Shown here piece by piece: positions 1 through 64,000 of a stretch of 64,000 bases of DNA. The stretch's first letter is position 1; every line of letters starts with the position of its first letter. Source of the stretch: Leptotrichia shahii (GTDB lineage Bacteria; Fusobacteriota; Fusobacteriia; Fusobacteriales; Leptotrichiaceae); NCBI RefSeq assembly GCF_008327825.1, contig NZ_AP019827.1, positions 806,001 to 870,000 on the forward strand, written 5' to 3'. The position numbers were made by a program, and so were the translations under genes. The notes below the pieces were generated by a model. The model searched no databases. It was not told the origin of the DNA and worked only from the letters and a program-made list of their open reading frames with translations.

Positions 1-207
1 TACGATAAAGTCGAAGTTTCGTATTATGATCCTGACAAGAAAAAGGTTGTTAAGGAAATTATCACAAAAGAAGAACTTGACAAGCGTAATCAAGTTACAA
101 CTGAAGAAAAAGAATCTAAAAGCAAAGACAGTAAGAAGACTAACAAGAAAAGCCCGAAAAAGGCTAGTAAAAAGCCAATTAAAAAGATTAAATCTAAGAA
201 AAAATAA
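1..207 (+). CDS. Phage late-control D / tail hub protein, 3' part of a split gene (truncated by window edge)
   Basis: The frame is open from base 1 to a TAA at 205-207. It reads YDKVEVSYYDPDKKKVVKEI and then a lysine-rich tail. The first stretch resembles the middle domain of GpD/XkdQ-type baseplate hub proteins of contractile-tail phages. The next open frame (217-744) is in the same phase and carries the C-terminal hub domain, so together they look like one GpD protein cut by a stop inside its lysine-rich linker. The start lies outside the window. Family assignment is from remembered GpD patterns and from the V-U-W-J-I genes downstream. Alternatively it is a natural two-polypeptide hub. Confidence 0.6.
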   Translation, partial: YDKVEVSYYDPDKKKVVKEIITKEELDKRNQVTTEEKESKSKDSKKTNKKSPKKASKKPIKKIKSKKK

Positions 208-216
208 GAGGCTAAA

Positions 217-744
217 ATGAAGAAAAGAAAAACAGTTAAAGAATCAAAAGAAAAATTGCAAAAGAAAGCAGAAAATAAAAAAACAAGGACTAAAAGAACT
301 AGAACCTTAAAAGTTAGAACTAGAGGGAAGACAGAACCAAAAAAAGTTGCAAAAAAGACCCTAAAAGATAATCTTAAACAAGAGTATCAAATAACTTTAA
401 ATGTTGACGGAAGCACTAAATATTTGGCAGGAGCAATAATTGAGCTTGATGAAAGCTGGGGAAAGTTTGAAGGTAAATATGTAATTGACAAGGTAACGCA
501 CGAAATAAGTGGCGATTATACTTGTGAAATCACAGCAATGAAACTTGGAGCAAGAGAAAATGCAGAGAAAAATGCAATTGCCCAAACTAAAGAAGAACAA
601 AAGAAAAAAGAAGCTGAAAAACAAGCTAAAAAGGCTAATAAAAAAGGCGGAAGCGGTAAAAGAACAGGTAAGAAAAGTGCTAAGAAGCCAAGAAAAAGAG
701 TAAGAGATAAGAAAAATACTAAAAAATCCAGTAAAAAGAAATAG
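217..744 (+). CDS. Phage late-control D / tail hub protein, C-terminal part
   Basis: This 175-residue product has a basic linker at residues 1-55 and a compact domain at about 56-112, with features EYQITLNVDG, LAGAIIELDESWGKFEGKY and HEISGDYTCEITAMKLG. That domain matches the C-terminal part of GpD-like hub proteins. A very basic tail follows, ending in KKNTKKSSKKK. An AAGAGG ribosome site ends five bases before the ATG and overlaps the upstream stop, so coupled translation is possible. It is in phase with the preceding frame, separated by one TAA and three sense codons. Its likely role is part of the central baseplate hub that carries the spike. Whether the split is functional or a nonsense mutation cannot be told here. 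Confidence 0.6.
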   Translation: MKKRKTVKESKEKLQKKAENKKTRTKRTRTLKVRTRGKTEPKKVAKKTLKDNLKQEYQITLNVDGSTKYLAGAIIELDESWGKFEGKYVIDKVTHEISGDYTCEITAMKLGARENAEKNAIAQTKEEQKKKEAEKQAKKANKKGGSGKRTGKKSAKKPRKRVRDKKNTKKSSKKK

Positions 745-789
745 AGTTTTGTAGGACAATGACATCTGAATAGTAACTGTGATAATATG

Positions 790-818
790 TTGACAAATTT
801 CAAGAGGTGCAATATAAT
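790..818 (+). promoter_or_regulatory. Strong sigma70-type promoter of the small toxin-like gene
   Basis: The -35 is TTGACA (790-795), the spacer is exactly 17 bases, and the -10 is TATAAT (813-818). Both hexamers are consensus. The predicted start is near 825. It faces the 35-codon membrane peptide at 854. Confidence 0.85.
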
Positions 819-820
819 AG

Positions 821-837
821 TTCCGTAGAGAACGGAA
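821..837. promoter_or_regulatory. Palindrome at the start of the toxin-like transcript (possible operator or leader hairpin)
   Basis: TTCCGT-AGAGA-ACGGAA is a perfect 6-bp inverted repeat just after the -10 and directly before the AGGAGG ribosome site (838-843). It could bind a repressor at the DNA level or form a hairpin near the ribosome site. The half-site TTCCGTA recurs in the operator of the AbrB-like gene at 2208-2245, which favours a shared regulator. That link is inferred. Confidence 0.5.
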
Positions 838-853
838 AGGAGGATATAAGGTA

Positions 854-961
854 ATGAACATAATCGAAAAAATTCATCTACTTGCCAGTATCTGTACAAT
901 TTTACAATTTGTATATATGATATACAAAGAGTATAAAGACAGAAACGACAAGAAGAAATAA
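854..961 (+). CDS. 35-residue membrane peptide, candidate type I toxin (Fst/holin-like-toxin style)
   Basis: ATG at 854 follows AGGAGG at 838-843, and the stop is at 959-961. The peptide has one hydrophobic segment (residues about 8-24, HLLASICTILQFVYMIY) followed by a charged tail (KEYKDRNDKKK). That is the usual architecture of Fst and other small membrane toxins of type I toxin-antitoxin systems. It has a consensus promoter, a downstream terminator, and a 14-base repeat over its start codon that is also transcribed in antisense from a convergent promoter at 1190-1217. The family is assigned from architecture and context, not sequence identity. A small phage holin-like peptide is the alternative. 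Confidence 0.6.
   Translation: MNIIEKIHLLASICTILQFVYMIYKEYKDRNDKKK
855..868 (+). repeat. 14-base direct repeat over the toxin start codon (copy 1; copy 2 at 1162-1175)
   Basis: TGAACATAATCGAA occurs exactly at 855-868, overlapping the first toxin ATG, and at 1162-1175 in the region transcribed by the minus-strand promoter. The antisense RNA therefore carries the exact complement of the toxin initiation region. This resembles the direct repeats of the pAD1 par locus. Confidence 0.75.
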
Positions 962-970
962 CCAACAACG

Positions 971-1001
971 AGGCTATGGTTGCCAAACCCTCTAGCCTTT
1001 T
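971..1001 (+). terminator. Intrinsic terminator after the first small peptide
   Basis: AGGCTA (971-976) pairs with TAGCCT (993-998). An inner GGTT/AACC pairing lies between, and a short T run follows. It sits 10 bases after the stop of the 35-codon gene. Read-through would reach the second peptide at 1040. Confidence 0.6.
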
Positions 1002-1039
1002 CTCTACACTTTAATAAAAAAAAGAAAGAGGTAGCTATT

Positions 1040-1144
1040 ATGTATGAAAAAATACAACTGGTATTATCAATAACGATAATAATTTTATTCTGCACTTTCT
1101 GGACTATAAAATTTATAAAATGGAAAAAAAGCAAAAAAAAATAA
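1040..1144 (+). CDS. 34-residue membrane peptide, second toxin-like gene
   Basis: ATG is at 1040 and the stop at 1142-1144. The ribosome site is AAAGAAAGAGG at 1021-1031. The peptide has a hydrophobic segment (residues 7-23, LVLSITIIILFCTFWTI) and a strongly basic tail (KFIKWKKSKKK). Its stop overlaps a bidirectional hairpin. The bases after the stop share CCAACAACGAGG with the 3' end of the first peptide gene (962-973 and 1147-1158), so the two units look like diverged duplicates. Function is inferred from the shared architecture. Confidence 0.55.
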   Translation: MYEKIQLVLSITIIILFCTFWTIKFIKWKKSKKK

Positions 1145-1183
1145 GCCCAACAACGAGGGCTTGAACATAATCGAATTTTATTT
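1133..1183 (-). ncRNA. Candidate antisense antitoxin RNA, about 50 nt
   Basis: A minus-strand promoter at 1190-1217 would start RNA near 1183. The transcript reads through the complement of the 14-base repeat (1175-1162). It then forms a hairpin AAGCCC-TCGTTGTT-GGGCTT (1162-1143), followed one base later by nine T (1141-1133), a textbook intrinsic terminator. Promoter, body and terminator are all visible. The RNA is complementary both to the 3' end of the toxin transcript and, through the repeat, to the first toxin's start codon. This is the convergent layout of par/fst type I systems. Confidence 0.65.
1143..1162. terminator. Bidirectional hairpin at the end of the toxin and antisense RNAs
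   Basis: AAGCCC (1143-1148) and GGGCTT (1157-1162) pair perfectly around an 8-base loop. On the minus strand nine T follow after one base. On the plus strand there is no clean T run, so it is a strong terminator only for the antisense RNA. Confidence 0.7.
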
Positions 1184-1189
1184 GATTAT

Positions 1190-1217
1190 ATTATAGCATA
1201 TTTTGAAAAAAAGTCAA
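1190..1217 (-). promoter_or_regulatory. Promoter of the candidate antisense RNA
   Basis: On the minus strand the -35 is TTGACT (1217-1212), the spacer 16 bases, and the -10 TATAAT (1195-1190). No open frame of any size follows, only the repeat and the terminator, as expected for a short regulatory RNA. Confidence 0.75.
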
Positions 1218-1230
1218 TATAAAAACTATT

Positions 1231-1262
1231 ATCACAGTTATTAATTTAGCTGTGATTTTTTT
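1231..1262 (+). terminator. Intrinsic terminator closing the toxin-like module
   Basis: ATCACAG (1231-1237) pairs with CTGTGAT (1250-1256) around a 12-base loop, followed by seven T. A very similar hairpin lies at 3579-3610, at the far end of the accessory island. Confidence 0.75.
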
Positions 1263-1398
1263 ATGTAAAAAACAGGACAATGGCAATTGAATATATGACT
1301 GTGAAACTAAAATATTTGTTTTTGAGAGAGTATAGAAAATTTTAATTTTTCTTAAAAATAAGGTATAATATAATAAAATTATTTTTAGGAGGAATTTT

Positions 1399-2172
1399 AT
1401 GACAATATTTATAATTTTGTTTTTAGTATTATTTTTAATTCTGATATTCCAAATAATCAGATTGATTTATTTTGCAATCAAGAAAAAGGAACTGTCTAAA
1501 GAAGTGAAAAAAACTTGTATTGTATTTTTGTGTAATGTATTTGCATTTATCTTAGTTGGAATGACAGCACCTGAGAATATAAAAAATAAAGCAAAAGAAT
1601 CAGGAATAAAAAATAAAGCCGAAAAGGTTAAAGAAGTTAAAAAGAAAGTTGACAAAGAGAAGAAACAAGTTAAATTGGCTAGTCAAGACGACTTAAAATA
1701 TGAAGTATTAAAAAATTCAAGAGATACAAGTAACTTAACTAAAAAAGAAAATACAATAGATATATTAGTTAAAGATAATATTTCTGAAGAAAATCTAAAG
1801 AAAGTAATGAGAAAAGCAGGGAAAGAGCAAATAAAAGATGCGGATATTCTGTTTATTCGTGCTTATGGAGATAAAAAGTTCTTTAATCTTGGTGGTGAAA
1901 CACATGGAATGATAACTTATTATCCTGATGGAACTGTGAAAGATGAAACTTATACAGCTAAAAAAGAAATTCCAAGTGATAAAGAAAAAGATATTTATAT
2001 TGATTATTCAAAAACACTTCATGAAACTTTAAAATCAAAAGGAAACTATACTAAACAAGAAGAAGAAAATATTGAAGAAAAAATCAATAAAAAAATAGCT
2101 AAGAAGTATGGAATTTCACCAGAAGAAGTAGAAAAAATCTTTGATAAAGTTGTTATTTATCAGGGTATGTAG
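1399..2172 (+). CDS. Two-helix membrane protein of unknown function (prophage accessory gene)
   Basis: AGGAGG lies just before the ATG. Residues 2-25 and about 40-55 are hydrophobic and probably span the membrane. A lysine/glutamate-rich coil follows (residues 60-95) and then a soluble domain (about 110-257) with ILVKDNISEENLKKVMRKAG and DADILFIRAYGDKKFFNLGG. I do not recognise the family. Its place in an island inside the late operon, next to toxin-like and regulator genes, suggests a lysogeny-expressed cargo gene. Superinfection exclusion is a possible but untested idea. Confidence 0.7.
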   Translation: MTIFIILFLVLFLILIFQIIRLIYFAIKKKELSKEVKKTCIVFLCNVFAFILVGMTAPENIKNKAKESGIKNKAEKVKEVKKKVDKEKKQVKLASQDDLKYEVLKNSRDTSNLTKKENTIDILVKDNISEENLKKVMRKAGKEQIKDADILFIRAYGDKKFFNLGGETHGMITYYPDGTVKDETYTAKKEIPSDKEKDIYIDYSKTLHETLKSKGNYTKQEEENIEEKINKKIAKKYGISPEEVEKIFDKVVIYQGM

Positions 2173-2200
2173 TTTATTTAAAAAGTTTTCAAAAAAGTTC

Positions 2201-2245
2201 TTGACTTTTCCGTACGAAAATGTTATTATTAATTATCGTACGGAA
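2201..2245 (+). promoter_or_regulatory. Promoter with overlapping palindromic operator of the AbrB-like gene
   Basis: TTGACT (2201-2206), a 17-base spacer and TATTAT (2224-2229) form a promoter. A perfect 10-bp inverted repeat, TTCCGTACGA (2208-2217) and TCGTACGGAA (2236-2245), flanks the -10, and each arm contains the palindrome CGTACG. The pair of sites around the -10 is typical of an autoregulated small repressor. Confidence 0.8.
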
Positions 2246-2256
2246 GAGGTGAGAAT

Positions 2257-2436
2257 ATGAAAGACAAAATTATGAAAAAAGTAAATTTTAATAAAGGAGG
2301 TGCGGGAGGATATACCCCAAGAATAACATTAAATAGTAAATGGGTTGAAGATATGAATATAACTAGAGAAGATAACGAAATAGAAGTAAGTTACAATAAA
2401 GAAACAAAAGAAATAGTTATAAAAAAAGTAAAATAA
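2257..2436 (+). CDS. 59-residue AbrB/MazE-like DNA-binding protein
   Basis: ATG at 2257 follows GAAGAGGTG. A second in-frame ATG (2272) is less well placed. The sequence contains KGGAGGYTPRITLNSKWVED followed by MNITREDNEIEVSY and a short beta-rich end, resembling the swapped-hairpin AbrB/SpoVT fold of small antitoxins and regulators. Promoter and palindromes immediately upstream support autoregulation. No RNase-type toxin partner follows directly, since the next gene is a helical protein of 78 residues. It may also act on the related palindrome at 821-837. The fold is inferred from pattern. Confidence 0.6.
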   Translation: MKDKIMKKVNFNKGGAGGYTPRITLNSKWVEDMNITREDNEIEVSYNKETKEIVIKKVK

Positions 2437-2551
2437 AAAATCCCCTCTCTCGTAACGAAACGAAAAAGAGGATATATACATATAATGTACTTAGCACTAC
2501 TATTATACTATATATTCTCTTAAAAAACAAATATTTTAGGAGGAAAATTTT

Positions 2552-2788
2552 ATGAACAAAATAACATTTTTAGATGTTGAGGAAGTAAGAATTAAATTAG
2601 AAGGTGTAAGAAGCTTAATGGTCGCTCTGGAATATGGAATATTTGATAGCTTTGAATCAAAAGAAATATTTAGAGTTGGGTATGCTAATTTGGTTGAACA
2701 GGTTTATGGTATACAAAATGAACTGGATATATTAATTGAAAAAGCAAAAAATAGAGTTCAAAAAGATTCGGAAGAAGAAATTGCATAA
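2552..2788 (+). CDS. 78-residue helical protein of unknown function (prophage)
   Basis: AGGAGG precedes the ATG by about seven bases. The product is acidic and mostly helical, with no transmembrane segment. I do not recognise it. It lies between the AbrB-like gene and the antirepressor and is probably transcribed with the latter. Confidence 0.6.
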   Translation: MNKITFLDVEEVRIKLEGVRSLMVALEYGIFDSFESKEIFRVGYANLVEQVYGIQNELDILIEKAKNRVQKDSEEEIA

Positions 2789-2813
2789 AAATAGTATAAT
2801 GGAGGATAAAAGA

Positions 2814-3530
2814 ATGAATGAATTACAAGTTATAAATGATGAAAGATTTCAAATATTCAGTAAAGAAAATTTAGGAAGTGTAAGAACAATATTGGTGGAT
2901 AACGAAGTATGGTTTTGCATAAAAGATGTTTGCGATATATTAGAATTAACAAATCCTACTGTTGTAGCCAAGAGATTAGATGAAGATGAAGTGACTAAGT
3001 TTAACTTAGGGAGTAAATTTGGTATTACCAACTTCACAAACGAAAGTGGATTATATACTCTGATATTACGAAGTGATAAAAAAGAAGCTAAACCATTTAG
3101 AAAATGGATAACATCAGAAGTTATTCCAGCAATCAGAAAAACAGGAAAATATGAAGAGAAGAAAAAACCTCTTACACAGGCTGAATTAATTTTACAGCAG
3201 GCTCAATGGATGGTTGAAGCTGAAAGCAGAATCAATAATATTGAGAACAATGTAATTGGACTTGCAAACACTATTGAGGATAATGACAAGAGCATAAAAA
3301 GATTGGAAAACAATCAAAGAAGAACAGTAACAAGCAACCATCTGACAGTAATAGCCTATGCCAACATAAAAGGAATAAAGCCAAAATCATACCACGCACC
3401 TTCTATAGGAAAGAAAGCTACTAAGATATGCAGGGAAAAGGATTTATTAATAGGAACAACGGTTGACAGCCGATACGGACTAATAAATACTTATCCTGTT
3501 GAAGTTCTGGATGAAATATTTTTTGAATAG
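2814..3530 (+). CDS. BRO-N domain phage antirepressor
   Basis: I chose the ATG at 2814 because GGAGG lies at 2801-2805; the frame is open upstream to 2736 but without a ribosome site. Residues about 10-110 form a BRO-N domain, with VWFCIKDVCDILELTNPTVV, ESGLYTLILRSDKKEAKPFR and WITSEVIPAIRKTGKY. The middle is a coiled coil. The last 60 residues (TSNHLTVIAYANIKGIKPKS) form a second small domain like those at the end of phage antirepressors. Such proteins usually act in lysis-lysogeny control. Finding one inside the tail operon, with a terminator after it, marks it as part of an inserted island. Confidence 0.85.
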   Translation: MNELQVINDERFQIFSKENLGSVRTILVDNEVWFCIKDVCDILELTNPTVVAKRLDEDEVTKFNLGSKFGITNFTNESGLYTLILRSDKKEAKPFRKWITSEVIPAIRKTGKYEEKKKPLTQAELILQQAQWMVEAESRINNIENNVIGLANTIEDNDKSIKRLENNQRRTVTSNHLTVIAYANIKGIKPKSYHAPSIGKKATKICREKDLLIGTTVDSRYGLINTYPVEVLDEIFFE

Positions 3531-3578
3531 TAGTAGAAAATTTACTAGACCAAATTGAAAATTAAATAGAAACATTAA

Positions 3579-3610
3579 ATCACAGTCATTAATTTGATTG
3601 TGATTTTTTT
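3579..3610 (+). terminator. Intrinsic terminator at the end of the accessory island
   Basis: ATCACA (3579-3584) pairs with TGTGAT (3599-3604), extended by inner GTC/GAT pairing, with seven T after it. The spike gene starts 34 bases later. Late transcription from upstream would have to pass this hairpin, or restart after it. Confidence 0.75.
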
Positions 3611-3643
3611 GTTACAAAAAAAGTGATAAGGCAGGTGGTTAAA

Positions 3644-4093
3644 TTGATTGAAACATTAAAAGCAGGAGAAGTAAGTGCGATAGATTCAAAAACTGGAAAA
3701 GTAAGAGTTTTGTTAAAAGGCGATGATGACAAGACAACGGACTGGCTTAATGTATTAGTTCCTTACTCTGAAAGTCATAGCGATAATTATACACTCAGTT
3801 TAAAGCAAACTGTTTATTGCTTATTCTTTTCAGAAATGCCTGAACAAGGAGTTGTGCTTGGTTGTCCTATGCGAGGTGCTTCTAGCAGCGAAAGCGAAGT
3901 TAAAAGAACTTTTTCCGATGGGGGTAGTTGGACTTATGATGGCAATACATTGACTTTAAATATTGGTAAAATCGTGATTAATGGAGATTTAGAAGTGAGC
4001 GGAACGACTACAACTGGTGGAAGTATTAATCTTAATACACATAAACACGATGGTATTACTGCTGGTGGAGATATGAGTGGAGGTCCGCAATGA
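3644..4093 (+). CDS. Phage baseplate assembly protein V (tail spike)
   Basis: I chose the TTG at 3644 because AGGTGG at 3634-3639 has good spacing; a GTG at 3623 would add seven residues. The 149-residue product has the GpV pattern: an OB-like start (GEVSAIDSKTGKVRVLLKGD), then VYCLFFSEMPEQGVVLGCPM, then a beta-helical needle ending in HKHDGITAGGDMSGGPQ. In the family the HxH near the tip holds an iron ion. It forms the trimeric puncturing spike under the tail tube. The next gene overlaps its stop by four bases. Confidence 0.9.
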   Translation: MIETLKAGEVSAIDSKTGKVRVLLKGDDDKTTDWLNVLVPYSESHSDNYTLSLKQTVYCLFFSEMPEQGVVLGCPMRGASSSESEVKRTFSDGGSWTYDGNTLTLNIGKIVINGDLEVSGTTTTGGSINLNTHKHDGITAGGDMSGGPQ

Positions 4094-4620
4094 TAGGAAG
4101 TTTTGGAGATGTCATATTTGAAGCGTCAGAAGATCAGATTGTATCGCTTAATAATCAAATAAGTAGGTCATACAAGGCTAAAATATCGGAACATCAAGCA
4201 ATTTACGGTCCTGGAATGTTAAGATTCCAAGGTAGAGATTTACTAGAAGTTAGTTTTACAATGACTTTAGTGTCATCTTTAATACAGCAGACTACTTTAA
4301 AAGAAGAACTAGATACAATCAAGAAAATGTTTGAACTTGGAGAGTATGCTAATCTAGTCTTTGGTGGTCAAGTATTTGGCGAATACCCTTTTTTGATAAC
4401 AGAATTATCAGAAGAAAGCAGTTATTTTAATAAAGAAGAGGGGGGGTTTGATGTTGTTAAGTTGAATATTACGCTTAAAGAGTATATTGAAAATCCTAAG
4501 TTGTATAATCAATTAATTGAACAAAGAAAAATACAAAAAAATCAGCAAGTCACTGAAGAAAATCAAGACGACATCGAGAATGAGCAGAAGGAGGCTGTAA
4601 ATAATGATAACAGTAAATAG
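4090..4620 (+). CDS. Phage tail protein U (P2 GpU family)
   Basis: The start MIGSFGDVIFEAS and the features LRFQGRDLLEVSFTMTL, LVFGGQVFGEYPFLITELSE and VVKLNITLKEYIE match the P2 GpU family, which acts in tail completion. The length is 176 residues. The C-terminal 40 residues are polar and rich in Gln, Asn and Glu, beyond the usual family core. It overlaps V by four bases and the gp25 gene by 17, in one tight late operon. Confidence 0.9.
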   Translation: MIGSFGDVIFEASEDQIVSLNNQISRSYKAKISEHQAIYGPGMLRFQGRDLLEVSFTMTLVSSLIQQTTLKEELDTIKKMFELGEYANLVFGGQVFGEYPFLITELSEESSYFNKEEGGFDVVKLNITLKEYIENPKLYNQLIEQRKIQKNQQVTEENQDDIENEQKEAVNNDNSK

Positions 4621-4918
4621 CTCTGAAGAAATAAATTATAATCCAAAAAATGTTTTAGAAGAAGTAGTTACAAATGTAGGAATGATTTTAAGAGTTTGCA
4701 AAGAAGAACAGCCACTCAATCGAGATTTTGCATTTGACAGTGATTTAATTGATAAGAACATTAATGTTGTGCAGAATAGGATTACAAGCCACTTGACTAA
4801 AATTATAAGAGAATATGAGCCAAGAGCTGTTTTAAGACAAACTAGAATCATTATGAAAGATACATATAATAATGATTTTGACATTGAATTAGGAATTGAG
4901 GTGGTAAACATTGAGTGA
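4604..4918 (+). CDS. Baseplate wedge protein, GpW/gp25 family
   Basis: This 104-residue product has AAGGAGG upstream of its ATG. It carries the gp25-like pattern NVGMILRVCKEEQPLNRDFA with later LTKIIREYEPRAVLRQTRI. In the family the EPR motif contacts neighbouring wedge and sheath proteins. Position between U and J is as expected for contractile-tail phages. Confidence 0.88.
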   Translation: MITVNSSEEINYNPKNVLEEVVTNVGMILRVCKEEQPLNRDFAFDSDLIDKNINVVQNRITSHLTKIIREYEPRAVLRQTRIIMKDTYNNDFDIELGIEVVNIE

Positions 4919-6029
4919 AATATCAAATGAAGAATATGAAATTATAGATGCGGATTCGTGGGAACTTAAAAGAGATATGATTGATAAGTTTCAGGAGCTG
5001 AGTGGAAGGCAATTAACTGAATCAAGTCCAGAAACACTTATCTTTGAAACGGTAGCGTATTTATTTGGATTAAGAGAAGAAAAATACAACGATGAAATGA
5101 AACAGAATTATTTAAGATTTGCAAGAAATGAGCGGTTAGATTTGAAAGGAGAGTTTTACGGAAATAGAGGTAAAAGACTCGTAGAACAACCAGCCGTGGC
5201 AACATTTAGATTTTATATTACTGATATTCAAGTGACAGACATAATAATTCCAAAGGGGTCAAGGATTCAATACAATGAGTTATATTTTTCAACTGATGAA
5301 CAATATAAAATAGGAAAAGGCGATTTGTATGTAGATGGAATTGCAACTTGCAACACATCAGGAACTGTTGGAAATGATATTCCAGTCGGACAAATTAACA
5401 CGATGGTCGACATTTTTCCACATTACGATAAAGTCGAGAACATTACAGCATCAAATAATGGAGCTGAAATAGAGCAAGACGACAATTATAGAGCTAGAAT
5501 CAGAGAAATCCCTGAAAGTTTCACAACAGCTGGAAGTAAAGGAGCTTATGAATTTTGGGCTAAGTCAGCAAGTACGAATATTGTTGATGTTGTGGCATAC
5601 AGTCCAAGCGCAACAAATGTAGATATTTATGTTTTAACTGATTCCTTGACACTTACTAATGAACTCAAAAAGAGAATCGAAGAAATGTTGAATACTGACA
5701 ACATAAGACCGTTGACAGACAACGTGACAATAAAACAAGCAATAAAGACATCATACACAATTGATTTTGACTACTACATTGATAAGTCTAATGAAACGCT
5801 TGTAAATGTTATTAAAAATAATGTTGAAAAAGCTGTAAAAGATTTTAAAAATTGGCAGCAAAACAAAATGGGGAGAGATATTAATCCAGATGAGCTTATA
5901 AAATTACTAAAATTAGCTGGAGTAAAAAGAGTTGTGTTAAGAAATCCCGCTTTTAAAGTTTTAGATTTTAATGAAATAGCAGAAAACACAAGCGTTACAA
6001 GCAATTATTTAGGAGTTGAAAATATATGA
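4911..6029 (+). CDS. Baseplate protein J
   Basis: TTG start at 4911 with GAGGTGG upstream, overlapping the gp25 gene by eight bases. The 372-residue product has the Baseplate_J pattern: SSPETLIFETVAYLFGLREE, RLDLKGEFYGNRGKRL, IIPKGSRIQYNELYFSTDEQ and DDNYRARIREIPESFTTAGS. It forms the outer wedge of the baseplate. The next gene begins within its stop (ATGA). Confidence 0.92.
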   Translation: MSEISNEEYEIIDADSWELKRDMIDKFQELSGRQLTESSPETLIFETVAYLFGLREEKYNDEMKQNYLRFARNERLDLKGEFYGNRGKRLVEQPAVATFRFYITDIQVTDIIIPKGSRIQYNELYFSTDEQYKIGKGDLYVDGIATCNTSGTVGNDIPVGQINTMVDIFPHYDKVENITASNNGAEIEQDDNYRARIREIPESFTTAGSKGAYEFWAKSASTNIVDVVAYSPSATNVDIYVLTDSLTLTNELKKRIEEMLNTDNIRPLTDNVTIKQAIKTSYTIDFDYYIDKSNETLVNVIKNNVEKAVKDFKNWQQNKMGRDINPDELIKLLKLAGVKRVVLRNPAFKVLDFNEIAENTSVTSNYLGVENI

Positions 6030-6664
6030 TAACTATTGATAGTTTGAACTTAACAGATATAGCAGCGAAGTCAACTTTGAATGATAAAACAACACTTTGG
6101 ATTTATGAATCTATAAATTTTGCTATCAAAAAGAAGCATGATGCGATTAAAAGAAAATTTTTCTTGGAGTTATCAGAGTTAAATGATGTAGAATTAGATT
6201 TTTTGATGTGGGAATATCATGTTGATTACATTGACGCAAATATTTCAAAAGAAACAAAGGTTAAATTGATTAAAAGAGCGGTTTTTTCGCATTTTAACAA
6301 AGGAACTGTAGGTGGAACGAAAGAAATATGCGAAATATTATTTGACGGAAAAGTTGGAATAACAGAATGGTTTAAATACGGAGGAAAGGCAGGTTATTTT
6401 AAACTTAGTACAGATGGTGGAATGTCAAATGATAAAGAGTATAAAAAAATATTAGAAGTGGTAGAACAATATAAAAATATCCGTTCCTGGCTTGATGGAA
6501 TAAGATTTTTAAGAAAAAAAGAAAGAAAAATTAGTTATGGTTTTGTAAGGAGAAGCAAAATAAAATATTATTTAGCTTCGACTGATATAAATATTCCAAA
6601 TGATTTATTAAAAGCAAATTTTGGAACAGTGCATAGAACAAGAATACTAAGAGAAATAAGATAG
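6026..6664 (+). CDS. Phage tail protein I
   Basis: The 212-residue product has the tail protein I pattern: DDKT-like start, LDFLMWEYHVDYIDANISKE, KLIKRAVFSHFNKGTVGGTK and the IWLDG-like IRSWLDGIRFLRKKERKISY. It joins the wedge to the tail fibre in P2-type baseplates. It overlaps J by four bases and ends nine bases before the fibre gene. Confidence 0.88.
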   Translation: MITIDSLNLTDIAAKSTLNDKTTLWIYESINFAIKKKHDAIKRKFFLELSELNDVELDFLMWEYHVDYIDANISKETKVKLIKRAVFSHFNKGTVGGTKEICEILFDGKVGITEWFKYGGKAGYFKLSTDGGMSNDKEYKKILEVVEQYKNIRSWLDGIRFLRKKERKISYGFVRRSKIKYYLASTDINIPNDLLKANFGTVHRTRILREIR

Positions 6665-6672
6665 GAGGAATC

Positions 6673-7668
6673 ATGGCAAAATTTAAAGGATTTATATTAA
6701 CAGAAAAAGGGAGGGAACTGTTAGCAAAAGGACTAGCGGGAGAAACAATAACATTTACTAAAATGGCGATAGGAGATGGAACTACAGCGACTTCCGAGAG
6801 AGAAATGACAGCATTAGTTAATCAAATTACAACATTGCAGCTTTTAAATGTAGATACAAAAGGGAATGGAACTTGTGAAATTAACGCTTTATTGACAAAC
6901 AAATCAGTAACAACAGGATTTTATATAAGAGAGCTGGGGATATTTGCTCACGGAAATGACAATGTTGAAATACTTTATGCTTACAACACTTCAGCAAATG
7001 CGGACTATTTGCCACCTTTTTCAGCAAACAATGTAGTTGAAATAGAGTATATAGACACAATAATCGTGGATCAAGTGGAAAATATTACCGCTACTATCGA
7101 CCCAGCTGTATCGTATATAACAAAAAAATATGCAGAAGATAATTTTTTAACATTGAAAGATAAGATGAAAATGTTAGGACTAGAATTTGGCGGAAACATA
7201 CAGGACATTGGCAATAAAACGAAAGGTAAGTTTTATTATGATAACGTTACAAAATTTTACTACGAATGCATCGAGGATAATTCTTTAACTTACAACGATT
7301 CAGGGAAATTTAGGGCTATTTCTAATAAGCCGCTTTCGGATAAAGTGGAAAGTTTATGCGAAGTAAAAAAATTAAATGATGCCGAAATTGATTCTAGAAT
7401 TCCACAATATTTTTCAGGGGCAAAACTATTTAAAAAAGGAAATGTTGTAACATTTAACGCCTTGCTCGAAAGAAATTTAAATGTTGTAAATTCTCCGCTT
7501 GCTATATTATTCAATCTCCCTTTCAAACCAATTGATGATTACATATGGGTGAGTCCTATTTTTACAATTAGAAAAAATGGAAATTTTGAAGTAGGGACGT
7601 ATGCAAATTTTAATAGAAACAAAATTACAGAACCAACTCATCTAAGTTTCACATACATTTGCGAATAA
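6673..7668 (+). CDS. Phage tail fibre protein (tail-collar type N-terminus)
   Basis: TAGGAGG precedes the ATG. Residues 1-150 follow the tail-fibre pattern of the DUF3751 type, with FILTEKGRELLAKGLAGETI, FTKMAIGDGT and TGFYIRELGIFAHG. The C-terminal 180 residues (from about LTLKDKMKML) carry the probable receptor-binding part and are not recognised. At 331 residues it is short for a fibre. It probably binds the host surface. Confidence 0.85.
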   Translation: MAKFKGFILTEKGRELLAKGLAGETITFTKMAIGDGTTATSEREMTALVNQITTLQLLNVDTKGNGTCEINALLTNKSVTTGFYIRELGIFAHGNDNVEILYAYNTSANADYLPPFSANNVVEIEYIDTIIVDQVENITATIDPAVSYITKKYAEDNFLTLKDKMKMLGLEFGGNIQDIGNKTKGKFYYDNVTKFYYECIEDNSLTYNDSGKFRAISNKPLSDKVESLCEVKKLNDAEIDSRIPQYFSGAKLFKKGNVVTFNALLERNLNVVNSPLAILFNLPFKPIDDYIWVSPIFTIRKNGNFEVGTYANFNRNKITEPTHLSFTYICE

Positions 7669-7758
7669 GATAATAGTGTGGCGAGGTAAAAGCAACACAT
7701 ATGGAGCAATGTATATAAATGTTATATAATCAGCTAGAAAATTTATCTGAATTTAAAA

Positions 7759-7941
7759 ATGGTCAGTTTAAAATCAAACAATCGTGTGAAACAAGACACT
7801 CGATTAAAAAGTAAAAAAACTTATAAAGACAGTAAAAATCAATACTTAAGTTATTTTTTTAATCGTGCTAATCATGAGATTGATTGTGAGAAATTCGTGC
7901 AAATTCATAAGTTAGCGCAGAATAAAAAACATAAAAAATAA
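7759..7941 (+). CDS. Possible 60-residue basic protein, or remnant of a broken small gene
   Basis: The frame from 7759 has no convincing ribosome site. A second short frame (7719-7814, 31 residues, starting MLYNQLENLSEFKNGQFKIK) overlaps it in another phase and has GGAG 12 bases upstream. Together they could be one small fibre-assembly-like gene broken by a shift, or simply non-coding sequence. No family is recognised. Confidence 0.25.
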   Translation: MVSLKSNNRVKQDTRLKSKKTYKDSKNQYLSYFFNRANHEIDCEKFVQIHKLAQNKKHKK

Positions 7942-7959
7942 AGAAATGGAGTGATAAAA

Positions 7960-8700
7960 ATGACAATAGTTTATATTTATGAAACAAATTCGTTGGAGTG
8001 TATAGCACGACCAACGGTTACAACGATAGAGGAATTTAAGAAAAATCCAAACTTATTTTATCCTGACTGGAATGAAGAAACTATGAAATACTCAACATCA
8101 TTACTTTCAAATCCAGTTTTGGATGAAAAAACTGGAGAACTCAGAGAAATGACTGAAGTTGAAAAAATAAAAGCTGGTAAAACAGTTTTAAATGATGGAA
8201 GTTATTTAGATGAAGTTAATGAAACAATCGTAACAATTGCAAAACCAAACGAGTGGAGCATTTGGGATAAAGACTCTCACACTTGGAAAGTTGACAATGA
8301 TTTATTAAATGCAAAATTAAAAGAATTAAGAGAAAAAGCATTAAAAGACTTAGCAGAAGCTAAATTAAACTTTTTGAATCAGCCACTTGGAATAGAGAAA
8401 GCTGGTAAAAAATATACTTTTGAGAATAACGAAAGAAATAGAAACAGTTTGTCTCTTAAAATGTCGCTAATGTGGACTTTAGAACAAGATAAAATCAAGA
8501 AAGTAAAAGTTTTGAATGATAAAAAAATGGTTGAATTTATTGAATTGAACAGGTCAGAATTAAAAGTTTTGGCTAAAAAAATACAAGATATAATTGAAAT
8601 TACTGACATGGCAGAGCAAATGGCAGTAGTTGGAATTAGTCGATATAATATCGAGCAAATGTTGGAACTTAATGTAAGTGATTTTTTTAAAATTAATTAA
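7960..8700 (+). CDS. Phage tail fibre-associated protein (DUF4376-like C-terminus)
   Basis: I prefer the ATG at 7960 (GGAGTG upstream) over the GTG at 7951. The 246-residue product starts with a beta-rich region. A long helical section follows (KLKELREKALKDLAEAKLNF) and then TFENNERNRNSLSLKMSLMW, resembling the DUF4376 domain found in fibre-assembly proteins. It sits between fibre and lysis genes, as such proteins do. The function is inferred. Confidence 0.65.
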   Translation: MTIVYIYETNSLECIARPTVTTIEEFKKNPNLFYPDWNEETMKYSTSLLSNPVLDEKTGELREMTEVEKIKAGKTVLNDGSYLDEVNETIVTIAKPNEWSIWDKDSHTWKVDNDLLNAKLKELREKALKDLAEAKLNFLNQPLGIEKAGKKYTFENNERNRNSLSLKMSLMWTLEQDKIKKVKVLNDKKMVEFIELNRSELKVLAKKIQDIIEITDMAEQMAVVGISRYNIEQMLELNVSDFFKIN

Positions 8701-8711
8701 GAGGAGAAATT

Positions 8712-9200
8712 ATGGAATTAGAAAAAGACAAACTATATATATGTTTTCACAAACCTAAACATCTTGTAGGACATTTAATAGCATTGTGGACATTTGGAAG
8801 ATATTCACACGCCGAATTTATTTACAATAATCAAGTATTTTTATCAAATCCTGGAGGAGTTAGGACAAGGAAATTTGAGTATCAGAAAAATATGGAAATT
8901 TATGAGCTTGACAAAAGTATCGACCCTAAAGATGTGATTGAATTTTTTAAAACGGCACAAGGTAAAGGATATGATTACTTGGGAATACTGGGGCAATTTT
9001 TCTATGCCGATAAGGTGCAGGACGATAACAGGTATTTCTGCAGCGAATTTTGCTTAAATGCGATAGATTATGCTTTGCAGTTTGCATTGACCTACAAAAC
9101 TAAATCATTAAAGGACAGGGTTGGCTATCAGTTCAATCCATCTAAATTGTTTAAGTATTTAAAAAATATGGAATTAATAAAAGAAAAGGAAGTGATTTAA
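8712..9200 (+). CDS. YiiX-like permuted papain-fold hydrolase
   Basis: The 162-residue product begins KDKLYICFHKPKHLVGHLIA, has a histidine in RYSHAEFIYNN and a cysteine in YFCSEFCLNAIDYAL. This His-before-Cys order is typical of permuted NlpC/P60 enzymes of the YiiX/YebB type, which cut or bind amide bonds in peptides or lipids. It directly abuts the endolysin gene, so a role in lysis or envelope passage is likely but not proven. There is no signal peptide. Confidence 0.7.
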   Translation: MELEKDKLYICFHKPKHLVGHLIALWTFGRYSHAEFIYNNQVFLSNPGGVRTRKFEYQKNMEIYELDKSIDPKDVIEFFKTAQGKGYDYLGILGQFFYADKVQDDNRYFCSEFCLNAIDYALQFALTYKTKSLKDRVGYQFNPSKLFKYLKNMELIKEKEVI

Positions 9201-10190
9201 ATGGACAGATTTGAGAAAATATTTGACTATCTGCTGAAAGTTGAGGGCGGATATTCTAATGACAAGCACGACAAGGGTGGAAAAACAAAATACGGAATAA
9301 CCGAAGAAGAAGCAAGAGAATTTGGATATAAGGGAGATATGCAGGACTTGACAAAAGATTTTGCAAAGAGTATCTATCTTAAGAAATATTATCTTGGAAA
9401 CAAGCTGGATAAAGTTGTAAATGATAAAGTAGCATTATCTATATGCGATTGGGCAGTTAATTCAGGAAGAAACGGAACAAAAAATGCACAGATTGCCACA
9501 AATCAATTGACAAATGCAAATCTTGATGTAGACGGAATAATTGGAAACAAAACATTGGAAGCATTGAATGCAACGGATCCTGAAAAATTTTTAGAAGTTT
9601 ATCATAACTTGCAGAGAATTTATTACAGAAGCAAGGTTGAAAGTGACAAGATTCAAAAAGGATTTTTGGCAGGTTGGCTAAATAGAGTTCAAAGAAAGGA
9701 GGAATATTTCAAAGATTGGGACAAGGAAAATACAGCAACAGAGAATAAAACGTATTCTTTCAGCCAAGAAAGTTTGGATAAAATGAAAAAAGTACATCCA
9801 AAGTTAGTTGAAGTTATGAAAGCTGCGATTACAAATAGTCCTTTTGATTTTAGAATAACAGCAGGAGCAAGAACGGCTGAAGAACAGTTTGCTTTGTATC
9901 AAAAAGGTAGAACTTTACCTGGACCGAAAGTTACAAATTGTGATGGCAAGAATTTTAAATCAAACCATCAAATAAAATCTGATGGATACGGACATGCAGT
10001 TGACATATTCCCTTGCGGAGTTATCGAAAATGGCGTGTATAGAAAATTTACATCAGATGAAGGATATGACGATAAGAAATTAAGATTAATAGCAAATCAT
10101 ATCTTGGCTGTTGCAAAAAGTAAAAACGTAAATGTTGAATGGGGTGGAAATTGGAAAATGCATGATACACCACATTTTGAACTGAAGTAA
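9201..10190 (+). CDS. Two-domain endolysin: GH108-type muramidase plus M15 peptidase
   Basis: Residues 1-170 follow the GH108 pattern: EGGYSNDKHDKGGKTKYGIT with probable catalytic Glu15, then ICDWAVNSGRNGTKNAQIA and DVDGIIGNKTLEALN as in the associated PG-binding part. From about 185 to 329 it is an M15-type metallopeptidase (RITAGARTAEEQFALYQKGR, GYGHAVDIFP, WGGNWKMHDTPHFEL), with His and Asp ligands for zinc in GHAVD and a His near the end. It would cut both glycan and stem peptide at lysis. It lacks a signal peptide, so it needs a holin. Confidence 0.9.
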   Translation: MDRFEKIFDYLLKVEGGYSNDKHDKGGKTKYGITEEEAREFGYKGDMQDLTKDFAKSIYLKKYYLGNKLDKVVNDKVALSICDWAVNSGRNGTKNAQIATNQLTNANLDVDGIIGNKTLEALNATDPEKFLEVYHNLQRIYYRSKVESDKIQKGFLAGWLNRVQRKEEYFKDWDKENTATENKTYSFSQESLDKMKKVHPKLVEVMKAAITNSPFDFRITAGARTAEEQFALYQKGRTLPGPKVTNCDGKNFKSNHQIKSDGYGHAVDIFPCGVIENGVYRKFTSDEGYDDKKLRLIANHILAVAKSKNVNVEWGGNWKMHDTPHFELK

Positions 10191-10253
10191 TGTGAAAATG
10201 ACTTTAATAAAAGCTGTATTTGAACGTTAAAAATAATTTTAGTATGAAAAGTT

Positions 10254-10291
10254 GGCTAACAAGGTAAAATTGATTGCAGAGCTTGTTAGCT
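10254..10291 (+). other. Hairpin after the endolysin gene
   Basis: GGCTAACAAG (10254-10263) and CTTGTTAGC (10282-10290) can pair over nine to ten bases around an 18-base loop. No T run follows, so it is not a standard terminator. It may be an mRNA stability or processing element between lysis genes. Confidence 0.4.
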
Positions 10292-10336
10292 AGCTTAAAA
10301 TTGATATTGGTAAAATAAAGAGTTAGGAGCGGTAAA

Positions 10337-10525
10337 ATGAACAATTATAAACTAAGATTGCAAAAAGAACTAGAAGATTTGGATCTTAAAATCGAAAAAT
10401 TGAATAACTTCATCGAAAAAAATGAGATTTTTAAAACAATAGATTTGAAAGAACAAGAATTGTTGAAAGAACAAAGAGAAATAATGACTAAATATGCAAA
10501 CATTTTAAGAAAAAGAATAAAATAG
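10337..10525 (+). CDS. Small coiled-coil phage protein (crAss001_48-like)
   Basis: AGGAGCGG precedes the ATG. The 62 residues are almost entirely helical (LEDLDLKIEKLNNFIEKNEI, ELLKEQREIMTKYANILRKR). This resembles the small crAss001_48-related proteins seen in many phages, whose role is unknown. It is followed within 11 bases by the next gene. Confidence 0.6.
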   Translation: MNNYKLRLQKELEDLDLKIEKLNNFIEKNEIFKTIDLKEQELLKEQREIMTKYANILRKRIK

Positions 10526-10536
10526 GAGTGATAAAA

Positions 10537-10863
10537 ATGGATAAATTAGCAGCAAAAATATATTTAACAGGTAAAATTTTAGAATTGGGAAAGACTTTAA
10601 TCTATAAAACAGAGATAGTTGCAAAAGGAAAAGCTGGAGCAGAAAAGTTTAAGCAGGTGTATGAAGGCTTCTGGGATAAATTAGAAGAATTATTGGAAAA
10701 AGAAAAATCAATTGACAGAAAATGGATTCCTGACTTTGCAGAAGAAATTGGCGAAGAAGTTCTGACAGAAGTTTTAAAGGAAGCTAGAAAAACATTTGAC
10801 TTAAAAGTTATACTGCAACAAATTTTTGATGAAGAAAAAGCAGGGAACAAAAACATATTATAG
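10537..10863 (+). CDS. Phage protein of unknown function, helical, 108 residues
   Basis: I prefer the ATG at 10537 (AGGAG at 10524-10528) to the GTG at 10528. The product is soluble, helical and charged, with no recognised motif. It lies between the coiled-coil gene and the holin-like gene and overlaps neither. Confidence 0.6.
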   Translation: MDKLAAKIYLTGKILELGKTLIYKTEIVAKGKAGAEKFKQVYEGFWDKLEELLEKEKSIDRKWIPDFAEEIGEEVLTEVLKEARKTFDLKVILQQIFDEEKAGNKNIL

Positions 10864-10871
10864 GAGCATAA

Positions 10872-11246
10872 ATGATTGAAGACTTAAAAATAATAATTGA
10901 CAATCACGGACTTTTCTTGATCTTATTTTTTAGCGGAGTATTATTTGGTGTAGTGGCTCAAAAAATGGTTGACAACAAGCCTGTCAAGCCGTATATGAAA
11001 CGGATAGCGGTTGCTGGAATGACTATGTCTATAACATTATCTTTAAATAAAATAATTGGGCATTTGTCGGCAGAATATCTATATCCGTGGAGTCCAGTTA
11101 TTGGATTTTTTGGAGAAGCGATTCTGGAAACAATAAATCAAAAAAGATATGGAATCAGTACAGGATTTTTGGAGCTGCTGCTTGAAAGGCTGGGATTTGT
11201 CAAAAAGGATAAGGGTGATGATAATGGAAAAACATCGCAGAAGTAG
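10872..11246 (+). CDS. Holin-like membrane protein
   Basis: AGGAG precedes the ATG. The 124-residue product has hydrophobic segments at about residues 11-30 (HGLFLILFFSGVLFGVVAQ), 46-62 and 70-90, with a charged C-terminal tail. Size, membrane segments and position after the endolysin suit a holin that lets the endolysin reach the wall. The assignment rests on context and topology. The next gene starts inside its end. Confidence 0.6.
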   Translation: MIEDLKIIIDNHGLFLILFFSGVLFGVVAQKMVDNKPVKPYMKRIAVAGMTMSITLSLNKIIGHLSAEYLYPWSPVIGFFGEAILETINQKRYGISTGFLELLLERLGFVKKDKGDDNGKTSQK

Positions 11247-11535
11247 AAAACTGGCATTTTTAATGTTAGCACTTATATTTTTAAATTCAGTTCTGACATT
11301 GAAGTTAAGAAGCTATCAAAGACGGCAAAATTTAGATTTATTAAGAAGCAGATTAAGAAACGAGAGCAATAGAGAGATTTTTGACAGCATAGAAAAGAAG
11401 TCGAAGACAGAGGATATGCTGCTATTAATCGGAACAAATATAGTGGCATTAATAATTATAGCTGGATTTGACAGGCAAAGAATAATTGATGAGAATAAAG
11501 ATAAAGAAAGAGCTGTCAAAGTGTTTGGGGGATAG
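11218..11535 (+). CDS. Small two-helix membrane protein of the lysis module (spanin or antiholin candidate)
   Basis: The frame is open from 11149, but the ATG at 11218 is the likely start because AAGGATAAGGG precedes it; a second ATG lies at 11224. The product has a basic N-terminus, a hydrophobic segment (LAFLMLALIFLNSVLTL), a charged helical middle with many Arg and Glu, and a second hydrophobic segment (MLLLIGTNIVALIIIAGF). It overlaps the holin-like gene by 29 bases. In a diderm host an inner-membrane spanin or an antiholin would fit. Neither is proven. Confidence 0.55.
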   Translation: MIMEKHRRSRKLAFLMLALIFLNSVLTLKLRSYQRRQNLDLLRSRLRNESNREIFDSIEKKSKTEDMLLLIGTNIVALIIIAGFDRQRIIDENKDKERAVKVFGG

Positions 11536-11557
11536 TCAGAAATGGCTATCTTTTTTT
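11531..11557 (+). terminator. Intrinsic terminator ending the late/lysis operon
   Basis: GATAG (11531-11535) and CTATC (11546-11550) pair around a 10-base loop, with seven T after them. It overlaps the stop of the last lysis gene. Confidence 0.75.
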
Positions 11558-11591
11558 GTGAACAAAAAAGTCACAATATTTTTTAAATATA

Positions 11592-11620
11592 TTGACAAAA
11601 AATAGCCGTTTTGCTATAAT
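11592..11620 (+). promoter_or_regulatory. Consensus promoter of the P63C gene
   Basis: TTGACA (11592-11597), 17 bases, TATAAT (11615-11620). The transcript would begin near 11627. That excludes the upstream ATG at 11624 as the start and supports the ATG at 11666. Confidence 0.85.
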
Positions 11621-11665
11621 GATATGAATGATAATCAAATAAATCTTATTTTGGAAAGGAATAGA

Positions 11666-12571
11666 ATGAAAAAAATACATTTTAAAGTTACTCATAGCGG
11701 TAAATTGATTATAGGAGACACTTCCATTAGTTGTGCAGTTTTAGAAAATGGACAGAGAATCATAACGCAAAGTAGTATATACAAAACTTTTGGAAAACAA
11801 AGAAGAGGTAGTCAAAGAGATGAAAATACCGTTATCCCGTATTTTATAACTTCTAAAAATTTGATTGCTTTTTTAGACAAAGATTTGCGAAAAGTGTTTG
11901 AAGAAGTTGAATACATATCAAAAAATGGAAGAGTGGTAAAAGGTTATAAAGCAGAAACTATACCAGCTATTTGTGATATTTTTATAGAAGCACATAGTAG
12001 AAAAGCATTAATGACAGTACAAGAACCATTATACGAGCAGTCATTAATTTTAATGAGAGCATTAGCTAAAGTTGGGATAACAGCATTGATTGATGAAGCT
12101 ACTGGATATCAAAATGATAGACAAGCACAAGAATTGCAAAATTTGCTGGCTAAATTTATTGGTGAAGATTTATTAAAATGGCAAAAAAGATTTCCAAAAC
12201 AGTATTATAAGGAAATGTTTAGGTTACACAATTGGGAATACGATGAGAATTCTAACAAAAGACCAGGATATGCGGGTTCTTTTACAATGAAATATGTTTA
12301 TGATTTATTTCCAGAAAGCGTCATAGAGTATATAAAAAGAGAAAACCCTAAATCTATTTCAAATAATAGATTATACCGTCATCATCAGTTTTTAAGTGTC
12401 GATATAGGAGTTCCTGAGTTAGATAGACATATTTCAAAATTACTGGGAGTAATGGCATTATCAGATAATATTTCTGATTTTGAAAAAAATTTTAAAAAGG
12501 CTTTTGCAATTGAATTAGAAAGGAAGAAAAAAGATACAGAATTTAAAAAAAAACAAAATGAGAGCCTTTAA
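11666..12571 (+). CDS. P63C-domain protein (phage cargo gene)
   Basis: ATG at 11666 follows GGAAAGGA with correct spacing. The 301-residue product matches the P63C pattern: SGKLIIGDTSISCAVLENGQ, RIITQSSIYKTFGKQRRGSQ, IPAICDIFIEAHSRKAL, IDEATGYQNDRQAQELQNLL and the C-terminal LYRHHQFLSVDIGVPELDRH. The biochemical role of the family is not known to me. It occurs widely in phages and bacteria. It has its own consensus promoter just after the late terminator and its own terminator, so it can be expressed from the lysogen. That arrangement is typical of lysogenic conversion or defence cargo. Confidence 0.85.
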   Translation: MKKIHFKVTHSGKLIIGDTSISCAVLENGQRIITQSSIYKTFGKQRRGSQRDENTVIPYFITSKNLIAFLDKDLRKVFEEVEYISKNGRVVKGYKAETIPAICDIFIEAHSRKALMTVQEPLYEQSLILMRALAKVGITALIDEATGYQNDRQAQELQNLLAKFIGEDLLKWQKRFPKQYYKEMFRLHNWEYDENSNKRPGYAGSFTMKYVYDLFPESVIEYIKRENPKSISNNRLYRHHQFLSVDIGVPELDRHISKLLGVMALSDNISDFEKNFKKAFAIELERKKKDTEFKKKQNESL

Positions 12572-12592
12572 TGGCTCTTATTCTTTTTCTAT
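12561..12592. terminator. Bidirectional terminator between the P63C gene and the small minus-strand gene
   Basis: AGAGCC (12561-12566) pairs with GGCTCT (12573-12578) around TTTAAT. T-rich sequence follows on the plus strand, and an A-rich stretch before it gives T on the minus strand. It overlaps the 3' ends of both convergent genes. Confidence 0.7.
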
Positions 12593-12730
12593 ATTCTTAA
12601 TAGCTGTTTCAATCTTAACTTTCAAAATTTTCAAATCCTGAAGTTTCATTTCTTCCAGCTCTATAATTTTTATTTGTTTTAGATTCTCAATATCTTTTTC
12701 ATCTAAGTTTTTGATTTTTAAATTTTTCAT
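12578..12730 (-). CDS. 50-residue helical protein convergent with the P63C gene
   Basis: ATG is at 12730-12728, with GGAG five bases upstream on the minus strand; the stop is at 12580-12578. The product is a Leu/Ile/Lys/Glu-rich helix (MKNLKIKNLDEKDIENLKQI at the start) with heptad-like spacing. I do not recognise it. A good ribosome site and a shared terminator support a real gene. Its position at the end of the prophage suggests a phage gene, perhaps a partner or regulator of the P63C gene; this is speculation. Confidence 0.5.
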   Translation of the reverse strand: MKNLKIKNLDEKDIENLKQIKIIELEEMKLQDLKILKVKIETAIKNIEKE

Positions 12731-13033
12731 TTTAACTCCATTGTATTTTCAAATTATTTGTGATAAACTATTATAGTTAGAAGAGCAAGGCTGTAATTGT
12801 TAGCCCTTAAATAGCCCTTATTTTTCAGAAAAAATTACATAAATCAATGATTTCAGAGAAAGATTTTTTAGCAAGAAAATAATATTATTTTTCCAAGAAA
12901 AATCAAGGGTTGCGAACATTTTTGAAATGTATTCAAATACAGTATAAAGTATTGATATACAATTCAAAGATAACTGTATTAAAATAAAGTGTACCAAGTG
13001 TACTATATTTATATTATAAAAAAGGAGAAATTT
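12731..13033. other. Intergenic region at the probable prophage-chromosome border
   Basis: There is no gene here. The sequence holds GTATTCAAATAC-type short palindromes near 12930. A direct repeat GTGTACCAAGTGTAC lies near 12990, just before the ribosome site of the next gene, and could be an operator. A phage attachment site would be expected between here and pyrC, but its partner copy is outside the window, so it cannot be identified. Confidence 0.35.
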
Positions 13034-13408
13034 ATGAAAAAAAGTTTATTATTATTATTAACATTGGGAATTTTAGGAGTATGTCAACTAGGATATAGTG
13101 ATATAAATACTGAAATTGAAAAAAATCAAACTGAGGATACAAAACAAATTCAAGAGAAAGTAAATCCAGATGAAACAGAAAATGAAGGATTAGAATCAAA
13201 ACAAACGTCAGAAACAGAAGAAACAACTCAAACAACAGAACAAGTTCAAAAAAAAGCATCGAAAACTAAAAAACTTACACCAGAACAAGAAAGAAGGCTA
13301 GAGGCAAAGGCTAGAAAAAACAAAGAAAAAAATATGACATTAGATGAAAAATTGGATTTACAAATTTTAAAAATGGAAAGAATGTTAAAAAGTCTGGAAG
13401 GTAAATAA
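13034..13408 (+). CDS. Small exported protein of unknown function
   Basis: The ATG at 13034 has GGAG upstream. The frame is open from 12989, but that would bury the signal peptide. Residues 1-22 form a signal peptide (MKKSLLLLLTLGILGVCQLG). The cysteine in LGVC lacks the usual Gly/Ala/Ser before it, so a lipid anchor is doubtful. The rest is polar, rich in Glu, Gln and Thr, and ends in a helical TLDEKLDLQILKMERMLKSL. It could be a periplasmic or surface helical protein. No family is assigned. Confidence 0.65.
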   Translation: MKKSLLLLLTLGILGVCQLGYSDINTEIEKNQTEDTKQIQEKVNPDETENEGLESKQTSETEETTQTTEQVQKKASKTKKLTPEQERRLEAKARKNKEKNMTLDEKLDLQILKMERMLKSLEGK

Positions 13409-13410
13409 AA

Positions 13411-13525
13411 ATAATAGATATGTTCAATAACCTAAGTTTTTTTATCACAAGGGGTTAAGCCCCTTGCTTCAAGATATTTATTTTATTAAATTTTAAGTTT
13501 ATATAGTTATCGAACAGGCCTAATA
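13411..13525. repeat. Dispersed palindromic element, copy A
   Basis: Imperfect terminal inverted repeats bound it: TGTTCAATAAC at 13421-13431 and GTTATCGAACA at 13506-13516, with weaker matching about 8 bases further out. The centre is a perfect hairpin, CAAGGGG (13448-13454) and CCCCTTG (13460-13466). It begins within 20 bases of the stop of the preceding gene and may also serve as its terminator. Closely similar copies lie at 43455-43575 and 54866-54978. Confidence 0.75.
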
Positions 13526-13577
13526 TTGCAAATCAGTTTTTTAGTATAGATTAAATTAATCAATTTGGGAGTAGAAA

Positions 13578-14849
13578 ATGGAAAAGAATAATATTATTCT
13601 AAAAAATGGAATTGATGTTTTTGGAAATAAAATTGAAATTTTGATAAATAATGATATTATTAAAAAAATTTCTGAAAATATTGATGAGAATAAATTTGAA
13701 AATAGTGAAAACTTAAAAATTATTGATGTTGGTAAAAAATTGATAATGCCAGGAATTATTGATGTACATACACATATGAGAGAGCCTGGAGTTACATATA
13801 AGGAGGACTTTGCAACAGGTTCACGTGCATGTGCCAAAGCTGGGGTTACGACTTTTTATGATATGCCAAATACAATTCCTACGACTACAACGTTGGGAAA
13901 TTTAATGGAAAAGAAAAAATTGGCAAGTGAAAAATCAATTGTAAATTTTGGACTTCATTTTGGTGGAAGTAAAAATGACAATATTGAAGAAATAAAAAAA
14001 GTTTTGAAAAATAGGGAAGTCAATACAGTAAAGATTTTTATGAATGTGTCAACTGGAGAAATGCTTATTGAAGATGATGAAATTTTGGCAAAAGTGTTTG
14101 AAAACTCTAAATTGGTACTGGTTCATGCTGAAAATGAAATGATTGATAAAGCAATAGAATTAAATAAAAATTATGGAAGTGGGCTTTATGTGTGTCATAT
14201 TCCATCGGCAGAAGAAATGAAAAAAGTTATAGATGCAAAGAAAAATAGCAAAGTTAATACAAAAGAGCATCCAGTTTATGCTGAAGTTACACCCCATCAT
14301 TTATTTTTAAATACTGAAATTCGTGAAAGTACTGAAAGAAATAAAATGCTTTTGAGAATGAAGCCTGAATTGAGGGAAAAATCTGACAATGAATTTTTGT
14401 GGGAAGCGATAAATCGTGGAGAAGTTGATACAATTGGAACAGATCATGCACCACATTTGATAGGTGAAAAGTTAGAAAAAATTACATTTGGAATGCCAGG
14501 AGTAGAAACTTCGCTTGCACTTATGATAAATGCCTATAATGAAGGTAAAATATCGCTGGAAATGATTCAGAAACTGATGTGTGAAAATCCTGCAAGAATA
14601 ATGAAAATTGAAAAAAGAGGAAAACTGCAGGAAGGATATTTCGCAGATATAATTGTTGTTGATCTTAAAAAAGAATGGACTGTTGGAGTAGATGACACTA
14701 TTGAGTCAAAATGTGGATGGACACCTTATGAGAACTGGAAATTAAAAGGTAAAAACACAATGACAATTGTAAATGGTAAAATTGTTTACGAAAATAGAAA
14801 GATTAACGAAAATGTAAAAAGTGGAAAAGAAGTTAAATTTTATGATTAA
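13578..14849 (+). CDS. pyrC: Dihydroorotase
   Basis: This 423-residue amidohydrolase interconverts carbamoyl-aspartate and dihydroorotate in UMP synthesis. Visible motifs are the metal-binding DVHTHMREPG (residues about 62-71), DMPNTIPTTTT, the lysine region TVKIFMNVSTGEM, VHAENE, EVTPHHLFL and the catalytic GTDHAPH. Length fits the class I family. GGGAG lies before the ATG. The pyrE gene follows after 220 bases, supporting the pyrimidine role. Confidence 0.92.
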   Translation: MEKNNIILKNGIDVFGNKIEILINNDIIKKISENIDENKFENSENLKIIDVGKKLIMPGIIDVHTHMREPGVTYKEDFATGSRACAKAGVTTFYDMPNTIPTTTTLGNLMEKKKLASEKSIVNFGLHFGGSKNDNIEEIKKVLKNREVNTVKIFMNVSTGEMLIEDDEILAKVFENSKLVLVHAENEMIDKAIELNKNYGSGLYVCHIPSAEEMKKVIDAKKNSKVNTKEHPVYAEVTPHHLFLNTEIRESTERNKMLLRMKPELREKSDNEFLWEAINRGEVDTIGTDHAPHLIGEKLEKITFGMPGVETSLALMINAYNEGKISLEMIQKLMCENPARIMKIEKRGKLQEGYFADIIVVDLKKEWTVGVDDTIESKCGWTPYENWKLKGKNTMTIVNGKIVYENRKINENVKSGKEVKFYD

Positions 14850-14947
14850 TATTGTTTTTCATTTATACAGAGGTCTAAAAAATAAAAGAAATTATTTAAT
14901 TAATACTAAATTTTGTTTAAAAAACAAAAATTATATTTTATATTATT

Positions 14948-14995
14948 TGATAACAGGGAGTCTTAACTCCTTGCAGAGAAATTTATAACTAATTC
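14948..14995. repeat. Degenerate partial copy of the dispersed palindromic element
   Basis: TTGATAACAGGGAGTCTTAA resembles the left end and centre of copies A-C, with GGAGT/ACTCC as the stem and ATAACT as a possible right remnant. It is truncated and only weakly supported. Confidence 0.35.
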
Positions 14996-15072
14996 GCTAT
15001 TTAAAACAAAAAGTAGTATAAGATATATATAACATAAATAAAAAAATCAAAATTTGAAAGGAACTAAGGAAA

Positions 15073-15699
15073 ATGGCTAATTTAACATTGGAAGAAAAAG
15101 TGGCAAAGGCATTATTTGATGTAAAGGCGGTAAAAATTAATGTAGGAGAACCATTTACATTTGCATCTGGGATAAAAAGTCCTATTTACTGTGATAACCG
15201 TTATGTTTTAGGTTTTTCAGATGAAAGAGATACGATTGTAGAATCATTTGTTGAAAGAATCAACAAGGATGTTGATGTAATCGTGGGAGTAGCAACAGCG
15301 GGAATCCCTTGGGCTGCATTTATTGCCGACAGAATGAAAAAGCCGCTTGCTTATGTGAGAAACAAGCCAAAAGATCACGGTGCGGGGAAACAAATCGAAG
15401 GGGCTGAAGTTAAAGGTAAAAAAGTCGTTGTAATCGAAGATTTAATTACAACTGGAAAAAGCAGCCTTGTAGCAGTAGATGTGCTTCAAAAGGAAGAAGT
15501 GAAAGAATTGGAAGTAAAATCAATTTTTTCTTATGGATTTGACAGTGCAAAGGAAAATTATGAAAAATATAACTGCAAATTCAGTTCACTTTCAAATTTT
15601 GATGTTTTAATAAAATTATTGGCTCAAACTGATTATTTAACACAAGATGAAGCTAAGATTGCTTTAGAATGGAGTAAAAATCCTGAAAATTGGAGATAA
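15073..15699 (+). CDS. pyrE: Orotate phosphoribosyltransferase
   Basis: This 208-residue enzyme joins orotate to PRPP to give OMP. It has FASGIKSPIYCDNR near the start and the PRPP-binding motif VVVIEDLITTGKSS at about residues 116-129. AAGGAACTAAGGA precedes the ATG. It lies downstream of pyrC in the same direction. Confidence 0.93.
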   Translation: MANLTLEEKVAKALFDVKAVKINVGEPFTFASGIKSPIYCDNRYVLGFSDERDTIVESFVERINKDVDVIVGVATAGIPWAAFIADRMKKPLAYVRNKPKDHGAGKQIEGAEVKGKKVVVIEDLITTGKSSLVAVDVLQKEEVKELEVKSIFSYGFDSAKENYEKYNCKFSSLSNFDVLIKLLAQTDYLTQDEAKIALEWSKNPENWR

Positions 15700-15949
15700 T
15701 TTCTATTTTTTGAATAGGTTTTAATATTAGGGTAATTAATTTTTAAATATAAGTGTAAAAAATTATTGCCCTTGTTTTATTATAAACTTTGATCAATTGG
15801 GCATACGAAGTATGTGAAAACATGAAAACTTTTTTAGGTAGCAAGCTCAAGTAACAACAGCTTGAATGAAGGCTAAATAATTGTGATAAGCTCTCTCTTT
15901 GAAAAGTGGTCTTAACTTGTGGAAATAGCATGAATATTGGAATAAAGAC
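15700..15949. other. Intergenic region with unexplained hairpins
   Basis: There is no open gene. Between about 15790 and 15905 the base composition is less AT-rich than the flanks. There are two clear hairpins: CATAC-GAA-GTATG, and CAAGCT-N11-AGCTTG near 15842-15864. It reads like a transcribed structured RNA or the 3' remnant of a mobile element (IS605-type ends look similar), but I cannot assign it. The rest is AT-rich filler. Confidence 0.35.
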
Positions 15950-15978
15950 TTGACAATAGCTAAAAAAATTGGTAACAT
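15950..15978 (+). promoter_or_regulatory. Probable promoter of the V-type ATPase operon
   Basis: TTGACA (15950-15955), 17 bases, TAACAT (15973-15978). It is followed by an inverted repeat ACTAATCA...TGATTAGT in the leader and by GGAGG just before the first gene at 16072. Confidence 0.65.
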
Positions 15979-16071
15979 AATAATATGGTGACTAATCAGT
16001 CAATTAAAAAAATTCTACTTAGTTGGACATTTATGATTAGTTAAAAAATAATTTGTGAAGGAGGTTATATC

Positions 16072-16383
16072 TTGGCAAAAGAAGTTTTGGAAAAGATTAA
16101 AAATGCTGAAGTAGAGTCAGAACAAATTATTGCTGATGCAAATGAAAAAGCGAAGAGTATTCTGAAAAATATTGATCAGAAGATAAAAGATGATGGCGAT
16201 AGAATAATTTCTGAAGCTAAAATTGAAGCACAAAATCTGGAAAAACATTCAATAGAAGAAGCTGAAAAAAAAGTAAACTCTCTTTTAAGCAGTGAAGAAG
16301 AGAATATTAACAGTATTCTGAATATTGATGAGCAAAAAATAGATGAAGTTGTCAATTTATTGGCAGAGAGGATTGTGAAATAA
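16072..16383 (+). CDS. ntpF: V-type ATPase subunit F (G/H-type peripheral stalk)
   Basis: TTG start at 16072, with GAAGGAGG six to eight bases upstream. The 103-residue product is one long coiled coil (EKIKNAEVESEQIIADANEK onward), as in the small stalk subunit that pairs with subunit E. It is the first gene of the order F-I-K-E-C-G-A-B-D. Its TAA overlaps the ATG of the next gene. Confidence 0.82.
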   Translation: MAKEVLEKIKNAEVESEQIIADANEKAKSILKNIDQKIKDDGDRIISEAKIEAQNLEKHSIEEAEKKVNSLLSSEEENINSILNIDEQKIDEVVNLLAERIVK

Positions 16384-18356
16384 TGGCAATAGTTAAAATG
16401 AGCAAATTTGAATTGGTTGTTTTCGCAGAACAAAGAGCTAAAATATTAAAGGCACTTCAGAAATTTAGAGAAGTAAATTTTGTAGACATTAAGTTACGTG
16501 ATGAAAATGGAGAAATAGATAAGGATGCAGTTGAAGGTGTCGCAAAATATGTAAACAATGAAGAATTGACACATATTGATGAAAGACTTTATCAGTTGAG
16601 CAGCGCAATTTCTCTTATTAAAAAATACGATGAAAGAAAAACACGTTTAAGAGATATTATTCATGGGAATGAAAATTATACTTTTGATACATTGTCTAAA
16701 AAAGTGCTGACTTATGACTGGAAAAAAATTACTTCAGAATTAAATTCAATTGGAGTGCAATATTCACAAATAAAATCTGAAATTTCTAAAAAATATACAC
16801 GATATGATGAGATTGATTTGTGGGAACGACTAGATGTAAATCCTATGGAATTAAAAAAATTGAAAAAGGTAAATACATTTCTTGGAACGATACCGTCAAA
16901 ATTAAAAGGTGATTTTATTGAGGGTATTTCTAAACTTGATAAGACTTATTATGAAGAACTTAAAATAGTAAAAGATGAAGTTTATTATCTTGTAATTTCA
17001 AGTATAGATGAAAGTGAAAAGGAAAAATTATCCGAAGTTTTTAGAAATAGCAGTTTTACTGTAGAAAATCTTGATATTGATGCAGTTCCGCAGGATTACA
17101 AAAATGAATTGCAAAAAGAAATAGGTGAACTTAAAAAACAAAAACGTAAATTAAAAGCTCAAATTAAGACTTATAGTGAAGATTTGACTGATTTGCAGGC
17201 AGTTTATGAATATATGCAAAATAAAAAGCTGCGTATTGTAGAATCAGAAAAGTTAGCACAAACTAAAAATACAGTTTTGATTAAAGGATGGATTCCTACG
17301 GAAAAAGTTCAGGAATTTGAAAAAGTTGTAAAAAATGAAGCTGGAAGCAGTTATTATTTAACGCTTGAAGAAGCAAGAAAAGATGATGAAACAGTGCCAA
17401 TAAAATTGAAAAATGGAAAAATTTCTAGTTCATTTGAAAATTTAACGGGAATGTATGCTTATCCTAGATATAATGAAATTGATCCAACACCACTGTTTAC
17501 GCCATTTTATATCTTGTTTTTTGGAATGATGGGAGCAGATGTAGGATATGGGCTTGTTTTACTGCTTGCAACAATGTTTGTCTTAAAAGTGGTAAACTTA
17601 AGTTCACAAATGAGAAAATCAGTTAAATTTTTCTTTTATTTGAGTTTTTCAGTTATTTTCTGGGGAATTTTATACGGCTCATATTTTGGGGCGGAAATAC
17701 CTGGAATGTGGCGACTTATAAATCCATCAAAAGAATATAATACTTTATTAATTGGTTCGATTGTATTTGGAGTAGTTCATATATTTATTGGATTGGCAAT
17801 AAAGGCGTATATGCTTATTAGAGATGGCAAGGCATTGGATGCTGTTTATGATGTATTATTCTGGTATATGGCACTTATGGGTGGAATGGCTTATTTAGTA
17901 TTTAAAATGAAAAATTTATCGCCTGCTGTAACAAGTGTGTCAATGTGGATTATGATTGTTGGAATGGTTGGAATCGTACTTACTGGTGGACGTGATGCTA
18001 AGGGAGTTGGAGCAAAACTTGGAGGAGGGCTTTACAGCCTTTATGGAATCTCAAGCTATGTTGGAGATTTTGTGTCTTATTCAAGACTTATGGCTTTGGG
18101 ACTTTCTGGTGGATTTATTGCGTCAGCTATAAATATGATTGCTGGAATGATTAGCGGAAGCTGGGTTGGAATGATATTTATACCAGTAATATTAATAGGT
18201 GGACATTTTTTTAATATGTTCTTATCTTTCCTTGGAGCTTACGTTCATACTTCAAGACTTATGTATGTTGAATATTTTGGTAAATTTTATGAAGGTGGAG
18301 GAAAGCCATTTAAAGATTTTAGAACAGAAAACAAGTATATAAATCTTGATGATTAA
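16383..18356 (+). CDS. ntpI: V-type ATPase subunit I (membrane stator, a-type)
   Basis: The 657-residue product has a cytosolic N-terminal half with coiled coils (KKQKRKLKAQIKTYSEDLTD). The C-terminal half has about seven to eight hydrophobic helices from residue 365 (PTPLFTPFYILFFGMMGADV). Near the end, SYSRLMALGLSGGFIASAIN contains the conserved arginine expected to face the ion-binding carboxylate of the K ring. It forms the half-channels for ion passage. Confidence 0.92.
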   Translation: MAIVKMSKFELVVFAEQRAKILKALQKFREVNFVDIKLRDENGEIDKDAVEGVAKYVNNEELTHIDERLYQLSSAISLIKKYDERKTRLRDIIHGNENYTFDTLSKKVLTYDWKKITSELNSIGVQYSQIKSEISKKYTRYDEIDLWERLDVNPMELKKLKKVNTFLGTIPSKLKGDFIEGISKLDKTYYEELKIVKDEVYYLVISSIDESEKEKLSEVFRNSSFTVENLDIDAVPQDYKNELQKEIGELKKQKRKLKAQIKTYSEDLTDLQAVYEYMQNKKLRIVESEKLAQTKNTVLIKGWIPTEKVQEFEKVVKNEAGSSYYLTLEEARKDDETVPIKLKNGKISSSFENLTGMYAYPRYNEIDPTPLFTPFYILFFGMMGADVGYGLVLLLATMFVLKVVNLSSQMRKSVKFFFYLSFSVIFWGILYGSYFGAEIPGMWRLINPSKEYNTLLIGSIVFGVVHIFIGLAIKAYMLIRDGKALDAVYDVLFWYMALMGGMAYLVFKMKNLSPAVTSVSMWIMIVGMVGIVLTGGRDAKGVGAKLGGGLYSLYGISSYVGDFVSYSRLMALGLSGGFIASAINMIAGMISGSWVGMIFIPVILIGGHFFNMFLSFLGAYVHTSRLMYVEYFGKFYEGGGKPFKDFRTENKYINLDD

Positions 18357-18368
18357 TGTGTTTTATAA

Positions 18369-18896
<528 letters not shown>

Positions 18897-18959
18897 TTTT
18901 ATTTTATAAAAGAAATAAAAAGAATTAAATATGGCATAAAAAGCAAAGAAGGAGTAAAT

Positions 18960-19509
18960 ATGTCTAATTTAGATAATTTAACATCAAAAATATTAGCTGA
19001 TGCTAAAGCACAGGCAGACAAAATTGTAAAAGATGCACAAGAAAAGGCACAACATAAATATGATCTTGAAATAAAAAAAATTAATGCAAAAAAAGAAACT
19101 GTTCTTGAAAATGCGAGAAGAGATCGTGAACTTCTTTCTGAAAGAATTAAGTCAAGTGCTAATTTAAAGGCTAGAAACAAAAAGCTAGAAGCAAAGCAGG
19201 CAGTAATTGATAAAGTTATAGATAAACTGAAAACAAAACTTGTTAATATGGATAAAAAAATATATTAATTATTTGAATCAAAATATTGATAAGAATACCA
19301 TAACTGGTAAAGAGCTAATTGTAAAAAAAGAATTTGCAGAAAAAGTTAAAAAGGAATTTTCAGGTGCAAAAGTAAAGAAAAATGAATTTGTAACTTCAGG
19401 ATTTATCATTGAAGAAAATGGAATCCAAGAAAATTATACTTTTGAAGTGAAATTGGACTTTATGAGGGATGAACTGGAAGTTGAAATTTCAAAACTTTTA
19501 TTTTCATAA
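18960..19509 (+). CDS. ntpE: V-type ATPase subunit E, interrupted by a one-base frameshift
   Basis: Residues 1-102 are read in one frame and end at a TAA at 19266-19268. The rest of the subunit (KYINYLNQNIDKNTITGKEL to SKLLFS) continues in the next frame to 19509. The change of frame lies at seven A (19254-19260). With six A the frame reads DKKYINYLNQ without a break and gives about 182 residues, near the usual length. The N-terminus is a coiled coil that pairs with subunit F; the C-terminus is the head-binding domain. Because the rest of the operon is intact, a sequencing error, slippage, or a recent mutation are the options. Confidence 0.8.
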
Positions 19510-19810
19510 TAGGTTTATTTGGTAACTAAAAAGTTGAATAACAAAAAATTAATATTTTTGTTACAAATAAAGTTTATTTTTTTGATTTGATAAATCATAT
19601 TTTTATTATAAATTAAAATATAGATCTAATATAAAAATGAATTGAGAGTTAATTGTAAAAGTAAGAAATAAAAAGCTGAAAAATAATAATATTTAAAATA
19701 ATAAGAAAAATTTCATTTGTAAAAAAAATAAAAAAATTAAATGTTATATCAGTAAAAATTATAGACTTTATACATGCGACTAAAAAATGAATCAGTAAAG
19801 GGAGAAAAAA
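19510..19810. other. AT-rich gap inside the V-ATPase operon
   Basis: This 300-base gap holds no gene. One hairpin, AACAAAAA-TTAATA-TTTTTGTT near 19540-19562, could slow or stop transcription. GGGAG precedes the next ATG. Nothing else stands out. Confidence 0.4.
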
Positions 19811-20809
19811 ATGGATAGAATGGATTACGGACAGAGTGTCGTAACTATTAGGGTACTGGAAAAGAGGCTTTTAACTAGAAATAGGCTGGAAAGAATGATA
19901 GAAGCCGAAACTCCCGAAGAAGTGCTAAAATTATTGGGAGAAACAGAATATTCTCAAGATATGGCTGATATTCATGGTAGTCAAGATTATGAAACAATAC
20001 TTAAAAGAGAAACAGAGCGAGTATTTTCGATTGTAAGAAAAATGGTTAAGAATACAGCAATTGTTGATATTTTATCGCTTAAATATGATTATCATAATTT
20101 AAAGGTATTATTAAAAAGTAAAATAACAGGAAAAGATTTTTCGCATTTGCTTATGCAAGCTGGAACAATTGATGCTGGAAAATTTAAAACAAAATTTGAG
20201 CTGCAAAGTAATGATTTGCCAAAGGAAATAATAGAGGCAATTATTGAAGTCCAAAAAGATTTTGAAGAAAATCATAATCCGCAAAGAATTGATATACTTG
20301 TAGATAAGCATTATTTTAGAAATTTATCACGTTTGGCAAAAGAAATTGATGTAAAAGTTATTACTGATTATGTTGAAGGATTGATTGACTTTCAAAATAT
20401 GATAACTCTACTTAGAGTTCAAAAACAGAATCGTGATGCGAGATTTTTGGAAACTGTTATTTTTGATGGTGGAACAATTTCAAAAAATAAAATTGTTTCC
20501 TCAATGAATGATAATATAGATACTATTTTGAATAAGTTCAAAAAAGAAAAATTGGGAGTGTATCTGGCAAAAGGACTAGAAATATTTAGTGAAACAAAAA
20601 GATTATCGGAACTTGAGAAAATTTCTGATAATTATTTAATGGAATTAAATAAAGAATCAAAATATGTTGTATTTGGACCAGAGCCGTTATTTACATATTT
20701 AGTTGCAAAAGAGCGTGAAATTAATGCAGTCAGAATGATAATGGTAAGCAAGATAAACAACATAAGTTCGGATAAAATAAGAGAAAGGTTGCGTGAAACT
20801 TATGCATAA
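19811..20809 (+). CDS. ntpC: V-type ATPase subunit C (d-type, rotor-stalk connector)
   Basis: The 332-residue helical protein has the family start DYGQSVVTIRVLEKRLL and later KYDYHNLKVLLKSKITGKDF and EPLFTYLVAKEREINAVRMI. It joins the central stalk to the K ring. Its last codons overlap the start of the next gene. Confidence 0.9.
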   Translation: MDRMDYGQSVVTIRVLEKRLLTRNRLERMIEAETPEEVLKLLGETEYSQDMADIHGSQDYETILKRETERVFSIVRKMVKNTAIVDILSLKYDYHNLKVLLKSKITGKDFSHLLMQAGTIDAGKFKTKFELQSNDLPKEIIEAIIEVQKDFEENHNPQRIDILVDKHYFRNLSRLAKEIDVKVITDYVEGLIDFQNMITLLRVQKQNRDARFLETVIFDGGTISKNKIVSSMNDNIDTILNKFKKEKLGVYLAKGLEIFSETKRLSELEKISDNYLMELNKESKYVVFGPEPLFTYLVAKEREINAVRMIMVSKINNISSDKIRERLRETYA

Positions 20810-21110
20810 AATAGGTGTAGTTGGAGATAAAGATTCTATTTTATCATTTAAGGCATTGGGAATTGATGTGTATCCAGTTGTTACAAAAGAAGAAGCCAGA
20901 AGCACAATTGATGAAATGGCAAGTAATAATTATGGTATTATCTTTGTGACAGAGCAAATTGCAACTATGGTTGAAAGTACCATTGAAAGATACAACCGTG
21001 AAGTGCTTCCAGCTGTTATTTTGATTCCGAATAATCAAGGAAGTCTAGGGATTGGGCTTAAAAAGATAGATGAGTACGTTGAAAAAGCGATAGGATCTAA
21101 TATATTTTAG
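20802..21110 (+). CDS. ntpG: V-type ATPase subunit F-type central stalk (NtpG)
   Basis: The product starts [14 protein letters not shown], matching the N-terminus of E. hirae NtpG from its second residue. A GTG at 20793 is also possible because AAAGG lies closer to it. Motifs include [19 protein letters not shown] and [17 protein letters not shown]. It binds subunit D in the rotating stalk. It overlaps ntpC by eight bases. Confidence 0.9.
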
Positions 21111-21127
21111 CTGAAAGGAGAAATTCA

Positions 21128-22903
21128 TTGAAAACAGGAAAAATAATAAAAGTATCTGGACCTCTTGTTGTTGCAGAAGGTATGGAAAATGCCAATGTAT
21201 ATGATGTGGTAAGAGTTTCAGAGAAAAAATTGATAGGTGAAATTATTGAAATGAGAGGCGATCAGGCTTCTATCCAAGTATATGAAGAAACATCGGGAAT
21301 TGGACCAGGAGAAGAGGTTTTTACAACTGGAGAGCCTTTGAGTGTTGAATTGGGGCCTGGGCTTATTGAAGCGATGTTTGATGGAATTCAACGTCCATTA
21401 AAGGAATATCAAGAAATAGCAGGGGATTTTTTGGATAAGGGAGTAGAAGTTAAACCTTTAAACAGAAATAAAAAATGGGAATTTGAACCTGTTTTGTCTG
21501 CTGGGGCAACAGTTGAAACAGGAGATATTCTGGGGACTGTTCAGGAAACTTCTGTTGTAAATCATAAAATTATGGTTCCAGCAGGAATTAAAGGAACTTT
21601 GAAAACTATTAAAAGCGGAAGTTATACAGTAGTTGACACAATTGCAGTTATTGAAACTGAAAAAGGTGAATTGGCAGAAGTTCAAATGATGCAAAAATGG
21701 CCGGTAAGACGTGGAAGAAAATATAAGCAGAAATTAAATCCAGAAGCACCATTAATTACAGGACAAAGAGTAATTGATACATTTTTTCCTGTAACTAAAG
21801 GTGGAACTGCATGTGTACCAGGACCTTTTGGATCTGGAAAAACAGTTGTACAGCACCAAATGGCAAAATGGGCAGATGCAGAAATTATAGTTTATGTAGG
21901 ATGTGGAGAACGTGGAAACGAGATGACAGACGTTCTTATGGAATTTCCAGAAATAATAGATCCAAAAACTGGACAATCATTAATGAAGAGAACTGTACTT
22001 ATAGCAAATACTTCAAATATGCCAGTTGCAGCCAGAGAGGCTAGTATTTATACAGGAATTACAATTGCTGAATATTTTAGGGATATGGGATATTCGGTGG
22101 CAATAATGGCAGATTCTACTTCGAGATGGGCAGAAGCACTTAGGGAAATGTCTGGACGGCTTGAAGAAATGCCGGGAGATGAAGGATACCCAGCTTATTT
22201 GGGTTCAAGAGCCGCTGAATTTTATGAAAGGGCAGGAAAAGTAATTTGTCTTGGACAAGATGGAAGAGAAGGGGCATTGACAGTTATTGGAGCGGTTTCT
22301 CCTCCGGGTGGAGATATTTCAGAGCCAGTATCTCAGGCGACACTTCGTATTGTTAAGGTGTTCTGGGGATTAGATGCAAATTTGGCATATAGACGTCACT
22401 TTCCAGCAATTAACTGGTTAAATTCATATTCTTTGTATCAAGCGAAAGTTGATAACTGGATGAATCAGAACGTGGGGCCTGAATTTTCTAAAAACAGGGC
22501 TCGTGCAATGTCATTATTACAAGAGGAAAACAGCCTTCAGGAAATTGTTAGGCTAGTTGGTAAAGATACTTTGTCAGAAAAGGATCAGCTTAAACTGGAA
22601 ATTGCGAAATCAATAAGAGAAGATTACTTGCAGCAAAATGCGTTTATGGAGTCAGATACTTATACTTCACTTGAAAAACAGGATAAAATGCTTGATTTGG
22701 TATTGAAATTTTATGATGAAGGATTAAGAGGGCTTGAAAATGGAGCGTATTTAAGTGAAATTATCGCAATGCCTGTAAGAGAAAGAATTGCGAGAGCAAA
22801 ATATTTACCTGAAGCAGAATTAGGTAAAATTAAAGAAATAGCAAAAGAATTGGAAACAGGAATAGATGAACTTGTAAATAAAGGAGGTGTAGTAAATGCT
22901 TAA
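21128..22903 (+). CDS. ntpA: V-type ATPase catalytic subunit A
   Basis: TTG start at 21128 with AAAGGAG seven bases before. The 591-residue product has the P-loop [13 protein letters not shown] (about residue 233), the catalytic-site [31 protein letters not shown] and the arch [12 protein letters not shown]. It hydrolyses ATP in the A3B3 head. It overlaps ntpB by eight bases. Confidence 0.96.
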
Positions 22904-24275
22904 GGAATATAAAACTATTAAGGAAGTTGTAGGACCATTGATGATGGTTGAAGGTGTTGAAGGTATCAAATATGAAGAGCTTGTTGAAATTGAAACTCAA
23001 AAGGGAGAGCTTCGTCGTGGACGTGTACTTGAAGTAAATGGAGATAAAGCTGTAGTGCAGTTATTTGAAAATTCAGCTGGAATTAACCTAAAAGATTCAA
23101 AAGTAAGATTCTTAGGTAGACCTTTATCACTTGGAGTGTCTGAGGATATGATTGGACGTGTATTTGATGGACTTGGACGTCCAAAAGATAGCGGACCAAA
23201 AATTATTCCTGAAAAGACATTGGATATTAACGGAACAGCTATAAATCCAGTTGCACGTGATTATCCATCAGAATTTATCCAAACAGGAGTTTCTGCGATT
23301 GATGGACTAAACACCCTTGTTCGGGGGCAAAAATTACCGATATTCTCTGGTTCAGGGCTTCCGCATGCAGAACTAGCACTTCAAATTGCAAGACAGGCAA
23401 AAGTATTGGGAACAGATTCAAAATTTGCGGTAGTATTTGGGGCAATAGGAATTACATTTGAAGAAGCTCAGACATTTACGGAAGACTTTATAAAGACAGG
23501 AGCGATAGATAGAGCGGTATTATTTATGAATTTGGCTAACGATCCAGCAATCGAGCGTCTGTCTACACCAAAAATGGCACTTACTTGTGCAGAATACCTG
23601 GCATTTGAAAAAGGGATGCACGTACTTGTAATTTTAACTGACTTGACTAACTATTGTGAAGCGTTACGTGAAGTATCAGCAGCAAGAAAGGAAGTTCCGG
23701 GAAGAAGAGGATATCCAGGATACTTGTATACCGATTTATCGACAATTTATGAAAGAGCAGGAAGAATTAAAGGGCGTGAAGGTTCAATTACGCAAATACC
23801 GATCCTAACAATGCCTGAAGATGATAAAACTCATCCAATTCCAGATTTGACTGGATATATTACAGAGGGACAAATAATTTTATCAAGAGATTTATATAAA
23901 CAAAATTTGATGCCTCCAATTGATGTTTTACCGTCACTTTCAAGATTGAAAGACAAAGGGATTGGAAAAGGAAAAACAAGAGAAGATCATGCGGATACGA
24001 TGAACCAATTATTTGCAGCTTATGCGACTGGTAAGGAAGCAAAGGAACTGGCTGTAATCTTAGGTGAATCCGCATTGTCTGAAACTGATAAGGCGTTTGT
24101 TAAGTTTACGACTGCATTTGAGGAACAATATGTGGCTCAAGGGTTTGACAATAACAGAACTATTGAAGACACTTTAAATTTAGGATGGGATTTACTAAAA
24201 ATATTACCAAGAACAGAGTTGAAAAGAATTAGAGATGAATATTTGGAAAAATATTTACCTGCAGGAGATGAATAG
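22896..24275 (+). CDS. ntpB: V-type ATPase subunit B
   Basis: This 459-residue non-catalytic nucleotide-fold subunit has [20 protein letters not shown] in place of a true P-loop, [17 protein letters not shown] and [20 protein letters not shown]. It alternates with A in the head, and the conserved arginine region is present. AGGAGG precedes the ATG. Confidence 0.95.
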
Positions 24276-24278
24276 GCT

Positions 24279-24917
24279 ATGGCAAGATTAAATGTAAATC
24301 CTACAAGAATGGAGTTAAGCCGATTAAAAATACGTCTAAAAACTGCCAAAAGTGGGCATAAATTGTTAAAGGACAAACAAGACGAGCTTATGCGGCAATT
24401 TATTATTTTGGTAAAACAAAATAGAAAATTACGTGAAGAGGTAGAAGGGAAATTACAAGATTCATTTAAGGATTTTTTACTTGCAAGAGGTGTAATGTCT
24501 GATGAAATGTTGGAAAATGCCATTGCATATTCAGAAGATGAGCTTTCTGTAAATATAGAAACTAAAAATGTAATGAGTGTAATTGTGCCTAAAATGACTT
24601 TTAACAAGAATATGGAAAGTACAGAAGTTGCTTATCCTTATGGGTATGCACAAACATCTGCTGACTTGGATGATGCTGTTGATGGATTAAATCGTGTAAT
24701 GAAAGATTTGTTGGAACTGGCAGAAATTGAAAAGGCATGTCAGCTTATGGCAGATGAAGTGGAAAAAACAAGACGTCGTGTAAATGCACTGGAATATATG
24801 ACAATTCCACAGCTTGAAGAAACAATCCGTTATATCCAGATGAAACTTGACGAAAATGAAAGATCAAGTATCACAAGGCTTATGAAAGTTAAGGATATGA
24901 TGGCTGAAAAAGCATAA
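24279..24917 (+). CDS. ntpD: V-type ATPase subunit D (central rotor shaft)
   Basis: The 212-residue long coiled-coil protein begins [20 protein letters not shown] and has [17 protein letters not shown] and [20 protein letters not shown], all typical of the rotor shaft. It is the last gene of the operon and begins three bases after ntpB. Confidence 0.93.
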
Positions 24918-24953
24918 ATTTAATAATACTTATTTAAATAATAGATTTTTTAG

Positions 24954-24972
24954 CAAGGGGTTACGCCCCTTG
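24954..24972. repeat. Hairpin like the centre of the dispersed element, after ntpD
   Basis: CAAGGGG-TTACG-CCCCTTG is a perfect 7-bp stem, almost identical to the core of copy A (13448-13466). The terminal inverted repeats are not visible here. It lies 40 bases after the operon's stop and could help end transcription. Confidence 0.6.
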
Positions 24973-24995
24973 TTATATAATATTTCAAAAAAAAT

Positions 24996-25022
24996 AGAGC
25001 CGTTCAGATTACGACTCTTTTT
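24996..25022 (+). terminator. Terminator between the V-ATPase operon and thrC
   Basis: AGAGCCGT (24996-25003) pairs with ACGACTCT (25011-25018) with one mismatch, and five T end it. An A-rich tract on the left may let it work for the minus strand also. Confidence 0.65.
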
Positions 25023-25098
25023 ATATTTTCTATTATTTTCTTTCAATAATTCTTAATCTAGAAATTGAATTTATTAAATAAAATGATTAATCAATTAT

Positions 25099-26601
25099 TT
25101 ATTTCAAATCTTTTATATATTTTTTCACAAAATCCTGAATATCAGCCTTATCAATCACATCTGAAAATCTAATTTCAGAATTTCTAACTTCAGTCAATTT
25201 TTCAGGAAATTTTACTCCAGTAATTTCTGATACTTCATCCAAAATTGCATAAGGTTCTTTTGTATCATCAATTCCCAACGCTTTTGCAATTGGAGCTGGG
25301 AACTTGAATGGATGAGCAGTTGACATTATTACAGTGTGAATGTCTTTGTCCAGATATTTTTCATCCAGTTTTTCGTAAACTGAATAGGCAACGGCTGTGT
25401 GCGGATCCATTAGATAGTGATAATTTTCATAAATTTCCTTAATCGCACTTACAGTTTCTTCATCATTTGCAAATTCTCCGTAAAACTCAGTTTGAATATT
25501 TTTCAGTTCTTCATTGTTTACTGACAATTCACCACCTGAAAGCAAGTTTTTAATTAATTCGCTTACTCTCTTGCTGTCTTCATTTAACGCATAATATAAG
25601 TATCTTTCAAAGTTTGATGAAAGAAGAATATCCATTGATGGCGAATTTGTTGCATAAAAATCTCTGTTTTTGTTATATGTTCCAGTTTGGAAAAAGTCAG
25701 CTAAAACTTTGTTTTTGTTTGAAGCTGAAATAAATTTTTTGATTGGTATTCCAAGTTTTTTTGCGATAAATCCAGCTAAAATATTCCCAAAGTTTCCAGT
25801 TGGAACCACTACATTAAACTCTTCACCTGCTTTAATTGTACCAGCATTTACCAAATTTACATAAGTTGTCACATAATATATAATTTGTGGGAATAATCTT
25901 CCAATATTAATTGAATTTGCACTTGAAAACATTACATTGTGTTCATTTGCATAGTTTTTAAATTCTTCGCTTGAAAAAATTACTTTTATAGCACTTTGAG
26001 CATCATCAAAATTTCCATTAATTGCAACAATTTCCACATTATTTCCAAGCTGTTTTCTCATTTGTTCTTCTTGCATTGGACTAACTCCATTTTTTGGATA
26101 AAAAACGACAATATTGATTCCGTCAACATCTTTAAATCCTTCAAGTGCTGCTTTTCCAGTATCTCCAGAAGTTGCTGCTAAAATCAGGATTTTTTTGTCT
26201 TCTTGTTGTTTTTCTTTACTTAAAAGAAGTAAATATGGGAAAAGTGATAAAGCTAAATCTTTAAATGCCAATGTTCTTCCATGAAATAATTCTCCAAAGC
26301 TCACTTTGTCATTTAATTTATGAACTGGAACTATGTCTTTGTCGTTAAAAGTTGTGCTGTTATAAGCATTATTTATAGCAGTTTTTATTTCTTCGTCTGA
26401 AAATTCTGTAAAAAATAATTTTATAATTTTTTCTGAAATTTCTTGATAAGATAAGTCTTTTAATTCATCATAAGTCAATTTTACTTCTGGCAATTTTTCT
26501 GGAATATATAATCCTCCATCTTCACAAAGTCCATGAAGTGCCGCAAAAGTAGAACTTTTTACATTATTGGGATTAATTTCTCTCGTACTTTTATAGTTCA
26601 T
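25099..26601 (-). CDS. thrC: Threonine synthase
   Basis: This 500-residue PLP enzyme turns O-phosphohomoserine into threonine. It has the start KSTREINPNNVKSSTFAALH, the PLP lysine in GRTLAFKDLALSLFPYLL, LAATSGDTGKAALEGFK (phosphate loop) and the C-terminal STAHPFKFPAPIAKALG. Length fits the longer fungal-enterobacterial type of the family. AGAGG lies before the ATG. The hom and lysC genes lie at 45.9-48.5 kb, so the threonine route is split between loci. Confidence 0.93.
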   Translation of the reverse strand: MNYKSTREINPNNVKSSTFAALHGLCEDGGLYIPEKLPEVKLTYDELKDLSYQEISEKIIKLFFTEFSDEEIKTAINNAYNSTTFNDKDIVPVHKLNDKVSFGELFHGRTLAFKDLALSLFPYLLLLSKEKQQEDKKILILAATSGDTGKAALEGFKDVDGINIVVFYPKNGVSPMQEEQMRKQLGNNVEIVAINGNFDDAQSAIKVIFSSEEFKNYANEHNVMFSSANSINIGRLFPQIIYYVTTYVNLVNAGTIKAGEEFNVVVPTGNFGNILAGFIAKKLGIPIKKFISASNKNKVLADFFQTGTYNKNRDFYATNSPSMDILLSSNFERYLYYALNEDSKRVSELIKNLLSGGELSVNNEELKNIQTEFYGEFANDEETVSAIKEIYENYHYLMDPHTAVAYSVYEKLDEKYLDKDIHTVIMSTAHPFKFPAPIAKALGIDDTKEPYAILDEVSEITGVKFPEKLTEVRNSEIRFSDVIDKADIQDFVKKYIKDLK

Positions 26602-26640
26602 AATATACCTCTTTTCATTTTTGTTTTTTTATATAAAGTA

Positions 26641-26669
26641 ATTATACTATTATTTTTTATAATATGCAA
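26641..26669 (-). promoter_or_regulatory. Promoter of thrC
   Basis: On the minus strand TTGCAT (26669-26664), 17 bases, TATAAT (26646-26641). It is about 40 bases upstream of the thrC start. Confidence 0.7.
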
Positions 26670-26772
26670 GATTAGTGAAGAAAAAACATAAAATTCTCAT
26701 TTTCTTTTAATAAATTTATTGTATAATTTAAATGAAAGTTAGAATAAATATTTATCGAAAGGGTGCATTTTT

Positions 26773-28176
26773 ATGAAAAAAATACTTTTAATTTTATTAT
26801 TGTTATTTACAGTTGTATCGTGTGAATTAGAAGATGCTAGGGATGCTTACAATAAAAAGGAATATTTAAAAAGCATAGAATTAGTTTTTAATTATTTTGA
26901 AACAAATCCAAAAAAAATTAATAAAATTAAGCCTGAAATAAAGAATGAAATTATGGAAAAGTTTTTGAATATTACAAATCATTATAAAGCGATGACAGGG
27001 AGTAGTGATTTGAGCGAAAGACAAAAAGGTTATGAAGAATTGGTTAAAATTTATGCATTATTTGATACTTATAAAAACTCTTCAGCTTTTTCGGATTTTC
27101 AGCAAAAATATCCTTTGGATGAATCTTTGAATAATATTGAAAAAATAATTGCCCAAAGATTAAAAAGCAATAATTATAATTATGAATATTATGGTTATGA
27201 CCATTTTAAAGATGTGACACATGATATAAATGACTATTATAAAGATATTTTAAAATTTATTGAATCTACGGAAAAAAATCCCAAAATATCTAATGAAATG
27301 GCTTTAAAATATGAACAAATAAGTAAGCAGATAAATAAAAATAAAGCTAATAAATTTATTGAATTTGCTAATGCAAGCGAAAATAAAAAAAATTATAGAG
27401 AAGCACAGAGATTTTACGAAGAAGCTGATAAACTTTTTGTAATAACTCGCCAAGATGCAAAAAAAGTCTCAATTAAAACAAAGGAATTAAAAGAAAAGGC
27501 TGATTTGCAAGCAGCAGAAAACGCATATAGTATAGCTTTATCAATCCTTAAAAATGCTAAAACTAGAAATGACTATAGAAACGCAGTTTGGGGTTTAGAA
27601 AGAGCAAATGAACTTGTTCCAAATTATAAAGATTCTGTAAGTTTGATTTTAAAATATAAAGATAAAATTTATGTAAAATACAATATTTTTGGGTGCAGCA
27701 ATAGCTGGGTTGAAAAATATCTAGATAAAAAATTGGAAAATGTCATTGGTAAGAAAACTTCTTTAAGTTCTGCTGAAGTTCAAATAAATTGCAGAGTTAA
27801 TGATAACTATAATATTTCTACATTTCCTAGCAATATTGAAAATCTGAGAGAAATAAGGGAAATTGTAAATAATGCTGGTGAAAAGGTTACAAAAGAGTTT
27901 ATATTTCAAAAAATTAAAAGTTTAGCAATCGAAAAAATAAGTTTTAACTATGAAATAGAAGTATCAGGCCTTGTAAAACAAAGATATTCAAATAATCTTT
28001 CAGAAAAGAATGAGGTGCATTCACTCCAATATACAGGAGATATTCCAAAAGAATACAAAGATAAGGATAAAATAGAAAAACCTTTAGGTGAAACCAAAAT
28101 GAGAAATAAAATTTTGGAGAAATCTAATTTAGAAAAAGAATTAAATCAAATAATTGATGCGATAAATAGGTTATAG
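26773..28176 (+). CDS. TPR-like lipoprotein, first of a tandem pair
   Basis: The signal sequence MKKILLILLLLFTVVSC ends in a clean lipobox (VVSC), so Cys17 is probably lipidated. The 467-residue product is helical and TPR-like to about residue 300 (KNYREAQRFYEEADKLF, DYRNAVWGLERANELVPNYK). A C-terminal domain follows with YNIFGCSNSW and AEVQINCRVNDNY. It shares length, layout and many motifs with the next gene, so the two arose by tandem duplication. It is likely anchored in the inner leaflet of an envelope membrane. Function unknown. Confidence 0.8.
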   Translation: MKKILLILLLLFTVVSCELEDARDAYNKKEYLKSIELVFNYFETNPKKINKIKPEIKNEIMEKFLNITNHYKAMTGSSDLSERQKGYEELVKIYALFDTYKNSSAFSDFQQKYPLDESLNNIEKIIAQRLKSNNYNYEYYGYDHFKDVTHDINDYYKDILKFIESTEKNPKISNEMALKYEQISKQINKNKANKFIEFANASENKKNYREAQRFYEEADKLFVITRQDAKKVSIKTKELKEKADLQAAENAYSIALSILKNAKTRNDYRNAVWGLERANELVPNYKDSVSLILKYKDKIYVKYNIFGCSNSWVEKYLDKKLENVIGKKTSLSSAEVQINCRVNDNYNISTFPSNIENLREIREIVNNAGEKVTKEFIFQKIKSLAIEKISFNYEIEVSGLVKQRYSNNLSEKNEVHSLQYTGDIPKEYKDKDKIEKPLGETKMRNKILEKSNLEKELNQIIDAINRL

Positions 28177-28217
28177 TTATGAAAAATAAAATATCTTAAT
28201 TGAAAGGATCTGTTCTT

Positions 28218-29603
28218 ATGAAAAAAATATTTTTAATTTTATTGCTGTTATTTACCATTGTGTCATGTGAATTAAAAAAGGCACAAGAAGCGTATGATAA
28301 TAAGGAGTATATAAGAAGTATATATCTTACTTTGAGTTATTTTGAGAAACATCCAAACAAAGTTGAAAAAATTAAACCAGATATTAAAAATGAAATTATG
28401 GAAAAATTTTCTAATATTGTAAATTATTATAAAACTGAAGCTGGAAGTAGTAATTTAAACAAAAGACAAGATGGTTATGAAGGGCTTTATAAAATTTATG
28501 CACTATTCGATGTTTACTCTCAATCTTCAAATTTTACTGATTTTTTATCAAAATATGATGGTGATGAGCTTTTAAGTGAAATTTATAAAATTATAGATGA
28601 ACGTATAAAAACAGGAGAATTGGAAAGTAAATATTCTAGAGATATTATTTCAATACTTGATGAATATTACAGAAATATGATTGGTTACACTAAAGAATTA
28701 AGTGAAATTAAAAAAATAGATGAAAATAAAATTTTAAAATATGAATCAATATCAAGAAAAATATCCCAAGCTGAAGCTGATAAACTTATGGAATATGCTA
28801 GTATAAAAGAAAAAGCTGAAGAATATCGTGAGGCACAAAAATTAAACGAAGCAGCACAAAAAGTTTATGGAGAATATCAAAAAAATTATAAGAATGTATA
28901 TACAAAAATTAGAGAATTAAAAGGAAAAGCTGATTATCAAGAAGCAGATAAATTTTATCAAAATGCTATACAAACTTCTGGTGCTACAAGTAAACATGGA
29001 TACAGAGAATCAATAGAAAAATTAAAAAAAGCACAAAAAATCATTCCTAATTTTAAAGATTCAAAAGAAAAAATTGCAGAGTATTCTAAAAAAGCCTATG
29101 TAAAATATAACATTTCTGGTTGTGATAATAGCCATGTCCGTTCATATATAAATGGTCATCTATCTAAAGTTGGAGTTTATACAAAATATTCAAGTGAGGC
29201 TGAAGTTCAAATAAACTGTAAAGTAACAGACAATTATCAAGTTTCTACGTATCCTAGCCAAATAAAAAATTTATCTCAAATAAAAGATGTTAAAAATAGT
29301 GATGGACAAATGGTAAAAAAAGAATTTATATTTCAGGAAAGTAAAACTAAATCAGTTGAAAAATTAGATTTTAGTTATGAAATAGAACTTTCTGGATATG
29401 TGAAAAAAAAATATTCAGGAAATGCGTATAAACAACATGAAATAAACTCGTTACAGTATTTAGGAAATGTGCCGTCTGAATATTCTGGTAAAGATAAAAT
29501 TGAAAAACTTTGGGGAGAAAGTGAAATGAGAAGAAAAGTTTATGATAGTGCATCTTTTTTTAAAGATCTTGAAGATATAGTTAAGGAGTTAGAAAAATTA
29601 TGA
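28218..29603 (+). CDS. TPR-like lipoprotein, second of a tandem pair
   Basis: I chose the ATG at 28218 because GAAAGGA lies upstream and it places the signal peptide first; a TTG at 28200 is unlikely. The lipobox is TIVSC. Helical repeats (EYREAQKLNEAAQKVY, YRESIEKLKKAQKIIPNFKD) and the C-terminal domain (YNISGCDNSHVRSY, AEVQINCKVTDNYQVSTYPS) mirror the preceding gene. The next gene begins inside its stop (ATGA). A C-terminal ligand- or partner-binding domain is plausible but unproven. Confidence 0.8.
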   Translation: MKKIFLILLLLFTIVSCELKKAQEAYDNKEYIRSIYLTLSYFEKHPNKVEKIKPDIKNEIMEKFSNIVNYYKTEAGSSNLNKRQDGYEGLYKIYALFDVYSQSSNFTDFLSKYDGDELLSEIYKIIDERIKTGELESKYSRDIISILDEYYRNMIGYTKELSEIKKIDENKILKYESISRKISQAEADKLMEYASIKEKAEEYREAQKLNEAAQKVYGEYQKNYKNVYTKIRELKGKADYQEADKFYQNAIQTSGATSKHGYRESIEKLKKAQKIIPNFKDSKEKIAEYSKKAYVKYNISGCDNSHVRSYINGHLSKVGVYTKYSSEAEVQINCKVTDNYQVSTYPSQIKNLSQIKDVKNSDGQMVKKEFIFQESKTKSVEKLDFSYEIELSGYVKKKYSGNAYKQHEINSLQYLGNVPSEYSGKDKIEKLWGESEMRRKVYDSASFFKDLEDIVKELEKL

Positions 29604-30637
29604 TTATTTATCTAGTCAATAAATCAAAAAAAATTTTATTAATTATCTTATTTTTAATTTTATCAATTATCACAAAATCAGAAAAATTATCTAATATTTC
29701 TAGTATTTCAAAATTGAAAAATTTTAAAAAATTACAAAGTATAGAAAGTGAAAAAATATTGGATTTTGATACACAAATTAGTATAAATGATAATCTGGTT
29801 TATGAAAAAAACAGTAATAAATTATTTACTGGAATTGCAGTTCAAAAAATTAAAGATGATATTAGAAGTATAAATTTTTATGAAAATGGGAAATTAAATT
29901 ATTATTATAAATATTTTTTAGATGGAAATATTGAAGAATTAAAAGAGTTTGATACAAGGAAAAATCAAGTGATTATTGAAAAATATGATAAGAATAAAAA
30001 AATTATTTTTCAAAAAATTTATGAAAATGGATTTCTTATATTGGAAAATCATTATATGGATGGAAAATTGACAGTAGAATACAAAGCAGATAGCAAAGAA
30101 AATGGAGAATTTATTTATTATAATGGTAAAAGAAAGATTTCGGAAATGGAAATTATACAAGTAAATCAAAACGGTCAAATTTTTCAAATTCCACAAATTA
30201 TAAAAACTTTTGGAAAAAATGGGAAACTTGAGCGGGAATATCACTTTAAAAATGGAACTATAAAAGGAGAAAAACAAAAAGTATATTATCCAAACGGAAA
30301 TTTGCGATATGTCGGTATTGCCAAAAATGATGATATAGTTGATTTGCGAATTAAGGAAATGTATGAAGAATATGATAAATATGGAAATAAAGTTAAAAGT
30401 TGCAGTGAAGTTGCAAATGAATTTTGGGAATGTGAATATTACAATAAAAATGGAAAATTAAAAAACAGGACAAAAGGTGAAGGGGATTATTTTGAAACAA
30501 TGTCTACTTCAAAATATACCTATGATAATAAACCTGGAATAGAATTTTTAAAATCTATTGGGAAAGGAATAGGAAATATATTTTTGATGATTATAGATGG
30601 TATTCTTGGAACAGATATATATCGAAGTTTGAATTAA
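29600..30637 (+). CDS. MORN-variant repeat protein with an N-terminal membrane anchor
   Basis: Residues 9-25 form a hydrophobic signal or anchor (KKILLIILFLILSIITKS). The rest carries repeated motifs of the YwqK type: SINFYENGKLNYYYKYFLDG, KIYENGFLILENHYMDGKL, QKVYYPNGNLRYVG, CEYYNKNGKLKNRTKGEGD. Such repeats form beta hairpins that bind partners, and neighbours are sometimes called antitoxins, without strong proof. It overlaps the lipoprotein gene by four bases, so the three genes are probably one operon. Confidence 0.75.
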   Translation: MIIYLVNKSKKILLIILFLILSIITKSEKLSNISSISKLKNFKKLQSIESEKILDFDTQISINDNLVYEKNSNKLFTGIAVQKIKDDIRSINFYENGKLNYYYKYFLDGNIEELKEFDTRKNQVIIEKYDKNKKIIFQKIYENGFLILENHYMDGKLTVEYKADSKENGEFIYYNGKRKISEMEIIQVNQNGQIFQIPQIIKTFGKNGKLEREYHFKNGTIKGEKQKVYYPNGNLRYVGIAKNDDIVDLRIKEMYEEYDKYGNKVKSCSEVANEFWECEYYNKNGKLKNRTKGEGDYFETMSTSKYTYDNKPGIEFLKSIGKGIGNIFLMIIDGILGTDIYRSLN

Positions 30638-30650
30638 AAATAACATATCT

Positions 30651-30813
30651 AAGTGAACTGCTCCCGCTTCTAAAAGTGGGAATTTCTTAGAAATTATCTG
30701 CTTTTGTTAGCTTTTCCTAATTCTAGCCTCATCTTTCTAACTTCTCTTGTATTCAATACTGCGTTACAATCTCTATTAATCTTAATTCTATAATACTCAC
30801 ATAAATCACAGCA
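30651..30813 (-). pseudogene. Relic of an IS605-type tnpB gene with its right end
   Basis: The minus strand from 30813 to a TAA at 30696-30694 reads CCDLCEYYRIKINRDCNAVL followed by NTREVRKMRLELGKANKSR. The CxxC and NRDxNAxxN pattern is the end of the TnpB zinc ribbon and RuvC III region. Upstream is a stop, so only the last 40 codons survive. Beyond the stop comes a CCCACTT/AGAAGCGGG hairpin and GCAGTTCAC (about 30680-30653), the usual right end of such elements and the 3' end of its guide RNA. It is decayed and not mobile by itself. Confidence 0.7.
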
Positions 30814-30881
30814 TTATATTTCTTCAGATAATTTTTTTGTCGTAATATTATTATATAATCTATGTAAAAAATAAAAAATTG

Positions 30882-30905
30882 GGTGTGTAAAAATTTCTAC
30901 ACACC
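30882..30905 (-). terminator. Terminator of the groESL operon
   Basis: GGTGTGTA (30882-30889) pairs with TACACACC (30898-30905), and a T-rich run follows on the minus strand. It lies 48 bases after the groEL stop. Confidence 0.75.
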
Positions 30906-30952
30906 TCTTTTACTATTTTTGAAACATTTTTAATTTATAAATACCTAAATTA

Positions 30953-32590
<1,638 letters not shown>

Positions 32591-32679
32591 CTAAATTTTG
32601 TAAATTTTTTATTGCGAAATTTTTTAGATTGGTCAAATTTATTATTCAACATCAAATCTGTCCAGCAATATAAATTTTT

Positions 32680-32760
32680 TTATTTCACAAGAGGTCAAGA
32701 TACCTTGCTTTTTTATTAAATTTTAGAAATATATAATTTTCAAGCAAGTCTATTTATTAT
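32680..32760. repeat. Divergent copy of the dispersed element between groES and groEL
   Basis: TTTATTTCACAAGAGGTCAA, the right part TTTTTTATTAAATTTTAGAA and CAAGCAAGTCTATTTATT follow copies A-C position by position, though the terminal inverted repeats have drifted. It sits directly after the groES stop, between the two chaperonin genes. It may lower transcription into groEL or protect the groES end. Confidence 0.55.
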
Positions 32761-33020
32761 TGAACAATTGCTAAAACATTATCTTTTTCTAGAATTAAGT
32801 AACTTTCTTCTCCATCCTTAATTTCTGTTCCAGAATATTTTTCAAAAATCACTTTATTCCCAACTTTAATATCCTCAACTTTTGCCCCAATTGCTAAAAC
32901 TTCTCCAATTATCGGTTTTTCCTTAGAAGCCGTTCCTGGCAATACAATTCCACTTTTTGTAACTTCTTCTTGTTCAGTTTGTTTTATTAAAACTCTTTCT
33001 CCTAATGGTTTAATTATCAT
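32757..33020 (-). CDS. groES: Co-chaperonin GroES
   Basis: The 87-residue product has MIIKPLGERVLIKQTEQEEV, SGIVLPGTASKEKPIIGEVL and a mobile-loop region, as in GroES. Slightly shorter than the usual 94-97. AGGAGG precedes the ATG. Confidence 0.95.
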   Translation of the reverse strand: MIIKPLGERVLIKQTEQEEVTKSGIVLPGTASKEKPIIGEVLAIGAKVEDIKVGNKVIFEKYSGTEIKDGEESYLILEKDNVLAIVQ

Positions 33021-33099
33021 TTTGTCCTCCTAAAGTTATTTATTTTCATCTTTTTATTTTTTACAAATGAAAATTTCTAAATTTTTATTTTAAATTTTT

Positions 33100-33126
33100 T
33101 TAGCACTCTATAACTTCAAGTGCTAA
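33100..33126. promoter_or_regulatory. CIRCE operator for HrcA
   Basis: TTAGCACTC (33100-33108), nine bases, AAGTGCTAA (33118-33126). It differs from the consensus TTAGCACTC-N9-GAGTGCTAA at one base of the right arm. It overlaps the transcription start of groES, so HrcA repression with heat release is expected. Confidence 0.92.
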
Positions 33127-33130
33127 CAAT

Positions 33131-33159
33131 ATAATAATACATTTTTGAAAATTTTGCAA
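33131..33159 (-). promoter_or_regulatory. Promoter of groESL
   Basis: On the minus strand TTGCAA (33159-33154), 17 bases, TATTAT (33136-33131), immediately before the CIRCE operator. Confidence 0.75.
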
Positions 33160-33545
33160 GTCTTTTTTTAAAATTTTTTACTTTTATTTTGTATTTTATA
33201 ATAAAATATTTTTGGAATTAATACTATATGCTATTTAAATAGGGGATTTATCATAAACTTTTTTGACATTTTTTGTTAAATATAATTTTTATTTAAAAAA
33301 AATTTAGTATAAATTAATAAAAATTAAGTAAAATAGGGATTTAGAAGGATATTTATAATTTCTGAATTTAATAAAAAATTTTAATAATATACACAAGAAA
33401 TTCTCTTGTTACTTTATATGAAAAATAATTTTTAAAAATAAGTACAAAACTGTAAAAATGTGGTATAATAATATATACAAAAAATTTTTTAAAATAATAA
33501 GTATAAATTAAAATATAAAAGTAAAGGAAGGTAAAATAAAAAATA
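33160..33545. other. AT-rich divergent region between groES and the RNA helicase
   Basis: There is no gene. The stretch is over 80% A+T by eye. A TATAAT-like sequence near 33463 (GGTATAATAATATA) could serve the helicase gene. GGAAGG lies 12 bases before its ATG. Nothing else stands out. Confidence 0.4.
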
Positions 33546-35258
33546 ATGCAAAAATTTGAAGATTTTGGATTAAGTACAGAGATGCTTAATGCTTTGAGTA
33601 AAAAAGGATTTGAGGAGCCAAGTGAAATACAAAAACTGGTAATTCCTGAATTACTAAAGGAAAGAACACATTTAATAGGACAGGCACAAACAGGAACAGG
33701 AAAAACAGCCGCATTTGGTATTCCAATTTTGGAAACAATTGAAGCAGATAAAACAGTTAGAGCTTTAATTTTAACACCAACAAGAGAACTTGCCAATCAA
33801 GTTGCTGATGAAATTTATTCGTTGAAGGGGGAAAAGAATTTAAAGGTTCTTGCAGTTTATGGTGGAGCTTCTATTGAAAATCAAATTAAGAAATTAAAGT
33901 CAGGAGTTGACATTGTTGTTGGAACGCCTGGACGTGTTATGGATTTGATGAGGAAAAAAATCCTAAAAGTTGATCAATTAGACTATTTTGTACTGGATGA
34001 AGCTGATGAAATGCTTAATATGGGATTTTTAGAAGATATTGAAGCAATTTTGGAAAAAACTAACGATGAGAAAAAAATGCTATTCTTTTCAGCCACAATT
34101 CCTAAAGCAATTATGGCTATCGCTAAAAAATTTATGCCAGAGCATAAATTATTAAAAGTTGAAAAAAAAGAACTTACAACTAATTTGACTGAGCAAATTT
34201 ATTATGAAGTTAAGCAAGAAGATAAGTTTGAAGCATTATGCAGAGTTTTAGATTATGAACAAGATTTTTACGGAATCGTTTTCTGTCGTACAAAATCAGA
34301 AGTTGACGATGTTACAAATAAGTTAAAAGCTAGAAACTACGATGCTGAATGTATTCACGGAGATATTACTCAAGTTCTTAGACAAAAAGCTCTTGATCTA
34401 TTCAAGAAAAAGATATTAACAATATTAGTTGCGACAGACGTTGCTGCACGTGGAATTGATGTAAGCAACCTGACACACGTTATAAACTATTCTATTCCGC
34501 AAGAAGCTGAATCTTACGTTCACAGAATCGGAAGAACAGGACGTGCTGGGCAAAAAGGTATAGCAATAACTTTTGTAACACCAAGAGAAGCAAGTAAACT
34601 TGCCCAAATTAAACGTATTACAAAAACAGACATCAAAAGAGAACATATTCCAAACGTAGAGGAAATTTTAGAAGCTAAAAAAGAGGCACTGCTTGCTTAC
34701 GTAGATGAAATCATAATGGAAAATGATTTTGATACATATTTAGAACTTGCCCAAAGACTTATGGATGGAAGAGATGCTAAACAAGTCCTGGCTTCTGTAT
34801 TAAGACATGTTTATGAAGATGAGTTCTTGCCTGAAAACTATAATGAAATAACAGATGTAAGAGTTAAAATTGATGATAAGACAAGATTATTTATCGCTCT
34901 TGGAAGTAAAGATGGCTACAATGTCGGAAGATTACTCGATTTGTTAAATAAAAAAGCAAAAACTCCAGGAAGAAAAGTAAAAGATGTAAAAATTATGGAC
35001 AAATATTCTTTTATAACAGTACCATTACAAGAAGCACAATTCATAATGCGAGCCTTAAATTCTAAAAAAGATGCAAAACCGCTTGTTGAAGAAGCTACTG
35101 GAAGCAGAAACGGTGGTGGCGAAAAATCTGGCAAAAAGTCAGATAGAAGAAGAGATAGAAAAGGAAGAAAAAAATCTTCAGAAAAAAGATCTAGCAAAAA
35201 ATCAGATAAATCTTCTAAAAATAAAAAAGATAAAAAAACAAGAAAAGTAAAAAAGTAA
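33546..35258 (+). CDS. deaD: DEAD-box RNA helicase, CsdA/DeaD type
   Basis: The 570-residue product has the Q motif (FEEPSEIQK), P-loop AQTGTGKTAAF, PTRELANQVADEI, DEADEML, SAT, and HRIGRTGRAGQKG. Residues about 435-510 form the RNA-binding domain of the DbpA/CsdA kind (RLFIALGSKDGYNVGRLLDL), and the last 60 residues are a basic Lys/Arg/Ser tail. Likely roles are ribosome assembly and RNA decay, especially in the cold. Confidence 0.93.
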   Translation: MQKFEDFGLSTEMLNALSKKGFEEPSEIQKLVIPELLKERTHLIGQAQTGTGKTAAFGIPILETIEADKTVRALILTPTRELANQVADEIYSLKGEKNLKVLAVYGGASIENQIKKLKSGVDIVVGTPGRVMDLMRKKILKVDQLDYFVLDEADEMLNMGFLEDIEAILEKTNDEKKMLFFSATIPKAIMAIAKKFMPEHKLLKVEKKELTTNLTEQIYYEVKQEDKFEALCRVLDYEQDFYGIVFCRTKSEVDDVTNKLKARNYDAECIHGDITQVLRQKALDLFKKKILTILVATDVAARGIDVSNLTHVINYSIPQEAESYVHRIGRTGRAGQKGIAITFVTPREASKLAQIKRITKTDIKREHIPNVEEILEAKKEALLAYVDEIIMENDFDTYLELAQRLMDGRDAKQVLASVLRHVYEDEFLPENYNEITDVRVKIDDKTRLFIALGSKDGYNVGRLLDLLNKKAKTPGRKVKDVKIMDKYSFITVPLQEAQFIMRALNSKKDAKPLVEEATGSRNGGGEKSGKKSDRRRDRKGRKKSSEKRSSKKSDKSSKNKKDKKTRKVKK

Positions 35259-35280
35259 TTTTTAACTAAATTCCATAAAA

Positions 35281-35317
35281 AAACTCAGAAGATAAATTTA
35301 TTTTCCGAGTTTTTTAT
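35281..35317 (+). terminator. Terminator after the RNA helicase gene
   Basis: AACTC-GAA-ATAAA pairs with TTTAT-TTC-GAGTT with two small bulges, followed by six T. Confidence 0.75.
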
Positions 35318-35455
35318 TTTATAATATTTAAATCTTTTTACCAACATGAATTATACTTAAAAAATAGAGATTTAATAATAAAAGATTTTAATTTTTCGCT
35401 AAAAAAGTTCATTATTTACTACAATAATATGAATTTCATAAATCTAAAAAAATCA

Positions 35456-36412
35456 CTAATTTCCATTATTAGGATTACTCCTGTATTCTTTCAGTAGTTC
35501 ATCATTCTCCATAATAAATGGCTTAGCCACAGGCTGTCCCCATGCAGTGTCATATTTATTCATCAAATAATCATTAAGTTCTGTTCGGTTATTAAACTTC
35601 AAAACCTGATAAGGTTGCTGAAATGCCAGCTTTTCAATAAACAATAATTTTCCATCTTTTTCAGGAACTAAAATCCCAACATGTCCTATAAACAGGATAT
35701 TTTCTTCAGGATCATCATTAAAATGGAAAAATACAGAAATCATTGATATTTTACTATTTTTGTCAAACCGAATTCCTCGCTCTTTCCAAGCATTTTTCAC
35801 ATTTTCAGCATGAACTCTCACATCTTTAGTCATCTTTGTCGGAATTTCTGAAAATAGATTAATAAACTTATTTTCTTCATTTTGTGAAAATAGCTTAAAT
35901 GGCATATTTTTCAAGGATTCCATATCCATAAAAAGCATTTCTCCAGCTTTTACAACTGGCTTTTCTATTTTTATATAATCTTTCATCAATGTAAATGCTG
36001 TTATGCGACAGTTAAATCCAGGAAAATTTTTATTTTTCTTGTCCCAAATTTTCTGTATTTCTACTTCATCATAAATTGGATTTATATTTTTAGAATTAAC
36101 AAATCCTGATTTTATCAATCCTTTATTTTCAGTCATTCCATTATAATAATTTACACTTTTGAAAAAAAGATTTATATTATTAGAATCAATTCCTGCATTT
36201 TCCAAAGATTCCTTAACCTCATTTTGAATAATTTTATCCGCTATATTTGAATAATTTATGTTTTTTAAATATTCTTTTTCCGTTTTTGAATTTTTTATAT
36301 TTTCAATAGTATTTCGTTTTTTTATATTATTCTTTTCAATGCTATTTTCATTGGAACAGCCTAATATAAATATAACTGCTGCTAAAATCAATAATATTTT
36401 TTTATTTTTCAT
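35456..36412 (-). CDS. Lipoprotein, DUF4300-like
   Basis: The signal MKNKKILLILAAVIFILGCS has the lipobox ILGC. The 318-residue product contains NINYSNIADKIIQNEVKESL, the stretch FPGFNCRITAFTLMKDYI and FIGHVGILVPEKDGKLLFIE, which resemble the DUF4300 family of exported proteins. Function unknown. It is the last gene of a minus-strand run of five. Confidence 0.75.
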   Translation of the reverse strand: MKNKKILLILAAVIFILGCSNENSIEKNNIKKRNTIENIKNSKTEKEYLKNINYSNIADKIIQNEVKESLENAGIDSNNINLFFKSVNYYNGMTENKGLIKSGFVNSKNINPIYDEVEIQKIWDKKNKNFPGFNCRITAFTLMKDYIKIEKPVVKAGEMLFMDMESLKNMPFKLFSQNEENKFINLFSEIPTKMTKDVRVHAENVKNAWKERGIRFDKNSKISMISVFFHFNDDPEENILFIGHVGILVPEKDGKLLFIEKLAFQQPYQVLKFNNRTELNDYLMNKYDTAWGQPVAKPFIMENDELLKEYRSNPNNGN

Positions 36413-36463
36413 TTAATTACCATCCTGATAAACATTTTTTACTTTACAATTTAATATCTACAA

Positions 36464-37018
36464 TTATGATTTATTATTTACGTTAAAACTTTTACTATTA
36501 TTCGTAAAATAATTTTTTTTGTTTTGTGAAACTGAGATTTTCAAATCTTCCATATTATTTTGAGCTGCTTCCTTGTTGGAATCATTATCTTCAGTCAATT
36601 CCAAATACAAATATTTACCATCTTTTGCTTCTACGTTTTCATCATCTATTTTGTCACTTGCATATATTTTAGAAATTTCTCTATTTACTTTTGTTTCAGT
36701 TGTATTAACTATTGGTTCGTCATTTTTATCTTCTGTATTTTTTTTAGAAATATTTTTTTGAGTAACTGTAACTGTATTTTTCGATAATTTTCCATTTTTT
36801 ATGGACTTATCAAATTCAATAACTACAGCTTTCACTTTTTTCCCAGAACCTTTTTTTTCAGTTATTGTCGTTACATTTTTTACATTATTTACATTCAAAT
36901 TTCCCTTATCTGCAATTTTTATATCAATATGATTATCTTTGCTTTCTGTCAGTATCACAAGCCCAACTAGCATAATCAAAGCTCCAAGTATCACATTTCC
37001 TAAACTTTTCATTTTCAT
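36464..37018 (-). CDS. Membrane-anchored protein with an Ig-like domain
   Basis: Residues 7-24 are a membrane anchor (GNVILGALIMLVGLVILT). The rest has VKAVVIEFDKSIKNGKLSKN, TVTVTQK, REISKIYASDKI and KYLYLELTEDND. That order resembles the Ig-like domain found before some bacterial esterases, here without an enzyme domain. The 184-residue length and lone domain are odd. The assignment is tentative. Confidence 0.6.
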   Translation of the reverse strand: MKMKSLGNVILGALIMLVGLVILTESKDNHIDIKIADKGNLNVNNVKNVTTITEKKGSGKKVKAVVIEFDKSIKNGKLSKNTVTVTQKNISKKNTEDKNDEPIVNTTETKVNREISKIYASDKIDDENVEAKDGKYLYLELTEDNDSNKEAAQNNMEDLKISVSQNKKNYFTNNSKSFNVNNKS

Positions 37019-37173
37019 AATATTTCCTCCTCTTCTTAAAATATTTTATATTTAACTAATTTATCAATTTATTTCTTATTATACATTACATTTTTGTCAA
37101 AATTTTGTTTTTTTTCCTAAAAAAATCTTTTAATTTCCCAGCATTTTACAGAGAATCAAAAATTTTATTATAA

Positions 37174-37219
37174 AATAAAAGGAACTATCTTAAACCAGTT
37201 AAAATAAATTCCTTTTATC
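37174..37219 (-). terminator. Terminator between two minus-strand envelope genes
   Basis: AAAAGGAA pairs with TTCCTTTT around a 27-base loop, and T-rich sequence follows on the minus strand. It separates the gene at 37315-38166 from the one at 36464-37018. Confidence 0.6.
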
Positions 37220-37314
37220 ATCAGTTATTAAGACTTTGTACTTTAAACTATGACCAATAAATTTATTGTAAATAAAACAATTTTATAAATCACAAGCTAT
37301 TGAACAAATCTATT

Positions 37315-38166
37315 TTATTTTTTTTGAAACTCATCGACTTTTTTCTTAAGGCTGTCCAATAATTTATTTCCTTCTTGAACTGCCTGCTGTCCCAATTCAC
37401 TATTTTTAACATCATTTATGCTCTTTTCAATACCTTTTAATGCATCAAGCATTTTTTCCACATCAATTTGTTTTGAAGAATACAATTCTTTACCCTTTTG
37501 AAGTAATTTTGGACATTGTTTGTCAAATGCTGCGTCTCCAGTTGGATTACATTTCGTATTTTTAAATAAGTCACTAGATTTTTTTACATTTTCCAAAGCC
37601 TTTTCGCCATTTTTAATACCTTCACCCGTATCCTTTTTCTCAAAACTTCTTTTTAACATATCCATCAAATTTGATGTATTTCTTTCACTATCTGCAAACA
37701 TCTTATCAATTCTAGCTTGCTCTCTTTTCACATTTTCCTGAATTTTTGCATCATTTGGGTTTGAAATTATGTTATTTTGAATAACTGGTGTTCCTTGATT
37801 TTGTCGATTTTGATCTTGCTGATCTTTATTTTGAATTTGATTTTGGTTTTGATCAGTTGTTATACTTGCCATTGTCCTTTCAGATTGTTGCTGAACGCTC
37901 ATATTATCTGAATTTTCATTGTTAAACAAATAAATATTATAAAAACCTCCTCCTAGAAGAGCTATAAGTGATAAGTAAAACAATCCTTCAATAACTTTAT
38001 CATTAGTTGTTTTAGTATCTTTTACTTTTCCAATCGCCTCATTTTTTCCAAGTCCTTGTTCTTCCATGTATTCTTTTATTAATTTCCTATTTTCAATTCC
38101 CTTTTTTACATAAGGAATTCCTGTCGCAATAACGACAACTAATGCAAATATTACAAATAACATCAT
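37315..38166 (-). CDS. Two-helix membrane protein with coiled-coil domain
   Basis: Hydrophobic segments lie at residues 2-19 and about 58-81. Next comes a Gln/Asn-rich linker (residues 88-130), then a helical domain with FKNTKCNPTGDAAFDKQCPK, whose two cysteines may form a disulfide outside the membrane. Function unknown; 283 residues. Its end touches the right-end motif of the dispersed repeat (GAACAAATCTATTTTA at 37303-37318). Confidence 0.65.
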   Translation of the reverse strand: MMLFVIFALVVVIATGIPYVKKGIENRKLIKEYMEEQGLGKNEAIGKVKDTKTTNDKVIEGLFYLSLIALLGGGFYNIYLFNNENSDNMSVQQQSERTMASITTDQNQNQIQNKDQQDQNRQNQGTPVIQNNIISNPNDAKIQENVKREQARIDKMFADSERNTSNLMDMLKRSFEKKDTGEGIKNGEKALENVKKSSDLFKNTKCNPTGDAAFDKQCPKLLQKGKELYSSKQIDVEKMLDALKGIEKSINDVKNSELGQQAVQEGNKLLDSLKKKVDEFQKK

Positions 38167-38215
38167 AATTGCTCCTTCTTTTTATTTTTTCTTAAACTTT
38201 TAAAGTTAAAATTTT

Positions 38216-38629
38216 TTAATCAAAAAAGATACAAATCCATACACAGCAAGGATTTTTGCTTGTATAGCTAACTCTATGCCTCTCTCCCTTTTTTATCAAT
38301 ATAATATCTCCTTTTCCTAATTGTAGTTTCATATCATTAGTATTTTTTAGGTTTTTCATTATATTTTCGTTTGTTTTAAAATTTTTATTTTCACATATTC
38401 TATTATCATAATACTCAATTTCAGCATTCCCTTGAACCAAAATTACAAATTCATTTTTATTAGATTCCTGCCAATCTGTTGTTTGCCCAGTTGAAATAAT
38501 TTTCTCGATTTTCACATTTTCATTTTTAAACAAAATTTTTATAATTTCTTCGTTCACAGATAAATCTTTTAAATCAAAAATATTTATTTTTTTCTTTTTA
38601 TTTCTATTTTCAATTTTGTTTACTCCCAT
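38216..38629 (-). CDS. Small cupin-fold protein
   Basis: The 137-residue product has a cupin-like pattern: TTDWQESNKNEFVILVQGNA, then LGKGDIILIKKGERHRVSYT. It has the second-motif PxxxxHRV histidine but few metal ligands in the first motif, so it may bind a small ligand without catalysis. It lies in a run of envelope genes. Function unknown. Confidence 0.65.
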   Translation of the reverse strand: MGVNKIENRNKKKKINIFDLKDLSVNEEIIKILFKNENVKIEKIISTGQTTDWQESNKNEFVILVQGNAEIEYYDNRICENKNFKTNENIMKNLKNTNDMKLQLGKGDIILIKKGERHRVSYTSKNPCCVWICIFFD

Positions 38630-38706
38630 TTATTCTCCCTTTTTGTATAAAAATTTATTTTAAAAATTTACGATAAGAAATCTGAATAATTTTAAATAAA
38701 TCTAAG

Positions 38707-39384
38707 TTATTTATTTTTCTTCTCCCCTTCTGAAATATCAATAAATTTATATTCCTTAGTCCCCTTTGCAGTCATTGATTTTTTCTTCTTTTCCAGTTCC
38801 AAAACCCGTTTTGCTATCTTATCTTGTTTTTCAATTAAATCATCTAATTTGTAATGTAAATCTTCAATTATAATTTCATTTTTTAAATTAACCTTATAAT
38901 CATTTTCAGATTTTCTTCTATCCATTTTCTTTTTTTTATTTTGATTAAAAACAATAAGCGAACAAAAGATCAATACTACAAACGATAAAATCACATTCAT
39001 TATAACAAACGAATATGGGTTAAATTTATCTGCCAAAAGAAAAATAACATCTATTAAAGTCCAAGCTAATAGAAATATTGCCATAAAACCGATAAATTTT
39101 CCACTTCCTACTAAATTTAAAACTTTATATGAAAACTGTTCCTTTTCGCTTTCTTCTTCCTTTATAACTTTTGAAACTTTTTGTTCCAGCAGCATGTGTA
39201 TAATTTCCTCCCTTTTCATCTCATCATCCACATTTTTTAACATATTTTTTAATACATCTTCTTTTTTAACTTTTGATTCATTTTCCACATTGTTTTTATT
39301 TAATTCAACATTTTTTTTAACCTTATTAGAAGTTATATTTCTATTTATCGTTTTTCTATTTTGTTCTTCAATCCTGCTTTTCAA
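38707..39384 (-). CDS. Two-helix membrane protein of unknown function
   Basis: The 225-residue product has a polar N-terminus rich in Asn, Lys and Glu, and two membrane helices at about residues 92-113 (FIGFMAIFLLAWTLIDVIFL) and 124-148. A cytosolic coiled coil follows (DDLIEKQDKIAKRVLELEKK). No family is recognised. It is the first gene of the minus-strand run. Confidence 0.65.
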   Translation of the reverse strand: MKSRIEEQNRKTINRNITSNKVKKNVELNKNNVENESKVKKEDVLKNMLKNVDDEMKREEIIHMLLEQKVSKVIKEEESEKEQFSYKVLNLVGSGKFIGFMAIFLLAWTLIDVIFLLADKFNPYSFVIMNVILSFVVLIFCSLIVFNQNKKKKMDRRKSENDYKVNLKNEIIIEDLHYKLDDLIEKQDKIAKRVLELEKKKKSMTAKGTKEYKFIDISEGEKKNK

Positions 39385-39746
39385 TTTTGACTTCCCTCCT
39401 TATGAATTTTAAATCAGCCAATAAATTAAATGATAATAATATTTAAATACTTTCTTTCATTCAAACTCAATCTTAACTTAGTTTTACTATTATGATACCA
39501 TTTTCAAGAAAAAAATACAAGTGTAAAATAATTAGCAGTATCTTTTACAACTAGATAAAATAGTAAAAATTAATATTATGATGACATCATTTAGTTTGTA
39601 TATTTTATTTTTCTTTATTATATCGTATTTAGACAATATTATTTATCAAAAAAATACAATTACTTTATTTATTTCTTCCCAAAACTTTTCTTATCATAAA
39701 AAAAATGATATAATTTACTAAATAATTTTAAACAAAAGGAGATACC
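39385..39746. other. AT-rich divergent region before ligA
   Basis: No gene is visible. A TATAAT at 39709-39714 with a weak TTTTCT 17 bases upstream could drive ligA. AAAGGAGAT precedes its GTG. A short inverted repeat TTATCAT...ATGATAA overlaps the -10. Confidence 0.4.
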
Positions 39747-41855
39747 GTGAATTTATTTAATCAAGGAGAAAACAATAAAAATCAAAACATAGATAATGTA
39801 AAAAATAATAATTTTTCTGAAATTAAAGAAAAATATAAAAAGTTAAGAAGCGAAATTGAATATCACAATAATCTTTATTACAATGAAGATAATCCTGTTA
39901 TTTCCGATATGGAATATGATTTTTTAATACGTGAATTAAAAGAACTTGAAAAAAACTATCCAGAATTTCTAGGAAATGAGGAAGATGGGGAAAGTTCGCC
40001 TACTGAAAAGATTGGAGGAATTGCGAGCGAAAAATTTTCAAAGGTGCAACATCGAGTTCCTATGCTTAGTTTGTCAAATACCTATAATATTTCTGAAATT
40101 GAGGATTTTGATAAAAGGATAAAAAAAATTATTTGGACTGAAAATGTTGAGAATAATTCAAAGGAATTGGAATATATTTTGGAGTTGAAACTGGATGGAC
40201 TCAGTATAAGCTTGATTTATGAAAATGGTGAACTTGTTCAGGCTGTGACTCGTGGAGATGGGCAGGTTGGGGAAGATGTTACTGAGAATATCAAGGAAAT
40301 TTCGACTGTTCCTAAAAAGTTGAAAGAAAATGTCTCGCTTGAAGTACGTGGAGAAATTATTTTGCCAATTTCCAGTTTTAATCGAATAAATCAAGAACGT
40401 CAAGATGAAGGGGAAGATGTTTTTGCAAATCCAAGAAATGCTGCTTCAGGAACGATAAGACAGCTTGACAAGACTATAGTTGCAGAACGTGGGCTTGATT
40501 GCTACCTTTATTATCTGGTAAATGCTGAAAATTATGGGATTAAGACACATCTCGAAAGTATTGAATATATTGAAAAACTTGGATTTAAGACAACAAAAAT
40601 ATTTGAAAAATATACTGATTTTAAAAAATTGGAAAAGGCTATTGATAAGTGGCACGATAATCGGAAAAAACTTGATTATGAAACAGATGGACTTGTTATA
40701 AAAGTAAATAATTTTTCATTATATGAAATACTTGGCTATACAACTAAAAGCCCACGATGGGCAATTGCCTACAAATTTCCTGCTGAACAAGTAAAAACAA
40801 AATTAATGGATGTAACTTTTCAAGTTGGGCGGACAGGTGTAATTACCCCTGTTGCTGAACTGGAGGCTGTGAATTTGTCAGGTTCTGTTGTAAAAAGGGC
40901 GAGTTTGCATAATTTTGATGAAATTCGTAGAAAAGATATAAAAATTGGCGATAATGTTATTGTAGAAAAAGCGGCTGAAATTATTCCGCAAGTGGTAAAT
41001 GTTGTATTTGATGACAGAACTGGAGAGGAAATTAAAATTCAGGAACCAGCAAACTGTCCTGTCTGTAACAGCGAACTTGCACATGAAGAGGGACTTGTCG
41101 CCCTAAAATGTCACAATCCACTTTGCCCAGAAAAAGTCAAACGCCAAATTGCCTACTTTGTTTCTCGTGATGCAATGAACATTTCTGGACTTGGCGATAA
41201 AATTGTTGAGAAATTTATTGAATTAGGAAAAATAAAAACAATAGTTGATATCTATTCGCTGAAGGAATACCGTGAAGAATTGGAAAACCTTGAAAAAATG
41301 GGTCAAAAAAGTGTAGATAACTTAATAAATAATATTGAAGCCAGTAAAAATCGTGATTTTTCAAAAGTCCTTTATGCACTTGGAATTCCTTTTGTTGGAA
41401 AATTCAACGCAAACCTTTTGACAAAAAATTTCAAAAATATTGAAAATCTAAAAAATCAGTCAATTGAAAATTTACTGGCTGTAAAAGGAATCGGTGATAA
41501 AGTAGCAATCGCTGTAAATACCTTTTTAAACAATGAAAACAACTGGAAAATCATCATAGATTTACAAAACATCGGATTACAATTTGCCATTAATGAATCC
41601 GATTTAAAAGAAATAGCAGATAATCCAATAAAAGGAAAAAATTTCCTTGCAACTGGAAAACTCCAAAAATACAAACGAAACGACATAAAAGACATTATTC
41701 TGTCCAAAGGAGGAAATTATTTGTCAGCAGTCTCAAAAAATCTAGATTTTCTAATTGCTGGAGAAAAAGCTGGAAGTAAGCTGGAAAAGGCTGAAAAATT
41801 GGGAGTTCGGGTGCTTACGGAGGAGGAGTTTGAGAAGGAATTTCTAGGAATCTAG
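39747..41855 (+). CDS. ligA: NAD-dependent DNA ligase
   Basis: GTG start with AAAGGAGAT. The 702-residue product has a 26-residue Asn-rich extension before the usual start. The Ia domain follows (EYHNNLYYNEDNPVISD), then the adenylation lysine in LELKLDGLSIS, NPRNAASGTIRQLD, a Cys4 zinc finger (CPVCNSELAHEEG...CHNPLCP), helix-hairpin-helix repeats and a C-terminal BRCT domain from NPIKGKNFLATGKLQ. It seals nicks in replication and repair. Confidence 0.96.
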   Translation: MNLFNQGENNKNQNIDNVKNNNFSEIKEKYKKLRSEIEYHNNLYYNEDNPVISDMEYDFLIRELKELEKNYPEFLGNEEDGESSPTEKIGGIASEKFSKVQHRVPMLSLSNTYNISEIEDFDKRIKKIIWTENVENNSKELEYILELKLDGLSISLIYENGELVQAVTRGDGQVGEDVTENIKEISTVPKKLKENVSLEVRGEIILPISSFNRINQERQDEGEDVFANPRNAASGTIRQLDKTIVAERGLDCYLYYLVNAENYGIKTHLESIEYIEKLGFKTTKIFEKYTDFKKLEKAIDKWHDNRKKLDYETDGLVIKVNNFSLYEILGYTTKSPRWAIAYKFPAEQVKTKLMDVTFQVGRTGVITPVAELEAVNLSGSVVKRASLHNFDEIRRKDIKIGDNVIVEKAAEIIPQVVNVVFDDRTGEEIKIQEPANCPVCNSELAHEEGLVALKCHNPLCPEKVKRQIAYFVSRDAMNISGLGDKIVEKFIELGKIKTIVDIYSLKEYREELENLEKMGQKSVDNLINNIEASKNRDFSKVLYALGIPFVGKFNANLLTKNFKNIENLKNQSIENLLAVKGIGDKVAIAVNTFLNNENNWKIIIDLQNIGLQFAINESDLKEIADNPIKGKNFLATGKLQKYKRNDIKDIILSKGGNYLSAVSKNLDFLIAGEKAGSKLEKAEKLGVRVLTEEEFEKEFLGI

Positions 41856-41908
41856 TTTTTATACTGTTTTTCATTAGAGAAATAAATTTATTATAAATTC
41901 TGTTTAGC

Positions 41909-41930
41909 AAGGGGTTATCCCCTTTTTTTA
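41909..41930 (+). terminator. Terminator of ligA
   Basis: AAGGGG-TTAT-CCCCTT is followed directly by T residues. The stem resembles the core of the dispersed element, but a true T run makes it a plain intrinsic terminator. Confidence 0.8.
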
Positions 41931-41939
41931 ATTATTCAT

Positions 41940-42410
41940 AAATTGACGGAGTTTTTTATTTATTTAACTGCAACTGTCTAACAACTGGAAAGAGAAGTCT
42001 AGGAGCTGGACAAATAACAGTCATAATCTAGCCATAGTGTATTGTTCAGTAATCTGCCACAATTTTAATTATCAGGATAAACTTTTACTGCAGGATGAGG
42101 ATTTGCAGCAAGGAGCAATTCTACGAAAAATAAAGAAAAAACATAAGAAAAATAGTAAAAAGTATTATTAAAAAAATAATCTAAATACTAAATCCCAATA
42201 GAAAATAGAAACTATATTAAGAACGAGAAATTTAAATATTCGTTATTTAAATGTGGTTTAGTATGAAATAAACAAAAAAAGACGGATAAAACTAGTTATA
42301 ATATATAACAAACTCTTGAAAATTTAAATAAGAAAAAATATAGTATTTTATATATTGTGTGTATATTGTAGGCATACATTTCTATACTTTTCCATACTTT
42401 TTCCAAAATA
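41940..42410. other. Intergenic region with an open but start-less reading stretch
   Basis: From about 41971 to 42171 one plus-strand frame is free of stops. It reads ...WTNNSHNLAIVYCSVICHN and YQDKLLLQDEDLQQGAILRK before TAA, without an ATG, a ribosome site or family likeness. It may be the worn 3' end of an old gene. The rest is AT-rich and shows nothing I can name. Confidence 0.3.
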
Positions 42411-42442
42411 AAAACCCCTGAAAACCAGTGTTTCCAAGGGTA
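42411..42442 (-). terminator. Terminator of rplM-rpsI
   Basis: On the minus strand CCCTTGGAAA pairs with TTTTCAGGGG, mismatched at two places, and TTTTTATTTT follows. Confidence 0.7.
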
Positions 42443-42457
42443 TATAAAATAATAAAA

Positions 42458-42856
42458 TTATCTTTTTGAGAATTGTGGGCTTCTTCTTGCTTTCTTTTTC
42501 CCGTATTTTTTTCTTTCAACCATTCTTGAATCTCTTGTTAAGAATCCAGCTTCTTTTAAAGCTCCTCTTAATTCAGCATCAGCTACTAACAAAGCTCTTG
42601 AAACACCATGTCTGATTGCTCCAGCTTGTCCTGTGTTTCCTCCACCGTTTACATTAACTTTTACTCCGTATTTATTTAAAGTTTCTGTTAATTCTAATGG
42701 TTGTTCTACTATTTTAGCCAAGATTTCTCTTCCACCAAAATATTCTCTCATATCTTTTCCATTTATTGTTACTCCAGTTTCACCTGGTACTAATCTTACT
42801 CTTGCTACTGAAGTTTTTCTTCTTCCAGTTCCTAAATATTGAATTTTTTCTGCCAC
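42458..42856 (-). CDS. rpsI: Ribosomal protein S9
   Basis: The 132-residue product has [39 protein letters not shown] and the C-terminal [18 protein letters not shown], whose last residues reach the P site. It follows rplM after 13 bases, the usual pair. Confidence 0.97.
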
Positions 42857-42869
42857 GAAAATTTACCTC

Positions 42870-43304
42870 CTATAACTCTATTCTTTCTGGTTTTTGTGCT
42901 GTATGTGTATGTTCTGTTCCTGTGAATAATCTCAATCTGTTAATCATTTGGCTTCCTAATTTGTTTTTAGGTAACATTCTTTCTACAGCTTTTCTGATTA
43001 CTTCAGTAGGTTGTTTTTGTAACATTTCTTCTAAACTTCTTACTTTCAATCCACCTGGATATCCACTATGTCTGTAATATTTTTTGTCTAATAATTTGTT
43101 TCCTGTTACAGCAATTTTATCAGCGTTCAATACGATAACAAAATCTCCTCCATCAACGTGTGGTGTGTAGCTTGGTTTATGTTTACCCATTAATCTTACT
43201 GCGATTTCAGTAGCTAGTTTTCCAAGCACTTTTCCTTCTGCGTCTATCTCATACCAGTTTCTTACAACTTCTTCTTTTTTTTGCATTACAGTGTATTTAC
43301 TCAC
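42870..43304 (-). CDS. rplM: Ribosomal protein L13
   Basis: GTG start with AGGAGG. The 144-residue product has WYEIDAEGKVLGKLATEIAV, GDFVIVLNADKIAVTGNKL, YYRHSGYPGGLK and RMLPKNKLGSQMINRLRLF. Standard length and pattern. Confidence 0.97.
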   Translation of the reverse strand: MSKYTVMQKKEEVVRNWYEIDAEGKVLGKLATEIAVRLMGKHKPSYTPHVDGGDFVIVLNADKIAVTGNKLLDKKYYRHSGYPGGLKVRSLEEMLQKQPTEVIRKAVERMLPKNKLGSQMINRLRLFTGTEHTHTAQKPERIEL

Positions 43305-43376
43305 TTTGTTTCCTCCTGTTTTTATTCTCTATTTTATAGAATAACGGTCCTTTGTGGGAAAGGCTCATATTAGTTA
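43305..43376 (-). promoter_or_regulatory. Leader of rplM with two hairpins (possible L13 autoregulation)
   Basis: Between the start site and the ribosome site, the minus strand forms CCTTT-CCCAC-AAAGG and TTATTCT-ATAAAA-TAGAGAATAA. Leaders of rplM operons in low-GC bacteria contain an L13-binding structure. These hairpins are in the right place, though I cannot match them to that motif with certainty. Confidence 0.45.
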
Positions 43377-43405
43377 ATTATATATTATTTCCTTCCGCTT
43401 GTCAA
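43377..43405 (-). promoter_or_regulatory. Promoter of rplM-rpsI
   Basis: On the minus strand TTGACA (43405-43400), 17 bases, TATAAT (43382-43377). Both hexamers are consensus. Confidence 0.85.
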
Positions 43406-43454
43406 GTGAATTTCCTTGATATTTTCATTACTTTGATAATTTTTTCTATTTTTA

Positions 43455-43575
43455 ATAATAGATATGTTTGGTAACCTGAGTTTTTTATCTGTAACAAGGA
43501 GTCAAGAACTCTTGCTTCAAAATATTTATTTTATTAAATTCTGAGTTTATATAGTTATCGAACACGTCTAGTATT
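43455..43575. repeat. Dispersed palindromic element, copy B
   Basis: TGTTTGGTAAC at 43465-43475 faces GTTATCGAACA at 43554-43564, within longer imperfect inverted repeats that begin AATAATAGATATG and end GTCTAGTATT. The core is AAGGAGT/ACTCTTG. It is nearly identical to copy A along its right half (CTTGCTTCAA, then TATTTATTTTATTAAATT). Confidence 0.75.
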
Positions 43576-43928
43576 CACACTAACAATTTTAACTTTTTTC
43601 CATAAAAAATAATTTGAATTTTTTATATAATTCTGAAATCTTTTTTTCTGCAGTAAGGTAATTTATACTATTTTTTGTTTATAGTAAAACTGCCTTAAAA
43701 CAAAACTTAAAGACTATGACTAGTTTACTAAAATCCTAAATCTATATAAGTTTTAATAGTCCTATTTTAAATAGCTTCGAGTATAAATAATAAATTTATC
43801 ACAATAGTTATAACTAAAACACATAGTGAGATATAAGAAAAAAGTATTTGAAATTATAAAAAAGATTTGCTAAAATTCAATCAGAAAATTTTTGAAAAAA
43901 ATTCATGAATAAATACTAGGAGGGAAGA
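43576..43928. other. AT-rich upstream region of the DXS-like gene
   Basis: No gene or clear promoter is visible. AGGAGGG lies six bases before the next ATG. Confidence 0.35.
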
Positions 43929-45704
43929 ATGGCCTTAGAAAAAGTTAATTCGCCGAAAGATTTAAAAAATTTGAAAAGAGAAGAATTAGTTGAATTAGCG
44001 GCTGACATAAGAGAAGCTTTATTAAATAGAGTGACAAATTATCCCAAAGGAGGGCATGTAGGACCTAATTTTGGTATGGTTGAAATGACAATTGCTTTGC
44101 ATTACGTGTTTAATTCACCGATTGATAAAATTGTGTTTGATGTGTCGCATCAGGCTTATTCACATAAAATTTTGACTGGGAGAAAAGACGGATTTCTTTA
44201 TGAAGATAAATTTAAAATTGTTAACGGATATACTGATCAAGATGAGAGCGAGCATGACTTCTTTAAAGTTGGACATACTTCGACATCAGTGAGCTTGGCG
44301 ACAGGACTTGCAAAGGCTAGAGATTTGAGAGGTGCTAAAGAAAATATAATTGCTTTAATTGGAGACGGTTCGTTAAGTGGAGGGCTTGCTTATGAAGGAT
44401 TGAGCAATGTGGCTGAACAAGGTGGAAACTTAATAATTGTTGTAAATGATAATGATCAATCAATTGCAGAAAATCACGGTGGATTGTATAAAAATTTAAG
44501 AGAATTAAGAGAAAGTAATGGTGAGGCACCAAATAATTTCTTTAAATCGCTTGGATTAGATTATAGATATCTAGCTGATGGACATGATATTAATAAATTG
44601 ATTGAAGTGTTTGAAGAAGTGAAAGACATTGATCATCCAATAGTTTTACATATTTATACAATAAAAGGGAAAGGGTTGCCGTATGCTGAAAAAGATAGAG
44701 AACCTTGGCATTATAGTGCAAACTTTGATCCAATAACAGGAGAACCAAAAACTAAGCCTGAACCGAAAGAGGAATTTGGAACAATAACATTTGATTTCTT
44801 GACAGATAAAATGGAAAAAGATCCGACAGTTACATTTATTAATGCTGGTGTTCCTATGGGATTTGGATTTACAAAAGACAGAAGAGAAAAATTGGATAAA
44901 TTGAGAAAACAATATGTTGATGTTGGAATTGCCGAAGAACATGCGACTACTTTTGCATCAGGAATGGCAACAAATGGTGCAAAACCAGTATTTGGCGTAA
45001 TTAGTACTTTTGTTCAAAGAACTTACGACCAAATATCTCATGACATTGCAATAAATAAAGCACCGACAGCTACCTTAGTATTTGGTGGAACATTAAAAGG
45101 TATGAATGATGTAACACATTTGGGATACTTTGACATACCGATGATTTCAAATATACCGAATATCGTGTATTTGGCACCAACTACAAAAGAAGAATACTTA
45201 GCAATGCTTGACTGGGCGATTGATCAAAATGAAAATCCAGTATTTATAAAAGTACCTGGTGGAGCAGTTCAACACTCTGAAACTGATGTGGATAAAGATT
45301 ATTCTAACTTGAATAACTACAAAGTTGTGGAAAGAGGAACTGATATGGCTATTATTGGATTGGGAGAATTTTTTGCATTAGGTAAAGAAGTGAAGGAATT
45401 GTTAAAAGAAAAAGCTGGAATTGATGCAACATTAATAAATCCTAGATTTATAAGTGGTCTTGATGAAAATTTGCTGAATGAGTTAAAATGGAATCATAAA
45501 TTAGTGGTTACATTGGAAAGTGGGCAAAAAGAAGGTGGTTTCGGAACGAAAATTTCCAGTTTCTACGGTACTTCCGATATGAAAGTGCTTAATGTAGGTG
45601 CTAAAAAAGAATTTACTGACGAAGTTCCTTATGATGTGTTTTTTGAAGAAAATAGACTTACAAAAGAACAGATTGTTGAGGATATTTTGAAAATTTTGAA
45701 ATAG
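43929..45704 (+). CDS. DXS/transketolase-family thiamine-diphosphate enzyme
   Basis: The 591-residue single chain has the TPP-binding IALIGDGSLSGGLAYEGLSN and VVNDNDQSIAENHGGL. It also has KGKGLPYAEKDREPWH, the pyrimidine-domain DVGIAEEHATTFASGMATNG and a C-terminal transketolase domain. It is closest in layout to 1-deoxyxylulose-5-phosphate synthase but about 30-50 residues shorter. Since mvaS and mvaA lie in the same window, isoprenoid supply by DXS is not needed. Supply of DXP for thiamine or pyridoxal, or a transketolase-like reaction, is likelier. Confidence 0.8.
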   Translation: MALEKVNSPKDLKNLKREELVELAADIREALLNRVTNYPKGGHVGPNFGMVEMTIALHYVFNSPIDKIVFDVSHQAYSHKILTGRKDGFLYEDKFKIVNGYTDQDESEHDFFKVGHTSTSVSLATGLAKARDLRGAKENIIALIGDGSLSGGLAYEGLSNVAEQGGNLIIVVNDNDQSIAENHGGLYKNLRELRESNGEAPNNFFKSLGLDYRYLADGHDINKLIEVFEEVKDIDHPIVLHIYTIKGKGLPYAEKDREPWHYSANFDPITGEPKTKPEPKEEFGTITFDFLTDKMEKDPTVTFINAGVPMGFGFTKDRREKLDKLRKQYVDVGIAEEHATTFASGMATNGAKPVFGVISTFVQRTYDQISHDIAINKAPTATLVFGGTLKGMNDVTHLGYFDIPMISNIPNIVYLAPTTKEEYLAMLDWAIDQNENPVFIKVPGGAVQHSETDVDKDYSNLNNYKVVERGTDMAIIGLGEFFALGKEVKELLKEKAGIDATLINPRFISGLDENLLNELKWNHKLVVTLESGQKEGGFGTKISSFYGTSDMKVLNVGAKKEFTDEVPYDVFFEENRLTKEQIVEDILKILK

Positions 45705-45836
45705 AAATTTATACTGAATCCCATTTGAAAAGAAGAAAACATATTTTTACTTGCAAGGGTTCTAGATTCTGTAAATCCATTATTTTAACGAAAAATAGTA
45801 TTAAATATAAAAAATAATTTTTAGAAAAATAGAAAG

Positions 45837-45876
45837 CAGAAATGAACTTAATATTTTAGGGAGTTTCTGTTTTTTA
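45837..45876 (+). terminator. Terminator of the DXS-like gene
   Basis: CAGAAA (45837-45842) pairs with TTTCTG (45864-45869), and six to seven T follow. Confidence 0.6.
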
Positions 45877-45884
45877 TATTTTTT

Positions 45885-45908
45885 AATAAAAAAGGGACAT
45901 TACGTCCC
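45885..45908 (-). terminator. Terminator of hom
   Basis: On the minus strand GGGAC-GTAAT-GTCCC (45908-45894) is followed by six T. It lies 15 bases after the hom stop. Confidence 0.85.
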
Positions 45909-45923
45909 AAATTACATAAATTG

Positions 45924-47123
45924 TTATTTCATAATTCTTAATACAAGTTTTTCTTTAGCATTTTTCAAAATTTCGTTAATTTCATTTTTTGAAATATTAT
46001 TTGCTAAAATAATGTAGTAATTTTCAATTTGATTTATTAGTTCAAATGGTGAATTTTCTATGTCAAAATCATCTGAAACTCTTACATAGTAAGAATCTTT
46101 TACTGTGTTTGAATCTACAATTTCAAATACTTTTGTAGAATTGAAGAAGTAATCTGATTCAATGTGATTTCTTGTTACAATTTTTACAATGTCAGCCACT
46201 ACTGCTGAAGCAGTTGGATCCATTCCAGCACCTTTTCCGTAAAATAAAGTCTTATCTGTATAAGAACCTGTTGTTTCGATTGCATTGTAAACATCATCAA
46301 CTTTTGCCAAAATTTCATTATTTGGAATTAATGTTGGTTCAACTGAAATTTGTGCTGATTTATCAGATAATAATTTTGAACTTGCGATTAATTTTATAGT
46401 TAAATTTAGTTTATTTGCAGAGAAAATATCAACTGTGCTAATATCTCTAATTCCTGATAATTGCATATCTTTAAATTTAATTGAGCCTCCATAGGCAAGT
46501 GAGGCAAGAATGTTAATTTTATGTCCTGCATCAATTCCATCTACGTCAAATGTAGGATCAGCTTCTGCATATCCTTTTTCAGAGGCAATTTTTAATGCTT
46601 CGTCAAACGACAAGTTGTCTTCTTTCATTTTTGTTAAAATATAGTTTGAAGTTCCATTCATAATTCCACGAATTTCAGTAACTGTATTTGCAACTAAACT
46701 TTCCATTAAAGGTGTAACAATAGGGATTCCTCCGCCTACAGCCGCTTCAAATAAGAATGATACACCATTTTCCTTAGCAATTTGAAATAATTCAACTCCG
46801 AATTTCGCAATTAGTGCCTTGTTTGCTGTAACGACACTTTTTTTAGCTTGAAATGCTTCAATGATTATTTTCTTTGCGATAGTTTCCCCGCCAATAAGTT
46901 CCACAACAATTTTAATTTCAGGGTCATTCAATACTTTTTTATAGTCATTTGTAAGAATAGATTTGTCAAAATCAAATGAAAATTCACGATTTATATTTAA
47001 ATCACACGCATATTTTACTTCAATGTCAGCTCTTGATTTTTCAAAAATGCTTTCCTTTTCTTTTGTTAGCACTTTAAGAACTCCTTCACCAACAGTTCCC
47101 AATCCAATGATTCCTATTTTCAT
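45924..47123 (-). CDS. hom: Homoserine dehydrogenase
   Basis: The 399-residue product has the dinucleotide motif GLGTVGEGVLKVL at its start, TANKALIAKFGVELF, AAVGGGIPIVTPLMESL, EADPTFDVDGIDAGHK and GKGAGMDPTASAVVADIV. The C-terminal ACT region is short (ENYYIILANNISKNEINEIL), about 30 residues less than in feedback-regulated forms. It makes homoserine for threonine and methionine. It lies downstream of lysC in the same direction. Confidence 0.93.
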   Translation of the reverse strand: MKIGIIGLGTVGEGVLKVLTKEKESIFEKSRADIEVKYACDLNINREFSFDFDKSILTNDYKKVLNDPEIKIVVELIGGETIAKKIIIEAFQAKKSVVTANKALIAKFGVELFQIAKENGVSFLFEAAVGGGIPIVTPLMESLVANTVTEIRGIMNGTSNYILTKMKEDNLSFDEALKIASEKGYAEADPTFDVDGIDAGHKINILASLAYGGSIKFKDMQLSGIRDISTVDIFSANKLNLTIKLIASSKLLSDKSAQISVEPTLIPNNEILAKVDDVYNAIETTGSYTDKTLFYGKGAGMDPTASAVVADIVKIVTRNHIESDYFFNSTKVFEIVDSNTVKDSYYVRVSDDFDIENSPFELINQIENYYIILANNISKNEINEILKNAKEKLVLRIMK

Positions 47124-47250
47124 ATTTTCTAAAGTCCTTTCTTTTATATTCTTAACTTAAATTCATAGTTTTAGATATATTCAATAATTTGTTCATTATT
47201 CATTATATTAACAAATAATTATTTGTCAAATTTTAAATTATAATTTATAA

Positions 47251-48513
47251 TTAATCCTCATTTTCAATAAACCTTTTATGAAGTGCATTTACTGCTTTAT
47301 TTACATCATCTTCATGAATAATGCAGGAAACATTAATTTCTGAACAGGAAATCATATCAATGTTTATACCATTTTCAGCAAGTGTATCAAAAATTTCAGC
47401 AGTAGTTTCGTAATGACTCTTAAGACCTATTCCAACAACAGAAACTTTTGCAATTTTTTCTTTATAAGAAACTCCTTCAGCTCCAATTCTTTCCTTAATT
47501 TGCTCTGAAATAGCCACAGCTTCCTTTAAATCATCAATTTTTACAGTAAATGAAATGTTATTTAATTCTTTGTTAATACTTGAACTTTGTAAAATTATAT
47601 CAGTGCTTATTTTTTCTTTTGCAAGTCTAGAAAATACCTTTGCGGCAATCCCTGGTTTATCAGGCACTCCAAAAAGTGTGATTTTCCCTTCGTTCTTAGA
47701 AGATGTTATACCTGCAATTTTTACTTTTTCCATAGCGTCTCCTTCTGTATCAATATTTTGATTTTCTAATTTTTGAAATTCTTCATTCTTTTGAACAATT
47801 GTTCCATCAGAATCATCAAATGATGAACGTAAATGTATTTTTATACCATATTTTGCAGCAATTTCAACTGATCTTGGATGTAGAACTTTTGCTCCAGAAG
47901 CGGCTAGTTCTAGCATTTCCTGATATGAAATTGTTTTTAGTTTTCTTGCATTTTTAACGATTCTTGGATCTGCAGTATAAACTCCATCAACATCAGTATA
48001 AATTTCCACTTCATCAGCCTCAAGCGCCGCTCCTAAAGCAACAGCAGTCGTGTCAGAACCGCCACGTCCAAGCGTAGTAATTTCATTATTTTCGGTAATT
48101 CCTTGGAATCCGGCAAATACTACTACATTTCCTTCATCTAATTTTTCCTGTATGATCTGTGTGTCTATGTCGATTATCTTTGCCTTTGTATGTACAGGCG
48201 TTGTTTTAAAATTAACTTGAAATGCATTTAGCGAGACTGCCTTTTCTCCCAGTTCCTCAACTGCAATTGCGAGTGATGCGATAGAAATTTGCTCTCCAGA
48301 AGTTAAAAGCATATCAAATTCACGTTTGTTCGGTTTATCTGAAAGTTCATAAGCTCTTTTTACCAATGCATCAGTTCTTCCAGCTGGTGCAGACACAACA
48401 ACAATTACATCGTGTCCAGCTTTTTTATACTTCACAACCCGTTTAGCCACTTCCTTCACGCGTTCTGCATTAGCAACAGAAGTTCCACCGTATTTTTGTA
48501 TAATTAAAGCCAT
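47251..48513 (-). CDS. lysC: Aspartate kinase
   Basis: The 420-residue product starts MALIIQKYGGTSVANAERVK, has VVSAPAGRTDALV, LLTSGEQIS, TLGRGGSDTTAVALGAAL and EIYTDVDGVYTADP, then two ACT domains from about residue 265 (ITLFGVPDKPGIAAKVFSRL). It phosphorylates aspartate for the lysine/threonine/methionine family. The ACT domains suggest feedback control by an amino acid. Confidence 0.95.
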   Translation of the reverse strand: MALIIQKYGGTSVANAERVKEVAKRVVKYKKAGHDVIVVVSAPAGRTDALVKRAYELSDKPNKREFDMLLTSGEQISIASLAIAVEELGEKAVSLNAFQVNFKTTPVHTKAKIIDIDTQIIQEKLDEGNVVVFAGFQGITENNEITTLGRGGSDTTAVALGAALEADEVEIYTDVDGVYTADPRIVKNARKLKTISYQEMLELAASGAKVLHPRSVEIAAKYGIKIHLRSSFDDSDGTIVQKNEEFQKLENQNIDTEGDAMEKVKIAGITSSKNEGKITLFGVPDKPGIAAKVFSRLAKEKISTDIILQSSSINKELNNISFTVKIDDLKEAVAISEQIKERIGAEGVSYKEKIAKVSVVGIGLKSHYETTAEIFDTLAENGINIDMISCSEINVSCIIHEDDVNKAVNALHKRFIENED

Positions 48514-48931
48514 ATTACCTCCTATTTTTTATAAAATTTAACCACTCTATTTAATATACTATTTTTCTTAATAAATTTCAAGATTTTACTAGCAAAGAAT
48601 ACCATATTCTAGCTAAAAAAGCAAGGTAATTTGTATATTTGGTTTAATAAAAAAATTATTCAGCTTGATTTTGAAAATTTTTTATTTTGAAAGTTTTGTT
48701 ATTTTTCCTAAAATTGATAACCGTCTTTCATTAATGAATGCCTGTAATATTACATCAGTAACTTTTTTGAATATAATGTCAAAAAGAATACTAAGTAAAA
48801 ATAAATTGAAAAGCTAAAGAAATTGTGATAAACTTACGTTAAATAAGATGTAACTGTTTTTTCGGCTATGTGAAAATAGTCGTTTGATATAGTTTACTTT
48901 TATTTAAAACTGAAATATTAGGAGAAAACTT
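48514..48931. other. Divergent intergenic region between lysC and the next gene
   Basis: It holds the lysC promoter (48553-48581). The leader is only about 35 bases, too short for a lysine riboswitch. A small hairpin GGCTAT-GTGAAA-ATAGTC lies near 48863-48880, before the plus-strand gene. Nothing else is clear. Confidence 0.5.
48553..48581 (-). promoter_or_regulatory. Promoter of lysC
   Basis: On the minus strand TTGAAA (48581-48576), 17 bases, TATATT (48558-48553). Confidence 0.6.
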
Positions 48932-49564
48932 ATGAAAAATAAAAAAATTATTATAATAACTTCTGCTCTAGCCATAGGAATTCCGCTGTTTGCAATTAGT
49001 ACACAAATGATACTGGAAAAAGCAAGAGAAGATTACTATAAAGTCCAAAAACAGCAAATTGAAGCTGAAAAGGCTAAGGAAAAAGCTGAGAGAGAACAAA
49101 GATTAGCTCAGGAAAAAGCTGAAAGGGAAAGACAAATTCAACAAGAAAAAGAAGAAAGACAAAAACGTATTACAGAAGAAAAAAATGAAAGAAAGCAAAA
49201 AATTATAGAACAAAAATTACAAAGGGAGCAAGATAAACAGGATAAAAAGGAAAAAGTTAAAATTACCAATGCAAGTCCTGTTTTCGCTCCTGAACCTGAG
49301 GTTGCAGTTAAAGAAAAACCCGAATTAACTCCAGAAGAAATAAAAAAAGCAAAGAAGGCATTAAAAGAGGCAAGAGCAAGTTATCTTAGCGGAAACAAAG
49401 CGGCAATACCATCTAAAGTTCCTAGAAATACAGATAAAATCATAATAAAATCCGACAAAAAAGGAAATGTGGAAGCAATAAGACGCTCTAAGGAAGAAAA
49501 TGAAAAAGCAAAGCGAATTTTAAAAGAAATAAGAGATAGCTATTATAAAAATAATAAAAAATAA
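48932..49564 (+). CDS. Membrane-anchored coiled-coil protein
   Basis: AGGAG precedes the ATG. Residues 5-23 are a signal anchor (IIIITSALAIGIPLFAIS). Residues 30-110 are an uninterrupted Glu/Lys/Arg/Gln coiled coil (EKAKEKAEREQRLAQEKAER). The end contains two similar motifs, LKEARASYLSGNKA and LKEIRDSYYKNNKK. It probably extends into the periplasm, perhaps as a spacer or structural protein. Composition makes likeness to other coiled coils meaningless, so no family is assigned. Confidence 0.65.
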   Translation: MKNKKIIIITSALAIGIPLFAISTQMILEKAREDYYKVQKQQIEAEKAKEKAEREQRLAQEKAERERQIQQEKEERQKRITEEKNERKQKIIEQKLQREQDKQDKKEKVKITNASPVFAPEPEVAVKEKPELTPEEIKKAKKALKEARASYLSGNKAAIPSKVPRNTDKIIIKSDKKGNVEAIRRSKEENEKAKRILKEIRDSYYKNNKK

Positions 49565-49574
49565 AATATCTAAG

Positions 49575-49604
49575 TGACTCAGAAATGAGTCATTTTTATT
49601 TTTC
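49575..49604 (+). terminator. Terminator after the coiled-coil gene
   Basis: TGACTC-AGAAAT-GAGTCA is a perfect 6-bp stem followed by TTTTTATTTTT. Confidence 0.85.
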
Positions 49605-49692
49605 TAAATTTTCTTGAAAAAATAAATAAAAGCAAAAAAAATTTTATTTAAATTTCAAAAAAATAAATTAAATAAAAATATTATAAAACTAT

Positions 49693-49720
49693 TTGACTTA
49701 ATCTATTTTTTTGCTATAAT
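49693..49720 (+). promoter_or_regulatory. Promoter of the D-lactate dehydrogenase gene
   Basis: TTGACT (49693-49698), 16 bases, TATAAT (49715-49720). Confidence 0.75.
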
Positions 49721-49760
49721 GAACATAGAAGGTAATAATAAATTTTAGGAGGAATATGAA

Positions 49761-50795
49761 ATGAAAATTGTAGTTTTTGATGCGAAACCTTATGATATCG
49801 AATTTTTTGACAAATGGAATGAAACTTTTGGAGCTGATATTACTTATTTTGAGGAAAAATTAAGTTTAAAAAATGTAATGCTTACAAAATATCAAGATGT
49901 TGTATGTACATTTGTAAATGATGACTTAAATGCAAAAGTATTGAATATACTTTCAAAAAATGGAGTTAGAGTAATTGCGGCAAGATGTGCTGGTTACAAT
50001 AACATTGACTTGAAAGCTGCCCGTGAAAACAGAATTACCGTTTTAAGAGTTCCCGCATACTCTCCGTATGCCGTTGCTGAACATGCATTGGCATTACTTA
50101 TGTCAGTAAATAGAAAAACTCACAAGGCTTATAACAGAACAAGAGAAGGAAATTTCAGCCTAGCAGGGTTAACTGGAATGGACTTAAATGGTAAGACAGC
50201 TGGAATTATAGGAACTGGTAGAATAGCAAGAATTTTCATAAGAATTTTAAATGGATTAGGAATGAAAGTTATTGGTTACGATAAATTCCCTAACGAACAA
50301 GCTGCAAAAGAAGAAAATTTCACTTATGTAACACAAGATGAAATATTTGAAAAATCTGATGTAATTTCATTACATTGCCCATTATTCCCTGAAACAAGAC
50401 ACACAATTAACAAAGATACTATTGCTAAGATGAAAGACGGTGTTATTATTATTAATGCTGCCAGAGGTGGATTAATTGATACAGAAGCATTAGTTGAAGG
50501 ATTAAAAGATAAAAAAATTGGTGGAGCTGGACTTGATGTTTATGAAAATGAAAGCAGCTACTTCTTTGAAGATGAATCAGCAAGTGTGCTAGAAGATGAT
50601 TTATTAGCTAGATTGTTATCATTTAACAATGTTGTGCTGACTTCTCACCAAGCATTCCTGACAAAAGAAGCATTGGATAACATTGCTGAAGCAACATTTA
50701 ATAACATCTTATCTTATGTTAAAGAAGAGCCATTAAAAAATGAAGTTTGGTATAATGAAGAAACTGATAAAGTTGTTGAAGGTCTAAGAAAATAA
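49761..50795 (+). CDS. ldhA: D-lactate dehydrogenase (2-hydroxyacid dehydrogenase)
   Basis: The 344-residue product has the NAD motif GKTAGIIGTGRIARIFIRIL, catalytic Arg in IINAARGGLIDTEAL, Glu in LDVYENESSYFFED and His in LTSHQAFLTKEAL. The FFEDESA region matches the D-lactate group of the family. It reduces pyruvate to D-lactate and regenerates NAD+, in line with the lactate fermentation of Leptotrichia. Confidence 0.9.
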   Translation: MKIVVFDAKPYDIEFFDKWNETFGADITYFEEKLSLKNVMLTKYQDVVCTFVNDDLNAKVLNILSKNGVRVIAARCAGYNNIDLKAARENRITVLRVPAYSPYAVAEHALALLMSVNRKTHKAYNRTREGNFSLAGLTGMDLNGKTAGIIGTGRIARIFIRILNGLGMKVIGYDKFPNEQAAKEENFTYVTQDEIFEKSDVISLHCPLFPETRHTINKDTIAKMKDGVIIINAARGGLIDTEALVEGLKDKKIGGAGLDVYENESSYFFEDESASVLEDDLLARLLSFNNVVLTSHQAFLTKEALDNIAEATFNNILSYVKEEPLKNEVWYNEETDKVVEGLRK

Positions 50796-50844
50796 TTATT
50801 ATCTGAATAAAATATAAAAAAGTTTTTGTTTTCTAAAAACTTAA

Positions 50845-50876
50845 AGAGAGGCTGTTTTTAAAGAGCAGCTTCTTTT
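50845..50876 (+). terminator. Terminator of the D-lactate dehydrogenase gene
   Basis: GAGGCTG (50848-50854) pairs with CAGCTTC (50866-50872) with one G-T pair, extended by AAGA/TCTT, and ends in T residues. Confidence 0.75.
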
Positions 50877-50940
50877 AATATTTATATTTTCCTAAAATTT
50901 TGAGAAAAATAAAAATTAAAAAAAAGAAAGAGGCAAAAAT

Positions 50941-52036
50941 ATGGATTTATTTGAAATAAAAAAACAAAATGAAATAAATGAAGTTGATATTGAAGAAATC
51001 AGGAGGCATCTTTGACATTGAAAATTTAAAAAATGAAATTGATAATTTGGAGAAAAAGACGTTTGAGGCAGATTTCTGGAATAGTGAAAATAGTCAGGAA
51101 ATATTAAAAACTATTAGTGCAAAGAAAAAGCTGCTTGAAGAATACGAGAATTTAAACGGGCTTTTTGAAGATGTTTCTACCATCATTGAGTTTATTGAGA
51201 TGGGGGACAATTCGTTTGAAAATGAGCTTGAGCAGAAGTCGCAGGATTTGAAAAATGAAATTGACAATTTTAAGACAAAATTGCTTTTGGATGAAGAATA
51301 CGATATGAACAATGCTATTCTTACGATAAATTCAGGAGCTGGCGGAACGGAGGCTTGTGACTGGGCTGAAATGCTTTACAGAATGTATGACAGATGGGCA
51401 AATCGGCATAATTTCAAAGTCGAAGTGCTGGACAGTCTGGCTGGAGAAGAAGCTGGAATTAAAAGTATCACATTAAACATAAAGGGAAATTATGCTTATG
51501 GCTATTTAAAAGGGGAAAAAGGAGTTCACAGACTTGTTAGAATTTCACCATTTGATTCAAATGCCAGACGGCATACTTCGTTTGCAGCAGTAAATATTAC
51601 ACCTGAAATAGAAGATGATGTTGAAATAAATATTCGTCCAGAAGACTTGAAGATTGATACTTATAGAGCGAGTGGTGCTGGAGGGCAGCACGTGAATACG
51701 ACAGATTCAGCTGTTAGAATTACACATATTCCTACAAATACAGTAGTTACTTGCCAAAATGAACGTTCACAGCTAAAAAATCGTGAAACTGCCATGAAAA
51801 TCTTAAAGTCTAAATTATTTGAATTAGAATTGGAAAAACGGGAAAAAGAAATGGCAGAATTGAAGGGAATGGAATCTAAAATTGAATGGGGGAGCCAAAT
51901 TCGTTCGTATGTCTTCCAGCCTTATAAAATGGTAAAGGATCACAGAACAAAAGCAGAAGAGGGAAATGTTGAAAAGGTTATGGATGGAGATATTGACTTG
52001 TTTATAAATGAATATTTAAAATATGCTAAATCCTAA
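50941..52036 (+). CDS. prfB: Peptide chain release factor 2, with programmed +1 frameshift
   Basis: Translation starts at ATG 50941 and reaches an in-frame TGA at 51013-51015 after 24 codons. The site AGGAGG-CAT-CTT-TGA-C has the Shine-Dalgarno stimulator three bases before the slippery CTT, exactly as in the known prfB switch. A +1 shift then gives a 364-residue RF2. The UGA/UAA-reading tripeptide SPF is in LVRISPFDSNARRHTSF, and the catalytic GGQ in RASGAGGQHVNTT. The product senses its own level: low RF2 favours frameshifting. Reading only the downstream frame would miss the true N-terminus. Confidence 0.97.
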
Positions 52037-52099
52037 TTCGTATTTAAAATCTAAAATAATTTTACTTATATAACTAAAAAAAATTGAAAGGCTTAAAAT

Positions 52100-52663
52100 A
52101 TGAAAAACACTAGATGCCCATGGGCAAAATCTGAAAATGACATTGTCTATCATGATACTGAATGGGGAGTGCCTTCCCACGATGATAATTATCTTTTTGA
52201 AATGCTAATATTGGAGGGCTTTCAGGCAGGACTTAGCTGGAATCTTATTTTAAATAAAAGAGAAAATTTTAGAAAGGCTTTTGATAATTTTGATTATAAG
52301 AAAATTTCCAAATATGATGAAACTAAGTTGGCTGAACTGGCTGAAAATCAAGGAATTGTGAGAAATAAATTAAAAATAGCCGCTTCTGTTAAAAACGCCC
52401 TTGCATTTATGGAAGTACAAAAGGAATTTGGGTCATTTGATAAGTATATTTGGGATTTTACAGATAATAAGCAAATTATTAATAACTGGAAAGACGTATC
52501 AGAAGTGCCTGCTACTACAGAATTATCCGATAAGATTAGTAAAGATTTGAAAAAACGTGGCTTTAAATTTGTTGGATCTACAATCGTTTATTCTTTCTTA
52601 CAGGCAATCGGAATAGTTGATGACCATTTAATTAGTTGTCCTTATAAAAAATTAACTAAATAA
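52100..52663 (+). CDS. tag: DNA-3-methyladenine glycosylase I
   Basis: The 187-residue product has RCPWAKSENDIVYHDTEWGV, LILEGFQAGLSWNLILNKRE and FVGSTIVYSFLQAIGIVDDH followed by LISC. The Cys and His in the first motif and the His and Cys in the last fit the zinc site of the family. It removes 3-methyladenine from DNA. GAAAGG precedes the ATG. Confidence 0.94.
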   Translation: MKNTRCPWAKSENDIVYHDTEWGVPSHDDNYLFEMLILEGFQAGLSWNLILNKRENFRKAFDNFDYKKISKYDETKLAELAENQGIVRNKLKIAASVKNALAFMEVQKEFGSFDKYIWDFTDNKQIINNWKDVSEVPATTELSDKISKDLKKRGFKFVGSTIVYSFLQAIGIVDDHLISCPYKKLTK

Positions 52664-52689
52664 TTATTTATTCAATTTTATTCATATTT

Positions 52690-52760
52690 GATTTTTTTAT
52701 CGTAAGGGCATCTGATGCCATGCCCTTACAACCCCGATTCTCGAATTTCAATTATCAGGA
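52690..52760. repeat. Variant copy of the dispersed palindromic element, between tag and rnmV
   Basis: GTAAGGGCA (52702-52710) and TGCCCTTAC (52721-52729) form a perfect 9-bp stem with different bases than copies A-C. However, the left flank TTTTTTATC and the right end TTATCAGGACAGACTATTTA follow their pattern. The right end supplies the last codons and stop of rnmV on the minus strand. Confidence 0.5.
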
Positions 52761-53336
52761 CAGACTATTTATTTCTTCAACAGCTTCTTCAAACTGTTCT
52801 TTTGAAATATTAAATGAATTAAGAGCCTTCAAAAGCTGTTTTGCATTGTAATAGCCAATTTTTAATATGTTTCCAAGCATTATTCTGCGTTCTTTTGCAT
52901 TACTTCCAGAAACAAGTCCATTATCAATCAAATCACTAATATCAAACCTATTTTCGATATCTTGATTAGCTGTAATAACATTTTTCAAAGCCTCTAAAAT
53001 TGTTTCATCATTGGCATTTTCAACTCCGATATTATTATTTTTAGTAGCATCCTTTTGACTTACAAAAGCATGTTTTATATTTGGAATATATCTTTTTAAT
53101 GTATCACGAATTTTTTTCCCTGCAAAATCAGGATCTGTGAACAAAATTAAATCGTTATTTTTTGACAGTTCAACTATTTTATTTATTGTTTTCTTAGATA
53201 ATGCAGAAAAGCCGTTTAAGACGATAATGTGTGCATCTACAACTCGTTTTATGGCTGTTATGTCATCTCGCCCTTCGACTACTATAATTTCGTTTATTTT
53301 TAATTTTTCTTTTTGTTTACTTGGATCTTTTTTCAT
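52755..53336 (-). CDS. rnmV: Ribonuclease M5
   Basis: The 193-residue product has the Toprim domain with IIVVEGRDDITAIKRVVDAH and LILFTDPDFAGKKIRDTLKR, the catalytic Glu and DxD. A C-terminal domain follows that in the family binds 5S rRNA. It matures 5S rRNA. It lies upstream of no ksgA here, unlike in Bacillus. Confidence 0.9.
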   Translation of the reverse strand: MKKDPSKQKEKLKINEIIVVEGRDDITAIKRVVDAHIIVLNGFSALSKKTINKIVELSKNNDLILFTDPDFAGKKIRDTLKRYIPNIKHAFVSQKDATKNNNIGVENANDETILEALKNVITANQDIENRFDISDLIDNGLVSGSNAKERRIMLGNILKIGYYNAKQLLKALNSFNISKEQFEEAVEEINSLS

Positions 53337-53364
53337 TTAACATTTCCTTCTAATTTTTCATTTT

Positions 53365-54849
53365 TTATTTAATATTGTAATCTTCCATAACTTTTAGCAA
53401 TAATTCCCAAGTTTTTCCAACTGAATCTATTTCCATTCTCTCTTCAGGAGTGTGAGCACCGTAAATATTAGGCCCAATTGAAACAATATCAACGTTTTCC
53501 ATATTATTATCAAAAATTCCGCATTCAAGTCCAGCGTGAATTGCCTTAATCTCAGGATCTTTTCCTGTTATTTTCTTAAATGAATTTACTACAATGTCAC
53601 GGATTTTTGAATCTTTCCGATATTCCCAAGATGGATATGGCGAATTTATTTTTACAGCCACTTCATATTTTTCAGAGAGTTCCTTTACATCATTTAGTAA
53701 TTTTTCAAGAGATTTGTTCACTGAACTTCTTGGCAATGCCTGAATTTTTATAGAAATTTTCCCATCCTTATTTTCAGTTTTTATAACTCCCAGATTTATT
53801 GAAGTTTCCACAAGCCCCTCAATATCCTTGCTCATTGAAATAACTCCATTTGGAAATTCGTGAAAAAATGAAATAACGGCATTTGTATTGGAAATTGATA
53901 ATTTTCCTTGATTTTCCAGTTCTTCTTTTTTAACTTCCTTCACTTCAATAACTGGATTTTTATCAATAATCTTAAAATCCTTTGTTATATTTTCAAAAGC
54001 CAATTTTGCCAATCTTTCAAAATCGCTGACTTTTTCATCTTCAAGTTTCACAGCCAGCAACGCCACAGCCTCTCTCGGTATTGCATTAGTTTTTTCACCG
54101 CCATCAATGTCCATTATTGCAAGAGTATATTTTTTATTTAAGTGATTCAGGACTTCTGCCAAAATTTTATTTGAATTTCCTAATCCTAAATGAATTTCAG
54201 CACCTGAATGCCCACCTAGAAGCCCTTTCACATCAACACTTATCACAGTATCATCTTCTTCAAGTTTTTTTGCATCAAAATTAAACTCATTAAGGATTCT
54301 CGCACCACCTGCACTGCTCACATAAACTTGTCCATATTCTTCAGTATCTAAGTTTATAAGAGTCTTTCCAGAAAAAATTCCAAAGTCAAGATTATTAACT
54401 CCGCTCATTCCATCCTCTTCGTCAGTTGTAATAATAATTTCAAGCGCTGGATGCTTCAAGTCATTACTGTCAAGTATTGCAAGTGCATAAGCCACAGCAA
54501 TTCCATTATCTGCCCCAAGTGTTGTTCCATTTGCCTTCAAGTATCCATCTTCCACAACAAGTTCAATTCCTTGTGTTTCAAAATCAAATTGTGTATTTTT
54601 ATTTTTTTCCCAAACCATATCCATGTGCCCTTGCAGGATAAGTGGCGAATATTCTTCATATCCAGCTGTTGCAGGTTTCTTTATTAATACATTTAACGCC
54701 TTGTCTTGAATAACTTCCAGATTTCTTTCCTTCGCAAATTCAACAATCCAGTCACTAACCTTCTTTTCTTTTCTTGAACCTCTTGGTATTTTTGAAATTT
54801 CACTGAAATAGTAAAAAACTTTTTCAGGATACAAATTTTCTATTTTCAT
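53365..54849 (-). CDS. pepD: Aminoacyl-histidine dipeptidase (PepD, M20 family)
   Basis: The start is the ATG at 54849 (GGAAAG upstream); the frame stays open to 54912, but that extension lies near repeat copy C and has no ribosome site. The 494-residue product has zinc motifs LQGHMDMVWEK, LGADNGIAVAYALAI and TTDEEDGMSGVNNL, LGGHSGAEIH and a late HAGLECGIF. It hydrolyses Xaa-His and similar dipeptides in the cytosol. Confidence 0.93.
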   Translation of the reverse strand: MKIENLYPEKVFYYFSEISKIPRGSRKEKKVSDWIVEFAKERNLEVIQDKALNVLIKKPATAGYEEYSPLILQGHMDMVWEKNKNTQFDFETQGIELVVEDGYLKANGTTLGADNGIAVAYALAILDSNDLKHPALEIIITTDEEDGMSGVNNLDFGIFSGKTLINLDTEEYGQVYVSSAGGARILNEFNFDAKKLEEDDTVISVDVKGLLGGHSGAEIHLGLGNSNKILAEVLNHLNKKYTLAIMDIDGGEKTNAIPREAVALLAVKLEDEKVSDFERLAKLAFENITKDFKIIDKNPVIEVKEVKKEELENQGKLSISNTNAVISFFHEFPNGVISMSKDIEGLVETSINLGVIKTENKDGKISIKIQALPRSSVNKSLEKLLNDVKELSEKYEVAVKINSPYPSWEYRKDSKIRDIVVNSFKKITGKDPEIKAIHAGLECGIFDNNMENVDIVSIGPNIYGAHTPEERMEIDSVGKTWELLLKVMEDYNIK

Positions 54850-54865
54850 TATTACTTTCCTTTCG

Positions 54866-54978
54866 TTAAACCTGTTTGATAACCTAAGTATTTTATCTCT
54901 ACAAGGGGTCAAGACCCCCTTGCGTCAGAATATTTTATTTATCAAATTCTATATATAGTTGCCTAACAAGTCTATTTT
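54866..54978. repeat. Dispersed palindromic element, copy C
   Basis: TGTTTGATAAC at 54873-54883 faces GTTGCCTAACA at 54958-54968. The core is CAAGGGGTC/GACCCCCTTG, near 54902-54922. The element lies between pepD and a 49-codon gene. Confidence 0.75.
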
Positions 54979-54999
54979 AAATTATTAAAAATAAATCTA

Positions 55000-55149
55000 T
55001 TATAAAATATGTTCTAATAATTCTTCCAGCTCAGCCATTTCCCGTTGAGTCAGATCGTAACCACTTTTTAATTTTTTCAAAATTCTATTATCAGAACCAA
55101 CCGAACTACGTTCCAAAATTTTTATAATTAATCTTTTATAGAATTCCAT
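55000..55149 (-). CDS. 49-residue helical protein in operon with deoD
   Basis: ATG is at 55149 with AGGAGG four bases upstream; the stop is at 55000-55002. The start lies nine bases after the deoD stop. The product, beginning MEFYKRLIIKILERSSVGSD and containing LTQREMAELEELLEHIL, is helical and charged. No family is recognised. Ribosome site and spacing make it a real gene. Confidence 0.65.
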   Translation of the reverse strand: MEFYKRLIIKILERSSVGSDNRILKKLKSGYDLTQREMAELEELLEHIL

Positions 55150-55158
55150 TTTGCCTCC

Positions 55159-55869
55159 TTAAAGCGATATAGCAGTTTCAAGTGCAACTTCGATCATTTC
55201 ATTAAAAGTAGTCTGTCTTTCTTCAGCGCTCGTAACTTCGTGAGTTATAAACGAATCACTTATCGTAAGCAAAGTCAACGCATTTGCTCCCAATTTAGCT
55301 GCAGTTGTATAAAGCTGTGCTGTTTCCATTTCCACACACAATACTCCAAATTTTGCCCATTTCTTCCAAGCCTCAGGATCATCTCCATAAAAAGTGTCAC
55401 TTGTAAATACATTTCCAGCTTTTACATTAAGTCCTTTTTGTTTTGCAATTTCGTATGCTTTAAAAAGCATTTGGGCATTTGCAGTCGGTGCATAATCTGC
55501 TCCGTTAAATCTAAGTTTATTAATAGCTGAATCAGTTGAAGCTGACATCGCAAGTACGACATCTCTCACTTTTATATCCTTTTGATAAGAACCAGCAGTT
55601 CCAATTCTAATCAAGTTTTTTACTCCAAATTCTGCAATTAATTCATGTGCATAAATTCCAATTGAAGGAACTCCCATTCCAGTTCCTTGAACAGACACTT
55701 TCTTCCCTTTATAAGTTCCAGTAAATCCAAGCATTCCTCTAACATTGTTATACTGAACAACATTCTCTAAAAACGTTTCTGCAATATATTTTGCCCTAAG
55801 CGGATCTCCCGGCAATAATATAGTTTCTGCAATATCTCCTCTAGTTGCTCCAATATGTGGTGTTCCCAT
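55159..55869 (-). CDS. deoD: Purine nucleoside phosphorylase, DeoD type
   Basis: The 236-residue product has [55 protein letters not shown], and [20 protein letters not shown], with the catalytic Asp in [11 protein letters not shown]. It cleaves purine nucleosides with phosphate. AGGAGG precedes the ATG. Confidence 0.96.
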
Positions 55870-56069
55870 TTTTTTACCTCCTAAAATTTTATAATTATTT
55901 TTTATATTTTTCTAAAAAAGTTTTTTGCTTATTATATTTTACTTCAATTTGTTAAATTGTTCAAGGGATTTATTTTCTTTTTTGATATTTTTATTCTTTA
56001 TTCATGTTTTTATCTTAACAAATTTCATTATATTATCATTAAATTAAAATTTAAACATATATTAAATTA

Positions 56070-56465
56070 ATGATATATATATATATATATAATATATTTG
56101 ATTTTATTTTTAATTTCACATATAATATATAATGTATTTAATATATACAAATTTATTATAAAGGACTTAGCTCAATACAAGGAATTAAACACTGAATTTA
56201 AAAAAATAAAAGATGCACATAGTGAGTATGTTACAAGAGAAAATGAAAGAGAGAAAAAAATAAAAAAAGTTAATTCAAATACAGAGTTATCTGAAGAAGA
56301 AAAAGAAAAAATTATAGAAGAGGCTCAAGAGGAATTTAATCAATTTGAATATGGTTTTTTCAAATGGGGGATGGCTCAAGATATGGTGATAAAATAGAAA
56401 TGCTTGAACGTATGAGTGAAATATCAAAAGAAATTTCTGAATTGCGAAAAAATTATAATGTATAG
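56070..56465 (+). pseudogene. Small membrane-anchored coiled-coil gene with a frameshift and a TA repeat at its start
   Basis: An open frame from a TTG at 56098 reads ILFLISHIIYNVFNIYKFII (membrane segment) and then a Lys/Glu coil, ending after FFKWGMAQDMVIK at 56397. With one more G in the run at 56366-56370 the frame instead continues FFKWGDGSRYGDKIEML and ends with LRKNYNV at 56465. That looks the more natural end. Upstream, an ATG at 56070 is followed by about nine TA/AT units and would come into frame if one unit were added. No ribosome site is seen. The gene may be decayed, phase-variable, or misread in homopolymers. Confidence 0.4.
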
Positions 56466-56482
56466 AAAGGACTTGATTTAAA

Positions 56483-57136
56483 ATGGGATTTATTAAATTA
56501 ATTTTACAATTTTTTGCATTGCTGGGAATAATAGGCTTTATCACATACATTGGAGAAAATGAAAAAGAGAATTTTTTTCTGTTTGGAAATTACGAAGGTT
56601 TTAGAAAATATAAATTTTTTCGTGTTTTCAATAGAATAGCCTATGTAAGTATTTGGTTCATAGCAAGTGCAATATTATTTGAAAGAAATGAAAATTCATT
56701 TTGGAGTACATTGCAAATTATCCTGTTTTTTCTTGGAATATATGTATGTGTGCAGGTATCTATAAATGAACATAAAGAATGGCTCGAAAATCAAAGGAAA
56801 AAAAAGCCGAAAACGTTTGCTGAAGTTTGGGATAACGCTGATGAAAAAACTAGAGCAATATTAGCTCAAAAATTTATTAATGATTCACTTAATTCCATGA
56901 CAGATGAAGACATTAAAAAATATGCGAAATCAAAAGGTTATCATCCAATTTATGTAAATGATAAATTATTATATGTAAAAGATAGTGCAGATGTAGACAA
57001 TAATTATGATCCTTCTGAGGATTTAGATAATTATGATTATGATGCATATTTAATGGAACAGGCAGATTTGGGAAATACAGCTGCATTTGCTCTTAAAGCT
57101 GAAAGAGATAGAAAACGAGCTGAGAGAAATTTATAA
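56483..57136 (+). CDS. Three-helix membrane protein of unknown function
   Basis: The 217-residue product has hydrophobic segments at about residues 4-23, 48-67 and 72-92. A cytosolic part follows (FAEVWDNADEKTRAILAQKF, then an acidic Asp/Tyr-rich stretch). AGAAAGGA lies upstream. It follows the frameshifted coil gene and may be co-transcribed. No family is recognised. Confidence 0.6.
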   Translation: MGFIKLILQFFALLGIIGFITYIGENEKENFFLFGNYEGFRKYKFFRVFNRIAYVSIWFIASAILFERNENSFWSTLQIILFFLGIYVCVQVSINEHKEWLENQRKKKPKTFAEVWDNADEKTRAILAQKFINDSLNSMTDEDIKKYAKSKGYHPIYVNDKLLYVKDSADVDNNYDPSEDLDNYDYDAYLMEQADLGNTAAFALKAERDRKRAERNL

Positions 57137-57539
57137 TAAGAGGTTAAATATACTTATGAAAACTTACAGAAAATAGAATGTTCAGATAAATACAAATCAG
57201 TTATAAAGTAATATTCAAGAGAAGAAACCAGCAATACTTATGATTTCTCGGATAATCAATAATTATAGGTTTTATTAGAAATAAATAAAGAACTAAATAA
57301 AATTTTTTATATGGAGTTATCGCATAAAAATATTCTTGTGAAAAACTCCATATTTGTTATTAATTATTTTTCTTATTCATATCTTTCTTTGCTAAACAAT
57401 AAATTTAAAACAATATATTGAATATTTCATAAAATTAAGATATACTATAGTAAAATCATATATTCATCTTGTTAAAATTTTGATGTAATTTGGTTTTGAT
57501 AATTTAATATAAAAAATATTAAATGAAAGGATAAAAAAT
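57137..57539. other. Intergenic region with one terminator
   Basis: ATATGGAGTT (57311-57320) and AACTCCATAT (57346-57355) form a perfect 10-bp stem followed by a T-rich stretch, a likely terminator. The remainder is AT-rich. GAAAGGA precedes the next ATG. Confidence 0.6.
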
Positions 57540-58367
57540 ATGATAAAATTAATTGCAATTGATATGGATGGAACATTGCTCAATGAAAAAAAGCATATTG
57601 ATAAGGCACAAAAGGAAGCTATTCATGAGGCAATAGAAGCAGGGATAAAAATTGTACTTTGCACTGGTAGACCTTTATACGGAATTTTGCCGTTTTATGA
57701 GGAACTTGGGCTATCAGAACTTGATTCAGAAGGATATGTTATTTTGAATAACGGCTGCTCTATTCATAAAACAAAAGACTGGAAACTAATTGATCAAGTA
57801 AATTTTACTTCTGATGATATTGAATATTTATATAAATTTTCTGAAAGTTATGATATAAACTTTACTTTAGTAAATGATACATATTATTTTAATATAGGCA
57901 GAAAACCTACAGATGAGCTTATTAAAGATGCTGGATTTGTTTTTTCAAATATTACAGATATAAGTCTTGAAGAGGCAAAAAGCGGAAAACATAAAATAAT
58001 GAAAATAATGTTTCTTGGAGATCCTGAAATAATGGCGGATTTTCAGGAAAAAAATGAAGATATTATAAAAAGTAAATATAGTGGTGTTTTAAGCCAGTCT
58101 TATGTTTATGAAGTATTCCCGAAAGACAACAACAAAGGTACTGGATTAAAAAAACTTGCTGAAAAATTAGGAATAAAGCAAGAAGAAGTAATGGCAATTG
58201 GAGATGGAAATAACGATATAGAAATGTTTGAATATGCAAATTATAGCGTTGCAATGAAAAATGCCACAGAACTTGCTAAAAAAGCTGCAAAATATGAAAC
58301 TGATAGCAATGAAAATGACGGTGTGGCAAAGGCAATTAGAAAATATGCACTGAATTACTTAGATTAG
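57540..58367 (+). CDS. Cof-type HAD-family sugar-phosphate phosphatase
   Basis: The 275-residue product has motif I IAIDMDGTLLNEKKHI, motif II LCTGRP, the lysine region and motif III MAIGDGNNDIEMFEYANYSV, with a C2-type cap between. Such enzymes dephosphorylate sugar phosphates or nucleotides; the substrate cannot be told from sequence. Confidence 0.9.
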   Translation: MIKLIAIDMDGTLLNEKKHIDKAQKEAIHEAIEAGIKIVLCTGRPLYGILPFYEELGLSELDSEGYVILNNGCSIHKTKDWKLIDQVNFTSDDIEYLYKFSESYDINFTLVNDTYYFNIGRKPTDELIKDAGFVFSNITDISLEEAKSGKHKIMKIMFLGDPEIMADFQEKNEDIIKSKYSGVLSQSYVYEVFPKDNNKGTGLKKLAEKLGIKQEEVMAIGDGNNDIEMFEYANYSVAMKNATELAKKAAKYETDSNENDGVAKAIRKYALNYLD

Positions 58368-58407
58368 AAATATATCTTGTTAAATTTTATTAAAATTAAA
58401 AAAATAA

Positions 58408-58461
58408 ATATAACCAAAAAACAATTAATAAAATTAAAAGTTTATAAGGTTATATTTTTTT
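58408..58461 (+). terminator. Terminator of the Cof-type phosphatase gene
   Basis: ATATAACC (58408-58415) pairs with GGTTATAT (58448-58455), followed by a run of T. Confidence 0.75.
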
Positions 58462-58570
58462 ATAAGCCGTTGATATTTCAATTTTTTTATAGTACAATAT
58501 ATAAGAGTTATATTTGATAAATAACCTAATGATTCTTTCAAAAAATATTAAAAAGAAAGGGCTAAATTTT

Positions 58571-59782
58571 ATGAAAATTAAGGAGATAAAAGAAAAAATC
58601 AAAATAGGAATAGATAAAATTGGTTTTGCAATGCCAAAATATTTTCTCGATATACGAGATCTAGCGCTTGGACGGAATGAAAATGAAAATAAATTTGTAA
58701 AAGGACTTATGCAAAGTGAAATGAGTATAACACCTGTTACGGAAGATATTGTATCACTTGGAGCCAGTGCCGCTGAACAGATTCTGGACGAAGAAGATAA
58801 AAAAAATGTTGAAATGATAATTGTTGGCACAGAATCAAGCATTGATCAAAGTAAGGCGTCTGCTGTTTTTATTCATCATTTATTGGATATTCAGCCCTTT
58901 GCACGTTCTATTGAAATAAAGGAAGCCTGCTACGGAGCTACCGCTGCCCTTAGTTTTGCAAAAAACTATATTGAAAAAAACGAAAACGCCTCTGTTCTCG
59001 TAATTGCTTCAGACATTGCAAAATATGGGATTAATACTCCCGGAGAATCAACGCAGGGTGCAGGAAGCATTGCAATGCTAATAAAAAAAGATCCCAAAAT
59101 CGCTGTGATAAACGATGAAAATGTATGCCAAACACGTGATATCATGGACTTCTGGCGCCCAAACTACTCAGATTTCCCGATAGTAGACGGACATTTTTCA
59201 ACAAAACAGTATCTTGATTGCCTTACAACAACATTTGATGAATACAAAAAAAGATATAGTCAAGATTTATCCAATTTTAGTGCTTTCTGTTTTCATCTTC
59301 CATTTCCAAAACTTGGATTAAAGGCAATTAATTCCCTTTTAGAAAAAAATGTGGAAAAGAACATTAAAAATATTTTTTTGGAAAAATTTCATACTTCAAT
59401 AGTTTATGGAAAACGTGTTGGAAATATTTATACAGGTTCACTTTATCTAAGTCTATTGTCATCACTTGAAAATTGTGATAACTTGAAAGCTGGTGACAAG
59501 ATTGGAATGTATAGCTATGGAAGTGGTGCTGTTTGTGAATTTTTTAATCTAAGTCTTGCAGAAGGCTTCAAAAATCATTTAAGAAATGACAGGCTAAACG
59601 ATTTTAATAATAGGAAACAATTATCAATAGAAGAATATGAAGCTATGTTTTTTGAAAAGATAATTTTAGATAAAGAAGGAAATTGTGATTTTTCAAATAG
59701 TAAATTTATTCAGGAAAGCGATAATGCTTTTGTACTGGAAAAGATTGAAAATCATAAAAGAATTTACAAAAAAATAAAATAA
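58571..59782 (+). CDS. mvaS: Hydroxymethylglutaryl-CoA synthase
   Basis: I chose the ATG at 58571 (AAAGGG upstream); the frame opens at 58514 without a ribosome site. The 403-residue product has IGIDKIGFAMPKYFLDI, the catalytic Glu in VGTESSIDQSKA, Cys in EACYGATAALSFAK and His in FCFHLPFPKLGLKA. It condenses acetyl-CoA with acetoacetyl-CoA, the first committed step of the mevalonate pathway; mvaA lies 700 bases downstream. Confidence 0.95.
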   Translation: MKIKEIKEKIKIGIDKIGFAMPKYFLDIRDLALGRNENENKFVKGLMQSEMSITPVTEDIVSLGASAAEQILDEEDKKNVEMIIVGTESSIDQSKASAVFIHHLLDIQPFARSIEIKEACYGATAALSFAKNYIEKNENASVLVIASDIAKYGINTPGESTQGAGSIAMLIKKDPKIAVINDENVCQTRDIMDFWRPNYSDFPIVDGHFSTKQYLDCLTTTFDEYKKRYSQDLSNFSAFCFHLPFPKLGLKAINSLLEKNVEKNIKNIFLEKFHTSIVYGKRVGNIYTGSLYLSLLSSLENCDNLKAGDKIGMYSYGSGAVCEFFNLSLAEGFKNHLRNDRLNDFNNRKQLSIEEYEAMFFEKIILDKEGNCDFSNSKFIQESDNAFVLEKIENHKRIYKKIK

Positions 59783-59809
59783 ATTATAATTGGAAAGGAT
59801 TGAACAGCT

Positions 59810-60400
59810 ATGAACTTAGAAGAACAAAGACAATTTATTTTATCAGGAAAAGTTTACAATGATTTAACTCCAGAGCTCATAAAGGCTAGAGAAAATACCG
59901 TTTTTTTAACAAATAAATATAACGAAAGTTTTGGAAAACCTTCAGCAGAGCGAGAAGCAATCCTAAAGGAGCTTTTAAAATCAATTGGTAAAAACGTACA
60001 TTTTGAGCCAACATTCCGATGTGAATTTGGATTTAATATTTCAATAGGAAATAACTTTTATGCAAATTTTGACTGTGTAATGCTCGACGGTGGCGGAATT
60101 GAAATTGGAAATAATGTTCTTTTTGGTCCAAGAGTGGGAATTTATACTTCCAATCACAGCATTGATGCAGAAGAAAGAATAAACGGAGGATGTTATGCCA
60201 AGCCTGTAAAAATCGGAAATAATGTCTGGATTGGTGCGGGAGTCCACATTAATCAAGGAATTACAATCGGAAACAACACTGTTATTGGCTCTGGAAGCGT
60301 TATTACAAAAGATATTCCAGATAATGTAATTGCTGCAGGAGTACCGTGCAAAGTTATCAGAAAAATAACAGAAAAAGATAAAACTGGCTATAAACCTTAA
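59810..60400 (+). CDS. Maltose/galactoside-type O-acetyltransferase
   Basis: The 196-residue left-handed beta-helix protein has EEQRQFILSGKVYNDLTPEL at the start, hexapeptide repeats, the catalytic His in IYTSNHSIDAEERI, and VWIGAGVHINQGITIGNNTV. It moves acetyl from acetyl-CoA to a sugar or similar acceptor. Its place between mvaS and mvaA is odd, as it has no part in that pathway. Confidence 0.88.
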   Translation: MNLEEQRQFILSGKVYNDLTPELIKARENTVFLTNKYNESFGKPSAEREAILKELLKSIGKNVHFEPTFRCEFGFNISIGNNFYANFDCVMLDGGGIEIGNNVLFGPRVGIYTSNHSIDAEERINGGCYAKPVKIGNNVWIGAGVHINQGITIGNNTVIGSGSVITKDIPDNVIAAGVPCKVIRKITEKDKTGYKP

Positions 60401-60419
60401 AATTTAAACTATATTTTCA

Positions 60420-60465
60420 CTCAAGCATTAGAATTTGACAATTTTTTAAGTGCTTGAGTTTTATT
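60420..60465 (+). terminator. Terminator between the acetyltransferase gene and mvaA
   Basis: CTCAAGCA (60420-60427) pairs with TGCTTGAG (60451-60458), followed by TTTTATT. It makes mvaA a separate transcription unit, or one controlled by read-through. Confidence 0.8.
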
Positions 60466-60498
60466 ATAAACTCAAAACGGAAGGAACTGATTTTAAAT

Positions 60499-61815
60499 AT
60501 GAAAAAAGAAAATCAAAAAAAATTAAACTGGCTTGGATTTCAAAAAAAAGAGCGGATTGAAAGAATACAGATGTTAAAAGCCAATGACTTTTTAAATGAT
60601 GAATTTGAACAAATTCTGAAAAAAAATGAAAACTTACCACTAGAAACTGCAAATCAGATGGCTGAAAATGGAATTGGAACATTTGCCTTGCCATTCAGCA
60701 TTGCTCCAAACTTTGTTATTGACGGGAAAGATTATGCTGTGCCAATGGTTACGGAAGAGCCTTCTGTTGTGGCTGGTTGCAGCTATGCGGCTAAAATTAT
60801 TGCAAAATCTGGTGGTTTTACAACAGAGATTTTAGATAGGAAAATGATTGGGCAAGTCGCATTGTATGATATTTTGGACTTTGAAAATGCTGTTTCGGTG
60901 ATTTTGGAAAATAAAAATGAGATTTTGAAAATTGCAAATGATGCTCATCCTTCTATTGTGGCACGTGGCGGTGGTGCAATTAATATTGAGGTGAAAAATA
61001 TTGATGAATTTTTGATTGTTTATTTGATTGCCGATGTGAAGGAGGCTATGGGAGCAAATATCTTGAATACAATGCTTGAGGCAATAAAAATACCGCTTGA
61101 AAATATTACAAACGGAAAAAGCCTAATGGCAATTTTATCAAATTATGCAACTGAATCTCTTGTAAAAGCCCAATGTGAAGTAAATGTAAAGCTTCTTAGC
61201 ACCTCAATGGAAACATCTATTGAAACTGCCAAAAAAATTGAACTTGCAAGCAAATTTGCAAAACTTGACATTTACCGTGCCACAACCCATAACAAAGGAA
61301 TTTTTAATGGAATTGATGCTGTGGTAATCGCTACTGGAAACGATTGGCGTGCAATTGAAGCTGGTGGAAATGCCTTTGCCGTGAAAAATGGAAAATACGA
61401 AGGTCTTACAACTTGGACTTTTGATGAAAGCACAAATAAATTAAGAGGGGAGCTTATCCTCCCTATGCCAATTGCAAGTGTAGGTGGCTCAATAGGGCTA
61501 AATCCAAGTGTAAAAGCTGCATTTAATATTTTGAGAAATCCCAGTGCGAAAACTTTGGCAAGTATTATCACTTCTGTTGGTCTTGCTCAGAATTTTGCCG
61601 CAATAAAGGCACTTGTTACAACTGGAATACAGCATGGACATATGAAATTGCAAGCTCGTTCCTTAGCACTTTTTGCTGGTGCGAAAGGAAGAGAAGTTGA
61701 TATTGTTGTAGAAAGGCTTTTGGAAAGCGGAAAAAGTATTAATTTGGAAAACGTGGGGAAAATTTTGGAAGAAATAAAAATTAAAAAAGAAAATTTTAAC
61801 ATATTATTACCTTAG
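60499..61815 (+). CDS. mvaA: Hydroxymethylglutaryl-CoA reductase, class II
   Basis: The ATG at 60499 has GGAAGGA upstream; the frame opens at 60454. The 438-residue product has the class II motifs: catalytic Glu in VTEEPSVVAGCSYAAK, ADVKEAMGANILNTM, Lys in THNKGIFNGIDAVVIATGND, with Asp in the same motif, and His in TTGIQHGHMKLQARSLA. It makes mevalonate, and would act with MvaS. Confidence 0.95.
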   Translation: MKKENQKKLNWLGFQKKERIERIQMLKANDFLNDEFEQILKKNENLPLETANQMAENGIGTFALPFSIAPNFVIDGKDYAVPMVTEEPSVVAGCSYAAKIIAKSGGFTTEILDRKMIGQVALYDILDFENAVSVILENKNEILKIANDAHPSIVARGGGAINIEVKNIDEFLIVYLIADVKEAMGANILNTMLEAIKIPLENITNGKSLMAILSNYATESLVKAQCEVNVKLLSTSMETSIETAKKIELASKFAKLDIYRATTHNKGIFNGIDAVVIATGNDWRAIEAGGNAFAVKNGKYEGLTTWTFDESTNKLRGELILPMPIASVGGSIGLNPSVKAAFNILRNPSAKTLASIITSVGLAQNFAAIKALVTTGIQHGHMKLQARSLALFAGAKGREVDIVVERLLESGKSINLENVGKILEEIKIKKENFNILLP

Positions 61816-61832
61816 ATTTTATACAATAGTTG

Positions 61833-61861
61833 TTGCACAATAACTCATTTTATTATATAAT
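61833..61861 (+). promoter_or_regulatory. Promoter of gltX
   Basis: TTGCAC (61833-61838), 17 bases, TATAAT (61856-61861). Confidence 0.75.
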
Positions 61862-61901
61862 ATAAAAAGAATAACAAATAGATAGGAGAAAAAAAGAAAA
61901 A

Positions 61902-63422
61902 ATGTCAAATAATGATAACAAAAGAGTAAGAGTTAGAATAGCACCATCTCCAACTGGAGATCCACATGTGGGAACTGCCTATATTGGTCTTTTTAATTAT
62001 GTATTTGCAAAACATAATGGCGGAGATTTTTTATTGAGAATTGAAGATACAGATAGAACTAGATTTTCTAAGGATTCGGAACAGCAAATTTTTGATGCGA
62101 TGAAATGGCTAGGGCTTAATTATGATGAAGGTCCAGACGTTGGTGGGGATAGAGGTCCTTACAGACAGTCTGAAAGATTTGAAATATATAAAGAATATGC
62201 TGAAAAATTGGTAGAAAAAGGTGAGGCATATTACTGTTTTTGTACACCTGAAAGATTGCAAAAATTGAGAGAAAGACAAACTGCGATGAAACAAGCACCT
62301 GGATATGACGGTCATTGTAGAAACCTTTCTAAAGAGGAAGTTGAAGCTAAATTGGCTGCAGGAGAACCTTATACAATTAGATTGAAAATGCCTTATGAAG
62401 GGGAAACAATTGTAAATGATGGTTTAAGAGGAGAAATTAGATTTGAGAATAGTAAAATTGATGACCAAGTATTGTTAAAATCTGATGGATTCCCTACTTA
62501 TCATTTGGCAAATATTGTGGATGACCATTTGATGGGAATTACACATGTTATTAGAGCTGAAGAATGGATTTCGTCTACGCCTAAACATATTCAATTGTAC
62601 AAAGCGTTTGGTTGGGATGAGCCAAAATGGTATCACATGCCACTTTTGAGAAATGCGGATAAAACTAAAATTTCTAAGAGAAAAAATCCAGTTTCATTGA
62701 ATTATTACCAAGAAGAAGGATATTTGAAGGAAGGGATTTTAAATTTCTTGGCTTTAATGGGATGGAGCTTTGGAGAAAACAAAGAAATTTTTACAATTGA
62801 AGAAATGATTGAAAACTTTTCATTTGATAAAATCTCGCTTGGAGGCCCTGTATTTGACTTGGTTAAATTAGGTTGGGTGAATAATCATCATATGAGATTG
62901 AAAGATTTAGACGAATTGACTAAATTAGCGATTCCATATTTCGTGAAAGCTGGATATTATGCTAATGAAAACTTGTCTGATGACGAATTTGCTAAATTGA
63001 GAAGAATTGTAGAAATTTCAAGAGAGGGAGCACATACTTTGAAAGAATTGCCTGAAATTTCATCAATTTACTTTGAAGATGAGTTTGAATTGCCAGTTGT
63101 TGAAGAAGGAATGAACAAAAAAGCAAGAAAATCTGTTGAAAAACTGAGAAATTCATTGGAAACAGAAGTTGGTAAAAAATCTATCGAATTATTTGTAGAA
63201 AAAATTAATGCTTTAAATGAAGAAATCTCTGAAGAAGAAGCAAAAGAAATTTTACACGGATTGCAAGATGAACTAGGGGAAGGACCAGCAGCAGTATTAA
63301 TGCCACTTAGAGCAGTTGTTACTGGAAAAGCTAGAGGAGCGGACTTGTATACTGTAATTGCAATTATTGGAAAAGAGAGAACTTTGAAGAGAGTTCAAAA
63401 TACTTTGGAAAAAATTAAATAG
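61902..63422 (+). CDS. gltX: Glutamyl-tRNA synthetase
   Basis: The 506-residue class I synthetase has RIAPSPTGDPHVGTAYIGLF (HIGH-type site), LLRIEDTDRTRFSKDSEQ, and the KMSKS-type loop DKTKISKRKNPVS. A C-terminal anticodon-binding helical domain follows. AGGAG lies upstream. Whether it also charges tRNA-Gln cannot be told here. Confidence 0.96.
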   Translation: MSNNDNKRVRVRIAPSPTGDPHVGTAYIGLFNYVFAKHNGGDFLLRIEDTDRTRFSKDSEQQIFDAMKWLGLNYDEGPDVGGDRGPYRQSERFEIYKEYAEKLVEKGEAYYCFCTPERLQKLRERQTAMKQAPGYDGHCRNLSKEEVEAKLAAGEPYTIRLKMPYEGETIVNDGLRGEIRFENSKIDDQVLLKSDGFPTYHLANIVDDHLMGITHVIRAEEWISSTPKHIQLYKAFGWDEPKWYHMPLLRNADKTKISKRKNPVSLNYYQEEGYLKEGILNFLALMGWSFGENKEIFTIEEMIENFSFDKISLGGPVFDLVKLGWVNNHHMRLKDLDELTKLAIPYFVKAGYYANENLSDDEFAKLRRIVEISREGAHTLKELPEISSIYFEDEFELPVVEEGMNKKARKSVEKLRNSLETEVGKKSIELFVEKINALNEEISEEEAKEILHGLQDELGEGPAAVLMPLRAVVTGKARGADLYTVIAIIGKERTLKRVQNTLEKIK

Positions 63423-63461
63423 TTTTTTTGAAAATAATTATAACTTTAGGATATTGAAAAG

Positions 63462-63503
63462 AAAAAAGAAATTTGAAGATTTGAGTTCGGATTTCTTTTT
63501 TAT
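63462..63503 (+). terminator. Terminator of gltX
   Basis: AAAAAGAAAT (63463-63472) pairs with ATTTCTTTTT (63491-63500), and the T-rich arm continues. Confidence 0.65.
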
Positions 63504-63589
63504 TAGGAATTTCTTATTTAAATTTTCATTTCTTATGTAGTATACTTGTATCGAATCAATTTTAAAAATAATTTATTAGGAGTGATTAA

Positions 63590-64000
63590 ATGAAAAAAAT
63601 TTTATTATTTATGGTGATGTTATTTTCAGCAACTGTATTTGCAGGAACTGTTAATGTGAAAGTTACAAATAAAATCAATTTTGGGATTTCTCCAAAAGAA
63701 TTGAGAAATATTGTGAAAAGTGAGCCGTTATCAAATTCACATGATGATGGAAGTTATGCTGTTTATTATTATGCAAACGTAGAGGATCCGTTAGGTGTAA
63801 AAAGACAATTTAACAGTTTTGCCTTTTCTGAAAATAAGCTGTATTCGACAATTTTTGATTCGGCTACAACAGATGAGGAACATGCGAAAATAATTGAAAC
63901 TTATAAAAAAAATATAAGTAAGATTTCTAAAGAAAAGATGAGTATAAAAGAACGTAAAGGAGCTTTACTATTATATAATTCAAAAAAAATAATTGAAATA
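63590..64000 (+). CDS. Exported protein, 5' part only (continues past the window)
   Basis: AGGAGTG precedes the ATG at 63590. The first 18 residues, MKKILLFMVMLFSATVFA, form a signal peptide with an AxA-like cut before GT. The part seen (137 codons, no stop) reads VKVTNKINFGISPKELRNIV and SYAVYYYANVEDPLGVKRQF. No family is recognised. Probably periplasmic or surface. Confidence 0.7.
   Translation, partial: MKKILLFMVMLFSATVFAGTVNVKVTNKINFGISPKELRNIVKSEPLSNSHDDGSYAVYYYANVEDPLGVKRQFNSFAFSENKLYSTIFDSATTDEEHAKIIETYKKNISKISKEKMSIKERKGALLLYNSKKIIEI

What the first reader, a model, noticed from the sequence alone, without database searches (positions are those of the whole stretch)
753..1262. Type I toxin-antitoxin-like locus with par/fst architecture in a prophage tail operon
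Seen: a consensus promoter, two genes for 34-35-residue single-helix peptides with basic tails, a convergent consensus promoter with no ORF behind it, and a perfect terminator ending the minus-strand RNA after about 50 nt. An exact 14-base repeat (855-868, 1162-1175) makes that RNA complementary to the first toxin's start codon. Known: the pAD1 par locus uses convergent RNAs, a shared terminator and direct repeats in the same way. Inference: these peptides are toxins and the antisense RNA is the antitoxin. Two toxin genes for one antisense RNA would be unusual.
Basis: partly seen in the sequence, partly recalled or inferred. Interest (0 to 1): 0.85.

Follow-up and report, generated by a model that had tools for sequence, protein, structure and literature searches.

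The report
Two-toxin, one-antisense-RNA module in Leptotrichia
A Leptotrichia prophage carries two tiny membrane-peptide genes with a short antisense RNA that matches the start of the first and lies across the end of the second; the matching is preserved across species, so this is very probably a toxin-antitoxin module controlled by RNA, of a kind we did not find described for this bacterial phylum.

Summary
In detail: consensus promoter (790-818), two 34-35-residue ORFs (854-961, 1040-1144), a convergent promoter (1217-1190, -) for a ~50-nt RNA with a perfect terminator, and an exact 14-nt repeat (855-868/1162-1175). Six further loci (five Leptotrichia genomes, one IMG/VR contig; three haplotypes with the window) make the inference strong. 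Four of 14 repeat positions vary between haplotypes, and both copies change together. Also missed: the predicted T1 mRNA (825-1007) closes on itself, its first 8 nt pairing with its last 8 (one compensatory change), with the Shine-Dalgarno paired near the terminator in 6 of 7 folds, as described for aapA3. Thirteen antisense remnants lack both toxin starts. Best reading: a type I toxin-antitoxin module; the antisense RNA blocks T1 through two distant repeats and covers T2's 3' end in cis. It works like par/fst plus aapA/hok, but is not an Fst member: no Pfam match, no PXXXG, no shared terminator. One RNA for two toxins has a precedent, yonT/yoyJ-SR6. It sits in an exchangeable prophage cargo slot, and also beside ribosomal-protein or purD genes. 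Toxicity and RNAs are unmeasured.

The parts
753..785 (+). left boundary repeat of the cargo cassette
   Evidence: similar copies bound other prophage cassettes
790..818 (+). promoter of the first peptide gene, TTGACA-17-TATAAT
   Evidence: same place upstream of T1 in the relatives
825..1007 (+). predicted T1 mRNA (183 nt), ends paired
   Evidence: folding and shuffles, (MFE z -4.9); the ends are predicted, not mapped
825..832 (+). 5' arm of end helix GTAGAGAA
839..843 (+). Shine-Dalgarno GGAGG of T1, predicted paired with CCTCT 989-993
   Evidence: 6 of 7 loci; not in G007
854..961 (+). T1: 35-aa peptide with one hydrophobic stretch, putative toxin 1
   Evidence: dN/dS 0.22 vs G006
855..868 (+). 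repeat DR1a over the T1 start, complementary to the antisense RNA
962..973 (+). repeat DR2a CCAACAACGAGG directly after the T1 stop, complementary to the antisense terminator region
971..1001 (+). T1 terminator-like hairpin AGGCTA..TAGCC + TTTT
   Evidence: sequence and fold of 955-1007, -12.9 kcal/mol; not listed by the pattern scan
1000..1007 (+). 3' arm of end helix TTCTCTAC
1040..1144 (+). T2: 34-aa single-helix peptide with Lys tail, putative toxin 2
   Evidence: dN/dS 0.11 vs G006
1133..1183 (-). predicted antisense RNA, about 51 nt (putative antitoxin)
1143..1162 (-). antisense terminator hairpin; its U-run is the complement of T2's lysine codons
1147..1158 (+). repeat DR2b CCAACAACGAGG (antisense terminator hairpin)
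1162..1175 (+). repeat DR1b (5' half of antisense RNA)
1190..1217 (-). antisense promoter TTGACT-16-TATAAT
1231..1256 (+). cassette terminator ATCACAGTTATTAATTTAGCTGTGAT + T run; the only plus-strand terminator listed in the scan of 700-1420

Best explanation
A type I toxin-antitoxin module carried as prophage cargo. (1) P790 makes T1 mRNA, which folds with its 5' end on its 3' end so that the Shine-Dalgarno is masked until, as in hok and aapA, 3' trimming opens it. (2) The minus-strand RNA is the antitoxin: its 5' half pairs with the T1 start codon, its terminator loop with the sequence after the T1 stop; this blocks T1 translation. (3) Read-through past the T1 terminator yields T2 mRNA, whose 3' end is fully complementary to the antisense RNA for about 50 nt; that duplex would be an RNase III target, as for yonT/SR6. 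(4) Loss of the locus lets the antitoxin fade before the toxin mRNA, holding the prophage or chromosomal region in place. Shown from sequence: the anatomy, paired evolution of the repeats, the predicted fold with one compensatory change, purifying selection on both ORFs. Inferred: toxicity, existence and lengths of the RNAs, processing, RNase III, addiction.
For: Seven loci have both ORFs. DR1 copies are identical within each of three haplotypes; 4 of 14 columns vary, the same four in both copies, cross matches being 10-12 of 14. Antisense 5' half with T1 start: -18.7, -18.7, -17.3 kcal/mol cognate against -2.6 to -11.4 in the six non-cognate pairings. Full antisense with T1 start and with the T1 3' region: 0-1 and 0-5 of 300 shuffles as strong, while T1 middle, T2 start and T2 middle are no better than shuffles. 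DR2 longest shared words 12, 13, 11 nt cognate, at most 8 otherwise. End helix 8 of 8 pairs in all three haplotypes, 7 of 8 when arms of C are crossed with A or B; pairing probability 0.96-0.99 in 7 of 7, 0 of 200 shuffles as high in each of three haplotypes, MFE z -4.9, -2.8, -3.6. dN/dS 0.22 (T1) and 0.11 (T2), G000 vs G006. Antisense-like sequence in 19 places (10 of them in the model): 6 intact loci and 13 remnants; N-terminal parts of T1 and T2 find no match better than E 0.036 in the 13 remnants and E 1.4e-5 or better in all 7 intact loci. Intact copies at three kinds of place: tail operon, beside ribosomal protein genes (G006), beside purD (G002).
Against: No expression or toxicity data. 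Three haplotypes only; four of seven loci are nearly identical, and the end helix has a single compensatory change; in the other loci I set the mRNA ends by a pattern of the two arms, so the shuffles do not allow for that choice. In G007 the lowest-energy fold leaves the Shine-Dalgarno free. DR2 energies discriminate weakly: cognate -22.1 to -25.3, A with B crossed -21.1 and -21.4. dN/dS rests on few changes, and dS is saturated in three of four comparisons with haplotype C and 1.4-1.5 where counted for T2. The T2 start has no complementarity above shuffles, and no site better than 9 of 12 (893-921) could serve as a T2 promoter, so T2 control is the weakest link. 11 of 13 remnants probably stem from one deletion, so toxin loss with antisense kept is about three events; one further remnant (G010:C23) keeps the T1 3' region and part of T2 instead. 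In the read-through transcript the end helix falls to 0.40 in the window, though 0.97 and 1.00 in G006 and G002. Trimming raises Shine-Dalgarno accessibility unevenly: 0.39-0.55 at 6 nt, 0.10-0.41 at 10 nt, 0.56-0.73 at 28 nt, from 0.06-0.25.
Confidence: 0.82

Rival explanations
1. Only T1 plus the antisense RNA is the toxin-antitoxin pair; T2 is a co-transcribed small membrane peptide with another role (or a weak toxin), its 3' end overlapping the antisense gene because the T2 lysine codons supply the antisense U-run.
For: Antisense pairs with T1 start and not T2 start; no good T2 promoter; in yonT/yoyJ-SR6 the second toxin is weak and not conserved (PMC5848175).
Against: T2 is as constrained as T1 (dN/dS 0.11, few changes), resembles T1 over 18 columns (hhalign probability 69, P 4.4e-5), is followed by the same DR2 word, and has no N-terminal match in the 13 antisense-bearing remnants.
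Confidence: 0.3
2. T1/T2 are small phage holins or lysis regulators of the tail/lysis region.
For: T1 matches phrog_920 (holin) weakly, E 0.0027, 4 of 6 members; sits in a phage late region.
Against: Intact copies outside tail genes, beside housekeeping genes; own promoter, terminator and antisense gene; the endolysin gene lies elsewhere, 9201-10190.
Confidence: 0.05
3. The repeat and promoters are chance in A+T-rich DNA, and the ORFs are not genes.
For: A 14-nt repeat arose in 2 of 300 shuffles; promoter-like sites are common here.
Against: Mirrored substitutions, conserved ORFs and cognate-only pairing at the T1 start across species.
Confidence: 0.02

Closest known systems
par/Fst of plasmid pAD1 (Enterococcus faecalis), RNA I/RNA II
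   Same: short convergent antisense RNA; repeat pair places antisense complementarity on the toxin start; second contact through the antisense terminator loop; 33-35-aa toxin (PMC7472228, passages seen)
   Different: no Fst family match or PXXXG motif; no shared bidirectional terminator; a second peptide gene lies between; Shine-Dalgarno predicted masked by the mRNA 3' end rather than by a local 5' stem
yonT/yoyJ-SR6 (Bacillus subtilis SPbeta prophage)
   Same: one antisense RNA placed against two peptide genes on one strand, in a prophage; 3' overlap with one of them (PMC5848175, passages seen)
   Different: SR6 overlaps the yonT 3' end and the yoyJ 5' end in cis; here the T1 start is reached through a distant repeat; both peptides are conserved here, whereas yoyJ is complete only in B. 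subtilis
aapA3/IsoA3 (Helicobacter pylori) and hok/Sok
   Same: full-length mRNA with both ends paired and the Shine-Dalgarno sequestered, so 3' trimming is the expected switch (PMC6733600, passages seen)
   Different: different peptides (recalled; not compared here); antisense gene placed downstream and joined through repeats
txpA/RatA, bsrG/SR4 (Bacillus)
   Same: antisense overlaps the toxin mRNA 3' end, as for T2 here (PMC4147584 and PMC5848175, passages seen); prophage-like location (PMC6563280, passages seen)
   Different: no start-codon repeat (recalled); no Pfam family match for T1 or T2 that names such toxins

Membership tests
Type I toxin-antitoxin (general) | small hydrophobic peptide gene with conserved ORF | tested here: met
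   (T1 of the window is moderately hydrophobic)
Type I toxin-antitoxin (general) | antisense RNA gene complementary to the toxin mRNA, complementarity maintained in evolution | tested here: met
   (in silico; RNA not observed)
Type I toxin-antitoxin (general) | peptide toxic, relieved by the RNA | not testable with these tools
   needs an expression test
Fst/Ldr (par pAD1) | toxin matches Fst_toxin PF13955 | tested here: not met
   no match for T1/T2; PF13955 search of 13 Leptotrichia genomes: 0 over cut-off, none at this locus; the control genomes also had none over the cut-off, so that search has no strong positive control
Fst/Ldr (par pAD1) | PXXXG(C) motif in the hydrophobic domain (PMC7472228, figure legend seen) | tested here: not met
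   no proline in the hydrophobic stretch of any of the seven T1 or seven T2 sequences
Fst/Ldr (par pAD1) | convergent promoters and direct repeats giving start-codon complementarity | tested here: met
Fst/Ldr (par pAD1) | shared bidirectional terminator | tested here: not met
   1143-1162 has a U-run on the minus strand only; plus-strand hairpins at 971-1001 and 1231-1256
yonT/yoyJ-SR6 arrangement | one antisense RNA complementary to two peptide genes | tested here: met
   T1 by two repeats, T2 by 3' overlap
hok/aapA-type mRNA control | 5'-3' end pairing masking the Shine-Dalgarno, conserved | tested here: met
   end helix in 7 of 7, one compensatory change; Shine-Dalgarno paired to the 3' part in 6 of 7 lowest-energy folds
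hok/aapA-type mRNA control | 3' trimming activates translation | not testable with these tools
   folding of trimmed forms is mixed
TxpA / Hol_Tox holin-like toxins | matches a Pfam family of small holin-like toxins | tested here: not met
   none listed at E <= 10 for 6 T1 and 6 T2 members, though the filters drop most weak matches; that such families are in Pfam is recalled

The most novel reading that the evidence does not exclude
A new type I family of Fusobacteriota in which one ~50-nt RNA controls two paralogous toxins by different means at once: T1 through two distant short repeats, on an mRNA locked end to end, and T2 in cis through 3' overlap. Antisense binding at DR2 would also compete with the T1 terminator stem, so the antitoxin itself could decide whether transcription reaches T2.
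Probability: 0.4. Interest if true: 0.75.

Novelty: new variant of a known kind. Interest (0 to 1): 0.62.

Why it matters
A 2025 paper (PMC12390103, passages seen) states that type I systems were known only in Proteobacteria, Firmicutes and Tenericutes, and adds Cyanobacteria. Our paper searches showed none for Fusobacteriota; of their hits only PMC4147584 (type III in Fusobacteria; passages) and PMC10326533 (passages) were opened. The latter calls a F. nucleatum RelB protein part of a 'type I' complex; RelB is a protein antitoxin, so I take that as a slip. This module would extend the range, joins two control logics known separately (par-like repeats; hok/aapA-like mRNA locking), and offers a natural test of antisense-target co-evolution: three mutually mismatched haplotypes of one locus, one genome (G006) holding an orphan antisense gene closer to the window's type beside an intact locus of another type.

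Tried and rejected
IS200/IS605-type element: boundary repeats at 753-785 and 1231-1272 recur in pairs, so I first suspected transposon ends; the 2-kb version tested carries an OLD-like nuclease, not TnpA/TnpB, so I treat them as boundaries of exchangeable cargo. Rfam: no match at gathering score in the window. Wider spread: in 98 Fusobacteriota genomes the T1 profile hits 6 intact loci at E < 1e-22, and 8 more hits (E 0.005-0.05) were set aside as chance; the T2 profile hits the same 6 at E < 1e-19, 10 remnants at E 3e-8 to 1e-4, and 11 more (E 0.007-0.05) set aside. The antisense model R1 has only 3 base pairs, so it is nearly a sequence model; its 20th hit (G083, E 0.096) was set aside. phrog_920 holin and Vpu matches are weak and look compositional. 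PDB sequences: nothing convincing (one hit at E 9 for T1, none for T2). Phage records: no match. MAFFT misaligned the 5' end of G002/G003 mRNA, so end-helix pairs were counted on the arms directly and no covariation program was run on it. No protein structure was predicted.

Full report
What is there. The window lies in a Leptotrichia genome: a genome classed as the same genus, G007, agrees in contig length and coordinates with L. hongkongensis JMUB5056. Around the finding are tail and baseplate genes: a tail-like gene at 217-744, a baseplate V-like gene at 3623, GpU-like at 4090, baseplate J at 4911, Tail_P2_I at 6026, and an endolysin at 9201-10190. The chance of a 14-nt exact repeat in such DNA is small but not negligible (2 of 300 shuffles).

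Relatives. DNA and protein searches of 60 genomes, profile searches of 98 Fusobacteriota genomes, one IMG/VR scan and one GTDB contig scan (which returned only the G007 locus) gave seven loci with both ORFs: the window, G009, G007, G006, G003, G002 and the IMG/VR contig (L113). They fall into three haplotypes: A (window, G009, G007, IMG/VR), B (G006), C (G003, G002). A sits in the tail operon. B follows genes for ribosomal proteins L13 and S9; C lies beside purD (GARS domains) and sfsA (Pfam for G006 and G002; the same neighbours by translation in G003).

Antisense pairing. Within each haplotype the 14-nt copy over the T1 start and the copy in the antisense gene are identical. Four columns vary between haplotypes, the same four in both copies; across haplotypes only 10-12 of 14 match. 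Some of these changes are synonymous in T1, which suggests selection on the RNA pairing itself. Duplex energies at the T1 start are strong only for cognate pairs (-17.3 to -18.7 against -2.6 to -11.4 kcal/mol). A second word after the T1 stop (CCAACAACGAGG in A, AACAACAAGGGCT in B, CCAATAACAAA in C) recurs in the antisense terminator and also changes in step, but its energies separate cognate from non-cognate pairs less well. The T2 start shows no complementarity above shuffles; the T2 3' end is covered completely.

mRNA fold. The predicted start of the T1 mRNA, base 825, seven bases after the -10 box, is also the first base of a helix joining GTAGAGAA to TTCTCTAC at 1000-1007; in haplotype C the two arms read GTAGTGAA and TTCACTAC. 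The Shine-Dalgarno pairs with bases near the terminator (989-993 in the window) in 6 of 7 lowest-energy folds, not in G007. Folding energy is 2.8-4.9 standard deviations below shuffles in the three haplotypes. The mRNA ends in the relatives were set by a pattern of the two arms. In aapA3 and hok such pairing keeps the full-length mRNA inert until its 3' end is trimmed (PMC6733600, passages seen). In silico trimming raises Shine-Dalgarno accessibility from 0.06-0.25 to 0.39-0.55 (6 nt) and 0.56-0.73 (28 nt), but 10 nt gives only 0.10-0.41.

Remnants. Antisense-like sequence occurs in 19 places in 13 genomes: 12 of the 13 Leptotrichia genomes and one of another genus, G022 (10 of the 19 were in the model). 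Six are the intact loci. In the other thirteen no N-terminal part of T1 or T2 is found (best E 0.036, against 1.4e-5 or better in all seven intact loci). Ten lie upstream of one DUF896 gene (MEDIIKK...; Pfam run on the G009 copy); an eleventh, G012, has a similar remnant and shares the upstream flanking gene of the G000 one but not the DUF896 gene: probably one old deletion. One is in G022, and one in G006, cut off upstream by what looks like the end of an insertion element. G010:C23 keeps instead the T1 3' region and an interrupted T2. Loss of the toxin with retention of the antisense is what toxicity predicts, but the independent events are about three.

Comparison. Against par pAD1 (PMC7472228, passages seen) the repeats and the convergent RNA agree; family membership, the PXXXG motif and the shared terminator do not. 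One RNA for two toxins is in print for yonT/yoyJ-SR6 (PMC5848175, passages seen). C. difficile prophage systems also encode 34-35-aa toxins (PMC6563280, passages seen). PMC7699646 and PMC8309996 were seen in passages, all other papers in the listings as listings only.

Setting. The module is one of several cargoes bounded by GGACAATGNCA..ACTGTGA on the left and TCACAGTTATTAAT..CTGTGATTTTTT on the right. The left pattern has 14 matches in 7 of 13 Leptotrichia genomes with up to 2 mismatches, reversed-pattern control 0; it misses longer variants such as those of G007 and G009. Of the 20 left boundaries that I looked at, 12 are followed by the right terminator in the stretch held, a 13th by eye, and 7 are not. 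Other cargoes: OLD-like nuclease, SocA-like antitoxin plus a PemK-like protein (below cut-off), Fic, DUF6290. This setting supports a defence or maintenance role but does not prove it.

Verdict. A convincing type I toxin-antitoxin candidate by comparative evidence, with peptides matching no named family, and an uncommon two-peptide layout. Not shown: that either peptide is toxic, that the RNAs exist, or what T2 does.

Noticed in passing
window 753-785 and 1231-1256; L094, L095, L096, L097, L098, L113, L184, L186, L189, L005, L006: Conserved boundary pair of cargo cassettes (12 of 20 left boundaries have the right terminator downstream). The left boundary is complementary to the 5' arm of the right terminator (771-787 with 1227-1243), so in a phage late transcript reading through it might disarm the cassette's terminator; untested idea.
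   Followed up: partly
window 1274-3620: A second cassette starts with a variant left boundary (1274-1293) and holds a 257-aa protein with a hydrophobic N-terminus, a 59-aa protein and a BRO-N antirepressor-like gene; relatives of the 257-aa protein (by eye) occupy the same slot in G005 and G004 (L153, L157).
   Followed up: partly
L006:1330-1510: In G006 an orphan antisense gene closer to haplotype A lies directly upstream of an intact haplotype B locus, preceded by what looks like an insertion-element end.
   Followed up: partly
window 1133-1142: The lysine codons ending T2 are, on the other strand, the U-run of the antisense terminator, so one sequence serves the peptide tail and the RNA end.
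   Followed up: no
L099, L100, L102-L108, L187: The same decayed remnant lies upstream of a DUF896 gene in 10 Leptotrichia genomes, most with a T1-type promoter fused to the T2 tail; the old toxin promoter may now drive that gene.
   Followed up: partly

Follow-up and report, generated by a model that had tools for sequence, protein, structure and literature searches.

The P63C gene at the prophage end

The window (the whole 64-kb stretch of DNA analysed) starts inside a prophage of 45.7 kb, carried by a fusobacterial genome of 2.16 Mb. The late genes of this prophage run rightward and end at position 11535. Behind their terminator lie an intact P63C gene and a small convergent gene, after which the prophage ends (Table 1). 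Prophage-free relatives align as far as G000:C1:773289 at the left border and resume at window positions 12957-12961 at the right one, and the 13-mer AATTCAAAGATAA was identified as the att core from the overlap of these two empty-site alignments. The insertion lies between pyrF and a small secreted-protein gene adjoining pyrC. The integrase gene is located at the left end (C1:773386-774516, minus strand) and the P63C gene stops 390 bp before attR, inside the prophage. With both att sites mapped, the location of this gene at a prophage end, proposed earlier by a sequence-only reading of the locus, was confirmed. The TTAGCCCTTAAATAGCCCTT repeats present near both prophage ends are probable arm-type sites of the integrase.

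Table 1. Features of the right-hand prophage end, in window positions unless a genome coordinate is given
Feature	Position	Strand	Basis
Late-operon intrinsic terminator, left edge of the putative slot	11531..11557	+	stem GATAGTC/GGCTATC + T7
P63C promoter TTGACA-17-TG.TATAAT	11592..11620	+	12/12 consensus, extended -10
Ribosome-binding site GGAAAGG of P63C	11653..11659	+	sequence
P63C gene	11666..12571	+	301 aa, intact; PF10546, phrog_2384
N-terminal alpha/beta domain, Bro-N-like predicted fold	11666..12010	+	AF2 models, Foldseek BFVD
P63C domain inside all-helical C-terminal half	12143..12421	+	Pfam, AF2 model
Two-way terminator common to P63C and the small gene	12557..12582	.	hairpin, reads on both strands
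50-aa helical gene, fixed right edge of the putative slot	12578..12730	-	9/13 genus genomes, purifying selection
20-bp repeat TTAGCCCTTAAATAGCCCTT	12800..12819	.	exact copy near attL, G000:C1:773349
attR core AATTCAAAGATAA, prophage right end	12961..12973	.	identical 13-mer at attL; empty-site alignments
attL core AATTCAAAGATAA	G000:C1:773277-773289	.	13-bp match to attR; empty sites in relatives

The P63C promoter was compared with 500 shuffles of the 140-bp intergenic stretch, none of which contained one as good; in the 64-kb window, four perfect promoters were counted for 0.1 expected. Its -35 box and most of its spacer are common to a sister prophage carrying different cargo (L037), but the -10 box is not. 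An ATG at 11624 was rejected as the start codon, being only 4 bp beyond the -10 box, and translation likely starts at 11666, behind GGAAAGG. On the left, the late terminator is formed by a stem of 7 bp (11531-11550) followed by T7. On the right, the two-way hairpin (AAGAGCC-N6-GGCTCTT) is kept at most loci of the small gene. The perfect promoter behind the late terminator, the separate ribosome site and the bidirectional terminator between the convergent genes, all three first noticed from the letters of the window, were thus recovered.

A profile search assigned residues 160-252 of the protein to the Pfam P63C domain (PF10546, E=1e-29) with a score of 103 bits for a cut-off of 26.1, and phrog_2384 covers the protein from end to end (E=5e-98). 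Residues 143-147 form an invariant motif, DEATG. This domain, which bears the same name as the P63 protein of Myxococcus phage Mx8, was reportedly named by Iyer et al. in 2002; the literature on it holds passing mentions only. The high-confidence AlphaFold2 model built with 96 homologues (pLDDT 89.8, pTM 0.65; pLDDT 88.3 for the other AF2 model) consists of an alpha/beta N-terminal domain, which extends to about residue 112, and of helices only beyond it. No relative of solved structure was found, either by sequence or by fold in the PDB. When the full model was searched with Foldseek against BFVD, the first matches were Mx8 P63 and unnamed proteins, and 20 of the top 50, each of them weak, are named Bro, Bro-N, repressor, antirepressor or KilA. 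The N-terminal domain alone matched a BRO family protein (E 0.009, prob 0.97). None of the 96 P63C members matched the Bro-N profile PF02498, and we call the predicted domain Bro-N-like, not Bro-N.

Interchangeable cargo between fixed flanks

The late terminator is kept in five other loci. In L027 and L028, whose final late genes and terminator are the same, an Xre gene and a DinD-like Bro-N gene come next, and behind these the same small gene. Behind the same terminator, L033 carries a gene of 69 aa, and L036 and L037 carry a DUF4291 gene, the small gene being absent from these last two. In addition, L034 and L042 combine ATPase-like (AAA-ATPase) fragments with a small gene shortened to 46 aa; in L042, the slot adjoins the integrase, as demanded by the circular phage map. 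The occupants in L027, L028, L034 and L042 possess near-consensus extended -10 promoters that were unmatched in 500 shuffles, and those in L036 and L037 have weaker ones. Since sister prophages hold other cargo at this place, in most cases with a strong promoter of its own, the stretch from the late terminator to the small gene appears to be a swap slot with fixed flanks, of which P63C is one occupant. Taken alone, this statement about the cargo slot is very probably right.

Some of the other occupants can be recognised. In PADLOC, the DinD-like occupant matches the defence candidate PDC-S13 (1e-103). Two prophage-less remnants beside ligA (L029:8590-10059 and L030:8702-10177) consist of an Xre gene, an ImmA-like protease gene, a gene of 82 aa and the small gene, and the ImmA-like protein of such a remnant matches capP/RmrA. 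The DinD/Bro-N protein shares with P63C the slot itself in sister prophages, an own promoter and, going by the predicted fold of P63C, a Bro-N-type N-terminal domain. It differs from P63C by its C-terminal domain and is apparently co-transcribed with the Xre gene; no sequence homology between the two was detected by a test of low power.

P63C has the features of a moron: it has its own promoter and terminator and is insulated from the late operon, and the gene content varies between conserved flanks. The sequence-only reading had described independently expressed cargo at the end of a prophage. This description is upheld by the promoter and the terminator, by the mapped att sites, by the varied cargo of the sister prophages and by the homologues in lysogeny modules (see below), expression itself being predicted. 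The rexAB, bstA and tin/old-type loci are prophage slots for defence or exclusion cargo. The P63C slot resembles them in its fixed flanks and in its interchangeable, autonomously expressed cargo, but it is fusobacterial, lies between a late terminator and attR and is bounded by a conserved gene of 50 aa. It would offer a defined place in which to seek further defence genes in fusobacterial prophages.

The 50-codon open reading frame is a genuine gene and a fixed part of prophage ends in the genus, because its protein recurs in 9 of the 13 genomes of the genus and its pN/pS ratio, obtained by codon comparison, is about 0.08-0.22, which denotes purifying selection. The small gene reported earlier on the opposite strand is therefore real. 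Its protein was found in none of the 20 genomes examined from other genera of the family.

P63C on other mobile elements and its predicted function

Using tblastn, homologues of P63C were found in 47 phage and 16 plasmid records. Single-sequence searches of the genome_contigs and viral_contigs collections gave no matches, whereas an alignment query brought up, among the matches listed, more than 540 relatives in one of these collections and more than 570 in the other. Hundreds of genomes and viral contigs carry the family, which is spread over phages, satellites, plasmids and insertion sequences of very many phyla.

The positions near repressors are individually documented cases. P63C is the next gene behind the repressor, with the same orientation, in ST104, SI8, Midgardsormr38, an E. 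coli P22-like prophage and Gordonia phage Kuwabara, and it lies within the repressor-integrase region in DC1, Barco and the satellite Javan441. An example of the P63C gene of an E. coli P22-like prophage is L050:3950-4822. In SEN34, it is a lone antisense gene within the early operon. The only lytic-operon case is the Stx phage ST2-8624, where P63C is part of the nin operon. On small plasmids, P63C adjoins a restriction endonuclease gene or is near an Abi gene. In long viral contigs, which are possibly truncated, it lies within 3 kb of an end in 13 of 42 cases (6.7 expected, KS p 0.004).

The closest homologue, found in another fusobacterial family (G039, L043:7575-9308), encodes a protein 78% identical to that of the window and stands alone in 1.6 kb, with a tRNA-Thr gene on one side and, on the other, 34 bp that repeat the 3' end of this tRNA. 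This arrangement has the signature of an integrated element reduced to one gene. DNA similarity with the window copy ends at the borders of the open reading frame, and the dN/dS between both copies is 0.088.

Among 133 non-redundant P63C loci, the gene most often found right beside P63C is that of an ISXO2/IS1595 transposase. By Pfam, it was found in 21 of 111 upstream neighbours and in 3 of 96 downstream ones; with a dedicated HMM, seeded with clear transposases only, an IS1595-type transposase adjoins P63C in 28 of the 133 loci. In 24 loci, the transposase gene precedes P63C on the same strand, mostly overlapping or abutting it, and in 4 the two genes converge. In L114:545-2713, a perfect inverted repeat of 23 bp and an 8-bp duplication (TTTTATTT) surround both genes, and in L070:4915-6923, both are enclosed by the 8-bp duplication TCGTCATT. 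Inverted repeats of at least 24 bp surround the pair in L108, L141, L101 and L059. As most scores for small terminal inverted repeats (TIRs) are noise, these six loci are the ones retained as TIR evidence. Seven host genomes carrying the insertion sequence hold only one full-length P63C copy each, so that its mobility rests on the TIRs and target duplications. P63C is a recurrent passenger of IS1595-type insertion sequences. This is apparently unreported: in the part of the literature covered, no paper joins ISXO2 and P63C. The window copy differs from these passengers, as it lies outside any such element: positions 11500-12800 contain no transposase open reading frame.

P63C of the window can be pictured as an autonomously expressed moron occupying a swap slot, about 0.4 kb from attR at the integrase-distal prophage end. 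Owing to the strong promoter of the gene and its insulation on both sides, the lysogen would produce the protein while the lytic operons stay silent. Its Bro-N-like N-terminal domain would recognise the DNA, or a nucleoprotein structure or replication complexes, of an incoming element, and the helical half would block the replication or expression of this element, or abort the infection, in the manner of BstA or Rex. We infer expression in the lysogen, DNA binding and interference, the last of these by analogy with BstA, the abortive-infection protein of BTP1, in type of locus, size and KilA-N-like N-terminus.

Both BstA and P63C are prophage-borne single genes for proteins of about 300 aa with a KilA-N/Bro-N-type N-terminal region, in P63C a predicted one, and homologues of P63C share the bstA locus downstream of cI in P22-like phages (PMC8585504). 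In ST104, P63C is located between cI and gene 24; in BTP1, bstA is located between cI and n. The cI-n interval is a diversity hotspot containing rexAB and bstA, and a defence hotspot (PMC8585504). The window copy, unlike bstA, is at the other end of its prophage and not beside the repressor. BLASTP detected nothing between BstA and P63C; neither did hhalign, which carries no weight here as its positive control (Bro-N versus DinD) failed too.

Context supports the maintenance of P63C by many mobile elements and its lysogeny-stage positions. Interference with competing mobile DNA, expressed during lysogeny, is the predicted function that we favour, on the strength of the varied slot cargo with its PADLOC matches, the homologues beside repressors, the copies on plasmids, insertion sequences and the island, and the clustering at contig ends; we place it just short of an even chance. 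Phage defence is plausible in this framework. Against interference, we counted that no PADLOC model matched P63C itself, that no similarity to the BstA sequence was detected, that the ST2-8624 homologue is in a lytic operon and that the resemblance to Bro-N is also one to phage antirepressors.

A wider proposal can be put forward more tentatively: P63C may form a large family of single-protein interference between elements, similar to BstA and combining Bro-N-like DNA recognition with a P63C effector half, kept by temperate phages, satellites and small plasmids and also spread on IS1595-type elements, the fusobacterial prophage end being a defence slot of which P63C is one allele. Should P63C prove to exclude other mobile DNA, a widespread defence family would be added, and minimal insertion sequences would be shown to carry such a family directly. 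The sites occupied by P63C, namely the bstA locus, the prophage-end slot, small plasmids and IS1595 elements, make the exclusion of mobile DNA worth testing.

Four other explanations were weighed. First, P63C could be a regulator of the antirepressor kind, which would use its Bro-N-like domain to bind DNA or a repressor and would tune the lysis-lysogeny decision of its own prophage or activate co-resident prophages. Its predicted fold, its place next to cI in several phages and its position just before the annotated anti-repressor of ST2-8624 speak for such a role. However, a bona fide Bro-N gene (G000:C1:808880) is already present in this prophage, the window copy has its own promoter and is remote from the repressor region, at the other prophage end, and IS1595 elements and small plasmids, which also carry P63C, have no lysis switch. 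An antirepressor is thus unlikely.

Secondly, the gene could provide a non-defence benefit to the lysogen (stress, metabolism) or be a selfish passenger with no effect on the host. In its favour, the case for defence is indirect, and the copy of the L043 island stands alone. However, the spread of P63C over phages, satellites, plasmids and insertion sequences of so many phyla, together with the low dN/dS, fits a conserved activity tied to mobile DNA and not a niche trait, and we regard this explanation, too, as having only a small chance of being correct.

Thirdly, P63C could be a helper or regulator of mobile elements, for example of IS1595 transposition or target choice, later acquired by phages. 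In its favour, the adjacent transposase genes often have a stop codon overlapped by P63C, and the TIRs, in two cases with 8-bp duplications, enclose both genes. However, about 80% of the loci have no transposase neighbour, the window copy among them, and the occurrence of both head-to-tail and tail-to-tail arrangements argues for independent capture as a passenger. A helper function is therefore improbable.

Finally, a functional pair formed by P63C and the 50-codon gene (toxin-antitoxin or effector-modulator) is suggested by their convergent orientation and common terminator, but it is highly improbable, as the small gene occurs without P63C in 8 other genomes, where it coexists with unrelated cargo, P63C is present in only 1 of the 13 genomes of the genus, its closest homologue (L043) lacks a neighbour of this kind and the genes downstream of P63C are evenly oriented (64 on the same strand, 65 on the opposite one). 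A DNA search of the 13 genomes gave the same picture, the small gene and its surroundings recurring at about 70-95% and P63C not recurring. The sequence-only reading had proposed to look for the pair in other genomes, and had held that a small gene not conserved near P63C homologues would speak against it. Everywhere else, each gene travels without the other, and the toxin-antitoxin pair was rejected for lack of co-occurrence in this survey; the notion of a pair falls, and the cargo reading stands. An anti-CRISPR role of the small gene was considered; Leptotrichia-type hosts carry Cas13a.

Other features of the prophage and its surroundings

The control region of the prophage (G000:C1:780776-781632, L025:14776-15632) contains an Xre repressor-like gene with an ImmA/IrrE-type protease gene behind it, a gene order that suggests induction of the ImmR/ImmA type. 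The Bro-N protein of this prophage, of antirepressor type, is encoded among the tail genes (window 2736-3530). The late gene at 8712-9200, upstream of an endolysin-like gene, matches phrog_1128 (E 4e-38), which is listed as moron/auxiliary.

Between the small gene and attP, a 30-bp element, TTGNNT-N17-TGATAAAAT, is conserved at window positions 12741-12770 and at the matching place in L027-L034 and L042. It resembles an outward extended -10 promoter, and a strong hairpin with a T-run comes after it in L028, L032 and L034. The element may be a short RNA or a regulatory site, its direction being putative. An Rfam search gave no meaningful match. Beyond the prophage, a dispersed repeat of about 115 bp (window 13412-13525) is present in more than 20 copies in this genome and in related genomes.
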